Shown here: positions 1 to 54,463 of the stretch, piece by piece
Position numbering within the stretch: the stretch's first letter is position 1
Layout of the letters: each line of letters opens with the position of its first letter
From: a virus
Virus record (IMG/VR): IMGVR_UViG_3300043568_000537
Location: 1 to 54,463 of that record
Length of the DNA: 54,463 bases
Direction: 5' to 3' (one strand)
Program-made: the position numbers and the translations under genes
The notes under the pieces: generated by a model
Database searches by the model: none
Told to the model about the DNA's origin: nothing
What the model saw: only the letters and a program-made list of their open reading frames with translations

Positions 1-348
1 AAGCTAGACAGCATGGTTAAGCTATACTACGCAAAGAACGTATATTCTGACACACTTAAGCTAAACTACGGGTCAATATATGTACAAGATTCTGTACAGT
101 TTAACAAGATATTTGGGAGAAAGTGGTCAGCGGACTTGCTGATACCGAAGGAGACTAAGACTACTATAGTAAAGGAGCCTGCCAAGAACAGGGTTTATTT
201 TGGTGCAGGAGCTTCATATGGAACGTCTATAACCCCAACCGTTGGATTGATGCTCAAGACAAAACAGGAAAGGATTTATGGCGTATCTTTGGGCGTAAGT
301 AACGGCCTGCCGGTTTACGGTGGGTCTATATATGTAAAAATATTCTAA
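1..348 (+). CDS. C-terminal part of a phage protein (gene enters at left edge)
   Basis: The frame is open to the first base, with no stop upstream of the first ATG at 13, so the true start probably lies outside the window. The last 116 codons are seen. The visible part has alternating polar and hydrophobic strands and a C-terminal half rich in Gly, Tyr and aromatic residues (YFGAGASYG, VYGGSIYVKIF) that looks like a small beta-barrel or outer-surface domain. It abuts the holin-like gene by 1 nt, so it probably belongs to the lysis/late cassette. The function is not recognised. It could be a partner in disrupting the outer envelope, but that is inference from position only. Confidence 0.7.
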   Translation, partial: KLDSMVKLYYAKNVYSDTLKLNYGSIYVQDSVQFNKIFGRKWSADLLIPKETKTTIVKEPAKNRVYFGAGASYGTSITPTVGLMLKTKQERIYGVSLGVSNGLPVYGGSIYVKIF

Positions 349-349
349 T

Positions 350-601
350 ATGATAAAGAATTTTATTTGGAGTTTGCTTGCAGAAGATGGAAAGATTAGC
401 AGCAAGAGGTTTGCAGGGATCATGGCAACAGTTTTCCTGTGTGTCACACTGCTATGGAACAGCTTCAGCGAGGAGCACATTGCACCTTCAACCATTCTTG
501 TTGAGTGTGTTACGGCCGTAGCAATTGGATCTCTTGGAATTTCAGCAGCACAAACAATATTTAAAAAGAAAGAAGATGGCAGTAGCGAGAAAGAAGGCTA
601 G
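350..601 (+). CDS. Small two-helix membrane protein, putative holin
   Basis: An 83-residue protein with two hydrophobic segments, around residues 22-38 and 50-68, separated by a short acidic turn, and a charged C-terminal tail with KKK and several acidic residues. This is the size and layout of class II holins, which open the inner membrane and set the time of lysis. It precedes spanin-like coiled-coil proteins and the endolysin gene at 1514, the usual place for a holin. The 3' end overlaps the next gene by 26 nt. The holin role is inferred from topology and context. Another small membrane protein at 2221 is a competing candidate. Confidence 0.55.
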   Translation: MIKNFIWSLLAEDGKISSKRFAGIMATVFLCVTLLWNSFSEEHIAPSTILVECVTAVAIGSLGISAAQTIFKKKEDGSSEKEG

Positions 602-848
602 TCCTACACTAAACCCAATAACCAGCATAGTAAGCTTTGAGCAGTTCAAGAAGAGCCCTGTGGCAGCTGTTGCGTTCCTGTGTATATGCGGAATGTCTTT
701 CCTGTACTACAGGGGAGAGTCTGAGAGGGAGAAGATGTGGAACATTGTAGCGACTCAGAATGAGAAGATTAGGAAGTCTGACAGCACCTCTGCTGCTGCC
801 TTGTCTCAGATTCAAATACTGAAGAAGCTTAAGCAAATCCCAGAATGA
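576..848 (+). CDS. Single-pass membrane protein with coiled coil, spanin-like
   Basis: A 90-residue protein with a basic N-terminus, one transmembrane segment at about residues 29-45 (AAVAFLCICGMSFLYY), then a polar helical region likely to form a coiled coil. This is the topology of an inner-membrane spanin (Rz-like), which helps break the outer envelope after endolysin action. I chose ATG 576 (MAVARKKAS) over the upstream ATG at 525, because 525 would overlap the holin-like gene by 77 nt and add a non-typical N-terminus. The gene overlaps the next by 4 nt (ATGA type). The role is inferred from topology and location. Confidence 0.55.
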   Translation: MAVARKKASPTLNPITSIVSFEQFKKSPVAAVAFLCICGMSFLYYRGESEREKMWNIVATQNEKIRKSDSTSAAALSQIQILKKLKQIPE

Positions 849-1183
849 TTAAGAACCTGTACATAGCGTTTACAACAATAGCTTTAGGATACCTTCTAGT
901 AAAGGAGCCAGAGGTTGTAAAAGAAAATGTTATTGACGAATCTTCTTTGCGTTCTGACAGCTTGAAGTCTTTCTTGACGGCATCGGACAACGCAATATCT
1001 ACAAAGATTGAGAAGACCAAAAACACTATAGTCAGCCTAAAGGAAGAGGTTTCTGAACTGAAGGGAGTTATAAAACAAAAAGAACTACAAATAAATGAAC
1101 TCAAGGGTACTATTTCTGAGTATACTTCTAACATTGGTGACAAGTTTAGCATACTCGCAGCATCTGAGGAGGCTGGGAAGTGA
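845..1183 (+). CDS. N-anchored coiled-coil protein, spanin-like
   Basis: A 112-residue protein with a short hydrophobic N-terminal anchor (residues 4-19, LYIAFTTIALGYLLVK) followed by a long region with heptad-like spacing of Leu, Ile and Val among Lys and Glu, which predicts an extended coiled coil. It is the second protein of this topology in the cassette. Its last 89 nt are shared with the next gene in another frame, recalling nested Rz/Rz1 spanin genes. The function as an envelope-spanning lysis protein is inferred. Confidence 0.55.
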   Translation: MIKNLYIAFTTIALGYLLVKEPEVVKENVIDESSLRSDSLKSFLTASDNAISTKIEKTKNTIVSLKEEVSELKGVIKQKELQINELKGTISEYTSNIGDKFSILAASEEAGK

Positions 1184-1517
1184 CACGTTTGTCGTGATGA
1201 CAATGAGCCAAGGAAAGAAAATGAATGAAAGCTTTCTGTCTCTTAGGGACAGCATAAAGAATATTTCTTTTAAGTACGACTCTGTTGTCTCAAGGTTTGT
1301 GGTAGAAAAGCATGTCTCAATGGATTCTATAAGCCTTATTAAGCAGAAATATGTTCAATCGGAATCTAGACTTGACTCTCTTCAGTACAAGTTCAACTAC
1401 AACAAGGCTTTAATAGATGCGAGGGAGAAGGGTTGGGCAAAGGACAGGTCTACGTATCAATTCTTTATATTTGCACCATACGTTTTATTGTTAATACTAA
1501 ACATAGTTAACTTATGA
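1095..1517 (+). CDS. Secreted protein overlapping its neighbour in a second frame, spanin-like
   Basis: A 140-residue frame that starts inside the preceding gene and overlaps it by 89 nt. Its first 22 residues form a convincing signal peptide: MNSR, then a run of Val, Leu, Phe, Ile and Thr, then AYS|Q at the likely cleavage site. This is why I prefer this start to the downstream ATGs at 1197 or 1203. The middle is polar and helical. Residues about 118-137 form a second hydrophobic segment (APYVLLLILNIV). It ends 4 nt into the endolysin gene. A signal peptide arising inside another coding frame, next to an endolysin, is what nested spanin pairs look like, but the C-terminal membrane segment is atypical for an outer-membrane spanin. 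Confidence 0.55.
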   Translation: MNSRVLFLSILLTLVTSLAYSQHLRRLGSDTFVVMTMSQGKKMNESFLSLRDSIKNISFKYDSVVSRFVVEKHVSMDSISLIKQKYVQSESRLDSLQYKFNYNKALIDAREKGWAKDRSTYQFFIFAPYVLLLILNIVNL

Positions 1518-2116
1518 TCAGCGCATCCAAGCTTTCTACTAAAGTTCCTGCCCCAGTAATGGGAGAGGTTGCTTCCATTATAGAGAAGTTTAACATGACA
1601 AACCCATTGAGGCTTGCTCACTTTCTAGCACAGGCTGCACACGAGTCAGGTAACTTTAAGTTCCTGAAGGAGAACCTAAACTACTCATCTGACAGCCTAC
1701 TTAAGGTGTTCCCTAAGTACTTCAAGGACAAAGCAACGGCCGACAAGTATGCCAGGAATCCAGAGAAGATTGCTAACAGGGTCTATGCGTCAAGGATGGG
1801 GAATGGGGACGAAGCGTCCGGAGATGGGTTCAAGTTTAGGGGAAGGGGATACATCCAGCTGACCGGTAAGGACAACTACAAGGCTTTCTCTAACTTTATT
1901 GGGGAAGATTGTGTAGCTAACCCAGACCTGGTATCAGACAAGTACCCACTTGTGAGTGCGTCATGGTTCTTCGACAAGAACAATCTCTGGACAATTTGTG
2001 ACAAAGGGGCAACGGACGAGGTTGTAACGGCTGTAACAAAGAGGGTAAATGGCGGGGTGCATGGTTTGAGCGACAGAATATCTAAGTTCAAACTATTTAA
2101 CGATTCATTGTCATGA
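1514..2116 (+). CDS. GH19 chitinase-type endolysin
   Basis: A 200-residue enzyme of glycoside hydrolase family 19, used by many phages to cut the glycan strands of peptidoglycan at lysis. Seen in the sequence: the AHESGNF motif at residues 42-48, with Glu44 as the probable catalytic acid, and the conserved GDGFKFRGRGYIQLTGK stretch around residues 103-119 that forms the substrate groove. The length fits a single catalytic domain without a wall-binding module or signal peptide, so export probably depends on a holin. It is the last gene of the overlapping lysis group and starts 4 nt inside the previous gene. Confidence 0.9.
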   Translation: MISASKLSTKVPAPVMGEVASIIEKFNMTNPLRLAHFLAQAAHESGNFKFLKENLNYSSDSLLKVFPKYFKDKATADKYARNPEKIANRVYASRMGNGDEASGDGFKFRGRGYIQLTGKDNYKAFSNFIGEDCVANPDLVSDKYPLVSASWFFDKNNLWTICDKGATDEVVTAVTKRVNGGVHGLSDRISKFKLFNDSLS

Positions 2117-2190
2117 CAAGCCAGCCGTCTAATGTCTCTATGCCTTCTGTTACTTTGCAAACGCTGTTAAGTATTTGCTCGTAGTATGAC

Positions 2191-2198
2191 TATATTTG
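2191..2198 (+). promoter_or_regulatory. Bacteroidota -7 promoter box TATATTTG
   Basis: This is an exact TAnnTTTG match in the 104-nt gap after the endolysin gene, 23 nt before the ATG at 2221. The same octamer recurs at 33826, 36359, 37363 and 52334. It suggests a new transcript for the small genes 2221-2902. Confidence 0.55.
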
Positions 2199-2220
2199 CA
2201 ATATATATATATGATCAGGA

Positions 2221-2412
2221 ATGAACTCACACAATGACATTACTTTTCTTGGAGTCCCATCAACAATAGTTAGCTGGATGGCGTACTTGAACATTGTGGA
2301 CATCAATCCACTGATCAACTTTGTGGTCAGCATATTCTCTCTAACCTGGCTTTCTATACAGATATACTCTTGGGTAGAGAAGAGGATAAAAGAAAAAAGA
2401 AATGGCAGCTAA
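2221..2412 (+). CDS. Small membrane protein, alternative holin candidate
   Basis: A 63-residue protein with two hydrophobic stretches (about residues 10-24 and 29-50) and a strongly basic tail (VEKRIKEKRNGS). It follows its own -7 box and lies just downstream of the endolysin, so it could be a holin, antiholin or late membrane protein. It overlaps the next gene by 11 nt. No family was recognised. Confidence 0.55.
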   Translation: MNSHNDITFLGVPSTIVSWMAYLNIVDINPLINFVVSIFSLTWLSIQIYSWVEKRIKEKRNGS

Positions 2413-2689
2413 TAAGAACGCTGGTAAGCACCCTAGTTATGACAAATTAAATTGGAGTCCATCTTCTATTCAAAGGAAGAGGGCGTATGATAAGAAGTAC
2501 AATGAATCTAAGGAAGCTAAAGACAATAGGGTAGAATTAAATAAGGCAAATAGACAAGCCGGAACCTATGGTAAGATGACTAAGATGGGTAAGGATAGAA
2601 GCCACACTAAAGATGGTAAAATGGTCTTAGAATCAAGCTCCTCAAATAGGGGACGCAACGGACAAAATGGTAAGTCTACCAAGAAATAG
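2402..2689 (+). CDS. Small basic phage protein with DxxH...N pattern
   Basis: A 95-residue, very basic and hydrophilic protein. The C-terminal half (GKDRSHTKDGK, then SSSNRGRNG) has the spacing of a family of short phage proteins in which an Asp/His pair is followed by Gly and an N-R-x-R segment, sometimes described as degenerate HNH-like or packaging-associated. I cannot show a complete HNH motif, so nuclease activity is unproven. DNA or RNA binding is likely from its charge. Confidence 0.6.
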   Translation: MAANKNAGKHPSYDKLNWSPSSIQRKRAYDKKYNESKEAKDNRVELNKANRQAGTYGKMTKMGKDRSHTKDGKMVLESSSSNRGRNGQNGKSTKK

Positions 2690-2704
2690 TCCTACATTCG
2701 TTAT

Positions 2705-2902
2705 ATGATAATGGTAGTAAAAATGCCCGATGACGAAGAAGAGAAATACTTCAACGCTATCTTCTTATGCTCAACCAAAGACCCAATGTATCTCCTTGAT
2801 ATGATGGAGGATATGGACTTGGGAGATATAATACATGAAGAAGGTGAGGCAGGCATAGATATGCTAGACCCATTTAAACTAAAGAAGATATTCTTTAATT
2901 AG
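2705..2902 (+). CDS. Small acidic protein of unknown function
   Basis: A 65-residue, strongly acidic protein (PDDEEEKY, MEDMDLGD, EEGEAG) with several Met residues and no membrane segment. It is the last rightward gene of the left block and meets the leftward phosphoesterase gene tail to tail with a 4-nt overlap and no visible terminator between them. Small acidic phage proteins often mimic DNA or bind host factors. That is only a possibility here. Confidence 0.5.
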   Translation: MIMVVKMPDDEEEKYFNAIFLCSTKDPMYLLDMMEDMDLGDIIHEEGEAGIDMLDPFKLKKIFFN

Positions 2903-3945
2903 AATATATGCGTTAATCTTGCCACCTGACCATGTACAGGATGATGCACAAATCCCTCAACAGCTTTAGGGGCATGGACATATCCATTTCTGTGATGCCA
3001 TGAATCAGTTCCTGAAGGAGACCTAAGAGCTTCAACATTTACACTCATATAGTCCTTGCTTTTCTTATGGTGTATGTGGTGTATATAGAAATATCTATGC
3101 TTACACTCTCCCCAAGATTCACTAGCCTCATGAGCCATCAACAATGGCAAGTCTGCTTCTTTAGCTCCATCACCGTGAGTTGTACCTATAATATTTGACC
3201 CATATACAAAATACTTTCTGTGAGATATACTGACGTTAAACGTAACTGATTCACAGTTTCTGAACCAAGCCTCTATTGTCTGTGCCAAGAAGAATCCATT
3301 TGTATAATCATGGTTAGACGGATCATACTGTACGTGTACGGGAGCAATCTGAATCAGTATCTCTATGCAGTCTGTAAGAAGCCTTTGAGCTGTCTTAAAG
3401 TTATCAAACCACATAGCGCTTGTATCTTGATGCGTACCCGCTGTTGTACTATTCTTGGCATTGTCAACATGAAGGATGTCGTTTCCAACAATAAATAGAA
3501 TCTTATCTATATTGAAGTTGCATTTAGATACCAAACCTATCACTCCTTCCTTAACTCTTTTAACAGCTATGTCGTGGTTATATTCATCACCTGACTCTAC
3601 TATGCTTGACAGCTTACCTATATGGATGTCAGCAGGGTCTATAACAAACAAATGGCCATCAGAAGATGGCTCATAATTAATTGATGGATATAACGGAGAG
3701 TATTCTTTTATTGAATTAAGAAACTCATTCATCATCTCCTGAACACTAAGACTACTACCCTTTACATTTATACTAAACTTTTCACTCTTGAACCAGTAAT
3801 AGTTAACATTTTCAATCGGTATACCCTGCTCTTCACACTCTTTATTTAGTGCAGTATGATTTACCTTACTACCCCTGTACTCGTACACTAATTGAGCCTC
3901 ATCTGGCTTCAGTCGCATGCGTATAGTATCTCGTGATTCAGACAT
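2899..3945 (-). CDS. Calcineurin-like metallophosphoesterase, 348 aa
   Basis: The full set of metallophosphoesterase motifs is present in order: DIHIG near residue 110, GND near 154, NHD near 211, THGDG near 256 and HIHHKK near 290. These bind two metal ions. The N-terminal 90 residues form a separate helical domain of unknown role. Related phage proteins sit in replication regions and are thought to act as nucleases or phosphodiesterases on DNA or nucleotides, but the substrate cannot be read from sequence. This is the last gene of the long leftward block. A second, unrelated-length phosphoesterase lies at 13499. Confidence 0.8.
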   Translation of the reverse strand: MSESRDTIRMRLKPDEAQLVYEYRGSKVNHTALNKECEEQGIPIENVNYYWFKSEKFSINVKGSSLSVQEMMNEFLNSIKEYSPLYPSINYEPSSDGHLFVIDPADIHIGKLSSIVESGDEYNHDIAVKRVKEGVIGLVSKCNFNIDKILFIVGNDILHVDNAKNSTTAGTHQDTSAMWFDNFKTAQRLLTDCIEILIQIAPVHVQYDPSNHDYTNGFFLAQTIEAWFRNCESVTFNVSISHRKYFVYGSNIIGTTHGDGAKEADLPLLMAHEASESWGECKHRYFYIHHIHHKKSKDYMSVNVEALRSPSGTDSWHHRNGYVHAPKAVEGFVHHPVHGQVARLTHIF

Positions 3946-3969
3946 AAAATATGTTTGGTTATTGCTAAA

Positions 3970-4338
3970 TTACAAAGACTTTATAATTTCAACAACTTCT
4001 AAACATTCTTTTTGACTTTTGGGGAAAAATAGTTTTGGTTCGCTTCTCCATTCAGTATACATCACATATCTGAACCATTTCCATTTTAGGATGTTATCAT
4101 TCCTTTGGAATCCCTTTGTATCCACCACTACATTTCTTCCGCTAGAAGTAAGATCAAAGTCTACAGTGAGTGTCATAGGACGAACTGCCTTACCATCATA
4201 TCTAAACGATGGGCATAGCTGATACGGAACCTGAAACTCAAAGTCTATATCATTCTTCTTTAACAGTTCGTAGAAGAACAGCTCAAGCCTAGAATCAAAC
4301 TTGAGCCCGTACTTCTCTACTTTTTTTATTTGCTTCAT
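3970..4338 (-). CDS. PD-(D/E)XK nuclease, DUF1064-like
   Basis: A 122-residue protein with the core of a small PD-(D/E)XK nuclease: KFDSRLE (Glu19), then VDFDL (Asp60/Asp62), then VVDTKG (Asp73, Lys75), and a downstream K-x-K-W-F helix. This matches the pattern I know for DUF1064, found in many phages next to replication genes. Likely roles are cutting branched or single-stranded DNA or degrading host DNA. The order beside the primase-helicase and recombination genes supports DNA processing. Confidence 0.7.
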   Translation of the reverse strand: MKQIKKVEKYGLKFDSRLELFFYELLKKNDIDFEFQVPYQLCPSFRYDGKAVRPMTLTVDFDLTSSGRNVVVDTKGFQRNDNILKWKWFRYVMYTEWRSEPKLFFPKSQKECLEVVEIIKSL

Positions 4339-4340
4339 AT

Positions 4341-4739
4341 CTACATCATGTTCATTTCTTGTTTAGCAAATGATAGCGAAGACCTCAACAATTCCATCTT
4401 GTAGTGGCTCTCTTTTATCACCATTTCACATATGTTATTGTAGAAAGAACAGTCGCCTATCTCATATGCTATAACAATCTTCTTCTCCGTTGCTCCCATG
4501 TCATCGTTGTTAAGATTCATCATCTTTTGGAATGAAAGCTTTTCGGCGAGGAACTGGAACTGAGCCTTACAAGTGACGCCAATAACCATAACGGATGTAA
4601 GGTCTGACATATGTTTTACAATGCTAGGAGCATCAGAGCAGTCAACTTTTTGATTAACTACTTTTCTAAACATCTCATACTGCTCAACTGTTCTTTCAAA
4701 TGCAGACTGAAGACTTTGGTCGTTAAATACTTGTTTCAT
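4341..4739 (-). CDS. Hypothetical protein in replication block
   Basis: A 132-residue, mostly helical protein with alternating charged and hydrophobic residues, four Cys and Met-rich ends. No motif was recognised. It is spaced 1-2 nt from its neighbours, so it is translated in one unit with the nuclease downstream and the primase-helicase upstream. Confidence 0.6.
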   Translation of the reverse strand: MKQVFNDQSLQSAFERTVEQYEMFRKVVNQKVDCSDAPSIVKHMSDLTSVMVIGVTCKAQFQFLAEKLSFQKMMNLNNDDMGATEKKIVIAYEIGDCSFYNNICEMVIKESHYKMELLRSSLSFAKQEMNMM

Positions 4740-4740
4740 G

Positions 4741-4974
4741 TTATATTGTTTTTGCGTACCTAATTGCTAGTTCCTTTTCATAGCTAGGACTATATACTCT
4801 ACCTCTATTCTCTGCAGCGTGCTTGATTACTCCGAAGGTTATACCAAGCTTTTGTTGTGCGTACTTGATACTGTGATATACAATAGCCTTTTCCTTTCTT
4901 TCTTCTATATCTTCTATGGATATGTCATATGCAATAATACCCACTCTAGACTCTGTAATAAATTCGTACCCCAT
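4741..4974 (-). CDS. Hypothetical protein, 77 aa
   Basis: A small protein with a beta-like N-terminus (VGIIAYDISIED) followed by a basic helical part resembling a short helix-turn-helix (KLGITFGVIKHAAENRGRVYS, given here only as the region near residues 42-62). It sits 1 nt from the primase-helicase stop. A DNA-binding role is possible but weakly supported. Confidence 0.55.
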   Translation of the reverse strand: MGYEFITESRVGIIAYDISIEDIEERKEKAIVYHSIKYAQQKLGITFGVIKHAAENRGRVYSPSYEKELAIRYAKTI

Positions 4975-4975
4975 A

Positions 4976-6790
4976 TTATAGTATCTTGTATTTAGTTAGT
5001 AATTGTTCTCTATTAAAAGGAAGGTTATCATAATCATCTACAAACTCAATTCCGTTTACCATCTTTAATCTAACACTACTCCCGTAAGGTGTGGGCTTGC
5101 CTCCAGTCTCTCTATTCCTAACCTTGTCTACGGATACCTCTGTAAACATCCATTCATTAGGGTCTTTAATCTTCCTGTGCAGTGTGAGGAAGTTATCTGA
5201 CTTATTATATAGAGCAGCACCACCTTCAGTATCAGATGCGTGTGGCATCTTTTGGCTACCGCTACTATCCCTATCCCGTTGTGATGCTGTAGTAGTATGA
5301 ACGGATAAGAACAGTGTTGTGTTATACCTCTTGGTGTAGTTTAACATGTCTCCATATGCCTCGTAGTCATAGTTATACTTATTCTTAGAAGCTGTAAGTT
5401 CTAGCTTCAATGAATTGTATGGATCAATGAACAATCCTTTGAGGGACTTATATCCCATCATAACTTTAGAGTGGTCCATTATATCCTTGTAAGTATATAG
5501 ATTATCAGTAGACAGCATGAAGAAATGCTCATCTACAAATTTAAGTGATACAGCATGCTCTCTATCATCCATGTGTATTATTTTTTTACCAACAAAGAAC
5601 TCCATCATCTTCATCTTAACAGATGCTGCTCTATTCTCTCCGGTGTACACCATCCAGTTCCAATCATACTTGATAGCAGATAGGAATAGTAGCCAAAGAT
5701 TTATAGTAGTCTTACCAATATGACTGTGTGCTAAAGACGCATAGAACTCACCTTCTTTCAGCAAGAAGTGTTGGTCTAGGTCATGGTATCCAAGTGGCAT
5801 TCCCATTGGGATGAGGCCCTTCCTAAACTTGTAGATGAAGTCATCATCACTTGTGTTTGATGTAAGGAATGATAACTCTTCTTCAATTGCACCAAGTTCT
5901 CTAACAGCTTCCTTAAACTCCTGCTCAACCTGTGAAATAGGTCTTGCCATACCGTGCCTAAGTCCATCCTCAATTGTCTTGTCAGCAAGCTTTGGGTCAT
6001 CAATGTGGCGCTTCCTAATCTCGTGAGAAAGAATATTAAAAGCTATGTCATACTCTATATTCTTTGTCGCTACATAGCCTCCAAGGAGATTAGCGGCTCT
6101 AAGGAGTGCATGATGCTTTTCTCCATCGGGCGCAGACCTAATCATCCTAGATGCTATGTCAACCTTCTTATAGTCAGTATGCCCATCTCCGTACATCAAT
6201 CTTGAGGGTTGCTTTTCTTCCTCAATATCAATATCATAGAATACTGACGACGATGTATTTACGTATATGTTTGGGTCATAAGATACGTACAATACTCTTG
6301 CCACATTTTGAGCTGTAGTGTCAAGGCCTTTTATTCTCTTTATAAGAGCCCTGTAATGTTCGGTGTGTTTGTTTCCGTCTCCAATTTTAACTAGACCATG
6401 CAAACCTTTTCCCGATGAAGACCTCCATAGCGCATAGATAATATCATCATTGATGAGTTCGCTTACAGCATAATCAAGGTCTTCTACATTATCAATATCA
6501 ATTGGAACTAATCCGCTGTGCTTAGTAATGCTCTTGTCATCCCTATAGGAAACATATTCCTTTCCGGATGCATTAATCTTTGTAATTGGCTTGTTAAACT
6601 CTCCTGTAAATAGTACGCAAGGAAGATTAGCTTTTAAAGAACGCTTAGTGTCTTCATTCTCGCATAAGCGTATAGCTTCTATCTTTGACCTGTACCTACC
6701 GTTTCTAATAGCATCAAGGACAGCTTCTATCCTAACAATCTTAGGGCTGTCAATAGATACTATATTCTCAAATATAGTTACTGTATGCAT
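4976..6790 (-). CDS. Primase-helicase: BT4734-like N-terminus plus RecA-fold helicase
   Basis: A 604-residue replication protein. Residues about 45-190 match the BT4734/VirE N-terminal type seen in Bacteroidota primases (VPIDIDNVEDLD, WRSSSGKGLHGLVKI, YDPNIYVN). The second half is a RecA/DnaB-like ATPase: Walker A-type AHSHIGKTT near residue 354, Walker B-type GLFIDPYNS near 452, and a SVHTT segment near 497 corresponding to the H-motif. It should unwind DNA at the fork and lay down primers. It is separated from the SSB-like gene by a hairpin. No polymerase is in the window, so it probably recruits the host replicase. Confidence 0.8.
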   Translation of the reverse strand: MHTVTIFENIVSIDSPKIVRIEAVLDAIRNGRYRSKIEAIRLCENEDTKRSLKANLPCVLFTGEFNKPITKINASGKEYVSYRDDKSITKHSGLVPIDIDNVEDLDYAVSELINDDIIYALWRSSSGKGLHGLVKIGDGNKHTEHYRALIKRIKGLDTTAQNVARVLYVSYDPNIYVNTSSSVFYDIDIEEEKQPSRLMYGDGHTDYKKVDIASRMIRSAPDGEKHHALLRAANLLGGYVATKNIEYDIAFNILSHEIRKRHIDDPKLADKTIEDGLRHGMARPISQVEQEFKEAVRELGAIEEELSFLTSNTSDDDFIYKFRKGLIPMGMPLGYHDLDQHFLLKEGEFYASLAHSHIGKTTINLWLLFLSAIKYDWNWMVYTGENRAASVKMKMMEFFVGKKIIHMDDREHAVSLKFVDEHFFMLSTDNLYTYKDIMDHSKVMMGYKSLKGLFIDPYNSLKLELTASKNKYNYDYEAYGDMLNYTKRYNTTLFLSVHTTTASQRDRDSSGSQKMPHASDTEGGAALYNKSDNFLTLHRKIKDPNEWMFTEVSVDKVRNRETGGKPTPYGSSVRLKMVNGIEFVDDYDNLPFNREQLLTKYKIL

Positions 6791-6806
6791 GTTGTTGTGT
6801 TAAAAT

Positions 6807-6834
6807 TGCCCCGAACATTTTACTGAACGGGGCA
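6807..6834 (-). terminator. Hairpin terminator between SSB-like and primase-helicase genes
   Basis: A perfect 7-bp stem (TGCCCCG/CGGGGCA) with a 14-nt loop, followed on the minus strand by ATTTTAAC. The weak U-run suggests partial termination, setting SSB-like expression above primase-helicase expression. Confidence 0.5.
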
Positions 6835-6861
6835 TTGTATGTGTGCGTCGTGCGTCTAGCC

Positions 6862-7134
6862 TTAGAATGGGAGGTCAAGATCATCAACCTTTGCTGCATG
6901 TGCAGGCTGAGAAGTCTTCTTAGAAGCATCAGGCTTCCATGTATCAAGTGTTACATACACATTGTTACCATACTTGTCCGGAGACTTTCTGTCGTTTACA
7001 TTGATGTTGCAGTATCCTGCTTCGTTCTTGTACTTCTTTAGTTCCTCAATGAATTTCTCTACGTTAATAGAAATCCTTGTTCCGTACATTGTTTTCTTTC
7101 CATTTACTCCGTTGAAGTAGATTTTCTCTGACAT
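6862..7134 (-). CDS. Putative single-stranded DNA-binding protein with SSB-type acidic tail
   Basis: A 90-residue protein: a small beta-rich domain (residues 1-65) and a flexible linker that ends in VDDLDLPF. The final acidic residues plus Pro-Phe are the hallmark of bacterial and phage SSB C-terminal tips, which bind partner replication and repair proteins. Its position next to the primase-helicase, and between hairpins that would give it its own expression level, fits an SSB needed in large amounts. The body is shorter than a standard OB-fold SSB (about 110 residues), so the assignment rests mostly on the tail and context. Confidence 0.7.
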   Translation of the reverse strand: MSEKIYFNGVNGKKTMYGTRISINVEKFIEELKKYKNEAGYCNINVNDRKSPDKYGNNVYVTLDTWKPDASKKTSQPAHAAKVDDLDLPF

Positions 7135-7162
7135 ATTGTGTAGTTTAAAATTGTGTAAATTT

Positions 7163-7187
7163 CCCCAAGGCCGAGATAGCCCTGGGG
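7163..7187 (-). terminator. Intergenic hairpin upstream of the SSB-like gene
   Basis: An 8-of-9 bp stem (CCCCAAGGC/GCCCTGGGG) with a 7-nt loop, followed on the minus strand by AAATTTACAC. There is no good U-tract, so it may be an mRNA-stabilising or processing hairpin rather than a terminator. Confidence 0.35.
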
Positions 7188-7194
7188 TTGTCTG

Positions 7195-7449
7195 TTATGG
7201 TTTGTTGATTAGGACTTTTGGAGTAACAAGAAGGTCTACGTCATACCCGTGCTGTTCCAATACATCTATTATAGCTGACATAGAAACAGTTCTAGGCTTT
7301 CCGTTCTTTCCCTTGTACTTACCGACGTAGTTCACAAAGAACCAGTAGTTGTTTTGGCTATTATTCTCGTGTATACTATCTAGTATAGTAGCTACCTGTG
7401 GAAACTTTTGATGAAGCTTCTCTTTATTTATGTATTTCGTGTTGCTCAT
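7195..7449 (-). CDS. Hypothetical protein, 84 aa
   Basis: A small protein with mixed helix and strand composition. Residues 30-50 (NNYWFFVNYVGKYKGK) are aromatic-rich and could form a beta hairpin. No family was recognised. It overlaps the upstream gene by 4 nt and precedes the SSB-like gene, so it is probably a replication-block accessory. Confidence 0.55.
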   Translation of the reverse strand: MSNTKYINKEKLHQKFPQVATILDSIHENNSQNNYWFFVNYVGKYKGKNGKPRTVSMSAIIDVLEQHGYDVDLLVTPKVLINKP

Positions 7450-7793
7450 AATACTCTCTCTATGGTATCAAGTTTACCATTAGTAAACTTAGCTTTGAAT
7501 ATGTAGAATATCTCGTATGGTTTGCCGTAAAACTTAACGAATCCTGTATAGTCACTGTTTATTACACCCTTATTTACCCTATTCATGCTGAACCTAAAGA
7601 AGCTATCTGGCTTCTCAACAAGTTCGTACTCGTAGTCAGTATATGAAAGGCTTCCATCTTCGTCTATTACATAGTCTAAGAACTCCCTATCTAGGTCTTT
7701 TGTCTGAAACTCAAGACCCGATAAGTCATGCCTCTGAAATCCGTTTACCGGAAGAAGACTGTCGCTTATCTTTATGTAATCGTATCTACTCAT
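7446..7793 (-). CDS. Hypothetical protein, 115 aa
   Basis: I start at ATG 7793 (MSRYDYIKIS). The frame is open to 7850, but that extension would run through the hairpin at 7805-7832 and encode an unlikely N-terminus. The protein is rich in Tyr, Phe and acidic residues with alternating strands, which suggests a beta-sheet fold. No motif was recognised. The terminator ends only about 6 nt before the start codon. Confidence 0.6.
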   Translation of the reverse strand: MSRYDYIKISDSLLPVNGFQRHDLSGLEFQTKDLDREFLDYVIDEDGSLSYTDYEYELVEKPDSFFRFSMNRVNKGVINSDYTGFVKFYGKPYEIFYIFKAKFTNGKLDTIERVL

Positions 7794-7804
7794 ATTTAAA
7801 AAGT

Positions 7805-7832
7805 GGGAGCAGAAAACATTAAAACTGCTCCC
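7805..7832 (-). terminator. Hairpin terminator within the early block
   Basis: A perfect 8-bp stem (GGGAGCAG/CTGCTCCC) with a 12-nt loop, followed on the minus strand by ACTTTTTAAAT. This is the best-formed terminator of this part of the block. It should reduce read-through from the recombination genes into 7793-2899. Confidence 0.65.
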
Positions 7833-7887
7833 TATGTGCAAACCCCACATATATTGCGAATATACAAGATATTTTACAATTACAAAA

Positions 7888-8652
7888 CTATTTTATCCAC
7901 TGTGGTAAGTCTAGAACAAACTCACTTTCTTGCATAAATCCATACCCGGCATTGAAGGCTTCCAAGTCTATACAAGTAGCGAACTTATCAGCTAGGTCGT
8001 ACAGCTCTTCTTGACCCTTCTTGATGTATTGATCTGCCACATCTACTAGCATATAGTTGTATGGAGCCTTAGTTTCTACAATCAAGTACTTAACGGGAAG
8101 ATTATGAGCAAGGTTATAAAGACCTGCCTGTATGTGGTACTTTCTGTTGTAAAACTCTCTAGTAACATTAGCAGGTGATGCGTCATTGATTGTCTTAATC
8201 TCAAGGATGTACTCATTATCCTTAACGCCATCAACAAATCCTCTGAATGGTAGGCCTGCTATATCCATCTTGAACTCTTGCTCGAAACTATTGCAATCCA
8301 TGATGGTATTCCTAACCTTCCAATTCGACAGGATGCTATCTGTTATGCCAATAGCTTCAGTCATTTCATCTTCGCTGATGAGAGTTTTACCTTCGTTCTT
8401 GCTTACGAACTCTTCCCACAGTTCCTTGCCAACCTTTGTTCTCCTATCAACATCAGGGTAAATAGCAAACATTTCTGCTGTCTTTTGTGGGTACATGAGG
8501 AGTGCATGTATCAGTGTGCCAAGGTCCATTGCTTTGCTTGGAGCTGACCTATTGTGTACATAGTACACATAGTGCTTTGGAGACTTAGCAAACTCCTTTA
8601 TTGAGGAGTATGACAATGGTCTTTCTTTCAGGAAGTCTAAATCTATTCTCAT
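7888..8652 (-). CDS. RecE-like PD-(D/E)XK exonuclease
   Basis: A 254-residue protein of the RecE/YqaJ-type nuclease fold. Seen: the N-terminal YSSIKEF..SP.HY helix, GTLIHALL (His49), Glu126, RGFVDGV (Asp141), ILEIKT (Glu151, Lys153) and HIQAGLY (Gln175). These are the expected active-site residues in the expected order. It would resect double-stranded DNA ends 5' to 3'. It overlaps the Rad52-like gene by 4 nt, so nuclease and annealing protein are made together as a two-part recombination system, like lambda Exo/Beta. Confidence 0.85.
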   Translation of the reverse strand: MRIDLDFLKERPLSYSSIKEFAKSPKHYVYYVHNRSAPSKAMDLGTLIHALLMYPQKTAEMFAIYPDVDRRTKVGKELWEEFVSKNEGKTLISEDEMTEAIGITDSILSNWKVRNTIMDCNSFEQEFKMDIAGLPFRGFVDGVKDNEYILEIKTINDASPANVTREFYNRKYHIQAGLYNLAHNLPVKYLIVETKAPYNYMLVDVADQYIKKGQEELYDLADKFATCIDLEAFNAGYGFMQESEFVLDLPQWIK

Positions 8653-9227
8653 TGTAATTGTTTTATTTTATTAGATACTGCTAGTCTAAATACTGGGTTA
8701 AGTTTGATGTTGTCATCTAAACCTTTAGCGTAATCTGTAAGAGATTGCTTGTCGGTGAACTTGTCAATGTTTGCAACAAATGATGATACTATCGTATTCT
8801 CATACATCTGAAGTGCGTTATCGTGCTGTCCTTTGAATACATCAATACCTATACCTATGTAAGAACATATCTTGGTAATGGCATCTGTTGTAGCTCCCTT
8901 ACACGCATCACCTGGATCATCGTTTACTGATGAAGCTATGCTCTCATAGTATATACCATAGTCGGGAATGGTAAAAGCTGTTTTAAGTACAGCCGTGTAC
9001 TCCGTCCTCTCCTTGCCTGCGTTTGTTACCTTTGTCTTTTCCATGATAGGTGTAATTAGTTCTGTCTTAATCTTCCATGCACCTACACCGAATACATCAT
9101 TCAACCTTTCTGTTACGTATATAGCCTTAATCGTTGATAGGTTGCTCCTTGTAGGATGCTGTGTCACGGCCTCTTTCGGTAGTGGCTTCTTGATTAATAA
9201 TAATTGCTGTTCGGATAGTTGCTTCAT
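8649..9227 (-). CDS. Rad52/Sak-like single-strand annealing protein
   Basis: A 192-residue protein matching the Rad52/Rad22 core: YVTERLNDVFGVGAW near residues 37-51, a central beta region (VLKTAFTIPDYGIYYESIASS), then GDACKGATTDAITKICSYIGIG near residues 106-127. Together with the overlapping RecE-like exonuclease it should anneal single-stranded ends for phage recombination and concatemer repair. The length is typical for phage Rad52-type annealases. Confidence 0.8.
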   Translation of the reverse strand: MKQLSEQQLLLIKKPLPKEAVTQHPTRSNLSTIKAIYVTERLNDVFGVGAWKIKTELITPIMEKTKVTNAGKERTEYTAVLKTAFTIPDYGIYYESIASSVNDDPGDACKGATTDAITKICSYIGIGIDVFKGQHDNALQMYENTIVSSFVANIDKFTDKQSLTDYAKGLDDNIKLNPVFRLAVSNKIKQLQ

Positions 9228-9330
9228 TTCTTTTGTATTTTAAGTATATAGCTAATTGTGCGTACATTATAAGGTTAATGGATATAGCAAATAGTATAAC
9301 TTTTACTATATCTTTAATCTCTATTATCAT
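9127..9330 (-). CDS. Small membrane protein overlapping the annealase gene
   Basis: A 67-residue protein with one transmembrane segment (residues 8-30) and a charged tail. Its ATG overlaps the stop of the upstream gene (ATGA), which supports translation. Its last 101 nt overlap the start of the Rad52-like gene in another frame. Without it there would be an unexplained 100-nt gap. The long overlap keeps confidence moderate. Confidence 0.45.
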   Translation of the reverse strand: MIIEIKDIVKVILFAISINLIMYAQLAIYLKYKRNEATIRTAIIINQEATTERGRDTASYKEQPIND

Positions 9331-9590
9331 GGGATGTTATTGGTTATGTCACTGTGTTTGTTTACCATCTTTTCAAATTCTCTTACTGAGATATATGAAA
9401 GGATACAGTCTCCATCTTTAAATGTTATGTGCGTGCACACGCCATTGTTTTCATCAGAAGGTCTATACCTTGATATGGTAAATGGGTTAACCATGGTGTA
9501 AGTGTCTTTACACAGCTCTTCTCCGGTGATTTCTTTGTGGTCTAAATCATAAACTTTGATAGGCAATTTGATAAATCTTCTTGTAAACAT
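9327..9590 (-). CDS. Hypothetical protein, 87 aa
   Basis: The start is placed at ATG 9590 (MFTRRFIKL), 1 nt after the stop of the upstream gene. The frame extends to 9641, but only by overlapping that gene by 50 nt. It is a small soluble protein with one His, two Cys and a KDGDC turn. No family was recognised. Confidence 0.6.
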   Translation of the reverse strand: MFTRRFIKLPIKVYDLDHKEITGEELCKDTYTMVNPFTISRYRPSDENNGVCTHITFKDGDCILSYISVREFEKMVNKHSDITNNIP

Positions 9591-9591
9591 A

Positions 9592-9921
9592 TTATTGGGG
9601 GTTTGGTGAAATTTCGTCCATTCTAGAGTTGACATAGTCAACGATTACTTTCTCTAAATCATCCTGCATTGATGTTGGAATCAGTGAGACAACACGCAGT
9701 ATCTCATCATATCTAAGAGTATCAATGGCTTGAAGCGTAGATCTTTGTGTCTTCATTTCTATAGCTTGCTTGAGCCATCTTAACCTATCACGTATTGTCC
9801 TAACAGCACTCTTGGCATTTGGGGGGAACGTGCTGTCTAAACATAAGTCCTCTGCATATATCAATGCGTTTGCTATGTTTACGTATATAAGATGAAGTGA
9901 TTGCTGTTGTCCTATTGTCAT
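9592..9921 (-). CDS. Hypothetical helical protein, 109 aa
   Basis: Predicted to be all-helical, with an Arg-rich central helix (AVRTIRDRLRWLKQAIEMK, near residues 39-57). It overlaps the DnaA-domain-like gene by 4 nt. No motif was recognised. A four-helix adaptor-like fold is possible. Confidence 0.6.
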   Translation of the reverse strand: MTIGQQQSLHLIYVNIANALIYAEDLCLDSTFPPNAKSAVRTIRDRLRWLKQAIEMKTQRSTLQAIDTLRYDEILRVVSLIPTSMQDDLEKVIVDYVNSRMDEISPNPQ

Positions 9922-10223
9922 TGTTCCATCATTTTTAACAGTTCTTTTTCTACTATCCTGTACTTGAATGTAAAGTTGTCATCATACTTTAACATAAAGT
10001 CAGCATCATTAATGTGGTATAGTGTACCACTATGCTCATTACATCCTACATACCTCGCTACATCCATAAATGTGTGAAGCATATACTTTTTAAGTAGGGA
10101 TACAAATGCTTTCTTTGCGTACATCTCTGCTCTTTTCCTTTCTCTACCACGTAGGTAGAACTCTTGGTCAACCTCAAAGACTTCAGCGACCATTAGCTTT
10201 AGTTTGTGTTTGTAATCTTCCAT
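9918..10223 (-). CDS. DnaA domain IV-like DNA-binding protein (first of two)
   Basis: A 101-residue protein resembling only the C-terminal DNA-binding domain of DnaA: RGRERKRAEMYAKKAF (residues 25-40) followed by a helix, ARYVGCNEHSGTLYHI (57-72) and a terminal helix. This matches the R-K-x-x-x-A-R helix and the DHST-VLHA-type helix-turn-helix that reads DnaA boxes. The AAA+ and N-terminal domains are absent. Such a protein could bind DnaA boxes at the phage or host origin or block host DnaA. A second copy of this fold lies at 14910. Confidence 0.6.
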   Translation of the reverse strand: MEDYKHKLKLMVAEVFEVDQEFYLRGRERKRAEMYAKKAFVSLLKKYMLHTFMDVARYVGCNEHSGTLYHINDADFMLKYDDNFTFKYRIVEKELLKMMEQ

Positions 10224-10240
10224 GCTGTTTTGTTTTATAA

Positions 10241-10336
10241 TTAATAATAATCTTCATCAGAGTCTATCGGTGAGTTGTATACCTCGTATAGTATCCAAGA
10301 GATAAGAAAAATAACTACTGCTGCGTAAATGTACAT
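10241..10336 (-). CDS. 31-residue single-pass membrane peptide
   Basis: Found by reading the gap. It is ATG 10336 to TAA 10241, with a hydrophobic segment YIYAAVVIFLISWILY (residues 2-17) and an acidic tail ending DSDEDYY. The spacing and strand agree with its neighbours. Being so short, it could be chance, but the clear membrane segment followed by a charged tail argues for a real small protein. Confidence 0.45.
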   Translation of the reverse strand: MYIYAAVVIFLISWILYEVYNSPIDSDEDYY

Positions 10337-10388
10337 ATGGTTTGATTTAATGTGTAATTAAAGGGATAAAACAATGCATTCTGTGTCG

Positions 10389-10706
10389 CTATAAGGGATT
10401 CTCTTCTCCCCCTTGTTGCTCCTCTATTATTGATATTACTATATCAATTATACCTCTTGTTGTTGGATGTGTCTTCATAGCGCCTATCTCAGCCATACAC
10501 TTATCTATTACCTTGTACTTGTCAATCTTGTATCCAAGCCACTCAAGGCTTATAATTTTCATCCCCTTAGTGTCAGATATTAGTACGGGGTAATGCTGTA
10601 TACCTTTTGAGTATAGGTACATTTGAGTAAAGTTTAGTGCGTCATTTACGTGATTACACTTGGCATCTTCGTAGCCTGCGTTGTAAGAGTCGATGATAAT
10701 CTTCAT
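10389..10706 (-). CDS. Hypothetical protein, 105 aa
   Basis: A mixed alpha/beta small protein with no motif I recognise. It starts just downstream of two 11-bp direct repeats and a structured non-coding locus, so it is probably the first gene of a transcript segment with its own control. Confidence 0.6.
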   Translation of the reverse strand: MKIIIDSYNAGYEDAKCNHVNDALNFTQMYLYSKGIQHYPVLISDTKGMKIISLEWLGYKIDKYKVIDKCMAEIGAMKTHPTTRGIIDIVISIIEEQQGGEENPL

Positions 10707-10719
10707 GCGTATTGTTTGA

Positions 10720-10749
10720 TTTTAGAACAATTGTTTTGTTTTAGAACAA
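10720..10749. repeat. Two 11-bp direct repeats TTTTAGAACAA
   Basis: Copies at 10720-10730 and 10739-10749 begin 19 bp apart (about two helix turns) and lie 14 bp upstream of the start of the leftward gene 10389-10706. This is the geometry of a tandem operator. Confidence 0.5.
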
Positions 10750-10756
10750 AAAGTTT

Positions 10757-10915
10757 GCTACACTCTGGCAGTAGCTTCCCACCTGTCAGCCTTATCCGTT
10801 TATAACAGTACCCCCTTCCATCCGGATGAGCAGGCCGACTATGTCTATCCCAACCCAGGTGCATGGGTACAAGGTTTATGAGATGTCGGGGTTGAATTAT
10901 TTATACGCAAGATAT
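10757..10915 (-). ncRNA. Candidate structured non-coding RNA ending in a hairpin terminator
   Basis: A 246-bp gene-free gap. Read leftward it holds CCGAC (10884-10888) pairing with GTCGG (10835-10839), an inner ACCCA/TGGGT hairpin (10853-10868), a self-complementary ATCCGGAT, and at the end GCTAC/GTAGC (10757-10775) followed by AAACTTTTTG, which resembles an intrinsic terminator. A possible promoter (TTTG, 19 nt, TATCTTG) lies near 10910-10940. It is denser in GC than its flanks. It matches no RNA family I can name. The strand is set by the terminator. Confidence 0.45.
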
Positions 10916-10952
10916 AAACATTTTGCGGAATAACAAAATATATTTTAAGTAT

Positions 10953-11573
10953 TTATAGTGTTGATTTTAATATATCTAAACATAATTGTTTAGGAATCAT
11001 AGATCTGTTGTAATCTCCTTTGATACCTTGTGTACCTGTCCGTGATCCTCTTGGTGCTGACTGATGGCATGTATCTCCATTCTTACACATCTCCCGTGGA
11101 TACCACTTATCTGAATTAGTCCATATGTCTGTTGGCTTCATCCTAGTATCTCCGTATTGACAATACGTAACTGTATGTCTTTTATCAAAGAAGTCTGATA
11201 CGGGTAGCTTCCTTAGTTTACCTCTTGGATTCTCTACAAAGTAGATGAGGTTTTGATTTAGCTGTTGGTAATGCTTGATGATATCTATTGTCTTTTGTAC
11301 AATCTTAACTCCAAGAACAGCATTATCTGTCTTAGGTGTATTGTCTATGTTCCAATGCTTACCTATACTTGCAACTGAAAAGAAGGTGCATGGTGGTGAT
11401 GCCCATATGATATCCGGTATGAATGGGACTTTATCTGTATCAAACTGTAGTATGTCTGATACATAGTTAATATCTTTAAATGCATTTATATCAGATGAGT
11501 ATACTTCAAACCCCATCTGTTCTGCTGCTGTACCTACTGACCTACTACCTGCAAACAGTTCTAATAGCTTCAT
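10953..11573 (-). CDS. Small C5 cytosine DNA methyltransferase-like protein
   Basis: A 206-residue protein with the main C5 methyltransferase motifs: motif I LELFAGSRSVGTAAEQMG (residues 3-20), motif IV with the catalytic Cys in SPPCTFFS (near 59-66) and motif VI as ENPRG (near 114-118, where classical enzymes have ENV). It lacks the room for a normal target-recognition domain between motifs VIII and IX and is shorter than the usual 300-400 residues. It may methylate cytosine to shield phage DNA from host restriction. Target choice may be relaxed or need a partner. Confidence 0.7.
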   Translation of the reverse strand: MKLLELFAGSRSVGTAAEQMGFEVYSSDINAFKDINYVSDILQFDTDKVPFIPDIIWASPPCTFFSVASIGKHWNIDNTPKTDNAVLGVKIVQKTIDIIKHYQQLNQNLIYFVENPRGKLRKLPVSDFFDKRHTVTYCQYGDTRMKPTDIWTNSDKWYPREMCKNGDTCHQSAPRGSRTGTQGIKGDYNRSMIPKQLCLDILKSTL

Positions 11574-11582
11574 ATTATTTTT

Positions 11583-11747
11583 TTAAAAACCATACAATAG
11601 ATTGTCTTTCTTTTTATTATCACTATTCTTTTTACTGTTCAATGCCTTACACTTCTTACACCAACTTCCATATCCTGTTCTTGTACCATTGTCTTTTCCA
11701 AAGTCAGTGTATTGTTTCTCTACTTTACATTTAGTACACTTCTTCAT
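11583..11747 (-). CDS. 54-residue four-cysteine zinc-finger protein
   Basis: Found by reading the gap. ATG 11747 to TAA 11583. CTKC at residues 4-7 and CKKC at 30-33 are set around a Gly/Thr-rich turn (DNGTRTGYG), making a typical zinc ribbon, followed by a Lys/Asn-rich tail. Such tiny zinc proteins are common in phage early regions, and some are HNH-nuclease remnants or RNA/DNA adaptors. It is spaced 4 nt from the next upstream gene. Confidence 0.75.
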   Translation of the reverse strand: MKKCTKCKVEKQYTDFGKDNGTRTGYGSWCKKCKALNSKKNSDNKKKDNLLYGF

Positions 11748-11751
11748 ATGT

Positions 11752-11895
11752 TTATATTTCAACTACTATACCTTGTTGACAGCTATAGGCTTCATCATCA
11801 GCCTCATCTTTACTTGTAAATACTAATGGATAACCATTTTGGTCAGTACAGATTGTAGGATATTCTTTATCAAATGTTTCAATTACGATGTACAT
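11752..11895 (-). CDS. 47-residue conserved-looking small protein
   Basis: Found by reading the gap. ATG 11895 to TAA 11752. The sequence runs from a strand (MYIVIET) through DQNGYPLVFTSKDEADDEA to a final GIVVEI strand, a pattern I associate with short single-domain proteins found in many phages. The function is unknown. It probably forms a small beta-alpha-beta unit. Confidence 0.7.
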   Translation of the reverse strand: MYIVIETFDKEYPTICTDQNGYPLVFTSKDEADDEAYSCQQGIVVEI

Positions 11896-11952
11896 AAAGT
11901 ATTAATTTAATTGTTAATAATATACAGTCCCGAACTTAGATTTGAAATTAGG

Positions 11953-12122
11953 AGGTCAGAAAAGAGAAGTTAACCTCCCCTCCCAAAGAGATTAACCTCC
12001 TTCCCTGACCTTAACAGTCCGTCACTTGAGTTATCAAATAGGTAGGCTGTATAGGGTTAAGAAGTTACCATCACCACTATACATTTAACAGGATACTTAG
12101 GAATCTTTTACAAGGCTAAGTA
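11953..12122. other. Gene-free segment with paired hairpins and repeated purine/pyrimidine blocks
   Basis: The 425-nt gap 11896-12320 holds no convincing gene. It contains AGGTCAG (11953-11959) pairing with CTGACCT (12005-12011) around two copies of TTAACCTCC, TACTTAG (12094-12100) pairing with CTAAGTA (12116-12122), and a GACTA/TAGTC hairpin near 12160. It may be a long structured leader, an RNA gene or a control site. The strand is unknown. Confidence 0.4.
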
Positions 12123-12180
12123 TTTATATTTCCTTGTACTCAGAACTTAGAGGGGTAGACGACTACTTGCTAGTCAATCC

Positions 12181-12218
12181 AAATAAAAAACCCACACTGA
12201 TTGCAGCAGTATGGGTTT
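12181..12218 (-). terminator. Strong intrinsic terminator
   Basis: The stem AAACCCA, one mismatch, then ACTG pairs with CAGT, then TGGGTTT, with a 7-nt loop. It is followed on the minus strand by TTTTTTATTT. It should end transcripts coming from 12321 and beyond before the structured gap. Confidence 0.75.
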
Positions 12219-12320
12219 AATAAAAGAGGGTTCTCTTAAATCAAACCCGATTGAATACTGCAATTATCTAATCGGATTGACAATACAAAACTAATAACAG
12301 TTTTCTAATCTACCAAATAT

Positions 12321-12581
12321 TTATACAATTAAGTCATCAATATTTATTCCCTCCTCTTCAAGTAGTTCGTATATCCTCTCAAAGGCAAGGTCTATAGCAT
12401 CATATGCATCAAAGGTTTCATCCTTCATTTGTCTAGCCTCTACGGTATACTTTAGGGACTTCTTTGAGTTGTTTACTAAGTTCCATATGAACATAGCCAT
12501 AGCTGTAGATTTGGTGCATCTTAGGTGCTCTACCCTGTCATCAAAGTCTGCAAGATTGAATGTTAGTGTTGCTGTTGCCAT
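12321..12581 (-). CDS. Hypothetical helical protein, 86 aa
   Basis: I start at ATG 12581 (MATATLTFNL). The longer frame to 12668 would overlap the upstream gene by 77 nt. It is a strand-then-helix protein with an acidic C-terminus (LLEEEGINIDDLIV). No motif was recognised. It is the last gene before the terminator at 12181. Confidence 0.6.
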   Translation of the reverse strand: MATATLTFNLADFDDRVEHLRCTKSTAMAMFIWNLVNNSKKSLKYTVEARQMKDETFDAYDAIDLAFERIYELLEEEGINIDDLIV

Positions 12582-12591
12582 GTTTTGTAGT

Positions 12592-12870
12592 TTATTTGTC
12601 AGTTTTATCCTGACGTGATTGATACATATCGTTATAGTAATCCTCCATTGATTTATACTTGCCTGCAACTATAGCATCTGCTCCATCATTATAGGCAAAT
12701 GTTATCTGCTCTTTCTCTATTGCTTTGGCTTGTTCCAATATTTCATCAGAAGGTCTTGTTATGCTTACATTACAATGATGCCATAACCATTCTACTGCTG
12801 TCATACGTTCACGTTCTTGTTTATTAACCATTTGTTGGTTATACCATTCGTAAGGTGTTTGTTGTGCCAT
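12592..12870 (-). CDS. Hypothetical protein, 92 aa
   Basis: A helical protein rich in Gln, Trp and Tyr. The second half (EILEQAKAIEKEQITFAYNDG, near residues 43-63) resembles a short dimerisation helix followed by a turn. No family was recognised. It lies in a run of small genes spaced by 2-10 nt. Confidence 0.6.
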   Translation of the reverse strand: MAQQTPYEWYNQQMVNKQERERMTAVEWLWHHCNVSITRPSDEILEQAKAIEKEQITFAYNDGADAIVAGKYKSMEDYYNDMYQSRQDKTDK

Positions 12871-12873
12871 AGT

Positions 12874-13077
12874 TTATAGTTTTTCTATTTCAGTTTTTAC
12901 ATTAATGTAGAACTCTTTAGATACATCTTCAACTTGTGTATCAGGCTCTCCGCTCCAAGGAGTAACCTTAATAACCTCATCAATGGCTACTAGTGCACAT
13001 TCAATGGCTACTCGTTGACTAACTACCTTTGACATGTATTTGACTACTAAATATGCTGCTTTTTGTTGTGTTGTCAT
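12874..13077 (-). CDS. Hypothetical protein, 67 aa
   Basis: A mostly helical small protein with one Trp in a central loop (TPWSGEPDT). It is spaced 2-3 nt from both neighbours. No motif was recognised. Confidence 0.55.
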   Translation of the reverse strand: MTTQQKAAYLVVKYMSKVVSQRVAIECALVAIDEVIKVTPWSGEPDTQVEDVSKEFYINVKTEIEKL

Positions 13078-13079
13078 GT

Positions 13080-13502
13080 TTATTTATTTAGATTTTCAGT
13101 ATTTACACAATATCCACAACCCTCTCCGTCACAATGGTGACAATCATTTGTAGGAAGAATTACAGACCTAACATATCCCAATAGCTTAAATCTTTCAACA
13201 GTTGTTTTAAGCTCCATAACAGCTTCCCCGCTATAAATCATAGCATCTATTAGTTCTCCAACTAACCTATGTCTTTCAAGTGTGTTAAGGTCTCCCCATT
13301 TTGGTAAAGTTTCTCTCTTCATTTTTGTGTTGTTTTTACATTGTTTGCAATATTGAGGAGGCATGTCTAGCTTCCCTTTGATGGCCATTATTTCTTCATC
13401 AGTGAAGCTACTTCCTATCTTCATGATTACTCTACAGCTTGAGCATAGTAGTGCACCAAGTCCTCCGTTGTATTTGAATATAGCTTTTTCATCTTGTCTC
13501 AT
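13080..13502 (-). CDS. Protein with two zinc-binding clusters
   Basis: A 140-residue protein. The N-terminal domain has CSSC (residues 20-23) and CKQC (52-55), a split zinc ribbon. The C-terminus has CHHCDGEGCGYC (near residues 121-132), which copies the CxxCxGxGxC repeat of DnaJ zinc fingers. Between them is a helical segment. This looks like two small zinc domains fused by a helix. It may act as an adaptor or nucleic-acid binder. It overlaps the phosphoesterase gene by 4 nt. Confidence 0.65.
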   Translation of the reverse strand: MRQDEKAIFKYNGGLGALLCSSCRVIMKIGSSFTDEEIMAIKGKLDMPPQYCKQCKNNTKMKRETLPKWGDLNTLERHRLVGELIDAMIYSGEAVMELKTTVERFKLLGYVRSVILPTNDCHHCDGEGCGYCVNTENLNK

Positions 13503-14188
13503 ATGTCAATTGTTATGATGTTCCCGTGAGAAGTTAATCCAAGGTCAAACCTGCCATCTGTTACGCATGACGCATTAGAGAACTTAGTAGGACTCTTGCT
13601 ATACTTTGACAATCCTTGATTATTAATCCCCTTCATGTCGTGTATATGCCCAAACAGATGAGCCTTTGGCTTGTACATGAATATCCACTTCATTAGGGCA
13701 CTATCTCCACATTGCTTGAGCTCTCCATCCATCTCTTCTGTAAGGTCTCTCACTCCCTTCGCAGGCCCGTGTGTGACTAGCACATCCATATCTGTTGGCA
13801 TTGTCTCCCACACCCTATTGATTGTCTGCCTAGACTTCATGAATGCCCATTCTCCAAACGTAGGAGTGTAGGGTGAGCCAAAGATTTTGACACCATCAAT
13901 TATGACACTATCGTGTTCTAAGTACACAATACCCCTATTCTCAAAGTCAACCTGCTTGAACATCCTTTTCTCTATTGAGGTATCATGATTACCTGCAACG
14001 TATATCTTATGCTTTACAGGTACAGTCATATACCATTCAGCAAAGTCATGAACCTCATTTAGGTTACGTGCCGGATCCCTCCAATTAGAACAGTCTCCGG
14101 AATGGATGACAACATCTATGTTCTCAAATACTCTTTCGGGTAAGTCCTTGTGAAATCCATGGGTGTCGGAGAGGTGCAGAATTTTCAT
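13499..14188 (-). CDS. Calcineurin-like metallophosphoesterase, 229 aa
   Basis: A complete motif set: LSDTHG at residues 6-11, HSGDCSNW at 29-36, GNHD at 66-69, THGP near 140 and GHIHD near 174. Compact phosphoesterases of this size hydrolyse phosphodiesters or nucleotides. The substrate is not deducible. It overlaps the dNMP kinase gene by 4 nt, which hints at a role in nucleotide or nucleic-acid turnover. It differs clearly in length and motif surroundings from the 348-residue enzyme at 2899. Confidence 0.8.
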   Translation of the reverse strand: MKILHLSDTHGFHKDLPERVFENIDVVIHSGDCSNWRDPARNLNEVHDFAEWYMTVPVKHKIYVAGNHDTSIEKRMFKQVDFENRGIVYLEHDSVIIDGVKIFGSPYTPTFGEWAFMKSRQTINRVWETMPTDMDVLVTHGPAKGVRDLTEEMDGELKQCGDSALMKWIFMYKPKAHLFGHIHDMKGINNQGLSKYSKSPTKFSNASCVTDGRFDLGLTSHGNIITIDI

Positions 14189-14898
14189 TTGATGAGAGTT
14201 TTTACCATTTCGGTGACGTTAACAAAAAGGTCGTCAAGCGTACCGTTATTGTGTATTACATAATCAAAGTTCCAATCGTCAAGCTCTACCTCAGATACGT
14301 GATTATTTACAGGCTCTAATCCATCACTATGAACCCTTACTACAAACCCATCATAATCTTTAATAGCCTTAGCCTCATTGACAAACCTTGTATCAGTGAT
14401 AATCCAATTAGAATGTGGTATATCCCTACGAGTGTCTCCAACATATCCGGAGAATGCCGTCTTTCTATACTCAGCCATAAGAGCATTAACCCACACATCG
14501 GGATGCAGGTTATTACGCAATGCATCAGTCCCTAGCTTTTGAAGGAACTCTCTAACAGTTATGAGTTGATTGAACTGTATATCCTCAAATGGCGTAATAC
14601 TATTGAGAGGGTTTGTACCAACTGTACCCCACTCATCACCCAATAACGCATCCTTAAACGCTCTATCCTCAAACATCTTCTCACTAATGCCAGTGAGTAC
14701 ACTAGCTACAGCTTTTAACTTACCTGCCCACTTCTTAACCTCCCATCCTGACATATCCTCTAGCATATACATATAGCTATTAGGATGCTTTAGTATCTCG
14801 TGGATAGTCTTGCTATCAATGCCTGACATTGCATACTGCATCATAGTACCTACAGTATCCTTACCCGAATTAGCGTAACCCGAAATTCCTATAATCAT
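14185..14898 (-). CDS. Deoxynucleoside monophosphate kinase
   Basis: A 237-residue P-loop kinase with GYANSGKDT at residues 6-14 as the ATP-binding loop. The GxxGSGKDT-like form with Asp is typical of phage dNMP kinases related to T4 gene 1. Later segments (TVREFLQKLGTDALR near residue 114, ITDTRFVNEAKAI near 172) match the substrate-handling parts of that family. It should convert dNMPs to dNDPs to feed phage DNA synthesis. Confidence 0.85.
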   Translation of the reverse strand: MIIGISGYANSGKDTVGTMMQYAMSGIDSKTIHEILKHPNSYMYMLEDMSGWEVKKWAGKLKAVASVLTGISEKMFEDRAFKDALLGDEWGTVGTNPLNSITPFEDIQFNQLITVREFLQKLGTDALRNNLHPDVWVNALMAEYRKTAFSGYVGDTRRDIPHSNWIITDTRFVNEAKAIKDYDGFVVRVHSDGLEPVNNHVSEVELDDWNFDYVIHNNGTLDDLFVNVTEMVKTLIK

Positions 14899-14909
14899 AG
14901 TTGTAGTTT

Positions 14910-15338
14910 TTATTCGTAAACGATTTTAATATTACCTTCCTTGATTAGATTATGTTTCTTAGCACATTCAACTATACCGGCATACACTTCCGGATAAGCT
15001 TTAGCCCAATCCTTGCAAGTATTTATGCTGTGTAGTAGTGTACTATGTTGTCTTAGATTTAGCATCTTGTATATCTTATGCATAGTCATTGCCTCTTCTT
15101 CAACGAGCATATACCTAAACCATATCTTTTCATATGAGTTATTCTTTCTGCCCTTAGAGAATAGCACAGACTTGTCTACGTTGAAATACTCAGCTATAGC
15201 AGTCGCCCACTTATCAACCCTTGGATCATCGTCTGTCACCTCTCCGCTTGCATTCCTCTTCTCTTGTACAGTAAGTTCTTTACCATACTTATCATATATA
15301 TACTTCTTGAAATCTAACACATCATTGCTGAAAGCCAT
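14910..15338 (-). CDS. DnaA domain IV-like DNA-binding protein (second of two)
   Basis: A 142-residue protein whose C-terminal half follows the DnaA DNA-binding domain: IAEYFNVDKSVLFSKGR near residues 49-65, IWFRYMLVEEE near 71-81, and HKIYKMLNLRQHSTLLHSI near 87-105, where QHSTLLHS matches the signature DHSTVLHA helix. No ATPase domain is present. An exact DnaA-box sequence TTATCCACA lies 640 bp upstream, at 15980. It may act at the replication origin or compete with host DnaA. Confidence 0.7.
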   Translation of the reverse strand: MAFSNDVLDFKKYIYDKYGKELTVQEKRNASGEVTDDDPRVDKWATAIAEYFNVDKSVLFSKGRKNNSYEKIWFRYMLVEEEAMTMHKIYKMLNLRQHSTLLHSINTCKDWAKAYPEVYAGIVECAKKHNLIKEGNIKIVYE

Positions 15339-15537
15339 CTTTTATTTTTTGATAATTGTTTAATATGTTTAACGCATCTGTGTCCAGGTCTTCATTAAGC
15401 CATCCTTTGCTATCTATAAGCATCTTAATAATCATGTCGCTCATAATCTTATTCATCCTTACATTAGCATTTCTTGATGCATTAACTTTCCTAAATGATT
15501 CCATAATCTTGGCTAACTTATCTTCACACTCACTCAT
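15322..15537 (-). CDS. Hypothetical helical protein, 71 aa
   Basis: A small, highly helical, charged protein with several Asn and Met residues. It overlaps both neighbours (17 nt and 4 nt), indicating coupled translation with the DnaA-like protein. No motif was recognised. Confidence 0.55.
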   Translation of the reverse strand: MSECEDKLAKIMESFRKVNASRNANVRMNKIMSDMIIKMLIDSKGWLNEDLDTDALNILNNYQKIKDGFQQ

Positions 15538-15758
15538 AGTATTTGAAATTTACCATACGGATACACATCAACAACCCTTGTAGTACCTACTAAGTATTCA
15601 GTTATCCTTGTGTCTCCAAGTATGAATGACCTAATCTCTTTGCTAACCTCCGGCATATCCGACCAATTTAATACAGCTATGCAGGTAATGTTAGAGTATT
15701 CTTCATGCCTCATTAGAGCCTCACAGGCGTTCCGTATCGTAACTAGGGAGTAGTTCAT
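15534..15758 (-). CDS. Hypothetical protein, 74 aa
   Basis: A small alpha/beta protein without a recognisable motif. It overlaps the next upstream gene by 38 nt and the downstream gene by 4 nt. Translation is likely coupled. Confidence 0.5.
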   Translation of the reverse strand: MNYSLVTIRNACEALMRHEEYSNITCIAVLNWSDMPEVSKEIRSFILGDTRITEYLVGTTRVVDVYPYGKFQIL

Positions 15759-15924
15759 CTGCCATTGTATTATACATGTCCTTTAATCCCCTCTCATATC
15801 CCTTACAGAAGCACAGCTTTATAAGGCTAGGGTGTATGTCCGGAAGGTTGTAGGTTAGGTCAAAATCTTCCTTGAATCTCATGTACGAGTTCTCTATGTC
15901 TACTGACATATCTAATTTATTCAT
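15721..15924 (-). CDS. Hypothetical protein, 67 aa
   Basis: I start at ATG 15924 (MNKLDMSVD) rather than at the open-frame start 15957, which lies inside the terminator-like hairpin arm. It has a helical C-terminal part with CFCKGYERG. No family was recognised. Confidence 0.55.
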   Translation of the reverse strand: MNKLDMSVDIENSYMRFKEDFDLTYNLPDIHPSLIKLCFCKGYERGLKDMYNTMADELLPSYDTERL

Positions 15925-15954
15925 GATGTTGATTTTAAGTGTGCAAATTAAAGA

Positions 15955-15994
15955 CAAGGTGTGGACAAATCAAGTATATTTATCCACAACCTTG
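15955..15994 (-). terminator. Inverted repeat carrying an exact DnaA box; possible terminator
   Basis: CAAGGTGTGGA pairs with TCCACAACCTTG (one bulge) around a 17-nt loop, followed on the minus strand by TCTTTAATTTG. The right arm holds TTATCCACA (15980-15988), an exact DnaA box. The left arm carries the near-matching inverse TGTGGACAA. It may act as a terminator in RNA, as a DnaA-box pair in DNA, or both. Confidence 0.5.
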
Positions 15995-16006
15995 CCTATA
16001 TTGTTG

Positions 16007-16306
16007 TTAAATTGAAGGTCTATTCTTCCTATTATCGAAGTCGACACCGCCAAACCTGCCACCTCCATACATCATCTCATTCTCAACAGATATTTCATAA
16101 GAGATGTCATCCCAATCTGATGCATCCAAAGAATACCTCTTAGTTTCCAATATGATTTCACTATGAACGTATGAGTCTGTGTCCCACCTGTCAGTCATAT
16201 TCAAGAGTTCTTTAGCTGTCTCAAGGGCTGACTCTTTATTATCGGAAGGGATGTCATGCTCTTCTCTTTCCCATGCGATTACTTTGCGATAGATTGTTAC
16301 CTTCAT
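16007..16306 (-). CDS. Hypothetical protein, 99 aa
   Basis: Begins with a beta strand (MKVTIYRKVIAW) and has acidic helices and a Gly/Asn-rich tail (YGGGRFGGVDFDN). It overlaps the upstream gene by 4 nt. No motif was recognised. Confidence 0.55.
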   Translation of the reverse strand: MKVTIYRKVIAWEREEHDIPSDNKESALETAKELLNMTDRWDTDSYVHSEIILETKRYSLDASDWDDISYEISVENEMMYGGGRFGGVDFDNRKNRPSI

Positions 16307-16587
16307 AGTTCCACTTTTACAGTTTTAAGATACCCTCTCATTGCGTTGTCTACAGCATCCTGCTGTGTTGGATACAGTGTGCTATCCATCTTTAACTTAC
16401 CTCCGAATGCGTAGGCATTGGCATACATTGTCTTGGTAAGATTAAGATCTAAGCCTGACTTGTACACCTTGTTCCTTCTACCTTCCTTATCCCATGTGAA
16501 TACTTTGCCATCCACATTACCTACCTGAAGACCTAACTCCTTAACAAATGTCAAATTCTTAACTTGCTTTCCGTTTTTTGTAAACAT
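16303..16587 (-). CDS. Hypothetical protein, 94 aa
   Basis: The start is placed at ATG 16587 (MFTKNGKQV), since the frame to 16701 would overlap the upstream gene by about 95 nt. Basic residues and short strands suggest a small beta-rich fold. No family was recognised. Confidence 0.55.
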   Translation of the reverse strand: MFTKNGKQVKNLTFVKELGLQVGNVDGKVFTWDKEGRRNKVYKSGLDLNLTKTMYANAYAFGGKLKMDSTLYPTQQDAVDNAMRGYLKTVKVEL

Positions 16588-16606
16588 AACTATTGGTTTT
16601 ATTGGT

Positions 16607-16864
16607 TTATAATACTGGCAATACGCCATTTGCTCCATAGAATAATACACCTCCATCATTACCTTCGTCATCACATGATAGGATACATGATGTTCCGTCA
16701 TTTAGGGAGAAGCACACGGGTCTGCTGTGCCACCCCATCATTTCCATCTCTTTATCATTTAGGTATCGTACATCAACGATTGTCTTACCTAACAATACTT
16801 TCTTTGCCACGCCATTCCAATGTGCGTGTAGTTCTTTTTCGTTTCTAACTCTTGCTTCATTCAT
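16607..16864 (-). CDS. Hypothetical protein, 85 aa
   Basis: A helical N-terminus is followed by a beta-rich C-terminal half (VCFSLNDGTSCILSCDDEG) ending in hydrophobic VLPVL. This resembles small single-domain proteins common in phage early regions. The function is not recognised. Confidence 0.55.
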   Translation of the reverse strand: MNEARVRNEKELHAHWNGVAKKVLLGKTIVDVRYLNDKEMEMMGWHSRPVCFSLNDGTSCILSCDDEGNDGGVLFYGANGVLPVL

Positions 16865-16869
16865 AGTTT

Positions 16870-17232
16870 TTATATTTCTGCGTTAAATGAACATTGCCCT
16901 GTATTGATAATGCACTCCTCTATCTGTTTGCCTAACTTATAGTCAGCATAGTCACTAACCATATGAATGGGGAGTCCTGCTTCTTTAAGCATATCATCAT
17001 TGTATCCGCCCTCTCTTGAGAAGAACTCATCAAACTTCTCCATCCTATCACCTATTTTCTTCTTTATTTTGCGAAGTTCTTTCTGCACATCCTTCAAGTG
17101 GTCATCATCAAAATAATACTCAATGTAACTTGGCTCACATTCTGCCGACTTGCTGAATCTTGATGGTGCATCACTTGATTGTACAGCGAACCAAAACTTA
17201 CCTTCAATGTCTCCGTGGTAATAACGTCCCAT
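16870..17232 (-). CDS. Hypothetical acidic protein, 120 aa
   Basis: The N-terminal part (YYHGDIEGKFWFAVQSSDAP, residues 4-23) is beta-like. A Lys/Asp-rich helix follows at about residues 45-75 and likely forms a coiled coil. It is acidic overall. No family can be assigned with certainty. Confidence 0.6.
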   Translation of the reverse strand: MGRYYHGDIEGKFWFAVQSSDAPSRFSKSAECEPSYIEYYFDDDHLKDVQKELRKIKKKIGDRMEKFDEFFSREGGYNDDMLKEAGLPIHMVSDYADYKLGKQIEECIINTGQCSFNAEI

Positions 17233-17243
17233 AACTGTTGTTT

Positions 17244-17507
17244 TTAATTGCTTGAAAAATAAAGTTCTCCATTGTTCTTGTATACGTACTCTTGTCCATT
17301 CTCTACAATGGTAACAAGTGTACCATTCCTAAGTCCATCTGAATAGAACTTAGCATAGGGATCCGGTGAGTTGTCTAAAACATTTAGCACATTGTTTGGG
17401 TCTACCATACTACACCCGTATATTGGTGTATGGGTAAATGCAATTCTGACCATTGGAAAATTGTTTTCCAATAGTTTTCTGTAATAACCTTTTGGAGGAG
17501 TACTCAT
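17244..17507 (-). CDS. Hypothetical protein, 87 aa
   Basis: A small soluble protein with beta-hairpin-like segments near its end (GTLVTIVENGQEYVYKNNG). It is separated by 11-20 nt from its neighbours. No motif was recognised. Confidence 0.55.
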   Translation of the reverse strand: MSTPPKGYYRKLLENNFPMVRIAFTHTPIYGCSMVDPNNVLNVLDNSPDPYAKFYSDGLRNGTLVTIVENGQEYVYKNNGELYFSSN

Positions 17508-17527
17508 AATTGTTGTTTTTATTGGTT

Positions 17528-17623
17528 TTAAAATCTAAGTATTTGCAAATAGTTCTGATAGGCATCCTCATATGTGAGTGCCCAAATCTTGTATCCATCA
17601 ATGACAAATAGTTTCTTTTCCAT
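17528..17623 (-). CDS. 31-residue small protein
   Basis: Found by reading the gap. ATG 17623 to TAA 17528. The sequence pattern, a short strand (KKLFVIDGYKIWALTYEDA) then a helix, recurs in tiny phage proteins that I know only as hypothetical. It fills an otherwise empty 142-nt gap in the right strand and spacing. A 65-residue frame at 17410-17607 in another phase is a worse candidate. Confidence 0.6.
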   Translation of the reverse strand: MEKKLFVIDGYKIWALTYEDAYQNYLQILRF

Positions 17624-17649
17624 AATTTTTGTTTTATTGTTAGTGAATA

Positions 17650-17934
17650 TTAGGCTTTGCAAACTGGCACATTCTTGAGGTGGTCCTTGTGCTTTGATAC
17701 TGCTACCCGAACACCATCGTCATGAAGGCATGACCAAAAGTCACGACCCTCTCTTGTATCCGCCCATATCATAGAGCTGTTGATAAAGTCTCTCATGCTG
17801 TCATACTTCTGTAGCAACACTTGCCATGAGTTTTGTTTGTGCCTAATAGATATATTGTACAATGCCCTGTCTCTGATACCGAGGGGTAGTTGCCTTAAAT
17901 AATCTAATCCTGATGGTACAGTTTTCTTTTTCAT
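17650..17934 (-). CDS. Hypothetical basic protein, 94 aa
   Basis: The start is placed at ATG 17934 (MKKKTVPSG), because the frame up to 17976 overlaps the upstream gene's end. It is helical and basic, with a Cys-containing C-terminus. The segment DYLRQLPLGIRDRALYNI recalls small proteins found in other phages, but no function is known. Confidence 0.6.
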   Translation of the reverse strand: MKKKTVPSGLDYLRQLPLGIRDRALYNISIRHKQNSWQVLLQKYDSMRDFINSSMIWADTREGRDFWSCLHDDGVRVAVSKHKDHLKNVPVCKA

Positions 17935-17950
17935 GCTATGAGAGTTTTTA

Positions 17951-18967
17951 TTAAAATGGGAAATATGTTTTGTCATCCTTGTGGTATGTCATACAGTACT
18001 CACACATACCATCCTTGAGCTCATGCTCATAGTACTCTATTGCACAATTCCAACAGTCTCTTACCTTCTCACTGCCATATGACTTGCTGTATGTCTTGCC
18101 GTCATAAGACCAACCATCCCAATCATTATAAGTTGTGTCAGCTTTCTTTACACTATCCCAACCACCGTACCAATTACCCTTGCTAGCAGTTGGCTTGGCG
18201 TATGTCTTAGGCGTAAATTTGAACTCATATACCTTAGTGCATGATGACATGATAGAGTATACCATGTTGAGACAGTTCTCTACATCATTGAGGTTAATCA
18301 TCTCGTCATCCATGTGAGGATTGTAATACCCACAAGACATGTTAGCCACACATATACCTACACCACTCTGTGCCAGGGTATACACATCTGTCAGTCCGCC
18401 CGTAGATTCATTGTACCCATAGTTGTCAATGATAGGGGCAATGTCATTGTAGAACTCCTCACCATATAGGTCAGTGCCAAATATGTTATAGACAAAGTCA
18501 CTGTTACCCTTTCTGTCACACTGTAGTATAAACCGACAGTCATTGAAGAATGACAGGTCAGCTACACTACTACCTACACAGCCAACCTCCTCATCTCTGA
18601 AGAAGGCTGCCTTGCAATAATCTAATGACTCCAACATTGATAGGCATATGTATATACCAACCTTGTCATCACCACCTACGCCAGTAGGGCGCATGTTCTT
18701 GATGTCATATGCCATAGCTATGTTGTCATCATGTACCACCATGTAGTCCTGCGTGGGAATTATATCGTGGACAGTATCCGTATGTGATACGATACATGGA
18801 TACTTGCCATCGGTACTTACACCCTTAGTTACGTAGAGGTTGCCCTCATGTAATTCTACATCGTAGCCACGTTCAAGACACTTGTCAAGGATATATTCAA
18901 CCATTGAGTCAGTATTGTAGCTGACAGATTGAATGTTGAGAATCTCAAGGAATTGTTGATTAATCAT
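17951..18967 (-). CDS. M20-type zinc metallopeptidase with C-terminal zinc ribbon
   Basis: A 338-residue protein with the metal-binding and catalytic set of M20 peptidases (PepT/ArgE type): SHTDT (His62, Asp64), GVGGDDK (Asp100), RDEEVGCVGSS (Glu126/127), QCDRKG (Asp151) and NPHMDDE (His218). All expected ligands are kept, so it should be active as an aminopeptidase or amidohydrolase. The usual dimerisation insert is absent. Instead a tail of about 90 residues ends with CWNC and CEYC, a zinc ribbon. It overlaps the large upstream gene by 8 nt. Phage M20 enzymes are uncommon. The substrate is unknown. Confidence 0.75.
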   Translation of the reverse strand: MINQQFLEILNIQSVSYNTDSMVEYILDKCLERGYDVELHEGNLYVTKGVSTDGKYPCIVSHTDTVHDIIPTQDYMVVHDDNIAMAYDIKNMRPTGVGGDDKVGIYICLSMLESLDYCKAAFFRDEEVGCVGSSVADLSFFNDCRFILQCDRKGNSDFVYNIFGTDLYGEEFYNDIAPIIDNYGYNESTGGLTDVYTLAQSGVGICVANMSCGYYNPHMDDEMINLNDVENCLNMVYSIMSSCTKVYEFKFTPKTYAKPTASKGNWYGGWDSVKKADTTYNDWDGWSYDGKTYSKSYGSEKVRDCWNCAIEYYEHELKDGMCEYCMTYHKDDKTYFPF

Positions 18968-20321
18968 TGTATACTTCTTTTGTTTCTACATCGCTGTAGC
19001 TGTTTTTTAAATAAAATCTGCCTGTTGTTTTGTCCGACACTGTATCTTCAGTAAGCGCCCACTTGCCATCCACTAACTGAACGCAGTCATCTATCAATGC
19101 ATACTCACCATCATGCAACTCAACTGCATCGTCATATGGTATAGCATCACCATTGACATCCCACACAATGTCATCAACATGGTAATACTCTGAGTGATGC
19201 TCAACATATACTATATGGTCAGAGTCGCTTGCGAAATGCTCACCACGGCTTGGCACATATACTGCGTCCTCGTCAAGCCTCCATCCCTCATATGTCTCTA
19301 CACATCTGTCATGATATGCATAGCCATCAACCCATCTGCCACTGCTACGCCTATAGTCAAGGTGTATAGCATCATCCTCATGTATCCTGTCTCCCGATAC
19401 AATACAAGTAACATGATTGGATGTGTCTTCCCATGAACCATCGGTCTCACGAAGTGTACGATAGTCACTGTTGGGCTCAAAGTTGCACAGCCTACCAGTA
19501 TCCTCACATAGAAACCTAAGCGAATCCATGTAAGGGTAGTAGCTATAATCCCAATTGCGTAGCGTAACACTTACATTACAACCACTACTAACGTGCTTAC
19601 CATTCATCATGTCAAAGTCATGGTGATGGCAAGACTGTGAAGACTTGTACCTCATACCATTACGGATGGCAAAGTCAGTGAAGATTGGCTGTAGGTGTTC
19701 GGCTGCATAGATTGTATCCATACACAGCCCTGTCTTGTCAGTATTCCATATCAATGCCCTGCCTGCAACCTTGTGGTCTTGGTCAATACACACAGCCATG
19801 GATATCTCGTCAGGGTTTTGCTTGTAGATATCAAAGAAGTCACTGTCCGAATGGCGCATACAGCTACCGGAAAGATTACCGCCTGCATGACAACTGTATT
19901 GGTCATTGGCATAGTACAATGGAATAAGACCGCCATTGCATACCACCATTGTAAAGATAGGATCACTACCGCCATCACCATCACCATGCACACCTACATA
20001 TGATGCGACAAGGTTGCTGAACTTCTCATAGTCAGAATCCTTGATAGCAAGGTGGTCTATCAAGACTTGGGGTATAACCTTGCGTATTACCCTGGCAGGC
20101 TTGCCGTCTTGCCTACCATCCCTACTCCACTTGCCGTCATCATTGACCTTGTGCTCTTTACCTGCCGGAAGGAAGGATACCATTCCCCCTCTCATGGTTA
20201 GGTAGTTGACCTCATCAGTCGTACAATTCATCGAATACTTTGTTAAGGCTCTTGCAATGTTACAGTCCAACTGTTCATGCAAGTAAGTGAGCATTGTTTG
20301 GAAACTACTGCTGTAATTCAT
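18960..20321 (-). CDS. Large acidic His/Cys-rich protein of unknown function
   Basis: A 453-residue protein. The N-terminal 260 residues look like one domain with GGNLSGSCMRH near residue 148, HKVAGRALIW near 185 and CMDTIYAAEH near 201, a pattern I recall from uncharacterised proteins of other large phages. The C-terminal 150 residues are very rich in Asp, His and Tyr, with repeating short units such as DDAVELHDGEYAL and DDCVQLVDGKWAL, suggesting tandem small beta repeats that may bind metal. It is the largest early protein besides the primase-helicase. No enzymatic motif was recognised. Confidence 0.65.
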   Translation of the reverse strand: MNYSSSFQTMLTYLHEQLDCNIARALTKYSMNCTTDEVNYLTMRGGMVSFLPAGKEHKVNDDGKWSRDGRQDGKPARVIRKVIPQVLIDHLAIKDSDYEKFSNLVASYVGVHGDGDGGSDPIFTMVVCNGGLIPLYYANDQYSCHAGGNLSGSCMRHSDSDFFDIYKQNPDEISMAVCIDQDHKVAGRALIWNTDKTGLCMDTIYAAEHLQPIFTDFAIRNGMRYKSSQSCHHHDFDMMNGKHVSSGCNVSVTLRNWDYSYYPYMDSLRFLCEDTGRLCNFEPNSDYRTLRETDGSWEDTSNHVTCIVSGDRIHEDDAIHLDYRRSSGRWVDGYAYHDRCVETYEGWRLDEDAVYVPSRGEHFASDSDHIVYVEHHSEYYHVDDIVWDVNGDAIPYDDAVELHDGEYALIDDCVQLVDGKWALTEDTVSDKTTGRFYLKNSYSDVETKEVYND

Positions 20322-20343
20322 GGCGTTGATATTTGGTTTACAA

Positions 20344-20568
20344 TTAGAGAATCAATTTACTATTTCGTTCACGTAATGCCCTAGGATATCGGTTTTTGTG
20401 AAACCGACGATGAGCGTTTGTCGCGACCTTCGCCATCACAAAGAAGAATAGCAGGTCAACGATTGCCCATCCTAAGTATCGGATGTCAGCTACTGATAGA
20501 ATCAAGAGAATGAATAAAGCCATTCCCGATAGGATGGCCATTGTGTCAAGAAAGTCACGTTTGTTCAT
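20344..20568 (-). CDS. Two-helix membrane protein, 74 aa
   Basis: The start is placed at ATG 20568 (MNKRDFLDT). Two transmembrane helices lie at about residues 10-27 and 33-50, followed by a very basic tail (RRFHKNRYPRALRERNSK), so the tail probably faces the cytoplasm. No family was recognised. Early membrane proteins of this kind may exclude superinfecting phage or alter the host membrane. Confidence 0.6.
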   Translation of the reverse strand: MNKRDFLDTMAILSGMALFILLILSVADIRYLGWAIVDLLFFFVMAKVATNAHRRFHKNRYPRALRERNSKLIL

Positions 20569-20601
20569 GTGTGTTGAATTTAGATTGCAATTTAGCAATT
20601 A

Positions 20602-20703
20602 TTAATGAATAAAAGAAATAAAAATGTATATAACTTGCACAAAAAGGGCTGTGATAATAGCCACACCAATACATAGGGTGATTAACTTCTCTTGTCTAGT
20701 CAT
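20602..20703 (-). CDS. 33-residue membrane peptide
   Basis: Found by reading the gap. ATG 20703 overlaps the upstream stop by 8 nt and TAA is at 20602. After MTRQEKL comes one hydrophobic helix of about 22 residues (CIGVAIITALFVQVIYIFIS). The coupling and clear membrane segment favour a real gene. Confidence 0.5.
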   Translation of the reverse strand: MTRQEKLITLCIGVAIITALFVQVIYIFISFIH

Positions 20704-20890
20704 GTTGGTAAGTTTCTTGAATCCATCTGCCATCGACTAACCTTTCAATGGTATAGTCGCCATTGTACTGTCTGTTGCCTGCACTTGTGAGCCATACCCT
20801 AACATCTCCATCGTCAATCTTCAGCTCATCTCCATCCCAGGCTTGCTCGATTGTATCAAGCTGTCTTAGTTCTTGTCTTGTGTACTCCAT
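20696..20890 (-). CDS. Hypothetical acidic protein, 64 aa
   Basis: A small protein with a helical N-terminus and a C-terminal beta-hairpin-like region (DYTIERLVDGRWIQETY). Similar DGRW/WI-type endings are found in short phage proteins without known function. It is coupled to the membrane peptide downstream. Confidence 0.55.
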   Translation of the reverse strand: MEYTRQELRQLDTIEQAWDGDELKIDDGDVRVWLTSAGNRQYNGDYTIERLVDGRWIQETYQHD

Positions 20891-20897
20891 GTTGATT

Positions 20898-21314
20898 TTA
20901 ATATTTGAAAGTGATTGATGCGATTCTTTTGCCGTTTACCTTTATGAACCAATCTTCGGGATGGTAATGTTCAAAAGAGTATTCAGCCCCTAATGATTCC
21001 ATCAGTTCCATAAATTCATATCGAGTAGGACAGTCATCGTAAGCATGTATTGATAATGTCCCATCACAATTATATAGGATGTTGGCATTCTCAAAATGAT
21101 TAAAGATAGCCTCTTTTATATCATCATGCTTGTCCATGTTGACCATCTCTGATATTTTCTTGAGTGCATCTACCATCTCATTGTCGTTGTCGTATGGGAT
21201 TGAACGATACCCGCATACTTCTCCATGCCTATCCTCTACCCAAGCAGTAACAACCTTTGACCCTAAGTTTATTGATGCTATAACATCATTGCTGAATTTG
21301 AATTCAAGTTTCAT
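20898..21314 (-). CDS. Hypothetical protein, 138 aa
   Basis: An acidic alpha/beta protein that starts with a strand pair (KLEFKFSNDVIASINLGSK) and ends with VNGKRIASITF. The central helix is rich in Asp, Lys and Met. No family was recognised. Confidence 0.55.
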   Translation of the reverse strand: MKLEFKFSNDVIASINLGSKVVTAWVEDRHGEVCGYRSIPYDNDNEMVDALKKISEMVNMDKHDDIKEAIFNHFENANILYNCDGTLSIHAYDDCPTRYEFMELMESLGAEYSFEHYHPEDWFIKVNGKRIASITFKY

Positions 21315-21325
21315 CTCAATTTATT

Positions 21326-21541
21326 TTAGTTTTTAAATTCATATATATCTAAAAGTGCATAGGCGTACTCAAGTACCAAGTACAGCAGGTCAGAGTCTGA
21401 CATTTGTGCTAGCTTTAGGTACTTCTCACCATTTGACAAGTCGCCATAAATATCTAACTTCAATGCAGCGTTGTACAGCTCTTGCCTAACAGATATCTCT
21501 TCGCTTAACCTGTGCTTTACAATTACATCCCTTAATCCCAT
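21326..21541 (-). CDS. Hypothetical helical protein, 71 aa
   Basis: A compact helical protein with a leucine-rich C-terminus (DSDLLYLVLEYAYALLDIYEF). It could form a helical hairpin. It is soluble in appearance. No motif was recognised. Confidence 0.55.
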   Translation of the reverse strand: MGLRDVIVKHRLSEEISVRQELYNAALKLDIYGDLSNGEKYLKLAQMSDSDLLYLVLEYAYALLDIYEFKN

Positions 21542-21542
21542 C

Positions 21543-21725
21543 TTATTTATTATTTACAGATTCTTCAATGGCTGCTGCTATACAGCTGATAACTAAAACG
21601 GCTATTGTGAATGCCCCTCTACCACCATTACCCCAATTGGATGGGTTAGGTACGAATGATATGAAAGCAATTATCAAGTAAAGGGAGATGAGGACAATCA
21701 GTAGGATTGCTATGAACTTATGCAT
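21543..21725 (-). CDS. Two-helix membrane protein, 60 aa
   Basis: Two hydrophobic helices (residues 4-25 and 40-53) are joined by an Asn/Gly/Pro loop, with a short charged end. It overlaps the upstream gene by 8 nt. It is one of four small membrane proteins in this part of the early block. Confidence 0.55.
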   Translation of the reverse strand: MHKFIAILLIVLISLYLIIAFISFVPNPSNWGNGGRGAFTIAVLVISCIAAAIEESVNNK

Positions 21726-21930
21726 ACAACCCCCTTTCTACAGCTTGCATTGCTGTTTTAAGTTCAAATGCCTTGTAGTTTGCCCATGCTTCAGCCAACT
21801 TCTCTTTAGGATCGGTTGCTTCTGACAATTCGTACCACTTGCTGATTAGAGCCTCTGTTGTACTCTTCTTGGCTACCACCACCTTGCCACTATAGACAAG
21901 AGTTGATGTCTTTTTGATTCTACTTCTCAT
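21718..21930 (-). CDS. Hypothetical basic protein, 70 aa
   Basis: Starts with a basic strand region (MRSRIKKTSTLVYSGKVVVAKK) followed by two helices. It is the first gene of this gene run, directly downstream of the structured non-coding locus at 21986-22200, which could therefore be its leader. No family was recognised. Confidence 0.55.
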   Translation of the reverse strand: MRSRIKKTSTLVYSGKVVVAKKSTTEALISKWYELSEATDPKEKLAEAWANYKAFELKTAMQAVERGLYA

Positions 21931-21985
21931 TGTGTTGTTGTTCAGATGTACTGCTGTCCACCAGTATGTTGATGATTAAAAATAG

Positions 21986-22028
21986 GTATAGGGTGGGGAG
22001 TTGAACCCCACCTACGACCATCCTATAC
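21986..22028 (-). ncRNA. tRNA minihelix-like hairpin (acceptor plus T-arm geometry)
   Basis: Read leftward: GTATAGG, a 10-nt linker, GTGGGG, the 7-nt loop TTCAACT, CCCCAC, then directly CCTATAC. The outer 7-bp stem stacks without gap on the T-arm-like hairpin, as in the top half of a tRNA, and the loop carries the conserved TTCAA. The D and anticodon arms and a CCA end are missing. It is not a normal tRNA or tmRNA. Confidence 0.5.
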
Positions 22029-22066
22029 TTTTAAAGGTTATTCACGCGTGATTTGTCAGTTATGTA

Positions 22067-22200
22067 GCAACATCCCGTTGCCCATAGTATTTTACTCCCT
22101 GCTTAATCAACATACAACGCCCACTTATAGCGTTGAATGGCTTTCGTCCAGGAGGGGTCAATTACAGCTATTTGATAGCTACAGCGGACCCGAACCCGCT
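22067..22200. ncRNA. Multi-hairpin structured RNA candidate
   Basis: Four perfect small hairpins occur in 134 nt: GCAAC/GTTGC (22067-22081), CAACGC/GCGTTG (22115-22135), AGCTAT/ATAGCT (22166-22180) and AGCGG/CCGCT (22183-22200). GGGTC (22155-22159) could instead pair with GACCC (22187-22191), excluding the last hairpin. With the minihelix at 21986 this makes a structured locus of about 215 nt. No coding frame is convincing here. It may be a leader of the leftward genes or a separate RNA. Confidence 0.5.
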
Positions 22201-22764
22201 TATACACATTTACCACAATCCCTTAAAATGTGCGAAAATTACATGGATTTTCCTTGCAAAAGTATAACTTCACGAAAGGCTTCAACTTAACGCCAATCAT
22301 GTTTCCACCTTGCACCCAAACTGCAAAGCTGTTTATCTCTAATGCCCACTTGGAAATATATTAGTACAGACCCATCCACATTTGGCACAGCATTTCGCTG
22401 TATGTGAATATTGGGTTAAACGTCCTTTGACCTATCAATTTTTGCTACTATTCTACCTTTGCCGTAAACTACATACATTACATGATGTAGAAACATCCAC
22501 ACTAAACTTTCTACATGGGATAGGACTTAACTTCTCGCCCATTATGGGATATGCCCAAAGTTTACTGCAAAAGCTACCAAATAGTTGCAAACATTACCCC
22601 ATACAATGCCTTTCGCTATTGTATGGCTTTTGATAGGCGAAGCATTGCGTAATCCGCCTAATATACGTTTGGCACTCAAATTCCAGGCTACACTAATGTA
22701 CATACTACCCCACCCCCACTTAGGATCGCGGATGATGAGAGTTTTTCGCGGAGGAAAAACAAAA
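22201..22764. other. Gene-free stretch of about 560 bp
   Basis: No believable gene on either strand. The rightward frames here have odd composition, no start context and no partner genes. The stretch contains a 9-bp hairpin CCATACAAT/ATTGTATGG (22599-22626, 10-nt loop, then CTTTT) and GTTTTTC/GAAAAAC (22741-22760). With the structured locus to its left, it could hold an origin or RNA genes. Confidence 0.4.
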
Positions 22765-22792
22765 TGAAAAAAGGGGCAGTTATAAGCTGCCC
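22765..22792 (-). terminator. Intrinsic terminator after gene 22819
   Basis: The stem GGGCAG/CTGCCC with a 7-nt loop is followed on the minus strand by CCTTTTTTC. It makes the leftward gene 22819-23211 a single-gene unit and isolates the structured locus further left. Confidence 0.8.
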
Positions 22793-22818
22793 AACCTTGT
22801 TAAGGTATTAATATTAAT

Positions 22819-23211
22819 TTACTTTTTTGTAGCGTAGTAACGCTTGATTAATCCCAATACTAACCAAGTAGAAAAGCCCTTTGTATCGCTGTAAACTATT
22901 TCTTTTTCGTTTCTTAATGGGATTAAGTTTGTAGGGGTTAGGTCTTTTTCATTGTAGTTTTTGAATGAACTTAGGAACTTACCATCTGACAATTTGATGG
23001 CTGTAATACATGAGGAAATTGACCTTAGCTTTAATTTAGCATCCCTATTTTGAACGCTTTTGAATTGTTGTAATTCCCTTCCCGATACATTTTCGGCAAG
23101 GAAAATAATTTTTTCGCTTTTCTTAACAGCTGTTTTTTCGCTTTTCGCTTTGCTGTTTCCTTTCGCTGTTGCTGTTGCTTTGCTGTTTTTTGTTGCTGTT
23201 GCTGTGCTCAT
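22819..23211 (-). CDS. Hypothetical basic protein at the control region, single-gene unit
   Basis: A 130-residue protein. The first 35 residues are a low-complexity Lys/Ala/Thr/Ser tail. The rest is a basic domain with REL..FKSV, KLKLRSISSC and a final helix GFSTWLVLGLIKRYY. It is the first leftward gene next to the palindrome cluster and has its own terminator, the position of an immediate-early gene or a regulator that acts on the operators. The composition suggests nucleic-acid binding. No family was recognised. Confidence 0.6.
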   Translation of the reverse strand: MSTATATKNSKATATAKGNSKAKSEKTAVKKSEKIIFLAENVSGRELQQFKSVQNRDAKLKLRSISSCITAIKLSDGKFLSSFKNYNEKDLTPTNLIPLRNEKEIVYSDTKGFSTWLVLGLIKRYYATKK

Positions 23212-23547
23212 TGTGTTGAATTTAAAAATTAATGAATAAATGAATAAAAAATATATGTAATAATATACAATTAATGTAGACTGAAAATGAACGCCAATAT
23301 TTCAAAGAACTTTCGCACAATTCAAAGGGCTTGCCTTGTCGCTGTTGTATGGCATTTCGCCACATATTCAACAGCTATTGAACTACTGAAAAACCAGTTA
23401 ATCGGGTATAAAATTTTAGGCATAGCAATGCCATTACGTTTTCACGTTTCTTTTATTTTTCATACCCTTTAAAGAACTAAGCAAAAATATGCTTACAGCG
23501 AAGATATAATTAATAATTGGATTAATATGTATAATTGTAAAGTATTA
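23212..23547. promoter_or_regulatory. Gene-free region with a TGTAGACT half-site
   Basis: This is AT-rich DNA upstream of the leftward gene at 22819. TGTAGACT at 23275-23282 repeats the half-site of the two palindromes at 23760 and 23787, so one factor may bind both sides of the region. A 61-residue rightward frame (23287-23472) has poor start context and I do not call it. Confidence 0.4.
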
Positions 23548-23629
23548 TTGCAACATTGTTGCAAATATGTAAACTATCTACGAAAACGATTTCGTAAATT
23601 TATTTGGTTATGTCGTTACAATTTTGTAA
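23548..23629. promoter_or_regulatory. Three perfect palindromes, operator-like
   Basis: TTGCAAC/GTTGCAA with a 3-nt spacer (23548-23564), TACGAAA/TTTCGTA with a 4-nt spacer (23579-23596) and TTACAA/TTGTAA with a 2-nt spacer (23616-23629). Their starts are 31 and 37 bp apart, close to three and three and a half helix turns. They resemble binding sites for dimeric repressors or initiators. Confidence 0.55.
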
Positions 23630-23759
23630 GCAATTTATACATAATACATTGTACTTTTTTTCTCATGTGGCGAATAGGTAAGGGATGCAAATGTATTGCA
23701 TGGGATAGGAACGCTTCTATCATGTACAAAGTACGCAAACTGAATATCCCACCATAAAC

Positions 23760-23807
23760 AGTCTATTAATTTTGTAGACTAATAATAGTCTATTGATCTT
23801 GTAGACT
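23760..23807. promoter_or_regulatory. Tandem 21-bp palindromic operators AGTCTA-N9-TAGACT
   Basis: Two copies, 23760-23780 and 23787-23807, begin 27 bp apart and agree at 19 of 21 positions. Each is an inverted repeat AGTCTA...TAGACT. A third half-site lies at 23275. They are very likely sites for a dimeric regulator of the rightward transcript that starts near 24085. Confidence 0.7.
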
Positions 23808-23871
23808 AAGGTACTCGGTTAGGGAGATCCGTTTTCCTGGAATGATCGGGGCGGAAAAAAAAATAGGGGTC

Positions 23872-23919
23872 CCTTACGACATTACACCCCTTATTCATTA
23901 TTTCCTTACGACATTACAC
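23872..23919. repeat. Two 16-bp direct repeats CCTTACGACATTACAC
   Basis: Identical copies at 23872-23887 and 23904-23919 start 32 bp apart (three helix turns) and lie 165 bp before the RepL-like gene. Direct repeats beside a RepL-like gene recall replication iterons, but activator sites are equally possible. Confidence 0.6.
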
Positions 23920-24073
23920 ACCTATTTTACATATTATACCCCAACCACTTTACAGATTATATACTCTGTAGGAGGTGTATAATATAATTAAGAAGAAAAC
24001 CTCATAACTAACTGACAATCAATACTAGGATTCCCTAATAGGGGGATTAAATCCTTGGATAGGTAAAAAACAC

Positions 24074-24081
24074 TACATTTG
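24074..24081 (+). promoter_or_regulatory. -7 box TACATTTG before the RepL-like gene
   Basis: A TAnnTTTG match whose last base is 4 nt before ATG 24085. If used, the RNA would start at or very near the start codon, making a leaderless transcript. Confidence 0.45.
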
Positions 24082-24084
24082 GTC

Positions 24085-24573
24085 ATGACTAAAAAGCACG
24101 AAGAATACCTGTACAACCCATACAAGATTAATGGGATTATAGAAAGGATGTACACTACCAAGACAGATGAGACATTGACTGTTGACCCCGACACTGGACA
24201 GTACTATACGATGAAGAAGGTTAGCCAAAACAAGAGGCTACTGCACGACTCATTTGTGTACACCAAACTGTTTCAAGATAGCGTACCTATTCTTATGGGT
24301 TTATCGCACTCTTCTCTTAGGATTATACTATATGCCATGAGTGTGGTTAGACCATTAAGCGAATGTGTTATGCTACATGCTCCTGACGTGTGTGTAGTAT
24401 GCGGAATAGCAGAAAAAACATTCTACAATAACATTACTGAGCTGTTAGATAAGAGGATACTGTCAAGAAAGCTTGGGTCTTCTATAGAGTTCTGGTTTGA
24501 TCCGAACCTGTTCTTTAATGGTAACAGGGTTAAGGTTACAGACCAAAGATTATCTAGTCTAAAAACAAGCTAA
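24085..24573 (+). CDS. RepL-like winged-helix protein, initiator or regulator
   Basis: A 162-residue protein. The pattern DPDTGQYYTMKKV near residues 34-46, then FQDSVPILMGLS, a winged helix (CVVCGIAEKTFYNNITELLDKRILSR near 104-129) and the ending FDPNLFFNGNRVKV matches plasmid RepL-type replication proteins, also reported in some crAss-like phages. It may start plasmid-like replication or control late transcription. I start at ATG 24085. The upstream TTG at 24079 in frame is part of the promoter box. It directly follows the operator and repeat cluster. Confidence 0.65.
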   Translation: MTKKHEEYLYNPYKINGIIERMYTTKTDETLTVDPDTGQYYTMKKVSQNKRLLHDSFVYTKLFQDSVPILMGLSHSSLRIILYAMSVVRPLSECVMLHAPDVCVVCGIAEKTFYNNITELLDKRILSRKLGSSIEFWFDPNLFFNGNRVKVTDQRLSSLKTS

Positions 24574-24582
24574 TTTTGGGGG

Positions 24583-25197
24583 ATGAAATATGAGATACCC
24601 AATGAGTTCAAACAGTTTGTTGCTAACGTAAGGAGGAGGTGCAGTGCCAATAGGATAGAACTTGTCCTATCTCCTTCAAGGAATGTTGTCATAACAGACA
24701 GCTTCTCTACAGACTGTTCGGGGTATTTTGATGATGTAAATAGAACTCTAGTGGTAGCCTGTGGCAAACCATTTGAAGAATGGATAGAGATACTCGTGCA
24801 CGAGTACTCACACATGCAGCAATGGCTAAGTGACGAAAGGTGGTCTCACTGGAGTGATTGTTGCTTTGATTTATGGGCATTCTTAGATGGGGAGAAGGTA
24901 ATGAATACCCAACAGCTTACTAAGGTCATTGATGGCATGATTGAGCTTGAAAGGGATTGTGAGGTTAGGGCATTAGAGAATATAAGGTATTGGAAGCTAC
25001 CTATAAACAAGTCTAGGTATGGCAGGAAGGCTAATCTGTACCTATACAGCTATAGAGCAATGCCTATAATGAAGAAGTTCCCTACGGGGCTGTACGACAA
25101 CAAGGAGCTTATAAGCATGTGCCCTACACGTATTAAGAAAAACTATAATGTGATACCCCAAGAGGTGCTAGATCTGATAGTAAAAACTTACACATAA
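24583..25197 (+). CDS. Zincin metallopeptidase
   Basis: A 204-residue protein with the zinc-binding motif HEYSH at residues 73-77 inside LVHEYSHMQQWL and a downstream helix ELERDCEVRAL (121-131) that supplies the third ligand. Short zincins of this kind occur in many phage genomes near structural or regulatory genes. Possible roles are processing of a phage or host protein. No signal peptide was seen, so it acts in the cytoplasm. It lies 9 nt after the RepL-like gene and probably shares its transcript. Confidence 0.75.
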   Translation: MKYEIPNEFKQFVANVRRRCSANRIELVLSPSRNVVITDSFSTDCSGYFDDVNRTLVVACGKPFEEWIEILVHEYSHMQQWLSDERWSHWSDCCFDLWAFLDGEKVMNTQQLTKVIDGMIELERDCEVRALENIRYWKLPINKSRYGRKANLYLYSYRAMPIMKKFPTGLYDNKELISMCPTRIKKNYNVIPQEVLDLIVKTYT

Positions 25198-25203
25198 GTT
25201 TCT

Positions 25204-25211
25204 TATTTTTG
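25204..25211 (+). promoter_or_regulatory. -7 box TATTTTTG
   Basis: A TAnnTTTG match 17 nt before ATG 25229. It probably starts the transcript of the lysine-rich small proteins and the packaging genes. Confidence 0.5.
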
Positions 25212-25228
25212 TTATAAATAACGTAAAA

Positions 25229-25363
25229 ATGAAAAATTCAATGACAGGGTACGGAGCAAAGACAGCAACTAAGGCAGCGCCAAAAAGTGCAAAGAAGTTA
25301 ACCAAGGCGGCAGCCAAGGAGAAGTTTATGCAGATGATTAATGCAAAGAAGAAAAAGAAGTAA
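25229..25363 (+). CDS. 44-residue Lys/Ala-rich protein
   Basis: Found by reading the gap. ATG 25229 to TAA 25363. MKNSMTGYGAK, then alternating Ala/Lys and a final KKKKK. It is histone-tail-like in composition and likely binds DNA or is packaged in the head. It opens a run of four small basic proteins. Confidence 0.7.
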   Translation: MKNSMTGYGAKTATKAAPKSAKKLTKAAAKEKFMQMINAKKKKK

Positions 25364-25474
25364 TTGGAAGGAAACGTATCTATATCACCCATCAACAGAC
25401 AGTTCATTGCATCGCAAGGAATTATTAAAGGGGTGGGTAGTAGATTGTCAAATCGCAAAAAATCAAATAAAGAA

Positions 25475-25729
25475 ATGAAACAACAACCGAAACAACAACC
25501 GAAGCAGCAACCTAAGCAGCAGCCAAAGCCTAAGCCTAAAGTGCAAAACTATGGTGCTACAAAAGAGGATAGTGCCTTTTCAAAAAGGTCTGGTATCCCA
25601 TTGTCAGAAGTAATGGCGCAAGGCGGAGTTACCCCTAGTTCTGTAATGAAGGAGATTGAGAAACAAGGAGCATATACAGTTAGGATGAAACCTACTGGAC
25701 TCTATAAAAAAACAACCAAAAAGAAGTAA
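25475..25729 (+). CDS. 84-residue basic protein with KQQP repeats
   Basis: I start at ATG 25475, where the tandem KQQP units (four, then KPKPK) begin. The frame is open back to a TTG at 25364, directly after the previous stop, and this cannot be excluded. The C-terminal half (KRSGIPLSEVMAQGGVTPSSVMKEIEKQG) is a folded helical domain, and the end is again TTKKK. It is likely a small virion or DNA-binding protein. Confidence 0.65.
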   Translation: MKQQPKQQPKQQPKQQPKPKPKVQNYGATKEDSAFSKRSGIPLSEVMAQGGVTPSSVMKEIEKQGAYTVRMKPTGLYKKTTKKK

Positions 25730-25730
25730 G

Positions 25731-26063
25731 ATGCCACAACCTAAAAAGCCAGTAGCAAAGTCTGCCAAACCAGTAGCTAAAAAAGTATTGCCAAAAGCTG
25801 ATACTACTAAAATATCTAAACCATATAAGGTATCTGCTGATGAACCATATTTGAAAGGGTATGTTTATCCAGGCGCTGATTCCACTGGTAAAAAAATGAG
25901 ATATAATGCTAAAGTGGTTGCTCCTGAAATGATAAAAAGAAATGAAGAGAGAAAGAAAGAAGGAAAGGCTCCAATCTCTTATAAATCAATTACAGGTTCT
26001 GACGTTATTCCATTTAGCAAAAAGGGTAAGTCATTTAAGGACAACCCAATTAAAAAGAAGTAA
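25731..26063 (+). CDS. 110-residue Lys/Pro-rich protein
   Basis: The N-terminal 30 residues are Lys/Ala/Pro/Val repeats (KPVAKSAKPVAKK). A small domain around YLKGYVYPGAD and APEMIKRNEERKK follows, ending in PIKKK. It shares the lysine-rich style of its neighbours and starts 1 nt after the previous stop. The role is unknown. Confidence 0.65.
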   Translation: MPQPKKPVAKSAKPVAKKVLPKADTTKISKPYKVSADEPYLKGYVYPGADSTGKKMRYNAKVVAPEMIKRNEERKKEGKAPISYKSITGSDVIPFSKKGKSFKDNPIKKK

Positions 26064-26066
26064 ACG

Positions 26067-26189
26067 ATGGCAAAGGCAAAAGGCTCATCCGATAAGATTA
26101 AAGTAACCTTTGGTAAAAGAAAGAAGGGTGGAGCCCAGAAGTCTTTTAACAAGCACGACAGGAAGGATAGAAAATATAGGATGAGATGA
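26067..26189 (+). CDS. 40-residue Lys/Arg-rich protein
   Basis: Found by reading the gap. ATG 26067 to TGA 26189, overlapping the next ATG by 4 nt. MAKAKGSSDK, then VTFGKRKKGGAQKSFNKH and RKDRKYRMR. It is almost certainly nucleic-acid binding by charge. The position between coupled genes supports it. Confidence 0.7.
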   Translation: MAKAKGSSDKIKVTFGKRKKGGAQKSFNKHDRKDRKYRMR

Positions 26190-26572
26190 GTACTGCTGTA
26201 AAAAAAAATCCTGGATTATGGAAAAGAATAGTTGCCAATGTAAAGGCTGGCTCGAAAGGCGGAGATGCAAGCGAATGGTCTGCAAGAAAGGCTCAATTAG
26301 CGGTAGCCTTATACAAAAAATCTGGTGGTGGATATCAAGGAAAGAAGTCAAGCTCAAATTCGTTATCGAAATGGACGAAGCAGAAATGGACGACCTTTTC
26401 TGGGAAGCCCTCGGATGGGATGCGTCGGTATTTGCCGGAGAAGGCGTGGAAGTCGTTGAGCCCAAGCCAAAGAAAGTCAACAAACCAAGCAAAGGCACAG
26501 GGAAACCTGAAAGGCCAACAGTTCGTAAAGCAGCCAAAAAAGATAGCGGAAAAAGTAAAAGAGTTTAGATAA
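26186..26572 (+). CDS. DUF5872-like basic protein
   Basis: A 128-residue protein that I recognise by pattern: LWKRIVANVKAGSKGG, SARKAQLAVALYKKSGGGYQGKK, SLSKWTKQKW, SGKPS, RYLPEKAWKSLSPSQ and a final FVKQPKK. This W-S-A-R-K-A-Q / K-W-T-K-x-K-W / R-Y-L-P-E-K-A order is typical of DUF5872 proteins in phages and large eukaryotic viruses. The function is unknown, and it may bind packaged DNA. An alternative 116-residue frame (26218-26568) in another phase is a shadow. Confidence 0.75.
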   Translation: MSTAVKKNPGLWKRIVANVKAGSKGGDASEWSARKAQLAVALYKKSGGGYQGKKSSSNSLSKWTKQKWTTFSGKPSDGMRRYLPEKAWKSLSPSQRKSTNQAKAQGNLKGQQFVKQPKKIAEKVKEFR

Positions 26573-27657
26573 TGAAACCTAAGTTGTCTGATATAGTTAA
26601 AGTGTTAAGGCAGAAGGCTAATACTTCTGACACTCTTTTTGTGTCTGATCCAAAGGATAAAAGACTTAAGTCTTATCAAGACAGCTTGAGTTTATATAAT
26701 AAATCTAAAAAGGAAATAGGGAAGGACGGTAATAGTAAAAAAAATACACCAGTATATATTAAGAAGGGGATAAACCCAAGGGAATTAATGAAAACTGCGT
26801 ATTCTTTTGTTCAGAATCAACTTATTGATGTTAGTGGAAGATACGACAATAACATGAACCCTAATAATAATTTTCCTGCTCCGAAAGTAAAGCAAAAAAT
26901 ACTGCCAATAGCTGGAATTGGAATTAATGAAGGGAACTCCATGGGAGGATGGTATGATATATATAAAAAACCTACACAGCCCGTTAAGTATAAGAAGTCT
27001 GATGTTATAAAAGCACTTGAAGATAAACAAGGTTCTGATACGTTATATGTAGATGACTTAAAAAGTCCAAGGTTAAAAGCGTACCAGGATAGTTTAAAGT
27101 TATATGGGTTTAATCCTTCTAGGAAAACCTTATCTAAAGTAATAAAAGAAGGAGTATATAATAAAGCAAATCCAAAAAGTGTTTCCGGGGATATAAAGCC
27201 TATAGAATACTATAAGGCTAATATGGGGAATATTAATAAGTTAGATGCTGAAGGTAAAACATATACTTTTTTTCAACCAGATGTAACAAAAGAAAATTCT
27301 TCAAGATTTTATTACGACCAAAATAAATTTACTAGAGATAGGAAAACCGGAGAAATAGCCATCTCAAATGTTGGTATATACAAAAAGCCCGTACAGCCTG
27401 TCAAGTATAAGAAGCCAGAAACAAAAAAGGAAGAACCTGCAAAGAAGAATGAAAGCAAGCCTGTAGAGAAAAAGAAAAACGTATACGAGGGTACGCCAGT
27501 TTACTCACCAGGCGCAGGAAGCGGTATGCCAAGTGCGCTAGTAGGATTTAGGAGTAAGAGTGGAGATACCACATATATCAAGCCTGAAGACTATGAAAGG
27601 TTTGCTGTTCCTAAATACGGTAAAGCATTTATTGAAAGCAAAAGCAAAAAGAAATGA
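26572..27657 (+). CDS. 361-residue repeat protein, probable virion-associated
   Basis: It contains two copies of a unit of roughly 45 residues: near residues 5-45 (DTLFVSDPKDKRLKSYQDSLSLY) and near 142-182 (DTLYVDDLKSPRLKAYQDSLKLY), plus two copies of YKKPxQPVKYKK (about 127-138 and 270-281) and a Lys/Glu/Pro-rich linker. The last 60 residues form another domain. The R-L-K-x-Y-Q-D-S-L signature appears in other Bacteroidota phage proteins as I recall, without known function. Starts overlap at both ends (TAATG, ATGA). Confidence 0.65.
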   Translation: MKPKLSDIVKVLRQKANTSDTLFVSDPKDKRLKSYQDSLSLYNKSKKEIGKDGNSKKNTPVYIKKGINPRELMKTAYSFVQNQLIDVSGRYDNNMNPNNNFPAPKVKQKILPIAGIGINEGNSMGGWYDIYKKPTQPVKYKKSDVIKALEDKQGSDTLYVDDLKSPRLKAYQDSLKLYGFNPSRKTLSKVIKEGVYNKANPKSVSGDIKPIEYYKANMGNINKLDAEGKTYTFFQPDVTKENSSRFYYDQNKFTRDRKTGEIAISNVGIYKKPVQPVKYKKPETKKEEPAKKNESKPVEKKKNVYEGTPVYSPGAGSGMPSALVGFRSKSGDTTYIKPEDYERFAVPKYGKAFIESKSKKK

Positions 27658-27959
27658 TAGACTACAGGGGTGAGAAATTCAGTGGTTATAACAAGCCAAA
27701 GGATGCATCTGATGGAGTACACAAAAAAGTAGTACTAGCCAAAGAGGGTGATAAGGTAAAGCTTATACGCTTTGGTGCAAAGGGATACTCATCTAACTAC
27801 TCCCCTGAAGCTAGAGAACAATATAGGAAGAGGCACGCCAAAGAAGCAAATTCTTCAAAATTATCTGCTGGTTGGTGGGCTTATCACTATCTTTGGAGTA
27901 AGAGCTCACAAGTGTACAGAAGCGGAAAGTCTTCTGGCAAGGGGGAGCGATTTAAATAA
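27654..27959 (+). CDS. Conserved small phage protein near terminase
   Basis: A 101-residue basic protein of a pattern widely found beside phage packaging genes: GEKFSGYNKPK, HKKVVLAKEGDKVKLIRFG, GYSSNYSPEAREQYRKRH, and KLSAGWWAYHYLW. The residues and order suggest a small nucleic-acid-binding fold. Its exact role is undescribed to my knowledge. It is coupled to the previous gene by ATGA. Confidence 0.75.
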   Translation: MIDYRGEKFSGYNKPKDASDGVHKKVVLAKEGDKVKLIRFGAKGYSSNYSPEAREQYRKRHAKEANSSKLSAGWWAYHYLWSKSSQVYRSGKSSGKGERFK

Positions 27960-27971
27960 ACCAAACCATAT

Positions 27972-28571
27972 ATGGAGCATCTCTACAACACAATCAAACC
28001 TGTTGGCAAAAGAGTAGTTATTGCTGTTCGTTCCGGGGAAAAGGATTCCCATAAAGTAATAAGGGATGACGGAACCGAAGTTGAGTTATTCGTAAATACT
28101 AACTACTCATGGGATGGAAAGATTTCCAACCATACACAGGGACTACTACTGACAGATTTCAAGAACCTTAAAGCAGGAACAAATGTACTGTTCAACCACA
28201 ACTCAATCACAGATGAGTACAAACTGGATATCGAGCCCGATAACCTTACCTCAGTTTACGCCATTGACTCAAATATGCTACACTTTGGTGTAAAGGATGA
28301 CCAAGTCGTTTGCATAGACGGGTTTATGCTAGCTGAACGCATGTACGAAGAAGAAGCTAAGTTTGGAAGTATTATCCTTGCTGATAAGAAGAAGAAGGAA
28401 TGCATGCTAAAGATTTTAGCAAAGCCTGAAAGCGTAACAGAGTTTGAGGTTGGAGATATTGCAATAGTCTACAAGTACTCCGACTACGAAATGACGCACA
28501 ATATAGGCGGACAAAGAACTACACTTATTAGACTGAAATATACAGACTGTATAGGGAAATGGGAAAACTAG
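27972..28571 (+). CDS. GroES-like co-chaperonin with two tandem domains
   Basis: A 199-residue protein. The last 90 residues follow the GroES plan: CIDGFMLAERMYEEE, a mobile-loop-like stretch, IILADKKKKE, then EVGDIAIVYKYSDYEM, GQRTTLIRLKYTDCIG, matching the family pattern VGDxVxF.KYxGxE...(E)YLILRExDILA. The first 105 residues repeat the plan more loosely (IKPVGKRVVIAV, GLLLTDFKNLKAGTNVLFNH, VYAIDSNMLHFGV). It likely replaces host GroES to fold the capsid protein in GroEL, as T4 gp31 does. The double-domain reading is mine, by eye. Confidence 0.65.
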   Translation: MEHLYNTIKPVGKRVVIAVRSGEKDSHKVIRDDGTEVELFVNTNYSWDGKISNHTQGLLLTDFKNLKAGTNVLFNHNSITDEYKLDIEPDNLTSVYAIDSNMLHFGVKDDQVVCIDGFMLAERMYEEEAKFGSIILADKKKKECMLKILAKPESVTEFEVGDIAIVYKYSDYEMTHNIGGQRTTLIRLKYTDCIGKWEN

Positions 28572-28855
28572 AAGACAAGATAGCTATATACGAATCCGAT
28601 GGAATCGTTGGGGCTTACTACGCGCTAAATAGAAAACTAAACGAGATTACATCATTGCTAAATAACAATGACCTTTCTAAGCTTGACCTATCTGATAAAG
28701 ACAATGGATCATGGGAAAGGGTAATGAAGTTGTTTAATAGCGTAGGTGATATAAACGAAGTATTGAAGAAGTTAAGGGTAGACAACCAATTATCGGGTGA
28801 TGAGGAGAAGGATAAGTCTAGAAGGAAACCTATAATAGAAGAACTGTTCAAATGA
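28559..28855 (+). CDS. Hypothetical helical protein, 98 aa
   Basis: A Lys/Asp/Leu-rich helical protein that begins 13 nt inside the GroES-like gene and ends 4 nt inside the next. Residues 20-75 could form a coiled coil. Between co-chaperonin and terminase genes it could be a packaging accessory. No motif was recognised. Confidence 0.6.
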   Translation: MGKLEDKIAIYESDGIVGAYYALNRKLNEITSLLNNNDLSKLDLSDKDNGSWERVMKLFNSVGDINEVLKKLRVDNQLSGDEEKDKSRRKPIIEELFK

Positions 28856-29466
28856 GGAAAAGAATAAAGCTTTCCGATGATAAGGAGGTTATTTACAAAG
28901 CCTACCAAGATGCTTTATCCGATTTGAGGGTAGAGAAGTTTAGGAGCAGAAAACATATTGAGGACAAGAAGGAGATACGGAAGGAGAAGAATAAGAAGAT
29001 AAATACTATGTCTTATAAGCACTTCCGAATGACGCAAGTTCTTTGGGGTGTAAACAAGAGGATAGAGAAGCTAAAGAGAAGGCACTCCGTTCATCAAGCT
29101 AAGGGAAGAAGGGATGGGTATAAGAAGGCTGTAGCTAGGATGGATAAGCCTAACTTCAAGACAGACAACCCTGCTAGGTTTATAGGGATGCTTGGTATCC
29201 TAACAGATGCAATGGGGTTGACTATTAACGAATGCGCATTCCTTATGTGGGCAAATAGATACGACTACTTTGTAAAGTCAGATTTTGCTAGAGATATGGA
29301 AGGAACAAGTATTCCGTATTATTCTTGCGTAAGCAGACTAAAAGAAAAGGGAATGATTGTCAAGATGGATGAAGTTAAAGAGTACGGGAGATTCAAGTTT
29401 TGCTTAAACGCAATAGGTAAGATGAATGCATCTAAGATAGATAAGTTTGTAAAGAAGATAAATTGA
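28852..29466 (+). CDS. Winged-helix protein, candidate small terminase subunit
   Basis: A 204-residue protein. The first 100 residues are extremely basic and helical. Residues about 120-200 form a winged helix (TINECAFLMWANRYDYF, FARDMEGTSIPYYSCVSRLKEKGMI, YGRFKFCLNAIGK). The gene directly precedes and overlaps the large terminase (its stop TGA overlaps the TTG start), the usual place of the small, DNA-recognising terminase subunit. Assignment rests on fold type and position. It could instead be a transcription factor. Confidence 0.6.
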   Translation: MRKRIKLSDDKEVIYKAYQDALSDLRVEKFRSRKHIEDKKEIRKEKNKKINTMSYKHFRMTQVLWGVNKRIEKLKRRHSVHQAKGRRDGYKKAVARMDKPNFKTDNPARFIGMLGILTDAMGLTINECAFLMWANRYDYFVKSDFARDMEGTSIPYYSCVSRLKEKGMIVKMDEVKEYGRFKFCLNAIGKMNASKIDKFVKKIN

Positions 29467-31481
29467 AGCAGACATATAATATATACGGAATAGATTACGA
29501 GTGTCCAGATACACCATCTGTGATAGATGGTTCTCAATTCGCGAACTGCGAACAGTATTTTAGGAGGACTGAAGTTCCTGTATCATTTGAAGACTTGGAG
29601 TTTGACGAAGATGGGAATGCTGTGTATGACGATAATCATATTGACTTTATTACCAAAGAGGTTGATAAGATAAAGAACGGATACTGGTTTATGAATGACG
29701 GTGAACCTACGTACATAAATGGACTTCACTACTTCTACCTAAACTATTGGACTCTTGAGAATGGGGACATGCCTGACTATAGAGATGTAGATAGAAGGTA
29801 TTTCTATTTCCAGGAGTATTGTGAAAATGATACGCAATGCTACGGGATTATACGAATAAAAAAACGTAGGGAAGGTGCTACATCTCAAGCTACGTGCTAT
29901 TTAGTTTGGAAGGCTATAACACAAAAGAAATCATTCTGCGGCATCATATCAAAGACTGGTAAGGATGCTTCTGATGCTTTCATATATATGGTGATGAATG
30001 GGTATAGGAATCTACCTGTATTCCTAAAGCCGAGAGTAGAGGATGAGGATACGAAGACAGAGCTTGTATTCAGGAAAAGAAAGGATAAGAGGAAAGCTAA
30101 GGTTAGAGATAAGGGACAAATCTATGATAGCGATATCGGTCTTGAGTCAAAGATTAACTTTAAGAACACAGCTCTTAACTCATACGACTCCGGAAGGGTA
30201 AGTGCACTACTTATGGATGAGGCAGGTAAGTGGCCGAAAGAAGTAGCTGTAAACCAATACTGGCCTATCGTTAAAAAGACACTTACTAGGGGTGCTATCA
30301 AGGTTGGATTCTGCCTTATACCATCAACAGCAAATGATGCAAAGAGTGGTGGTGAGCCATACAAGATGTTGTTTGAGCAGTCTAATCAATTTAAAGACCC
30401 TAGTACTGCAACAGGACTATACAGATATTTCTGCCCAGCATATGACGGATACGAGGGTTTTATAGATAGGCATGGAAAGTCAATAATAGACGAGCCGACA
30501 GAAGAGCAAGCAAATTATATAAAGAAGAGATACGGATTAAAGATTGTATCCGGAGCAAAAGACTATCTGCTAAAGCAAAGACAACTGCTGTCTGATGATA
30601 AGAAGGCTCTTTCCGAAGAGATAAGGATGAACCCATTTGACGAGAATGAGGCGTTCATGATTGACCAAAGGAAATGCTACTTTAATGCAGAAAAGATATA
30701 CAATCAGATTGACTTCCTGAAAGAAGAAAGGATTCCAATTAGGAAGGTTCGTTTGATATGGAAGGATGATAAAACTGTAGATTGGGTTGATGATAAGGAT
30801 GGTCCTTGGAAGGTTTACAAGTTTCCTCCAAACGGGGAGTCTAACAAATCGCTAGAATCGGATGGGATAAAAATACCGGCAAATACGCATAAATACGTAT
30901 CAGGTATTGACCCGTTTAAATCATCAATTATTTCCGGCAAGGGATCAATGGGTGCTTGCCTTGTATTTGAGAGGTTGGACATGAGTGACCCAAGTAATAC
31001 CTGTATGCCAATAGCTGAGTACATAGACAGGCCTAGGCTGAAGTCAATGTTCCATGACGAGATGTTGAAGGCTTCGATATATTGGGGATACAAAGCGTGT
31101 TACGAGAATGACGTAGGAGATGACTTTGTTGACTATTTCAGTAATAAAGGTTTCAAAGGATATCTGATGAAAACGCCTGAGTCTGCCATAGACAAGAACC
31201 GAAAAAGGAATGTATCAAAGTTTGGGGTTACTTCCGGTGATGCATTCGCATTGGCTAGGCAGTTGGATACCTGCATAACCTATATAGAGAACCATTGTGA
31301 GAAGATAGTCTTTAGCGAACTGTTGGAGGAACTTCTTCAGTATGACCATGAGCACAGGACTATTTACGATAGAAGTGTGGCATTTATGATTAGTTTGCTT
31401 TCTGGCGTATCTTTAGAAAGCAAGAGGATTGAGAAGGCATCTAGCTCTATTCCTATCAGGACGTTTAAACTAACAACATAA
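29463..31481 (+). CDS. Large terminase subunit
   Basis: A 672-residue packaging motor. The Walker A-type loop KRREGATS is at residues 134-141, Walker B LLMDEAG at 249-255 with catalytic Glu253, and a coupling motif lies near 285 (IPSTAN). The C-terminal nuclease carries Asp in VSGIDPFK near 483, ENDVGDDF near 548 and GDAFALARQLD near 595. It cuts concatemers and pumps DNA into the head. The start is taken as TTG 29463, overlapping the previous stop, because no ATG lies near and the N-terminal domain would otherwise be lost. Length and motif order fit terminases of Bacteroidota phages. Confidence 0.9.
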   Translation: MKQTYNIYGIDYECPDTPSVIDGSQFANCEQYFRRTEVPVSFEDLEFDEDGNAVYDDNHIDFITKEVDKIKNGYWFMNDGEPTYINGLHYFYLNYWTLENGDMPDYRDVDRRYFYFQEYCENDTQCYGIIRIKKRREGATSQATCYLVWKAITQKKSFCGIISKTGKDASDAFIYMVMNGYRNLPVFLKPRVEDEDTKTELVFRKRKDKRKAKVRDKGQIYDSDIGLESKINFKNTALNSYDSGRVSALLMDEAGKWPKEVAVNQYWPIVKKTLTRGAIKVGFCLIPSTANDAKSGGEPYKMLFEQSNQFKDPSTATGLYRYFCPAYDGYEGFIDRHGKSIIDEPTEEQANYIKKRYGLKIVSGAKDYLLKQRQLLSDDKKALSEEIRMNPFDENEAFMIDQRKCYFNAEKIYNQIDFLKEERIPIRKVRLIWKDDKTVDWVDDKDGPWKVYKFPPNGESNKSLESDGIKIPANTHKYVSGIDPFKSSIISGKGSMGACLVFERLDMSDPSNTCMPIAEYIDRPRLKSMFHDEMLKASIYWGYKACYENDVGDDFVDYFSNKGFKGYLMKTPESAIDKNRKRNVSKFGVTSGDAFALARQLDTCITYIENHCEKIVFSELLEELLQYDHEHRTIYDRSVAFMISLLSGVSLESKRIEKASSSIPIRTFKLTT

Positions 31482-31485
31482 TTTG

Positions 31486-31493
31486 TACTTTTG
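31486..31493 (+). promoter_or_regulatory. -7 box TACTTTTG before the portal gene
   Basis: A TAnnTTTG match in the 21-nt gap between terminase and portal genes. ATG is 9 nt downstream. TTTA lies 18 nt upstream as a weak -33 candidate. Confidence 0.5.
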
Positions 31494-31502
31494 CTTTAGA
31501 TT

Positions 31503-33821
31503 ATGGCAAATACTAACAAGGAAATATTGAATTTCCACCTCGGAACAATTAAGTCCAAAAGGGATGAGAAGGAAGGATTGAAAATATCCAAGTACCTTGA
31601 AAGGGCTTTTAATAGTGGATACTTTAGCAAGCGAAACAAGAAATTCGACAAGAATAGGAAGTTTGCTAGAGGCAGACAGCCTATGGCTGAGTTTCTAGAT
31701 TTGCTTAATGTAGACGGTAAAGAGGCATTTGTAAACCTTGACATGAAGGCTCCTGCCATTGCCCCAAAGTTCATACAGGTTATGATTGGTGGATTTATGA
31801 AGAGGGAGGAGAAAGTTAGGGTTTCTGCCATAGACCCAATATCTACAGATAAGAAGAAGTACGAAAGAGAAGAGGCTGAGTTTAGGATGAACTTTGGCGA
31901 TGAGATAAAGGGTATTGAAGAGCAGGCTGGATTAAAGCTTATCCCAGATAATGCCTATACTCCAGAAGATTATGAAGAATTGGATTTGTTCTTTGGCGGA
32001 CAGTATCAGCTTCCGGAAGAGATTATGTTTGAAAAGGGCATAACTGCTGTATTAGATACTAGTGGATGGGATGTGATAAAGAGGAAGCTGTTGGAGGATA
32101 TGATTGAGGTAGGCTTGGCTTGTACAAAAGTAACTTCATCTAGAGACGGAAAGATTACAGTAAGAAGGGTAATACCTGAAAACTTAATCTATTCATATTC
32201 TGATTACGATGACTTTAGGGATATGTCTTTTATTGGTGAAGTTATCTCAATGAAGATATCTGATCTTAGGGAGATGTATCCTAATATTGATGAAGAGAAG
32301 TTTTTTAAGATTTCACAGAAGTCAAAGAACTATACGTCATCTGTAAAGTGGGAAGAAAAGTTTAGGTATAATATCGACAGGCCTTATGATGATTTTACTG
32401 TTGACGTTTTAGACTTTGAGATTAGGACTGTTGATTCTATGATATACCAAGCCAGGATTAATAAGTTTGGTAATCTTATTGTAGAGAAGAAAGATAAAGA
32501 ACCTCAGAAGGTAGGTGACAATAAAGAGATTATTAGGAAGACCATGAAGGTAAATTATCATGGTGTATATGTGATGAACTCTGATATTATGTTGGAGTGG
32601 GGAGTTGCTAAGAACATGATTAAGCCGTCTATAGCAAAAGAGCTATCTGACGTATTCTTTAGCTACAGCCTGTACATGCACGAGAATCTTGACCTTGAGA
32701 ACATGGCTATCCCTGAAAGGATGGAAACATCTATTAGGCAGATGACTCTTGCTCACCTAAAGATTCAACAGCTTGTAGCCAAGTTGAGGCCTTCTGGTTT
32801 GATTATAGATATTGATGCCCTTTCTGATATTAGTCTTGGTCAAGGAAAGAATGTTACTCCAATGGAGATACAGCAGATATACGACCAAACTGGTAATATA
32901 TATTATAGAAGAAAAACTGAGGATGGTGATAATGTAAATGGAGTACCTATTTCAGAAGCACCAAATAGCGGAAGCATTGGACAGATACAGGAATTGATTA
33001 CCGTATACAACCACTACCTTACTAGACTTAGGGATGAGATTGGTGTAAATGAATATCGTGAAGGAGCTTCTGTTAATCCTAAGTTGGGACTTGGAGTTCA
33101 GCGTTCACAAGTAGAAGCATCTAATAACGCAACCGACTTTATTTATGATGGATATCTTAATCTATATAAGCAGACATCATTTAAGTCAGCTTTGTTATTA
33201 TACGATTCTGTACTTTATGGAGGTAGGCAATACAGGGATTACATATCTGATAAAGAAGTTAAGGATAAGCAATTTGATGTAATCGTTGAGGTTATGCCAG
33301 ATGAGGCAGAAAAGCAGTTCTTGAACAGTATGATTCAAACAGCAATATCTGCAAATGCTATTGATTTTGAAGATGCATTTAAGGTAAAGAACATAAAGAA
33401 CTATAAGCTTGCCGAGATGTATCTGTCTAAGGCTAAGAGAAAGAAGATGAGGGATGATATGCAGAAGGCGCAACAGAACTCTGAAATGAATGCTCAGTCT
33501 CAACAGCAGTCAATTATGGCTAAGGCACAAGCTGATGCACAGACTCAGCAGGTTGAAGCTCAATCCAAGATAGCTATTACAGACGCTGAATCTAAAATGA
33601 AAAGCGACCTGTCTAGGCAAGAGTTTATTCAGTTGGCACTTATGAAGTCATTTGAATTGGATAGGGAATTGCCCGATGAGATTCAGAGCATAGTAGACCA
33701 ATACTTCCAAGAAAAGGAAGAACAAAAGCAAATGGCTATGCAGCAACAGCAGGAGCAAATGATGCAGCAAATGCAGCAACAAGAAGCTCAAGAAGGATCA
33801 GAAGGTCAGGAAATGCAATAA
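31503..33821 (+). CDS. Portal protein
   Basis: A 772-residue protein directly after the large terminase, the size of portals in crAss-like and related short-tailed phages. The N-terminal part (ISKYLERAFNSGYFSKRNKKF), central beta regions (VRRVIPENLIYSYSDYDDF near residues 220-238) and a long helical stem near 490-560 (QELITVYNHYLTRLRDEIG...GVQRSQVEASNNATDF) match portal architecture. The last 110 residues are Gln/Met-rich coiled coil, typical of the crown or barrel. It forms the dodecameric ring for DNA passage. Confidence 0.85.
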   Translation: MANTNKEILNFHLGTIKSKRDEKEGLKISKYLERAFNSGYFSKRNKKFDKNRKFARGRQPMAEFLDLLNVDGKEAFVNLDMKAPAIAPKFIQVMIGGFMKREEKVRVSAIDPISTDKKKYEREEAEFRMNFGDEIKGIEEQAGLKLIPDNAYTPEDYEELDLFFGGQYQLPEEIMFEKGITAVLDTSGWDVIKRKLLEDMIEVGLACTKVTSSRDGKITVRRVIPENLIYSYSDYDDFRDMSFIGEVISMKISDLREMYPNIDEEKFFKISQKSKNYTSSVKWEEKFRYNIDRPYDDFTVDVLDFEIRTVDSMIYQARINKFGNLIVEKKDKEPQKVGDNKEIIRKTMKVNYHGVYVMNSDIMLEWGVAKNMIKPSIAKELSDVFFSYSLYMHENLDLENMAIPERMETSIRQMTLAHLKIQQLVAKLRPSGLIIDIDALSDISLGQGKNVTPMEIQQIYDQTGNIYYRRKTEDGDNVNGVPISEAPNSGSIGQIQELITVYNHYLTRLRDEIGVNEYREGASVNPKLGLGVQRSQVEASNNATDFIYDGYLNLYKQTSFKSALLLYDSVLYGGRQYRDYISDKEVKDKQFDVIVEVMPDEAEKQFLNSMIQTAISANAIDFEDAFKVKNIKNYKLAEMYLSKAKRKKMRDDMQKAQQNSEMNAQSQQQSIMAKAQADAQTQQVEAQSKIAITDAESKMKSDLSRQEFIQLALMKSFELDRELPDEIQSIVDQYFQEKEEQKQMAMQQQQEQMMQQMQQQEAQEGSEGQEMQ

Positions 33822-33825
33822 TGCA

Positions 33826-33833
33826 TATATTTG
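33826..33833 (+). promoter_or_regulatory. -7 box TATATTTG before the scaffold and capsid genes
   Basis: Exact copy of the recurring octamer, 4 nt after the portal stop and 17 nt before ATG 33851. It would drive the scaffold-like and capsid genes as one transcript, ended at 36324. Confidence 0.6.
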
Positions 33834-33850
33834 TATAAAATAAACCAACC

Positions 33851-34945
33851 ATGTCAGAAGCACAATTCAATCCATTTGACACATCGTCATACTCAAATAC
33901 TCCGGTGGAAGTTCCACAGGAGGTTGTTGTAGAAGATGTTCAACCAGAAGCACAAGAAAGCCAAGAGGTACAATCTACAGTTAGTTCAGATACTGCAGTA
34001 GAACTTCCTCAAGAAAGCCAAACAAATGTACAATCTCAAAGCGAGCCTGTACAGTTTGAGTGGCCAAATGAAGTAGCAAAAGATATTTACGACAAGCTTG
34101 TAAATGGTAACATATCAGAATTAGCTGATATGATTTATGAGCAAAAAGTTCTTTCAAGTTTGGATACAATGAGCGAATCGGATGTTCTAAAGCTTAAAAT
34201 GGCTTATGAATATCCGGACTTAACACCTCAAGAAATAGAGGAAGAGTTTAGTAGCAGGTTTGGCATTGATGATGATGCTGATACCACCATGATGACCGAT
34301 GATGAAATTGCTGCTCACAATAAGAGAATTGACAAGCAAATGAAGTCTATGTCAAGGGAGATGAAGAAAGAGGTTAGAGAGGCTAGAGGATACCTTGAAG
34401 GATTAAAGCAAGATATTTCGTTTCCAGATATATTAAGTCAAGTTCAGAGTACACAGTCACAGGTATCACCTGACGATGTATTGAACAATTACTTCGCACA
34501 GCAAGAACAAGAGCAGAATCAAGTTTATGCAGAAGCCAGACAGGCTTATGTAAGTAGCTTAGATAATGGTCTAAAATCCTTTGATGGGTTCAGTGTCAAT
34601 TACAAGGACGAGGATGTCCAGTTTGACGGAAAGTATAACCTTACTCCGGAAGAAAAGGTTAATCTTTCTAGCACCCTAAAAGAATTTGATTTAGAAGAGT
34701 TTTATGGTAATCGTTATTTCAAGGAAGGAAGATACGATTCAAAACAACTCGCAGAAGATGTTTATTTCTTGCAGAACAGAGACAAGGTGGTTAACTCGCT
34801 TGTGACACAGGCTGTGTCTAAAGCAAAGTCTGACCTACTTAAATCTATGAAGAATATTGATTTCAATGATTCGCCAAGGGTTGCTGCGTCTTCAAACTCA
34901 AATGATGACTATAGTGCGATGGTATCGAAATTGTATAGTTTATAA
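33851..34945 (+). CDS. Scaffold-like protein
   Basis: A 364-residue acidic protein between portal and capsid genes. The first 75 residues are disordered, rich in Gln, Glu, Val and Ser (PQEVVVEDVQPEAQESQ). Helices rich in Glu, Lys and Asp follow, and the last 60 residues (VVNSLVTQAVSKAKSDLLKSMKN) are basic and could bind the capsid. This position, charge and layout are typical of capsid scaffolding proteins that shape the procapsid and leave or are cut. No protease is evident nearby other than the zincin at 24583. Confidence 0.7.
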   Translation: MSEAQFNPFDTSSYSNTPVEVPQEVVVEDVQPEAQESQEVQSTVSSDTAVELPQESQTNVQSQSEPVQFEWPNEVAKDIYDKLVNGNISELADMIYEQKVLSSLDTMSESDVLKLKMAYEYPDLTPQEIEEEFSSRFGIDDDADTTMMTDDEIAAHNKRIDKQMKSMSREMKKEVREARGYLEGLKQDISFPDILSQVQSTQSQVSPDDVLNNYFAQQEQEQNQVYAEARQAYVSSLDNGLKSFDGFSVNYKDEDVQFDGKYNLTPEEKVNLSSTLKEFDLEEFYGNRYFKEGRYDSKQLAEDVYFLQNRDKVVNSLVTQAVSKAKSDLLKSMKNIDFNDSPRVAASSNSNDDYSAMVSKLYSL

Positions 34946-34967
34946 TAACAAATTAAAATAAATCAAA

Positions 34968-36305
34968 ATGCCAGTATTACAACCCGGTAATGTGATGCAA
35001 ACAGGTGTTACAAGGTCATTTATGTCTGACCTTTCCATCCTGAAGCCACAGTATTACCCACAATTTATTGACAAGTATGGTTCTCAGAACTATGCTCAAC
35101 TTTTGGAAGCTCTAGGAATGAAAGCTACCGTTCCTTCTAGGGAATTTTTTCACTTTGAATCTCGTGGTAAACTTCATTCAGCTGTACAGCTTGATGGTGG
35201 TGCTATCGCAGATGTTGCTGCAGGTGCAGAGGTTACTCTTGCTATCTCTAGTGCATTTGTTACAGGTGGCAGAAGCCCTCTCCGTGTAGGCGAAGTTGTT
35301 GAAAACGCTGCAACTGGAGTTCAGTACAAAATCACTGTTGTGACTTCTGCTACTGCATTCAAGATGAAGCCTTTGGATTCTACAATTGATCCAAACACAG
35401 ACCTTGGTGCTACCTCTACTGCTCACCTGTTGTTCCGTGGTATCACTGAAGCTGGTGAAGCTTCTACTAAGCTTAATACCCTTACAGGATTGACTGAAAG
35501 GAAGACTTTCTACACAACTGAAATTCGTGAAGACTTCACCATTAGCGATCGTGCTAAGATTGAAGAACTTTACTTCGAAGTTAATGGACAGTCTTATTAC
35601 ACCTACAAAGGACTTGATGAAGCTGTACGCAGGTTCATGAACAATAAGGAGTTCAAGCTTATGTTTGGTAAGCCTTCAACTGATGCTCAAATTGGTAGTA
35701 CTGGTACTACAGGTTTGGTTCCTCAAATTGAGGCTAACGGACAGACTTACAACTGGAATGCTGGTGCTAGTGGATTCACTATCGCTGACTTCCATTCTAT
35801 TGCTCGTCTTGCCGACTTCAATGGTGGTGCTCAAGAATATCATTTCTTGATGGATAGCTATCTCCGTAGTGTTGTTGACGATGCATTGTTTACCAACTAT
35901 AACAATGGAGCAATCCTTTGGGGTTCTGTTGGTGGTGCATCTGAGGTTGCAGTTAAGTATGGCTTTGATTCATTGAAAATCGATGGTATCACCTTCCACT
36001 TGAAGAAGTACCTTCCTTTCAATGCTGAAGCTGTTTACGGTGTTGCTCCTTCTACAGAGTACTACAAGAATAGCGGTATCCTCATCCCAATGAAGGATGG
36101 TCGTGATGCACAAACTGGTGACAAAGTTCCTTCTCTCCGCATTGTTTACAATGAGGTTGAGCCAGGAAAAGAAGTTAAAGTTTGGGAAACTGGTGCTTTG
36201 GCTAAGGTTCCAACTAACGATAAAATGGAACTCAATGTACACCACATGGCGTACTGCGGTATCCAGGTATTTGCCGCTAACCAATATATCTCTGTTAAAT
36301 CCTAA
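34968..36305 (+). CDS. Major capsid protein
   Basis: A 445-residue protein after the scaffold gene. The N-terminal arm (residues 1-60), a beta-rich insertion (about 75-150), an RKTFYTTEIREDFTISDR segment near 180 and a C-terminal domain ending in VHHMAYCGIQVFAANQYISVKS fit the HK97-like fold of short-tailed Bacteroidota phages. Ten of its fifteen arginine codons are CGT or CGC, while the flanking genes use mainly AGA and AGG. This marks it as a very highly expressed gene tuned to abundant host tRNAs. It is followed by a strong terminator. Confidence 0.85.
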   Translation: MPVLQPGNVMQTGVTRSFMSDLSILKPQYYPQFIDKYGSQNYAQLLEALGMKATVPSREFFHFESRGKLHSAVQLDGGAIADVAAGAEVTLAISSAFVTGGRSPLRVGEVVENAATGVQYKITVVTSATAFKMKPLDSTIDPNTDLGATSTAHLLFRGITEAGEASTKLNTLTGLTERKTFYTTEIREDFTISDRAKIEELYFEVNGQSYYTYKGLDEAVRRFMNNKEFKLMFGKPSTDAQIGSTGTTGLVPQIEANGQTYNWNAGASGFTIADFHSIARLADFNGGAQEYHFLMDSYLRSVVDDALFTNYNNGAILWGSVGGASEVAVKYGFDSLKIDGITFHLKKYLPFNAEAVYGVAPSTEYYKNSGILIPMKDGRDAQTGDKVPSLRIVYNEVEPGKEVKVWETGALAKVPTNDKMELNVHHMAYCGIQVFAANQYISVKS

Positions 36306-36323
36306 TTTAGATATAGCGAAATT

Positions 36324-36356
36324 GAGACCCCTCCTAGTGAGGGGTTTCTTTTTTTA
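36324..36356 (+). terminator. Intrinsic terminator after the capsid gene
   Basis: The stem GAGACCCCTC/GAGGGGTTTC (10 bp, one G-T) with the 5-nt loop CTAGT is followed by TTTTTTTAT. It ends the scaffold-capsid transcript. Confidence 0.9.
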
Positions 36357-36358
36357 TG

Positions 36359-36366
36359 TATATTTG
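36359..36366 (+). promoter_or_regulatory. -7 box TATATTTG directly after the capsid terminator
   Basis: The octamer begins 3 nt after the terminator U-tract and is 21 nt before ATG 36388, so a new transcript starts for gene 36388. Confidence 0.6.
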
Positions 36367-36387
36367 TCTTAATCAAAATCTTAAACC

Positions 36388-37296
36388 ATGGCTAAAAGCA
36401 CGAAAAAAACAATTGACGAAAATGGCAATCTCGTAGACGCAGTGTCACAACAAGAAGAGAATGCACTCGTATCAGACATTGTAATAGAATTACCAAAGAA
36501 GAAGAAAGAACCAAAAGAGTACGTATTCCAACTAACAGCTAAGTTTTACTCAAATAGCGTATACAGTCAGTACCCAGAGAATTATCTCCTGAAGAATTCA
36601 GACATTATATACGATGAGGAAACCGGAACAGAAAGGAATATCCGATATCTTGAGGGCGTTAGTACCATTTGGGAAGAGGAGCAAAATCATCTTTCTGAAT
36701 CAAAAAAGAACCAAAGACCGGACATTAGGTTTGTAAAAGGATTTCTTAGGGTTCCATCAAATAAACCATCATTGGTAGAATTCCTTACAAAAAGCAATAT
36801 GTTTGATAGGAAGTCAAACAGAATGGCTGGGTCTAGGGCAATCTATACAATGCTTGACTTTGAGGCACAAGAAGAAAAGGAGATTGTAAAAACAGAAAGG
36901 AGAATGGAAGCAATGAAGATTGCGATGGATGCTCCTGACGAGATTATGATACCACATGCCAAATACCTTGGAGTTAAGTTTGTTAACTCTTATGGTGTTG
37001 AAAGGTCGACTAGGGCTATTAAAATGGACTATATTGGAGTTGCTGACAAGAACGCAGAGACGTTCATTAAGACTTACAATAACCCATTGGTAAAGGTTCA
37101 GTACTTGGTCTCAAAGGCTATTCAGACTAATATCATAGATATCAGCTCTATTAAGGGTCAAGCATCTTGGGGAGATACAAAGAAGTTTATTGCACAAATC
37201 CCTGACAGCAAGGATGCTTTAACTTTTCTGTCTGAGTACAGTTTGACCGAAAAAGGAAAGGATTTCTACACCCAGCTCAAAACATTGGGTGAGTAA
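36388..37296 (+). CDS. Structural-region protein of unknown function, 302 aa
   Basis: A single-gene unit between two terminator-promoter pairs, next to the major capsid gene. The first 45 residues are charged and flexible (KKKKEPKEY). Residues 50-130 are beta-rich with VSTIWEEEQ and IRFVKGFLRVPSNKPSLVEFL. A helical hinge (EIVKTERRMEAMKIAMDAPDE) and an alpha/beta C-terminal domain follow. Isolation of its transcript suggests a dose different from its neighbours, fitting a head decoration or completion protein. No family was recognised. Confidence 0.65.
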   Translation: MAKSTKKTIDENGNLVDAVSQQEENALVSDIVIELPKKKKEPKEYVFQLTAKFYSNSVYSQYPENYLLKNSDIIYDEETGTERNIRYLEGVSTIWEEEQNHLSESKKNQRPDIRFVKGFLRVPSNKPSLVEFLTKSNMFDRKSNRMAGSRAIYTMLDFEAQEEKEIVKTERRMEAMKIAMDAPDEIMIPHAKYLGVKFVNSYGVERSTRAIKMDYIGVADKNAETFIKTYNNPLVKVQYLVSKAIQTNIIDISSIKGQASWGDTKKFIAQIPDSKDALTFLSEYSLTEKGKDFYTQLKTLGE

Positions 37297-37329
37297 CATA
37301 GCTTCGTGTTAATTATGGTTTGATTGGTT

Positions 37330-37363
37330 CTCCCGGTAGGTCTCTACTGGGAGATTTTGTTTT
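37330..37363 (+). terminator. Intrinsic terminator
   Basis: A 10-bp stem CTCCCGGTAG/CTACTGGGAG (one G-T pair) with a 4-nt loop, followed by ATTTTGTTTT. The U-tract runs directly into the next promoter box. Confidence 0.85.
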
Positions 37364-37370
37364 ATATTTG
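37363..37370 (+). promoter_or_regulatory. -7 box TATATTTG fused to a terminator tail
   Basis: The exact octamer sits at the end of the terminator U-tract. Its last base is 5 nt before ATG 37375, so the RNA would be leaderless or nearly so. Confidence 0.6.
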
Positions 37371-37374
37371 CATT

Positions 37375-38043
37375 ATGAATATTAATGAGGTATACAAGCT
37401 AGTATCCTATTTGGTAGATAAGTACCAAGGTACATACCTATCGCCTGAAGACTTTAACATGGTCATAAACATGGCACAGAATCAGTACTTGGGATTTATA
37501 ACAGACGACACAGGAAGTCCAAGTAGTAATCCAAAGAATCCTGTAGGCATGTCAACATCTGCTGTTATAGCGGATATGCTGTCTCCATTCCTTACAGAGA
37601 CTACACTAACAATAACATCTCAACTTGCTGCAAAGCCTAATGACCTATATAAGACAGTAGCAATTAGGACAACAGACGACAACTACGCTGCTAGAGTCGT
37701 TGCCGAAGATAGGATTGCTTCGTATATAGGAAATCCTATAGATGCCCCTACTGTTACTGAGCCAATATACTACGAGCTTGGTTCTAACTTTAAATTCTAT
37801 CCTTCAACTATAGCTACAGCTAAACTTACGTACCTTAAAACACCTCAAGTATTAAAGTGGGCATATACAGGTGCATTGATATATGATCCTGCATTAAGTG
37901 TACCCGCATCAAACGCTAATTTAGAGTGGGGGGACACTGATACGTATGAGATTATATATAGGGCAATTGGAATTATAGGTATAAATTTGAAGGACGGTGA
38001 TTTAATGAGGGCTTCTCAAACTATTAAAAATAACGGGCTATGA
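37375..38043 (+). CDS. Head-tail connector (ring) protein candidate 1
   Basis: I start at ATG 37375 (MNINEVYKLV). The frame back to 37324 lies within the terminator. The 222-residue protein has helices at the start (LVSYLVDKYQGTYLSPEDFNMVINMAQNQYL, about residues 7-37), then beta strands with YELGSNFKFYPSTIATAKLTYLKTP. This helix-then-beta layout and place after the capsid resemble crAss-like ring proteins or other adaptor proteins that join portal and tail. It is the first of three such genes, with 4-nt and 2-nt spacing. Confidence 0.6.
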   Translation: MNINEVYKLVSYLVDKYQGTYLSPEDFNMVINMAQNQYLGFITDDTGSPSSNPKNPVGMSTSAVIADMLSPFLTETTLTITSQLAAKPNDLYKTVAIRTTDDNYAARVVAEDRIASYIGNPIDAPTVTEPIYYELGSNFKFYPSTIATAKLTYLKTPQVLKWAYTGALIYDPALSVPASNANLEWGDTDTYEIIYRAIGIIGINLKDGDLMRASQTIKNNGL

Positions 38044-38666
38044 CAAGGAGAGTACTCATAGAGCAAATTAGAAGGCTGTATTATGGTGGAGTTCCGGGTG
38101 ATGATGCCAACCTTACCGAAAATGAGGTAAACTTATATATCAACCAGGCTATTGCTTATGTAGCTAAAGTAAACTACACAGATGCTATAAAGCTAGATGG
38201 AGTTGAAACAGTTAGTGATGCATTTTATGCTACATTTAAGAATCTTGCACTTACGTTAGATTCAGATACAGGATATTGGTACGCTTCGCTACCTCATCCA
38301 CCACTTGGATTATCTAGGGGTTATGGTATATCTTCGGTTACATTTCCTGTAAGCACAGGATTAGCTAAAGCTCCAGTTGCTATTTCTCCAAGAGAGATAG
38401 ACCTTATAGACAACTTGAAGAAGCCTCCAAGTAAAATATTTTTTTGGGCAGAGGGTGGAAGGCTATATTTTAAGAGCCCTTACTATAATCTTAATGGTAA
38501 GACACCAATCGTAAGAATGGTTAGCGCAGAGAGCTCAGACCTTACAGCTGAGGTTAATGTTCCCGGAGAGCATATATCAGAAATGATTAACTGGATATTA
38601 AACCAGCTGAAGGTTAGGAAGGGAATGCCTGAGGATACAACTAATGACGGACTCGATAAAGCATAA
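38040..38666 (+). CDS. Head-tail connector (ring) protein candidate 2
   Basis: A 208-residue protein with an N-terminal helical pair (RRVLIEQIRRLYYGG, NEVNLYINQAIAYVAK), a beta core (YGISSVTFPVS, KIFFWAEGGRLYFKSP) and a C-terminal helix (EMINWILNQLKVRKGMPED). The architecture parallels its two neighbours, so all three probably stack as rings below the portal. The gene begins 4 nt inside the previous one. Assignment is by layout, not by a known motif. Confidence 0.6.
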   Translation: MTRRVLIEQIRRLYYGGVPGDDANLTENEVNLYINQAIAYVAKVNYTDAIKLDGVETVSDAFYATFKNLALTLDSDTGYWYASLPHPPLGLSRGYGISSVTFPVSTGLAKAPVAISPREIDLIDNLKKPPSKIFFWAEGGRLYFKSPYYNLNGKTPIVRMVSAESSDLTAEVNVPGEHISEMINWILNQLKVRKGMPEDTTNDGLDKA

Positions 38667-38668
38667 TT

Positions 38669-39439
38669 ATGGCAAAAGATACAGCTCAGTTTATTGAATT
38701 GGCAGAGGTTATATATCAGTATATTGACCAAGCTAAACTTACTAGCGCAGAGTATAGGAGGCTATGGCCTATTGGTGTAAGAGGCGTAGAGGAAATCGGA
38801 TACGATGTCCATATGGAGCCAAAGACAGAAAAGCTTATAGTTAATGCTAATAAGACTGTTACTCTTCCTACTAACTATATAGGATTCTCTAAGGTCGGTG
38901 TATTGAACGCAAAGGGTGAAGTAGCTACTCTTAGAAGGAATAGCAACCTTACTGAATATAAGATTGACCAAACAGATAGACTGTCAAAAAATACTGACGA
39001 TAGTGTAGGTAATACATATAGGCTTCAAGACTTAGCTTACGTAAACTATTTTGATGGAGCAAGATATGCTAATATTTTTGGGGCAGGAGCTGCATTAAAT
39101 AGTCAAGGTCAATTTGATATATCTGAAACAGAAGGATTGATATATCTTGATAATGATTTTGTGTACGATTATGTTATCCTAGAATACTTTTCATCTCCAT
39201 CTGACGATGTAAACTTTAAGATACCAATTCAAGTTAGGGATGCTGTATTATCATATATAGCTTGGAGAGATATTGAGTATTTGCCAGCTGGAAGAAGATC
39301 AACAATGGGTGATAAGCAAATGAGGCGTAAAGAGTATTATAATCAAAAAAGGCTTGCGAAGATGAGGGTGAATCCTGTGACTCCTTGGGATGCAAACGAG
39401 CAGATAAGGCTGAGTCAAAAACTTGTAGCAAAATCATAA
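38669..39439 (+). CDS. Head-tail connector (ring) protein candidate 3
   Basis: A 256-residue protein: helical start (TAQFIELAEVIYQYIDQAKLT), beta centre (TVTLPTNYIGFSKVGVLN), and a C-terminal helical segment VRDAVLSYIAWRDIEYLPAG then MRRKEYYNQKRLAKMR. This ending pattern with SYIAWRDIEY is typical of neck proteins in Bacteroidota short-tailed phages as I recall. It likely connects the rings to the large muzzle-like protein that follows 1 nt later. Confidence 0.6.
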   Translation: MAKDTAQFIELAEVIYQYIDQAKLTSAEYRRLWPIGVRGVEEIGYDVHMEPKTEKLIVNANKTVTLPTNYIGFSKVGVLNAKGEVATLRRNSNLTEYKIDQTDRLSKNTDDSVGNTYRLQDLAYVNYFDGARYANIFGAGAALNSQGQFDISETEGLIYLDNDFVYDYVILEYFSSPSDDVNFKIPIQVRDAVLSYIAWRDIEYLPAGRRSTMGDKQMRRKEYYNQKRLAKMRVNPVTPWDANEQIRLSQKLVAKS

Positions 39440-39440
39440 T

Positions 39441-42400
39441 ATGAAGACTGAAAGAAAACAGATAGCAGGGGTAATGAATCTTGATGACTCTAATGATGTT
39501 TTGCCAAGCGGTCATCATAAGGAGGCTAATAACATAGTATTTAGGGGAAGTCAAGGTAGCCTTTCTGCCCAAAATATATTGGGAAATAGGAATATCGCAA
39601 CATCTCTACCGGCCGGAACAAATAGCTGTATAGGGTCACATTATGACTCACAAAAACAGAGACTGTTTTACTTTAACTTTAATTCAAATGGGAATCATGG
39701 TATATACATATATAACACTATACCTAAAACCATTCAGGCTTTATTTATAAACAATACTCACAGCACTACAGATGTTTTAGGATTTAATAGAGATAATCCA
39801 ATTACATCTATCAATGTAATGTACAATGACGCATATAAGCCTTCATTGGACCTTGATGGAGATGTGCTTTATTGGATTGATTCATTAGGAAGACCATCAA
39901 AGCTTAATATAGACAGAAAGTTAGCAGCAGTATATGCATCTTACAAGAGGTCATACTTAGACGTATCTAAGGCTCCTCCATCAATGCCAATAAAGTGTAC
40001 TTACGAATACGATAATAACGTAACTAATAACAACCTACGGAACGCAATGTTCCAATTTATATATAGATGGGTTTATGATGATGGAGAAAAATCTGTATGG
40101 AGTACGGGTAGTATGGTTCCATTACCTTGGCTACCATTTAGTGAACCATTATCTAGGTTTCCTAATAATAACTCTAGAATAAACTTGTTCATGTCTACGG
40201 GAGATGAAACAGTAAAAAAAATAGAGATAGCAGTTAGGAAGTCTTCAGATGGGGTTATATCGGATTATGAGCTAATCACATCACTTAATAAGAAAGATGC
40301 TAGCCTGTCTATACTAAACAATAATGTGTATAGCTATTTGTTTTATAATAATTCATCTTTAATACCAATAGACAAGGCAGAGCAGATAGCATTATTTGAC
40401 TATGTACCACAAAAGGCAAATGCACAAGAGTTACTAAATGGTAATACTCTCGTTTATGGAGGTATAACTGAAGGTTATGATAATATTAGTAATGTAAATG
40501 CTACTCTTACATCAAACTCTACAACACAAGACTTCCTTGAAGTTCCAGGAGCTCTATTCTTTGCACAGCAGAATGGAGTATCATCTTATGGTGGAACGAA
40601 CTCAATAGACGTATTCCTTACTGGAAGTGGAGCTAATGATGTAGTGACAAATATTCCAACTACAGTTCCGGCAGCAGGTTATGGAGATTTCTATATTAAA
40701 CTAAGAAATTCAGTAGGAACTTTATTTACAATATACTACGATTCAACAACGTCTAATTCAATAGTAGAAATTCTTATAGGCCTTCAGGCTGAAGCTGTTT
40801 TGCTTGGTTTTACTGCAACAATTTCTGGGAATAAACTAACGATATCCGATACTAATACGCTGAATCTGGAATCAGCATACATGACAAACAGTTTGTCTGC
40901 TGTACCTTTTGCAACTAATAGGCAAGACAATGCACTATACGTTCACCAAGGAAACTCAAATTACAGATATGGTATTGTGTATTATGATGATAAAGGGAGA
41001 ACAAATGGTGTCGTTACATCAGAGGGATTAAGGATTACTACTCCAAGATGGACAGGAAGTACCTTATACCCATTCGTACAAATATCTATATCACATCAGC
41101 CACCAATTTGGTCGACATACTACAATATCGTAAGGACAGATAACCTTACGTATGATAAGAATATATTTTGGGTGTCAAAAAGGGCTTTTACTAAGTTGAC
41201 AACAAGGGGAACATCATCAACAGATTATTCTATATCTTACATAGGTATAGATAACATGATACAATATAATGAAGATATTCAGTCTACTTCAGGATATATT
41301 GGATATGATTTTGCTCCAGGAGATAGAATAAGATTTACAGAAAGAATTAACACAAGCGGAATATCTACAGCTCTGAGTACCAATTTAGATTTTGAGATTA
41401 TTGGGGTTGAGTCTAATCCAAACGTAAACGGATATGTAGCTCAAGGAACTTACATAAAAATAAAGTACCCATCTTCGTCTTTAGATGCAAACTTTAAGCT
41501 ATTGGAACCGGATCCTGTTGTATATGCAGGTACTGCTACAAATGTGGAAGATTTTCAGAACTATAAAATACAGATATATAGCTATAAGAAACCATCTGCA
41601 GGAATTGATGTTTATTATGAGATAGGGCAACAATATGCTATATCACAGCCTAGAACAGAAAGCAGATGGCATGTAGGTCAAAGTCAGTCTCAAACAGCAT
41701 CTGTACCAGCATTAGTTTATCTTACAAGCGGAGATGAGTTCTTTAGGTATAGGAATGTACCTATCGGAGCAAATTATACCTTTACCGCTGGGCAGTATGG
41801 TCAAGGAGATAGCTTTGGTCCATATGCCGGCAGGTATAGAAATATAAACGTAAACATATTCGCTACGGATAATACTACTAAGACGATATCTAACTCTATA
41901 TATGAAATAAAGTCTCAAGTACTTGGAGGCAGTACAACAAGTTTGATTGCTACCGATTATCCTAATTACATAACTCCAGATTGTCTATACAGGAATAAAA
42001 GCGGAGTAACCCAAACTGTAAGATTAAAGGGCACTATTCCTATTTCTACTATAACATCAAATGCCAATTATATCGCTATACATGCAAAGGTTGTTTTAAA
42101 TGCAACTACTGCAGAAATATATCCCGTTTTGAAAAGAGTTCCTGTCACAGAATCTAATAGGCAGTATGAATTTGAATTTGATGCTAAAATACCCGTTGCT
42201 GCTGCTGCCAAATTATTTTTAATGACAGAAACACATGATGATACTGGATTTAAGATTAATGTTGGCGCTTTTAACCTACAGCTTGATGTTGTAAATAATA
42301 CACAAATAGCAATAATAGAGAAAAGTTTTAGTGATATAAATAAGATTCAAATAAACGCAAAGTCAAGACCTCTTGTGTTTGATGAAAATGCTAAACAGTC

Positions 42401-43457
42401 TTATTACCCTACATTGGTCAGGTTTGGACTGCAGAAAGAAGCAGGAACAGATGTGAATAACTCTAATAGGTTTAGTTCAACCAATATGGATGAATATGAT
42501 AGGAGTAAAGGTGATATAGTAAGATTTAAAGTTCGAGGAAGCAGAATGAGGGTATTCCAACAGAGGGCATGTGGAGTTGTTGGGGTTCTTGAAAATATGA
42601 TATTCAACGCTGAAGGTAGCAGCAATTTGATACAGACAAACAAGCTGTTAAACCAAATCAACTACTACCAAGGGGAATATGGGATTGGCAATCTAGCTAC
42701 TAGTTTGACATCTTCTTCCCGTGCAGACTACTTTGTAGACCCTATAAGGGGATATCAGCTAAGGTTAAGCGATGATGGACTTACTCCAATATCTAGCATT
42801 TACAAAGCACAGTTTTACATTACAAGCCTTGCAAATAAGTACATAAATAATACTGCAGGAACACTTGGAGGATTTGCTAAAGTTCTTGGAGTTTATGACT
42901 TCTTCGAAGAGGAATATATTACTGTATTTCAAGGATTTGCAGGTCAGGCTAACACTACACTTGGTTTTAACGAACTAAGAAACAGCTATACCTCTTTTTA
43001 TGACTACGCGCCAGAATGGATAACGTCTACAGAAGGTTCTCTTGTGTCGTTCAGAAATGGTCAGCTGTATGTGCACGATAGTGCAACATATTGCAACTTC
43101 TATGGAACTCAGTATAAACCATCTATTAAGTTGGTTTTCAATGAGATGCAAAACATAAAGAAGAGGTATAACACCATTAGCATGCTTTGTAACAAGAAGT
43201 GGATACCGGATACAAACGGGGATATAACTACTAACCTTGGGCAAAGCTCAAGCCTACAGGATGCTGACTTCCTTTATAAGGATGATAAGCTTCACGCATC
43301 TTTCAAAAGGGATGCAAGTAGTACAGGTGGGCTGTATAATGGTAATGTGCTTAAGGGTAACTGGGCACAGATAAACCTAAAGCCGGTTAATGGAAATGAA
43401 TTCGTAAATTTGTTTTATATAGAACTAGGAATTTTAGAACCTTTTTATAATAGATAA
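39441..43457 (+). CDS. Very large tail stabilisation/muzzle-like protein
   Basis: A 1338-residue protein, mostly beta structure, without membrane segments. The opening (AGVMNLDDSNDVLPSGHHKEANNIVFRGSQG) and repeated short strand-loop units such as LYWIDSLGRPSKLNIDRK and YRYGIVYYDDKGRTNGV match the stabilisation/muzzle proteins of crAss-like phages, which form the tail nozzle around the portal exit. Position after three ring-like genes supports this. Length and position both agree with that family. I see no enzyme motif. Confidence 0.65.
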   Translation: MKTERKQIAGVMNLDDSNDVLPSGHHKEANNIVFRGSQGSLSAQNILGNRNIATSLPAGTNSCIGSHYDSQKQRLFYFNFNSNGNHGIYIYNTIPKTIQALFINNTHSTTDVLGFNRDNPITSINVMYNDAYKPSLDLDGDVLYWIDSLGRPSKLNIDRKLAAVYASYKRSYLDVSKAPPSMPIKCTYEYDNNVTNNNLRNAMFQFIYRWVYDDGEKSVWSTGSMVPLPWLPFSEPLSRFPNNNSRINLFMSTGDETVKKIEIAVRKSSDGVISDYELITSLNKKDASLSILNNNVYSYLFYNNSSLIPIDKAEQIALFDYVPQKANAQELLNGNTLVYGGITEGYDNISNVNATLTSNSTTQDFLEVPGALFFAQQNGVSSYGGTNSIDVFLTGSGANDVVTNIPTTVPAAGYGDFYIKLRNSVGTLFTIYYDSTTSNSIVEILIGLQAEAVLLGFTATISGNKLTISDTNTLNLESAYMTNSLSAVPFATNRQDNALYVHQGNSNYRYGIVYYDDKGRTNGVVTSEGLRITTPRWTGSTLYPFVQISISHQPPIWSTYYNIVRTDNLTYDKNIFWVSKRAFTKLTTRGTSSTDYSISYIGIDNMIQYNEDIQSTSGYIGYDFAPGDRIRFTERINTSGISTALSTNLDFEIIGVESNPNVNGYVAQGTYIKIKYPSSSLDANFKLLEPDPVVYAGTATNVEDFQNYKIQIYSYKKPSAGIDVYYEIGQQYAISQPRTESRWHVGQSQSQTASVPALVYLTSGDEFFRYRNVPIGANYTFTAGQYGQGDSFGPYAGRYRNINVNIFATDNTTKTISNSIYEIKSQVLGGSTTSLIATDYPNYITPDCLYRNKSGVTQTVRLKGTIPISTITSNANYIAIHAKVVLNATTAEIYPVLKRVPVTESNRQYEFEFDAKIPVAAAAKLFLMTETHDDTGFKINVGAFNLQLDVVNNTQIAIIEKSFSDINKIQINAKSRPLVFDENAKQSYYPTLVRFGLQKEAGTDVNNSNRFSSTNMDEYDRSKGDIVRFKVRGSRMRVFQQRACGVVGVLENMIFNAEGSSNLIQTNKLLNQINYYQGEYGIGNLATSLTSSSRADYFVDPIRGYQLRLSDDGLTPISSIYKAQFYITSLANKYINNTAGTLGGFAKVLGVYDFFEEEYITVFQGFAGQANTTLGFNELRNSYTSFYDYAPEWITSTEGSLVSFRNGQLYVHDSATYCNFYGTQYKPSIKLVFNEMQNIKKRYNTISMLCNKKWIPDTNGDITTNLGQSSSLQDADFLYKDDKLHASFKRDASSTGGLYNGNVLKGNWAQINLKPVNGNEFVNLFYIELGILEPFYNR

Positions 43458-43459
43458 TT

Positions 43460-44086
43460 ATGGCAAAGAAGAAATTTTTTGATACAGGACTTGGTAAAGC
43501 TGCTGCTATTGTAGGAGGAGGAGCTGCTGGAGGATTATTTCTGTTGGGTAGAAATATAGCTAAAAAATATAAAGAGGCAAATACCGGCATAAAGCAGCAG
43601 GTTTCAGCGCTAGAAAGACAAGAAATTGCTCCTGAGATAACGCAAGCAAACCAAGAGGCTCAGATGATGAAGAATCAAGGTTTATCATCTTCTGCTTTAG
43701 GTCTATTTAAGCAACAGGCCGACCGTTCTCAGAGTGCAGCATTCTCTCAATTGGGAGGAAGAAGGTCTGCATTAGCTGGAGCCGCATCTATAATGGATGC
43801 TGCTAATACAGCTGGATTAAAACTTGCTGATCTTGAAGATGAGGCAAGACAGAGAAATATGATGGCAGCAAGGTCTTCAGCCATGGGACTTGGACAGCAA
43901 AAGATGGGTCTTCAGAAGTATAAGCAAGAAGGCCTATTTAATTATTATATGGGCAGAAAGCAAGCATTAAATACGCAAATGTCTAATTTAGCTAAAGGAG
44001 CAATGAGGGTAGGGGCTGCTGCTCTTACTGGAGGAGGCTCTGAGGCTATTGGAGGATTTGTAAAAAGGAAAGGAAGCGGAGACTAA
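43460..44086 (+). CDS. Internal virion (ejection/cargo) protein candidate
   Basis: A 208-residue protein. A Gly/Ala-rich hydrophobic stretch at residues 12-30 (AAAIVGGGAAGGLFLLG) could cross a membrane. The rest is helical and rich in Gln, Ala and Met, like small ejection proteins such as T7 gp14. A second Gly/Ala segment lies near the end. It starts 2 nt after the muzzle-like gene and precedes two more internal proteins. Likely role: part of the channel that brings DNA across the envelope. Confidence 0.6.
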   Translation: MAKKKFFDTGLGKAAAIVGGGAAGGLFLLGRNIAKKYKEANTGIKQQVSALERQEIAPEITQANQEAQMMKNQGLSSSALGLFKQQADRSQSAAFSQLGGRRSALAGAASIMDAANTAGLKLADLEDEARQRNMMAARSSAMGLGQQKMGLQKYKQEGLFNYYMGRKQALNTQMSNLAKGAMRVGAAALTGGGSEAIGGFVKRKGSGD

Positions 44087-44098
44087 TAAAATAATCTA

Positions 44099-45460
44099 AT
44101 GGCATACGAGTATAACTTATCACCAATCGACATTGATGGAGCAATAAAAGCTGTTCAAGATAATGCATTTAGGCAAGAACAGCTTAGGCTGAAGTACGAG
44201 GAATCTATGAACAAAGCCATAGATGACCAACAAAGGCTTTATAATGGTAAAGTTAGGGAGCAAGACATTGGAGAATTTGATTCAGTATTTGCAGAATATG
44301 CTGAAGCCCAAAAAAGATATCAATCACTTAATAAGTTTGGTAGAAGAGGAGGGGATTTGACTATGGCTTCTGCTGATGCAAGAACTGCAAAAGCTAAAAT
44401 GGATGCATATATAACAGACTCTACATCTCTAGGTCAGACGCAAGTAGGTTTAGGTAAAATATTTAAAGACCCTACTAAACTTGTAAATACAAAGAAGTAC
44501 AACGAAGTGTATATGCAATTAAGCTCTATGACTACAAAACAGATAAAGGATTTGTACGCAGGAGATTTGAAGAAATTGCCTACAGACTTTGAGTTTAATG
44601 AAAAGGATTACGGACCAGAAGAAGTAGGGAAATTCTCAAGATCAATTAAGCAAAATCTTCCTATAAGCGCCCCGAATACCATAAAGGAAATTGCAGTTAT
44701 AGACCCTGCTACAGGCAAGCAAAAGTTGGTAAATAGGGATATAGTATTTGGAAATTATAAAAAGACAGTTCAGGTTCCTGTAGTTTCGGTAAAAGCAGGC
44801 ATGGACCCTAGTGTAGTCCTAAATTCAGTTATAATGAATTCAGCTACAGACGATAATACATTAACTTACCTAAAGGCTATTAAGAAAAGGGTGTTTGAGT
44901 CAGCTTCAAATGCACAGGATCCACAATCACAAAAAGACTCTGAAGCTCAAATACAAAGAGCAATGCAGATATATGGGATAAAAGACAGAACACAAGTCAA
45001 CGAGTATCATTTATTCGCATCTAACTTTGTAGACCAAAACAGAATGGGAGAAGTGGAGGTTGAAGATTGGAATAAACTTGATGAGTATATTAAGATATTT
45101 GAAAAAGATAATGGATTGAAGCTAGATAATCTTCAGATGAAAAAGATTACGAAAGACATACAATCATCAAACACTGATATGTCTCTTTCAACGCTTAATA
45201 AGCTTTTGAATATGTATAAGGTAGCAAGAGATACTGGGGCAACAAGTGTTGAGGAGTGGTTGCCGACAATAGAGGCTGTATTTAAGAAATATAACTTGCC
45301 TATGAGCAGGGAAATTATAAATAAGGCTAATGAAGGTATTGCTATTCAAGCTGATGACTTTCAGAACCTTTACTGGAAAGGAATAGGTGGGAATGTGCCA
45401 GGTACAAACCCAACAGTTCCGGGAACAAGACCTAGTGCAACTGGAAGCAAGAAGAAATAA
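44099..45460 (+). CDS. Internal virion/cargo protein candidate, 453 aa
   Basis: A helical protein with a coiled-coil start (QDNAFRQEQLRLKYEESMNKAIDDQQ, about residues 20-45) and a flexible Pro/Thr/Gly tail ending in KKK (PGTNPTVPGTRPSATGSKKK). It is similar in position and layout to crAss-like cargo proteins or T7 gp15. It follows the small ejection-like protein by 12 nt and precedes the 2277-residue protein. No catalytic motif was seen. Confidence 0.6.
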   Translation: MAYEYNLSPIDIDGAIKAVQDNAFRQEQLRLKYEESMNKAIDDQQRLYNGKVREQDIGEFDSVFAEYAEAQKRYQSLNKFGRRGGDLTMASADARTAKAKMDAYITDSTSLGQTQVGLGKIFKDPTKLVNTKKYNEVYMQLSSMTTKQIKDLYAGDLKKLPTDFEFNEKDYGPEEVGKFSRSIKQNLPISAPNTIKEIAVIDPATGKQKLVNRDIVFGNYKKTVQVPVVSVKAGMDPSVVLNSVIMNSATDDNTLTYLKAIKKRVFESASNAQDPQSQKDSEAQIQRAMQIYGIKDRTQVNEYHLFASNFVDQNRMGEVEVEDWNKLDEYIKIFEKDNGLKLDNLQMKKITKDIQSSNTDMSLSTLNKLLNMYKVARDTGATSVEEWLPTIEAVFKKYNLPMSREIINKANEGIAIQADDFQNLYWKGIGGNVPGTNPTVPGTRPSATGSKKK

Positions 45461-45475
45461 TACGCCTATATATCT

Positions 45476-45483
45476 TAACTTTG
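45476..45483 (+). promoter_or_regulatory. -7 box TAACTTTG before the giant protein gene
   Basis: A TAnnTTTG match whose last base is 5 nt before ATG 45488, as at 24074 and 37363. It would give a leaderless transcript. Confidence 0.45.
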
Positions 45484-45487
45484 GGGC

Positions 45488-48400
45488 ATGTCATTAAGCA
45501 AGAAACCAACAGATGATAAAAAGCCCATTTCAAGCTCAAAGCTTGTTGGGTTGCTCACTCCAGGAAAGAAACCTTCTATAGAAGCAAAGACTCCTACGCT
45601 ACAGAATATTAGCGTAACAGGAAAGAGGATAGCTCCAAAGGATATACCTATCGCAATAAAATCAAGCACACAAGTTATTAAGCCTATAAAGGCTGAAGAA
45701 TATGTGCAAATAGATAAGACTAAAGAATTGGCGATGGATAACACCGTCAAGGCTATGGCAGAAGCTGAAGGTAATGCACCACCTCTCAAAGGTACAAGTC
45801 TACATAATCGCTATAAAGAACAGATTGACTTTGTAAATTCAACAGGAGAGAAGCTTTCTATACAGAAAGATGCGGAAGGGAATCCAATGTATGGTAGGCA
45901 AAAGGACTTTTGGGAGTCAGCTTCAACAGCTATATCTGCATTTAGAGAAAGCGTTGCCTCTGGCAAAACATACAAGGATTCAGATGATGAAACAAACAGA
46001 AGATACCTAGAGAATAAAAGATTTGCAAATACAAGAAAACCCGGCATCCCACAGTTTGAGAATATGGGGGGAGCTACTGCAGGTGGTCTATTTGATCCTA
46101 TAGTTGAAAGCGTTGTAATTGGCTTACCAACAGCTGCAGCAACGATGCTTGGCGTACCTGGAGCCACACAGGCAGGTGCAGCACTAACAGCAGGAACCGT
46201 TGGCTTTGACATGGCGATGTCTAAGTATGGCACAGCTCTTGAGGAAAATTACTTCATTGCAAGGGAGCAGGGGATGGGAGAGAAAGAAGCATATGACAGA
46301 GCAAAGACTGTAGCAGCTAAAGCAGCAGGCGTAGAGGGTCTTGTTCAGGTAGCATTTGCAGGAATGGGTGGACTTGGTCAGGCTCCAAAAGGATTGATGG
46401 GTGGAGTGGTAGCTCCAGCTGTTAAAGGTGCGATACAAGAACCCAAGAAAGAAGCATTAAAGACATTTGCTAGAGGATTTGGAGAGAACATGAGGCACGC
46501 ACTTGGTATAGGTGCAATCGTAGGTACTGGTCAAGCTGTTGTGGATAACGCATCTGAGCAAGAGGGTATACATATAGAAGGAAAAGAAGAAAGAGCTATA
46601 GAAGGTGGTGGTCATATGGTTGCCATGGACTTAGCTATCAAAGCGATAACTCGTGCTCCGGGTACAATATCTAAAAGTGCTAAGTCATTTGCTAAAGGTC
46701 TTTTGGCTTCTGATGAAAAGATAGCATCTGACTTTATTTCACAGATGGAAGCTGCTGGTCTGTATGAGCAAGGTACTAAGAAGGTAGTAATGAAAGAGGT
46801 TAAGAGTTTTAGCCAAGCGTCTAAGAAGACTCCTGACTTTATGGGTGATGGTGTTAAAAAAGGAATTGCTGCAGGTCTTATTGAAAAAAGAACAAAGCTA
46901 GAAGCCGAATTAAATAAATTAGATCCGGTATTCAGGGAGGAGAAACAGCTTGAGATAGATGATATTAACTCTAGGCTAAAACAACTAACATCTACAGATA
47001 AACCATTTAGCGTAGAAATAGAACTAGAAACTAAACCACAAGAAAATGCCACTACAGAAACCACGGGGAAAGTCCAAGAAGGCGGTGTCAGCGAATATCA
47101 GGGAGCTAATCAAGGCAAACAAGGAGAAACCACAGGGGAAACAACGACCGTTGAAACAAATACTGGCGATAGCGCTGTCATCGGTGCGGAAGAAAAAGGG
47201 AAGCTAATACTATCTCATGGAGGAGATGTAAAAATAGAAAGTTTTGACCAGTCCAAAATAAAAGGAGGAGCAAGGGCTGAACTTGGTCATGGATTCTACT
47301 TCTCTGAAGATGGTAAAAGTAAAGACTATGGTAAAGAGATGACGCAAATTGATGCCTCATCATTAAATATAGTAGATGAAAGAGATGCAGTTCCTAGTGA
47401 TTTAATACAGAGGCTTCGTGATTGGCAAAAAAGTTTACCAGAGTCTCCATTTGGCCTAGGTAAAAAAGAGATTGCTGATCACTATATAGGCGTAATGGAA
47501 AAAGAACTTAAAAAAAATCCATCTATGTCAATAGGTGAATTGAGGAGAAGTTCTTTATGGAATGTTCCAGCAGATAGGGATAATCTATGGTCAGAAATGA
47601 TGGTAGATGTAGGGATAGATGGTATGAAGGCTACGCAAGGAGATGGTAAAGGAGGTAGCTCAATACGTCAAGCAGTAATTTATCCTCAGCCAAAATTAGA
47701 TACATTAATAGTAAAAGAAACAGCTCCTAGTCTATCATTATCTGACAAGATTAGGAAGTTTAAAGTTGACCAATCTATATTAACTGGGGGTGATAAAGGA
47801 GCTATGCAATCTAATATTGCAGGTCTACCAATAGGAATATATAACGCATCCGTTGAGGCTATTGCACTTACAGTTGAGGCAGGTGAAACTATAGCTGCTG
47901 CAATAGAAAAACAGATAGAATCTCTAAAGAAAGGTGGTAGGGCTTTTGATGAAGATAAGTTCAGAAAGAGTATCATGCTTATTGATAAGGCTAATAGTAA
48001 CAAGGGCAGGATGGCTGCTGAAGCAGAAATGCAAGGTATTAAAGCTGCTGATTATACAGAACTTCAAAGATTTGCTCTTGAGAAGTATAACGAGAGTGAA
48101 GTCTTCAGGGATCCTGCAGAATTGGGTAAAAGACTTAGGACTGAATTAGATAAAAAGATGGATACATCTAAGATATCTGATGATGTATTTGAGATGATTG
48201 GATATGATGCTATCGTCAACGAGAAGCAGGCTCCATTCATGCCGGGTGCGCAAAAGCGTGCAACTGTACCCGTGTCTGAATTTAGGGCAGAACAGATACT
48301 TACAAATCCGAGAGAAGTATTTAAGGCAATGTATACAGCTGCTACTACACAGGCTAAGTCTACAGCAGAAAGATTGAACTTATCAGCAACTGCAATATCT

Positions 48401-51400
48401 GACGCTATATTCAATGAGAAAGGAGAAAGAGTAAATCCAAAGGTTATAGCGAAAGCTATAAAGATGTTCGTTACATCTAAGATGGATACTGAAACAGCTG
48501 CTGTAGAGTTTGCTGCAAACATAAAAGAGATAAAAAGACTGTCTGTAAATAACAGAAAGTTCGGGGAAATAAGAGCAAAGATTAGGGAAATAAAGAGTGC
48601 ATCAAAGGATAAGAGGTTTTCAACAATAGCTACTAGGGAAACTACTGCAGACATAGACTTCATGGCTCCTTCAAAAGTAAAGGACTACGATGTTGATGCA
48701 AATGGCAATATTATTGAATTAGATACAGATAACAGGCTTAATGAATATATTGAATTACTAGAAGAGTATAGGAAGTCAATAACTGGTGAAATACCAAACG
48801 GGCATAAGACTAGACCAAAGTTTATAGACTTTGTCAATGACCAAAGGGATAAGTATGATGCGATGCAGGTCAGGAAGATGGAGCTCAGAAAAGCAGAGTT
48901 TGAAGGAATATACGACAGAAAAATACAGGACGGCAAGATTAAGGTAGACGAAAATGGTGTACCAGAAATCAGCAAGGAGGATTTTGTAGAAGCTCGTATG
49001 AATCCAGAAAGCGAGGTTGCTAAAAAAACAGACTTTGAATTGATAGATGATTCAGAGGCTGAAGTAATGAGAGAGATGACAGACGTTAGGCAAGAAATGC
49101 TTAAAGAGTCTATAGATAATAATGAGATAGATGCTGACATCGTAGAAGATGCAAAGCTTATAGCTGGGATTGATGCTAAAAAGATATCACCAAAGAACAT
49201 ACAGCTATTCAATAATATCATTGAGGATGTTCTAAACGGAGAATCACCATCAAGGATGGGTGAAATCGTTTCAGATATAGAATTATTTAACAATACAGAA
49301 AGTCTTATTGGGACCCCTGCTACGGTAAGGGATATGGCAAAGTATCAAAAGGCTGGAATTAGTACTAGAGTTAAAATGGCGTTTGGATATAAGCCAGGAG
49401 TTAAAGCGTATGAGGAACTTGGATTCTCTAACCTATTTAAACTGTTATTCACAAATCCAGATGCCGCTGACAAAGCAAGGTCTATTGTTTGGTTTCCATT
49501 TGAGCAAGCCAATCTAAAAGTAAATAATATGGCTAGGGACTTTGCACAGAACTTGTCCGATGCATTTAGTTCAAAGTCAGTTGTTGTGACAGACGTTAAT
49601 GGCGTTAAAACAAAAGTAAAATTTACAGCAAAGCCTCTAACTGTATCTAATAGCTATAGAATAGGTGTAGCTAGTACACTAGCTCAGTTTGAAGATATAG
49701 GCAGGCAGATACAAACTATAGTAGAAACAACAAAAGCTCTGTCTGAAAAGTCTTATCAAAATAGTAATAGATTAGATGACTACTTGGATAATACCGTAAT
49801 GGCGCTACAAAGCCTAGGGATAATAAGGGGCCATGTAAAAGATAATAGAGGAGTATATATTGACTTAGAGATAAATCCCGATATTACAATGTCTGAAATA
49901 TCTACTAAGCTAAATGATAGGGAAGTATTTTCTATTGGACTTATGAAAAAAGGATTTAAGGATGTAGCTCCGGATCTTGATAGAACAATGCGTCAATATT
50001 ATGGCACTGCAATTGATATGAGCAATGAGAATTATATACCACTATCTCCAAAGGTATTCGGGGAAGCTCCTGAAGTGCTTGTTGAAGGTCAGATTGATGA
50101 AGGGATTCCATCTCATATTAGTGTAATGCGGTCTTCTACTACAATGAATAGGCAAAACAATCTATCAAGTGTAGTTAAAAAGAATGGTAAAGAGGCAATA
50201 CTATTTTACAACTTTGACGTAGCTACAGAAGTTCCAATAAGATTCCATGAAACCCTTAATACTACATATACAACTGCTCCTGTAAAGACAATGAGCAAAA
50301 CTATTAATAGTAAGGGATTTCTTGAGTTTATATCAGGAAAGTACAATCAAACGCCAACAGAATTTGTTGACAATAAGATATATTTTAATAGGCAGATAGC
50401 AGATGTTGTAAACATGGATAGGAAGCCTTTCGTTTTAAATAAACAAATGCAGGCACAGAATAATAGGTTGGTTAGATTCTTTATGGGAAGAATGCTAAAC
50501 TCTATAAGTGCAGGAGTTAAGCAGTATGTTCCATCTATACCAGCACTAGCAATGCATGGAGGAATCGAGCCATTTGGAATATCATATCAACTGTTAGCTG
50601 GTAAAAGAATACTAGATCCAAAAACTTCCGAATTACTGAAACAGTTTTACAGTAAAACTAATAGTTCAAATAGGATTACAGCAAGTATAGAAGCTCTTCA
50701 GCAAAAGTCAAAGAGCATAAATAATAACAAGTATATTAGAGGTGCTATAAATAAAATAGACTTCGTAGAAAAAATAGCAGGCCTATCTCTTGACCTAGGA
50801 GACCAAGCTACTACAATGCAGGCCCTAATGATTGGGTACATTAAAGGGCTCAAAATATCTGGGAAAATAACCAAGTATTCTGAATTTAATTTAGAAACAG
50901 AATTAAGCAGAGGTATTGACCCATTGGCAATGTCTCATGCAGAGCAGTTCCTTGCTTTTATAAATAATGAATCTACTTCTTCAAAAAAGGCTAAAGTATT
51001 TAGGCAAGATAATGCATTGGTCACAAGGCTTCTTCAATCGTTTTCTCATAATCAGAATGTAAATGCATTGATAGACTTTGGTATAGTTCAAGACCATTTA
51101 TCTGGTAAGGCTTCCGCAGACGACGCTAGAAAGGCAGTAGGAGGCCTAGTAATGTACCTAACAAACATAGGTGCATACGGTCTTACAATGTATGGACTTG
51201 GTTATACAAACTATAAGGTAGCCAAAATGTCTCTTGGTCTAGCAGGTGTAAATCTTCATAAAGATGAAGAAAAGCAGGAGCAAAATGTTGACAGAGACGC
51301 AACAAGAATAGGATTAGGTTCAATGGCTGATATGATTACCGGTAGAATACCGATACAGTATTCTACGCCTATTAAGTTCGGTTTAGGAATGACGTATGAC

Positions 51401-52321
51401 CTGTATAAAAAGAATGTGGCAGAGAAGGAAAAAGTAATGGGTAAGGATATTACAGGAACTATATATGATGACAATTATGAGCCAATATTAATGAATGACT
51501 ATGGTGGAGTAACAGGCTCTTTCCTTCAAGACGTTGGGATGATGTACGGAACACTCACTAGTGATAAAGATAGGTATATTGGACTTATAGAAGACCAAAA
51601 GAATGCAATGTACACATCTGAGAACATAAAAAGGTTTAGCTTGCTTCTTCCGTTTAAAGACTTCAGTAAAGCTGCAAATAATTATCAAAAGGTTATAAAA
51701 GACCATCAGATCACACAGATAGATACGGATGGCGAGCACTATATCAGAACTGCTACATACCAAAGAGATAAGCAGTTAGCCCTAAACTGGTATACTCAAG
51801 AAGAGATAGATGAGTCAATGAATTATATGAGGTATAAGTCAGAAACGAACAAGGATTTCAAAAACTACGTTTCTGCTACTGTTGTTCCACATGCAAGCAA
51901 AATGATGGATGACTTTATGATGAATACTTCATCTCAGATATTTGGTGTTGAGACCGCTAAAATTTTAAAGAATATCAGTAAGAAAAACGGAAATGATGTC
52001 GTTAAAATACTTAACAATAGATATGCTAATAAGGACATTACTGACGAGGAAGTGAAGTTTATGATTATGAATGGAGTCATCACCCCTGAGGAATATGCTG
52101 TATCTATAGCTTATGATAAGAATGGAGAGCTCAGAATAGACGCTAGTGATGAGCAAATCACAGCTCAGGTAATGAAAAGGCAGGTGGATGCTGAAGTTTT
52201 GAGGAAGTTTGTAAGGTGGGGTAAAGGAGAAGCTTACCCCAAGATAACTCCACAGAATATCATGCAGGCATACCAAAACTTCTCATCAAAGAGATACCAA
52301 GAAAGAGAGAGGAAGAAATAG
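45488..52321 (+). CDS. 2277-residue polyvalent virion protein with ADP-ribosyltransferase-like domain
   Basis: By far the largest gene. Residues 1-190 are charged and flexible. About 195-400 has Gly/Ala-rich hydrophobic helices. About 565-745 resembles the ADP-ribosyltransferase domain of polyvalent proteins (LILSHGGDVKIESFDQSK, then GARAELGHGFYFSEDGKSKDYGK; the H-G...G-x-Y-F-S pattern). The remaining 1500 residues are mostly helical, with PSIPALAMHGG near 1679 and TRLLQSFSHNQNVNALIDFG near 1843, like late segments of large polyvalent proteins. It is probably packed in the head, injected with the DNA, and modifies host targets on entry. A tape-measure role is less likely. Confidence 0.7.
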   Translation: MSLSKKPTDDKKPISSSKLVGLLTPGKKPSIEAKTPTLQNISVTGKRIAPKDIPIAIKSSTQVIKPIKAEEYVQIDKTKELAMDNTVKAMAEAEGNAPPLKGTSLHNRYKEQIDFVNSTGEKLSIQKDAEGNPMYGRQKDFWESASTAISAFRESVASGKTYKDSDDETNRRYLENKRFANTRKPGIPQFENMGGATAGGLFDPIVESVVIGLPTAAATMLGVPGATQAGAALTAGTVGFDMAMSKYGTALEENYFIAREQGMGEKEAYDRAKTVAAKAAGVEGLVQVAFAGMGGLGQAPKGLMGGVVAPAVKGAIQEPKKEALKTFARGFGENMRHALGIGAIVGTGQAVVDNASEQEGIHIEGKEERAIEGGGHMVAMDLAIKAITRAPGTISKSAKSFAKGLLASDEKIASDFISQMEAAGLYEQGTKKVVMKEVKSFSQASKKTPDFMGDGVKKGIAAGLIEKRTKLEAELNKLDPVFREEKQLEIDDINSRLKQLTSTDKPFSVEIELETKPQENATTETTGKVQEGGVSEYQGANQGKQGETTGETTTVETNTGDSAVIGAEEKGKLILSHGGDVKIESFDQSKIKGGARAELGHGFYFSEDGKSKDYGKEMTQIDASSLNIVDERDAVPSDLIQRLRDWQKSLPESPFGLGKKEIADHYIGVMEKELKKNPSMSIGELRRSSLWNVPADRDNLWSEMMVDVGIDGMKATQGDGKGGSSIRQAVIYPQPKLDTLIVKETAPSLSLSDKIRKFKVDQSILTGGDKGAMQSNIAGLPIGIYNASVEAIALTVEAGETIAAAIEKQIESLKKGGRAFDEDKFRKSIMLIDKANSNKGRMAAEAEMQGIKAADYTELQRFALEKYNESEVFRDPAELGKRLRTELDKKMDTSKISDDVFEMIGYDAIVNEKQAPFMPGAQKRATVPVSEFRAEQILTNPREVFKAMYTAATTQAKSTAERLNLSATAISDAIFNEKGERVNPKVIAKAIKMFVTSKMDTETAAVEFAANIKEIKRLSVNNRKFGEIRAKIREIKSASKDKRFSTIATRETTADIDFMAPSKVKDYDVDANGNIIELDTDNRLNEYIELLEEYRKSITGEIPNGHKTRPKFIDFVNDQRDKYDAMQVRKMELRKAEFEGIYDRKIQDGKIKVDENGVPEISKEDFVEARMNPESEVAKKTDFELIDDSEAEVMREMTDVRQEMLKESIDNNEIDADIVEDAKLIAGIDAKKISPKNIQLFNNIIEDVLNGESPSRMGEIVSDIELFNNTESLIGTPATVRDMAKYQKAGISTRVKMAFGYKPGVKAYEELGFSNLFKLLFTNPDAADKARSIVWFPFEQANLKVNNMARDFAQNLSDAFSSKSVVVTDVNGVKTKVKFTAKPLTVSNSYRIGVASTLAQFEDIGRQIQTIVETTKALSEKSYQNSNRLDDYLDNTVMALQSLGIIRGHVKDNRGVYIDLEINPDITMSEISTKLNDREVFSIGLMKKGFKDVAPDLDRTMRQYYGTAIDMSNENYIPLSPKVFGEAPEVLVEGQIDEGIPSHISVMRSSTTMNRQNNLSSVVKKNGKEAILFYNFDVATEVPIRFHETLNTTYTTAPVKTMSKTINSKGFLEFISGKYNQTPTEFVDNKIYFNRQIADVVNMDRKPFVLNKQMQAQNNRLVRFFMGRMLNSISAGVKQYVPSIPALAMHGGIEPFGISYQLLAGKRILDPKTSELLKQFYSKTNSSNRITASIEALQQKSKSINNNKYIRGAINKIDFVEKIAGLSLDLGDQATTMQALMIGYIKGLKISGKITKYSEFNLETELSRGIDPLAMSHAEQFLAFINNESTSSKKAKVFRQDNALVTRLLQSFSHNQNVNALIDFGIVQDHLSGKASADDARKAVGGLVMYLTNIGAYGLTMYGLGYTNYKVAKMSLGLAGVNLHKDEEKQEQNVDRDATRIGLGSMADMITGRIPIQYSTPIKFGLGMTYDLYKKNVAEKEKVMGKDITGTIYDDNYEPILMNDYGGVTGSFLQDVGMMYGTLTSDKDRYIGLIEDQKNAMYTSENIKRFSLLLPFKDFSKAANNYQKVIKDHQITQIDTDGEHYIRTATYQRDKQLALNWYTQEEIDESMNYMRYKSETNKDFKNYVSATVVPHASKMMDDFMMNTSSQIFGVETAKILKNISKKNGNDVVKILNNRYANKDITDEEVKFMIMNGVITPEEYAVSIAYDKNGELRIDASDEQITAQVMKRQVDAEVLRKFVRWGKGEAYPKITPQNIMQAYQNFSSKRYQERERKK

Positions 52322-52333
52322 AGGGTTTTTGGG

Positions 52334-52341
52334 TATATTTG
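52334..52341 (+). promoter_or_regulatory. -7 box TATATTTG before the tail genes
   Basis: Exact copy of the recurring octamer, 12 nt after the stop of the giant gene and 15 nt before ATG 52357. Confidence 0.6.
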
Positions 52342-52356
52342 TAGAAATAAACTACT

Positions 52357-52887
52357 ATGCCTTTCTTATCAGCATTCACAGTAACACAGGGAGCAGACTG
52401 CAGCCAGTTTACAGTAAACGACACCTCGGACTATACGGTTGAGGGTACAGGTACTTTTACAGCTAGGAGGCTTACCATACAGAAATCTGACGGATCATAC
52501 CTTACAGTTGGGGCAACTACGTATAATAACTATGTTTGGCCGTTTGTTGCAGGAAACTCTATAATATTTACAGGCAACGCAGTAGATTTCTCTTTAACTG
52601 TAACACTTGCTCATACGTCTTCAGCTGCACAGCCCGGAAGCGTATACACTAAGACATCAGTAGCTCCATTGGTTTGTTACACACTTAGTGGATTTTATAC
52701 CTTTGCCTATAAAATGGCAGTAAATCCATCTCTTGAAAAGAACTACAAATACGTAAAGGATGTAATGAGGCTTTTTATAGAGCAAGAGTCCGCCAAGAAA
52801 GCGGCTATTGACGGTAATTCCCCATCATCACAAGCGTGCTTAGATAGAGCTAAATACATAATAGACAACCTAACACTAGGATACTAA
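52357..52887 (+). CDS. Structural protein, tail-associated, 176 aa
   Basis: The first 110 residues are a beta-sandwich-like domain (FTVTQGADCSQFTVNDTSDY, GTFTARRLTIQKSDGSY). The C-terminal 60 residues are helical (NYKYVKDVMRLFIEQESAKK) with Cys near the end. This kind of small protein precedes fibre genes in many Bacteroidota phages and may be an adaptor between tail hub and fibre. It is 1 nt from the fibre gene. Confidence 0.6.
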   Translation: MPFLSAFTVTQGADCSQFTVNDTSDYTVEGTGTFTARRLTIQKSDGSYLTVGATTYNNYVWPFVAGNSIIFTGNAVDFSLTVTLAHTSSAAQPGSVYTKTSVAPLVCYTLSGFYTFAYKMAVNPSLEKNYKYVKDVMRLFIEQESAKKAAIDGNSPSSQACLDRAKYIIDNLTLGY

Positions 52888-52888
52888 A

Positions 52889-54463
52889 ATGGCATACACT
52901 TTACCACAAATATCTGATATACTTCTCAAGTCCGACAGAACAATGTATAGGCTTGGTAGTATAGCATATGAAAATATGTTCTCTGAGGATAGCGAAGACG
53001 TTGATTATGAAAGAGATATAATCTACATATATAAGGTAGCTGTTGAGTATGCAGATAACTTCTATGTAGGAACAGATAAGCTAGATACTGTTGTGGAAAA
53101 ACTTGCAGCTAAGATAGCTGTATACGACTTTGGTCAACTTACTCCAATTTATAGTGATGCTACTATAGTTACTCAATCAGTTCCTGTAGGTGCAGCACTT
53201 GACGACTTGAGTGACGTAACGATAACAAACGTACAGAACAATCAGACGCTTAGGTACAGCTCATCATTGGGTCAGTGGATAAACGTAGGTCCTGGGGCAG
53301 CTGTGAGGAACAGGCAACAGTTTACGGCCACACTAAACCAAACGGTTTTTGTAACAACATTTCCGTTTGAGTCAGGACTTCTTGACGTGTACCTTAACGG
53401 CGTCAAGCTGTCTCCTCCTAGCTACACAACATTTGGGAACTATACCATAACACTCGCTGACGGGTCACTTGTAGACGACATTGTTGAGGTTATTGCGTAC
53501 GATCCAGCAACTTCATTTATAGACCTTTCTGGATACGTTCCAACCTCAAGGACGCTTACAATTAACGGAGTTACGTATGATCTTAGCGCCAACAGGACAT
53601 GGACCATTGACGCGCTTCCTTCTCAGGCAGGAAACACAGGAAAGTACTTGACTACAGATGGAGTGGTTGCTTCTTGGGGTGCTATTAACCTAAGCGGTTA
53701 CGTTCCGTACACTGGCGCAACTGCAAATGTTGATCTTGGTGGCTTTTCTATTAAGCCATCAATGGTACAAATTACAGGCATCAATAGTGGTGGAACGGGT
53801 GGTGTTCTTAATATAAAGAAAGGAAACACAAGGGTAATTGGTGGTGATGATGCTGCTAATAATATTAGTCTTTGGGCAGAAACGGCTGCATTTGGTTTTA
53901 ACGATTGGGTTAGTGGAAATTTAAGGAATGCTAAATTTTCATTGTTAAGCATTACAAATAATGCTACAAGAACATACACCTTGCCAAATCTTGATGGAAC
54001 GTTGGCATTGTTGAGTGATATTACACCTGGTCTTACATCTGTTGGTCTTTCCATGCCTTCGGCATTTGCGGTCAGCAATTCGCCTCTAACAAGCAATGGA
54101 ACAATAGCGGTAACGGGTGCAGGTACGGCATCTCAATATATTCGTGGAGATGGTCAATTAGCAACCTTACCAAGTGGTTCAAGTGGAGGAAGTTCGGTAG
54201 CGTATTACCTTAATGGTAGTGTTGCTGCAAGTGTTGCAGGATATCAGCAGATGGCAAATAGTGCTGTCATTGGTGCAGGAACAGACTTTGCTTTAGTGGG
54301 TAATGGATTGATTGCACAGTTCTTAACTGATGTAGCAAATCCAAATAGATTAGAAATACCTGCTGGTGCTTGGAATTTTGAGATGTATTTTAGTGCATCA
54401 TCATCGGGGGGAACTCCTGCATTCTATGTTGAATTACTAAAATATGACGGTACAACTTTTACT
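52889..54463 (+). CDS. Tail fibre/receptor-binding protein, 5' part (gene runs off right edge)
   Basis: ATG 52889, open for 525 codons to the end of the window. The N-terminal 100 residues are helical (attachment to the tail). ALDDLSDVTITN near residue 110 and several repeats of GYVPYTGAT and RTLTINGVTYDLSANRTWTI type are standard in phage fibre shafts. Then Gly/Ser-rich (SGSSGGSS) and beta-rich parts follow that should form the distal receptor-binding region. It determines host range. The C-terminus is not in the window. Confidence 0.8.
   Translation, partial: MAYTLPQISDILLKSDRTMYRLGSIAYENMFSEDSEDVDYERDIIYIYKVAVEYADNFYVGTDKLDTVVEKLAAKIAVYDFGQLTPIYSDATIVTQSVPVGAALDDLSDVTITNVQNNQTLRYSSSLGQWINVGPGAAVRNRQQFTATLNQTVFVTTFPFESGLLDVYLNGVKLSPPSYTTFGNYTITLADGSLVDDIVEVIAYDPATSFIDLSGYVPTSRTLTINGVTYDLSANRTWTIDALPSQAGNTGKYLTTDGVVASWGAINLSGYVPYTGATANVDLGGFSIKPSMVQITGINSGGTGGVLNIKKGNTRVIGGDDAANNISLWAETAAFGFNDWVSGNLRNAKFSLLSITNNATRTYTLPNLDGTLALLSDITPGLTSVGLSMPSAFAVSNSPLTSNGTIAVTGAGTASQYIRGDGQLATLPSGSSGGSSVAYYLNGSVAASVAGYQQMANSAVIGAGTDFALVGNGLIAQFLTDVANPNRLEIPAGAWNFEMYFSASSSGGTPAFYVELLKYDGTTFT

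Follow-up and report, generated by a model that had tools for sequence, protein, structure and literature searches.

The question raised by this locus is which proteins read the palindromes that are crowded into the gap between two divergent gene blocks of a phage genome. The window, i.e., the whole stretch of DNA analysed, is an IMG/VR virus record of 54,463 bp, and the intergenic control region occupies 873 bp of it (23212..24084). Genes to the left of 23,211 are transcribed leftward and those to the right of 24,085 rightward, and the sign of the GC skew flips in the 23-24 kb segment, a change that is confounded with gene orientation and inseparable from it. The window phage is a Bacteroidota podovirus, and no integrase was found in it. 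Among the best annotated matches listed, its terminase showed 28.9% identity to Flavobacterium elemo phages and 30.5% to a Maribacter phage; the 85 terminase matches also included Cellulophaga phages. No annotated phage matched the region at the DNA level. For comparison, about 40 related contigs were retrieved with the 24085 protein and the terminase. The initial annotation had taken the gap for a regulatory region between divergent transcripts, organised as a genetic switch. Its description as a regulatory region was supported, and as a region the gap is conserved in the relatives.

All five palindromes reported in that annotation were confirmed. They are TTGCAACATTGTTGCAA (23548-23564, 8-bp arms with a 1-nt centre), the CG-centred TACGAAAACGATTTCGTA (23579-23596, 7-bp arms with a 4-nt centre), TTACAATTTTGTAA (23616-23629, 6-bp arms), and two sites of the form AGTCTA-N9-TAGACT, designated op21, at 23760-23780 and 23787-23807, lying 27 bp from start to start. 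The spacer of op21 site 1 contains TAATTTTG, a match to TAnnTTTG, and site 2 has 7-bp arms at 23786-23808. Counting dyads with a minimum arm length of 6 and loops no longer than 9 gave 10 in the gap (870 bp) against a mean of 3.9 expected from dinucleotide shuffles, and 10 or more were obtained in 2 of 500 shuffles. When arms of at least 7 were required, the gap tied for the top count among all 870-bp stretches of the window. Arms of 8 bp are unremarkable by themselves, being reached in 153/500 shuffles; a pair of identical dyads in tandem was produced by 5/1000. The palindromes of the gap are real and beyond chance. The half-site TGTAGACT, described as shared and as reappearing by the leftward gene, is present at 23275, but this 8-mer has 7 copies in the window, and its counterparts in the two closest sisters are TGTAGTAA/TGTAGTGG; it is therefore regarded as a chance occurrence and dropped.

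Conservation of the single dyads differed. The CG-centred palindrome is kept in place in the relatives L003, L007, and L017, is degenerate in L018, and was also found in L059 and G028; it is not a host motif in Bacteroidia genomes. ACGAAAACGTTTTCGT was considered as a host-derived motif and rejected (0/119 genomes). The initial annotation had named absence of the palindromes from close relatives as evidence against its proposal, and this was not observed: the twin op21 sites reappear in L003, L057, L059, and L033, and the CG-centred palindrome in L003, L007, L017, L059, and G028. At the position of TTACAATTTTGTAA, relatives carry TTACA-N8-TGTAA instead, and TTACAATTTTGTAA is thus a weakly conserved dyad with variable spacing.

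The gene to the right of the gap (24085..24573, + strand) encodes a RepL-like winged-helix protein of 162 aa. Within its family, 10 of 28 members matched the RepL profile (PF05732) at E 0.05 or better, with a best value of 1e-4; the window protein alone fell below a match to this profile. Its AlphaFold model is a winged helix in which residues 70-140 have a pLDDT near 90, and the best PDB matches of the model were winged-helix domains (CodY, CAP, and RepA), all weak and none at E <=0.001. The first leftward gene (22819..23211, - strand) is conserved in 10 relatives and encodes a 130-aa protein with a basic disordered N-terminus and a helical core. This protein had no Pfam or PHROG match, and it was rejected as a regulator for want of a fold or family match. 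Elsewhere in the window, two small proteins (14910-15338 and 9918-10223) gave weak matches to the C-terminal helix-turn-helix of DnaA and are possible DNA-binding regulators or replication factors.

Between the dyads and repL lies a module that is fixed family-wide: the box GGTACTCGGT, one to three 20-nt CCTTACGACATTACACATCTC-like repeats, an AT-rich block, and a TAnnTTTG element. In the window, the GGTACTCGGT box (23810..23819) stands directly downstream of the variable dyads and is followed by iteron-like repeat 1 (CCTTACGACATTACACCCCT, 23872..23891), by repeat 2 (23904..23923, 95% identity to repeat 1), and by TACATTTG (24074..24081, + strand), a TAnnTTTG -7 element of the Bacteroidota type located 11 nt ahead of the repL start codon. 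The box is kept in nearly all relatives, with one or two changes in some. In 18 of 28 relatives, TAnnTTTG, known as the -7 box of Bacteroidota promoters, lies 5-16 nt ahead of the start codon of repL. In 23810-23893 and its counterparts, GGTACTCGGT and CCTTACGACATTACACC-type repeats are kept by almost every member of the phage family, with no RNA structure, and are a candidate initiator-binding or origin element. An RNA leader after GGTACTCGGT was rejected; no consensus fold or Rfam match was found and leader z-scores were near zero or positive, and the conserved block was therefore treated as DNA. In L004 and L005, the RepL-like protein is 84-88% identical to that of the window and the terminase just 74-75%, a hint that phage lineages have exchanged the repL module.

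Upstream of GGTACTCGGT, the dyads vary from phage to phage. The twin op21 sites occur in the window, L003, L057, L033, and L059, with one-mismatch op21 in L021 and L039, and thus recur in distant relatives. A second type, CATATTA-N10-TAATATG (op24), is carried by L007, L017, L018, and L028. Arrays of ATGTTnGAACAT-like repeats were found in L005, L010, L029, L041, and L045, and in a degenerate form in L004. Operator type does not track kinship: L007 carries the other operator despite 97% terminase identity to the window. As host motifs, both dyads were rejected: op21 was found in 4/296 genomes versus about 5 in the control and op24 in 1/149 versus about 6, and neither was enriched in Bacteroidia genomes. 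We regard the op21 twins as an operator of the phage lineage.

Just upstream of the repL promoter, relatives have a further dyad of varying sequence, e.g., TCCCCTATTAGGGGA and CATTCCCTAATGGGGGAATG (L018:2754, L005:5944), possibly an autoregulatory site. It was also observed that 10 of 36 related contigs (L124, L125, L126, L130, L133, L136, L137, L139, L142, and L150) end at scattered positions no more than about 530 bp before repL. A fixed physical genome terminus is unlikely here, since the ends are scattered and the maps of G028 and G019 circularise at the repL-upstream region, their ends overlapping exactly by 49 and 127 bp. The accumulation of contig ends before repL suggests that the operator slot is polymorphic at strain level and that this polymorphism breaks assemblies.

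A change of operator between close relatives, at twin sites adjoining a conserved box, is what a lambda-type immunity switch would predict. One or more phage repressors acting on the op21 twins would then set lytic against dormant growth, and the operator types would be immunity groups; that neither type is a host motif agrees with this, as phage-specific operators should not be. We nevertheless regard such a switch as unlikely. No CI-like gene was found flanking the operators, and no integrase, as a sign of a temperate module, was found in any of 29 phage records. L007 shares with the window nearly all that L003 shares, and the available sequence (the contigs being incomplete) has no gene with DNA-binding features that separates the op21 phages, the window and L003, from L007; the one co-varying candidate, a 105-aa protein (97% versus 79% identity), has no recognised DNA-binding motif. 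Moreover, L003 and L007 have different operators but the same RepL helix region. The initial proposal of a self-contained switch worked by the two flanking proteins was not upheld either: the 24085 protein is of the RepL winged-helix type, the 22819 protein is all-helical with no recognisable DNA-binding fold, no integrase was found, one palindrome appears to be a host-type operator, and the twin-site type differs between near-identical phages, among which no phage gene was found to change with it.

The host-type palindrome is that at 23548, TTGCAACANTGTTGCAA, which is most likely an operator belonging to a Fur-family metal repressor of the host, Zur being the best candidate. In Bacteroidia, TTGCAACANTGTTGCAA was found at 7 sites in 5 of 119 genomes; the reversed control gave 0. 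Two are flanked by a gene for a FUR-domain regulator and a MerC gene, one precedes a DUF4625 gene by 44 bp, and one is at the start of a TonB-receptor gene, neighbours of the kind expected for a Fur-family metal regulon under autoregulation. A Fur-family member other than Zur is also a possible regulator. The identification is partly circular, the host motif having been searched with the phage site, and depends on the genomic neighbours. In the phages, the box (23548-23564) belongs to a segment of ~21 bp that the window and L018 share and that is missing from their closest relatives L003, L007, and L017. One member of each close pair (the window, L018) thus has it and the other does not, indicating that the box is dispensable. 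One-mismatch boxes were found upstream of repL in L034 and L060, and both of these contigs have a second Zur-type box, again with one mismatch, right after repL, before the next gene (L034:3375, L060:3419). Outside this comparison, the exact box was observed in 61 IMG/VR viral contig stretches (L181-L241), nearly all of which fall outside the window's family by the repL test; 44 of the 63 sites are intergenic by a simple ORF test, and these may be a wider set of phages with the operator. A search of the open-licence literature gave no precedent for a phage-borne Zur box.

In sister phages, the same gap holds a different host motif. The 16-bp canonical chromosomal parS, TGTTCCACGTGRAACA, is present exactly in L004, L005, and L029, 424-458 bp before repL, where it occupies the gap that holds the dyads in the window; L010 has a version with two mismatches, and no parS was found in the window at <=1 mismatch. 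With R = G, TGTTCCACGTGRAACA is identical to parS2/parS3 of P. aeruginosa (PMC4368675). The exact 16-mer was found in 55/119 Bacteroidia genomes, with 0 control matches.

Could these matches be coincidental, and the gap a plain replication origin? The dyads would then be initiator or structural elements (DUE, cruciforms), in keeping with the RepL-like gene, the iteron-like repeats, the AT-rich block, and the GC-skew inversion. As judged from composition and neighbours, the region probably does contain an origin. As a full account, however, this is improbable. Across the 884 kb of the 29 phage records, Zur-type matches (<=1 mismatch) numbered 6 and parS sites 3, all in non-coding DNA flanking repL; permuted-arm controls with 12 patterns each gave 1 match for the Zur type and 0 for parS. 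The dyads of the sisters also differ in sequence while the origin-like module is conserved.

Phage-encoded readers of these sites were then sought by profile. FUR, ParB_N, and Phage_integrase (tyrosine integrase) were each found in 0/29 phage records, many of them fragmentary, and control genomes were positive; no ParB of the phages' own was found. Since the records yielded no Fur, ParB, or integrase gene, the readers would be host proteins. The identities and positions of the sites, their usage in host genomes, and this negative search were read directly from the sequences. Host motifs with no phage-encoded reader would also be expected of decoy sites, by which phage DNA titrates Zur or ParB from the host chromosome and upsets metal homeostasis or chromosome segregation, but this is very improbable, given that most genomes have one site (two in L034 and L060) and the sites always lie beside repL and the divergent promoters, never scattered.

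The explanation that we favour, with slightly better than even confidence, is that the gap is a replication-control and promoter region in which a fixed initiator module is combined with exchangeable operators, some of them read by host proteins. On this evidence, the region is best read as a new sort of host-regulator co-option and not as a CI/Cro-type switch; the phage may leave its tempo to host proteins. We infer binding, repression, the direction of control, and a benefit to the phage from the arrangement of the sites. The fixed part, composed of the GGTACTCGGT box, the iteron-like repeats, the AT-rich block, and the TAnnTTTG promoter, would drive RepL-like replication and would probably also be the place where the 24085 RepL-like protein originates replication. 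The slot upstream would carry a changing set of dyad operators. Zinc-loaded host Zur is envisaged to bind at 23548 and to damp transcription of the adjacent early (leftward) genes and/or of repL, tying phage development to the metal status of the host. Fur-family proteins generally repress when metal-bound; zinc-replete cells would accordingly hold back the adjacent promoter. In the sister phages, host ParB may load on parS in the slot and either segregate or tether the phage genome or silence the region.

A broader reading, possible but held with less than even confidence, is that the whole family has a socket upstream of repL for host DNA-binding proteins, filled by a Zur-type box, parS, or lineage-specific dyads. 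If so, the onset of replication would be tied to host physiology with no phage-encoded regulator, and inheritance may be plasmid-like, by way of the host ParABS machinery.

Virulent phages that sense host regulators have precedents in Bacillus phage phi29, with host Spo0A/Spo0J, and in phages with CtrA sites (PMC9437464). Phage phi29 is a virulent phage with host-regulator sites at its early promoters and makes use of a host ParB homologue (PMC9437464). It differs from the present case in phylum and phage family, in responding to Spo0A rather than to a Fur/Zur-type metal signal, and in that canonical parS occurs here in sisters and not in the window phage. In the CtrA-site phages of Alphaproteobacteria, for which 'lytic deferment' has been described, the sites likewise lie in a gap of roughly 1 kb between divergent blocks and are gained or lost between close relatives (PMC9437464). 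Their sites form a dense cluster, whereas here a single dyad for a metal regulator is found, with parS in the same slot of sisters and a RepL-like gene downstream. Crassvirales phages with RepL, which are putative phage-plasmids (PMC11652158), are also Bacteroidota phages with a RepL-type initiator gene; the TerL relatives of the window are Flavobacterium elemo and Cellulophaga phages (28.9-30.5%, best listed), and no partition gene was found here, host parS being present in sisters instead. The P1-type partition of phage-plasmids (PMC11652158) similarly places a centromere-like site near replication functions. This is different from the present phages in that P1 encodes its own ParB. The response of cyanophages via host phosphate control (PMC10976474) offers a further lead.

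If the favoured explanation is true, zinc status would set the speed of, or the entry into, replication in these freshwater Bacteroidota phages, and the sister phages could use the chromosome-segregation machinery of the host with no genes of their own for it. The sensing of host regulators by virulent phages, as with Spo0A, CtrA, and cyanophage PhoB, would then extend to metal regulators and to the ParB of Bacteroidota.
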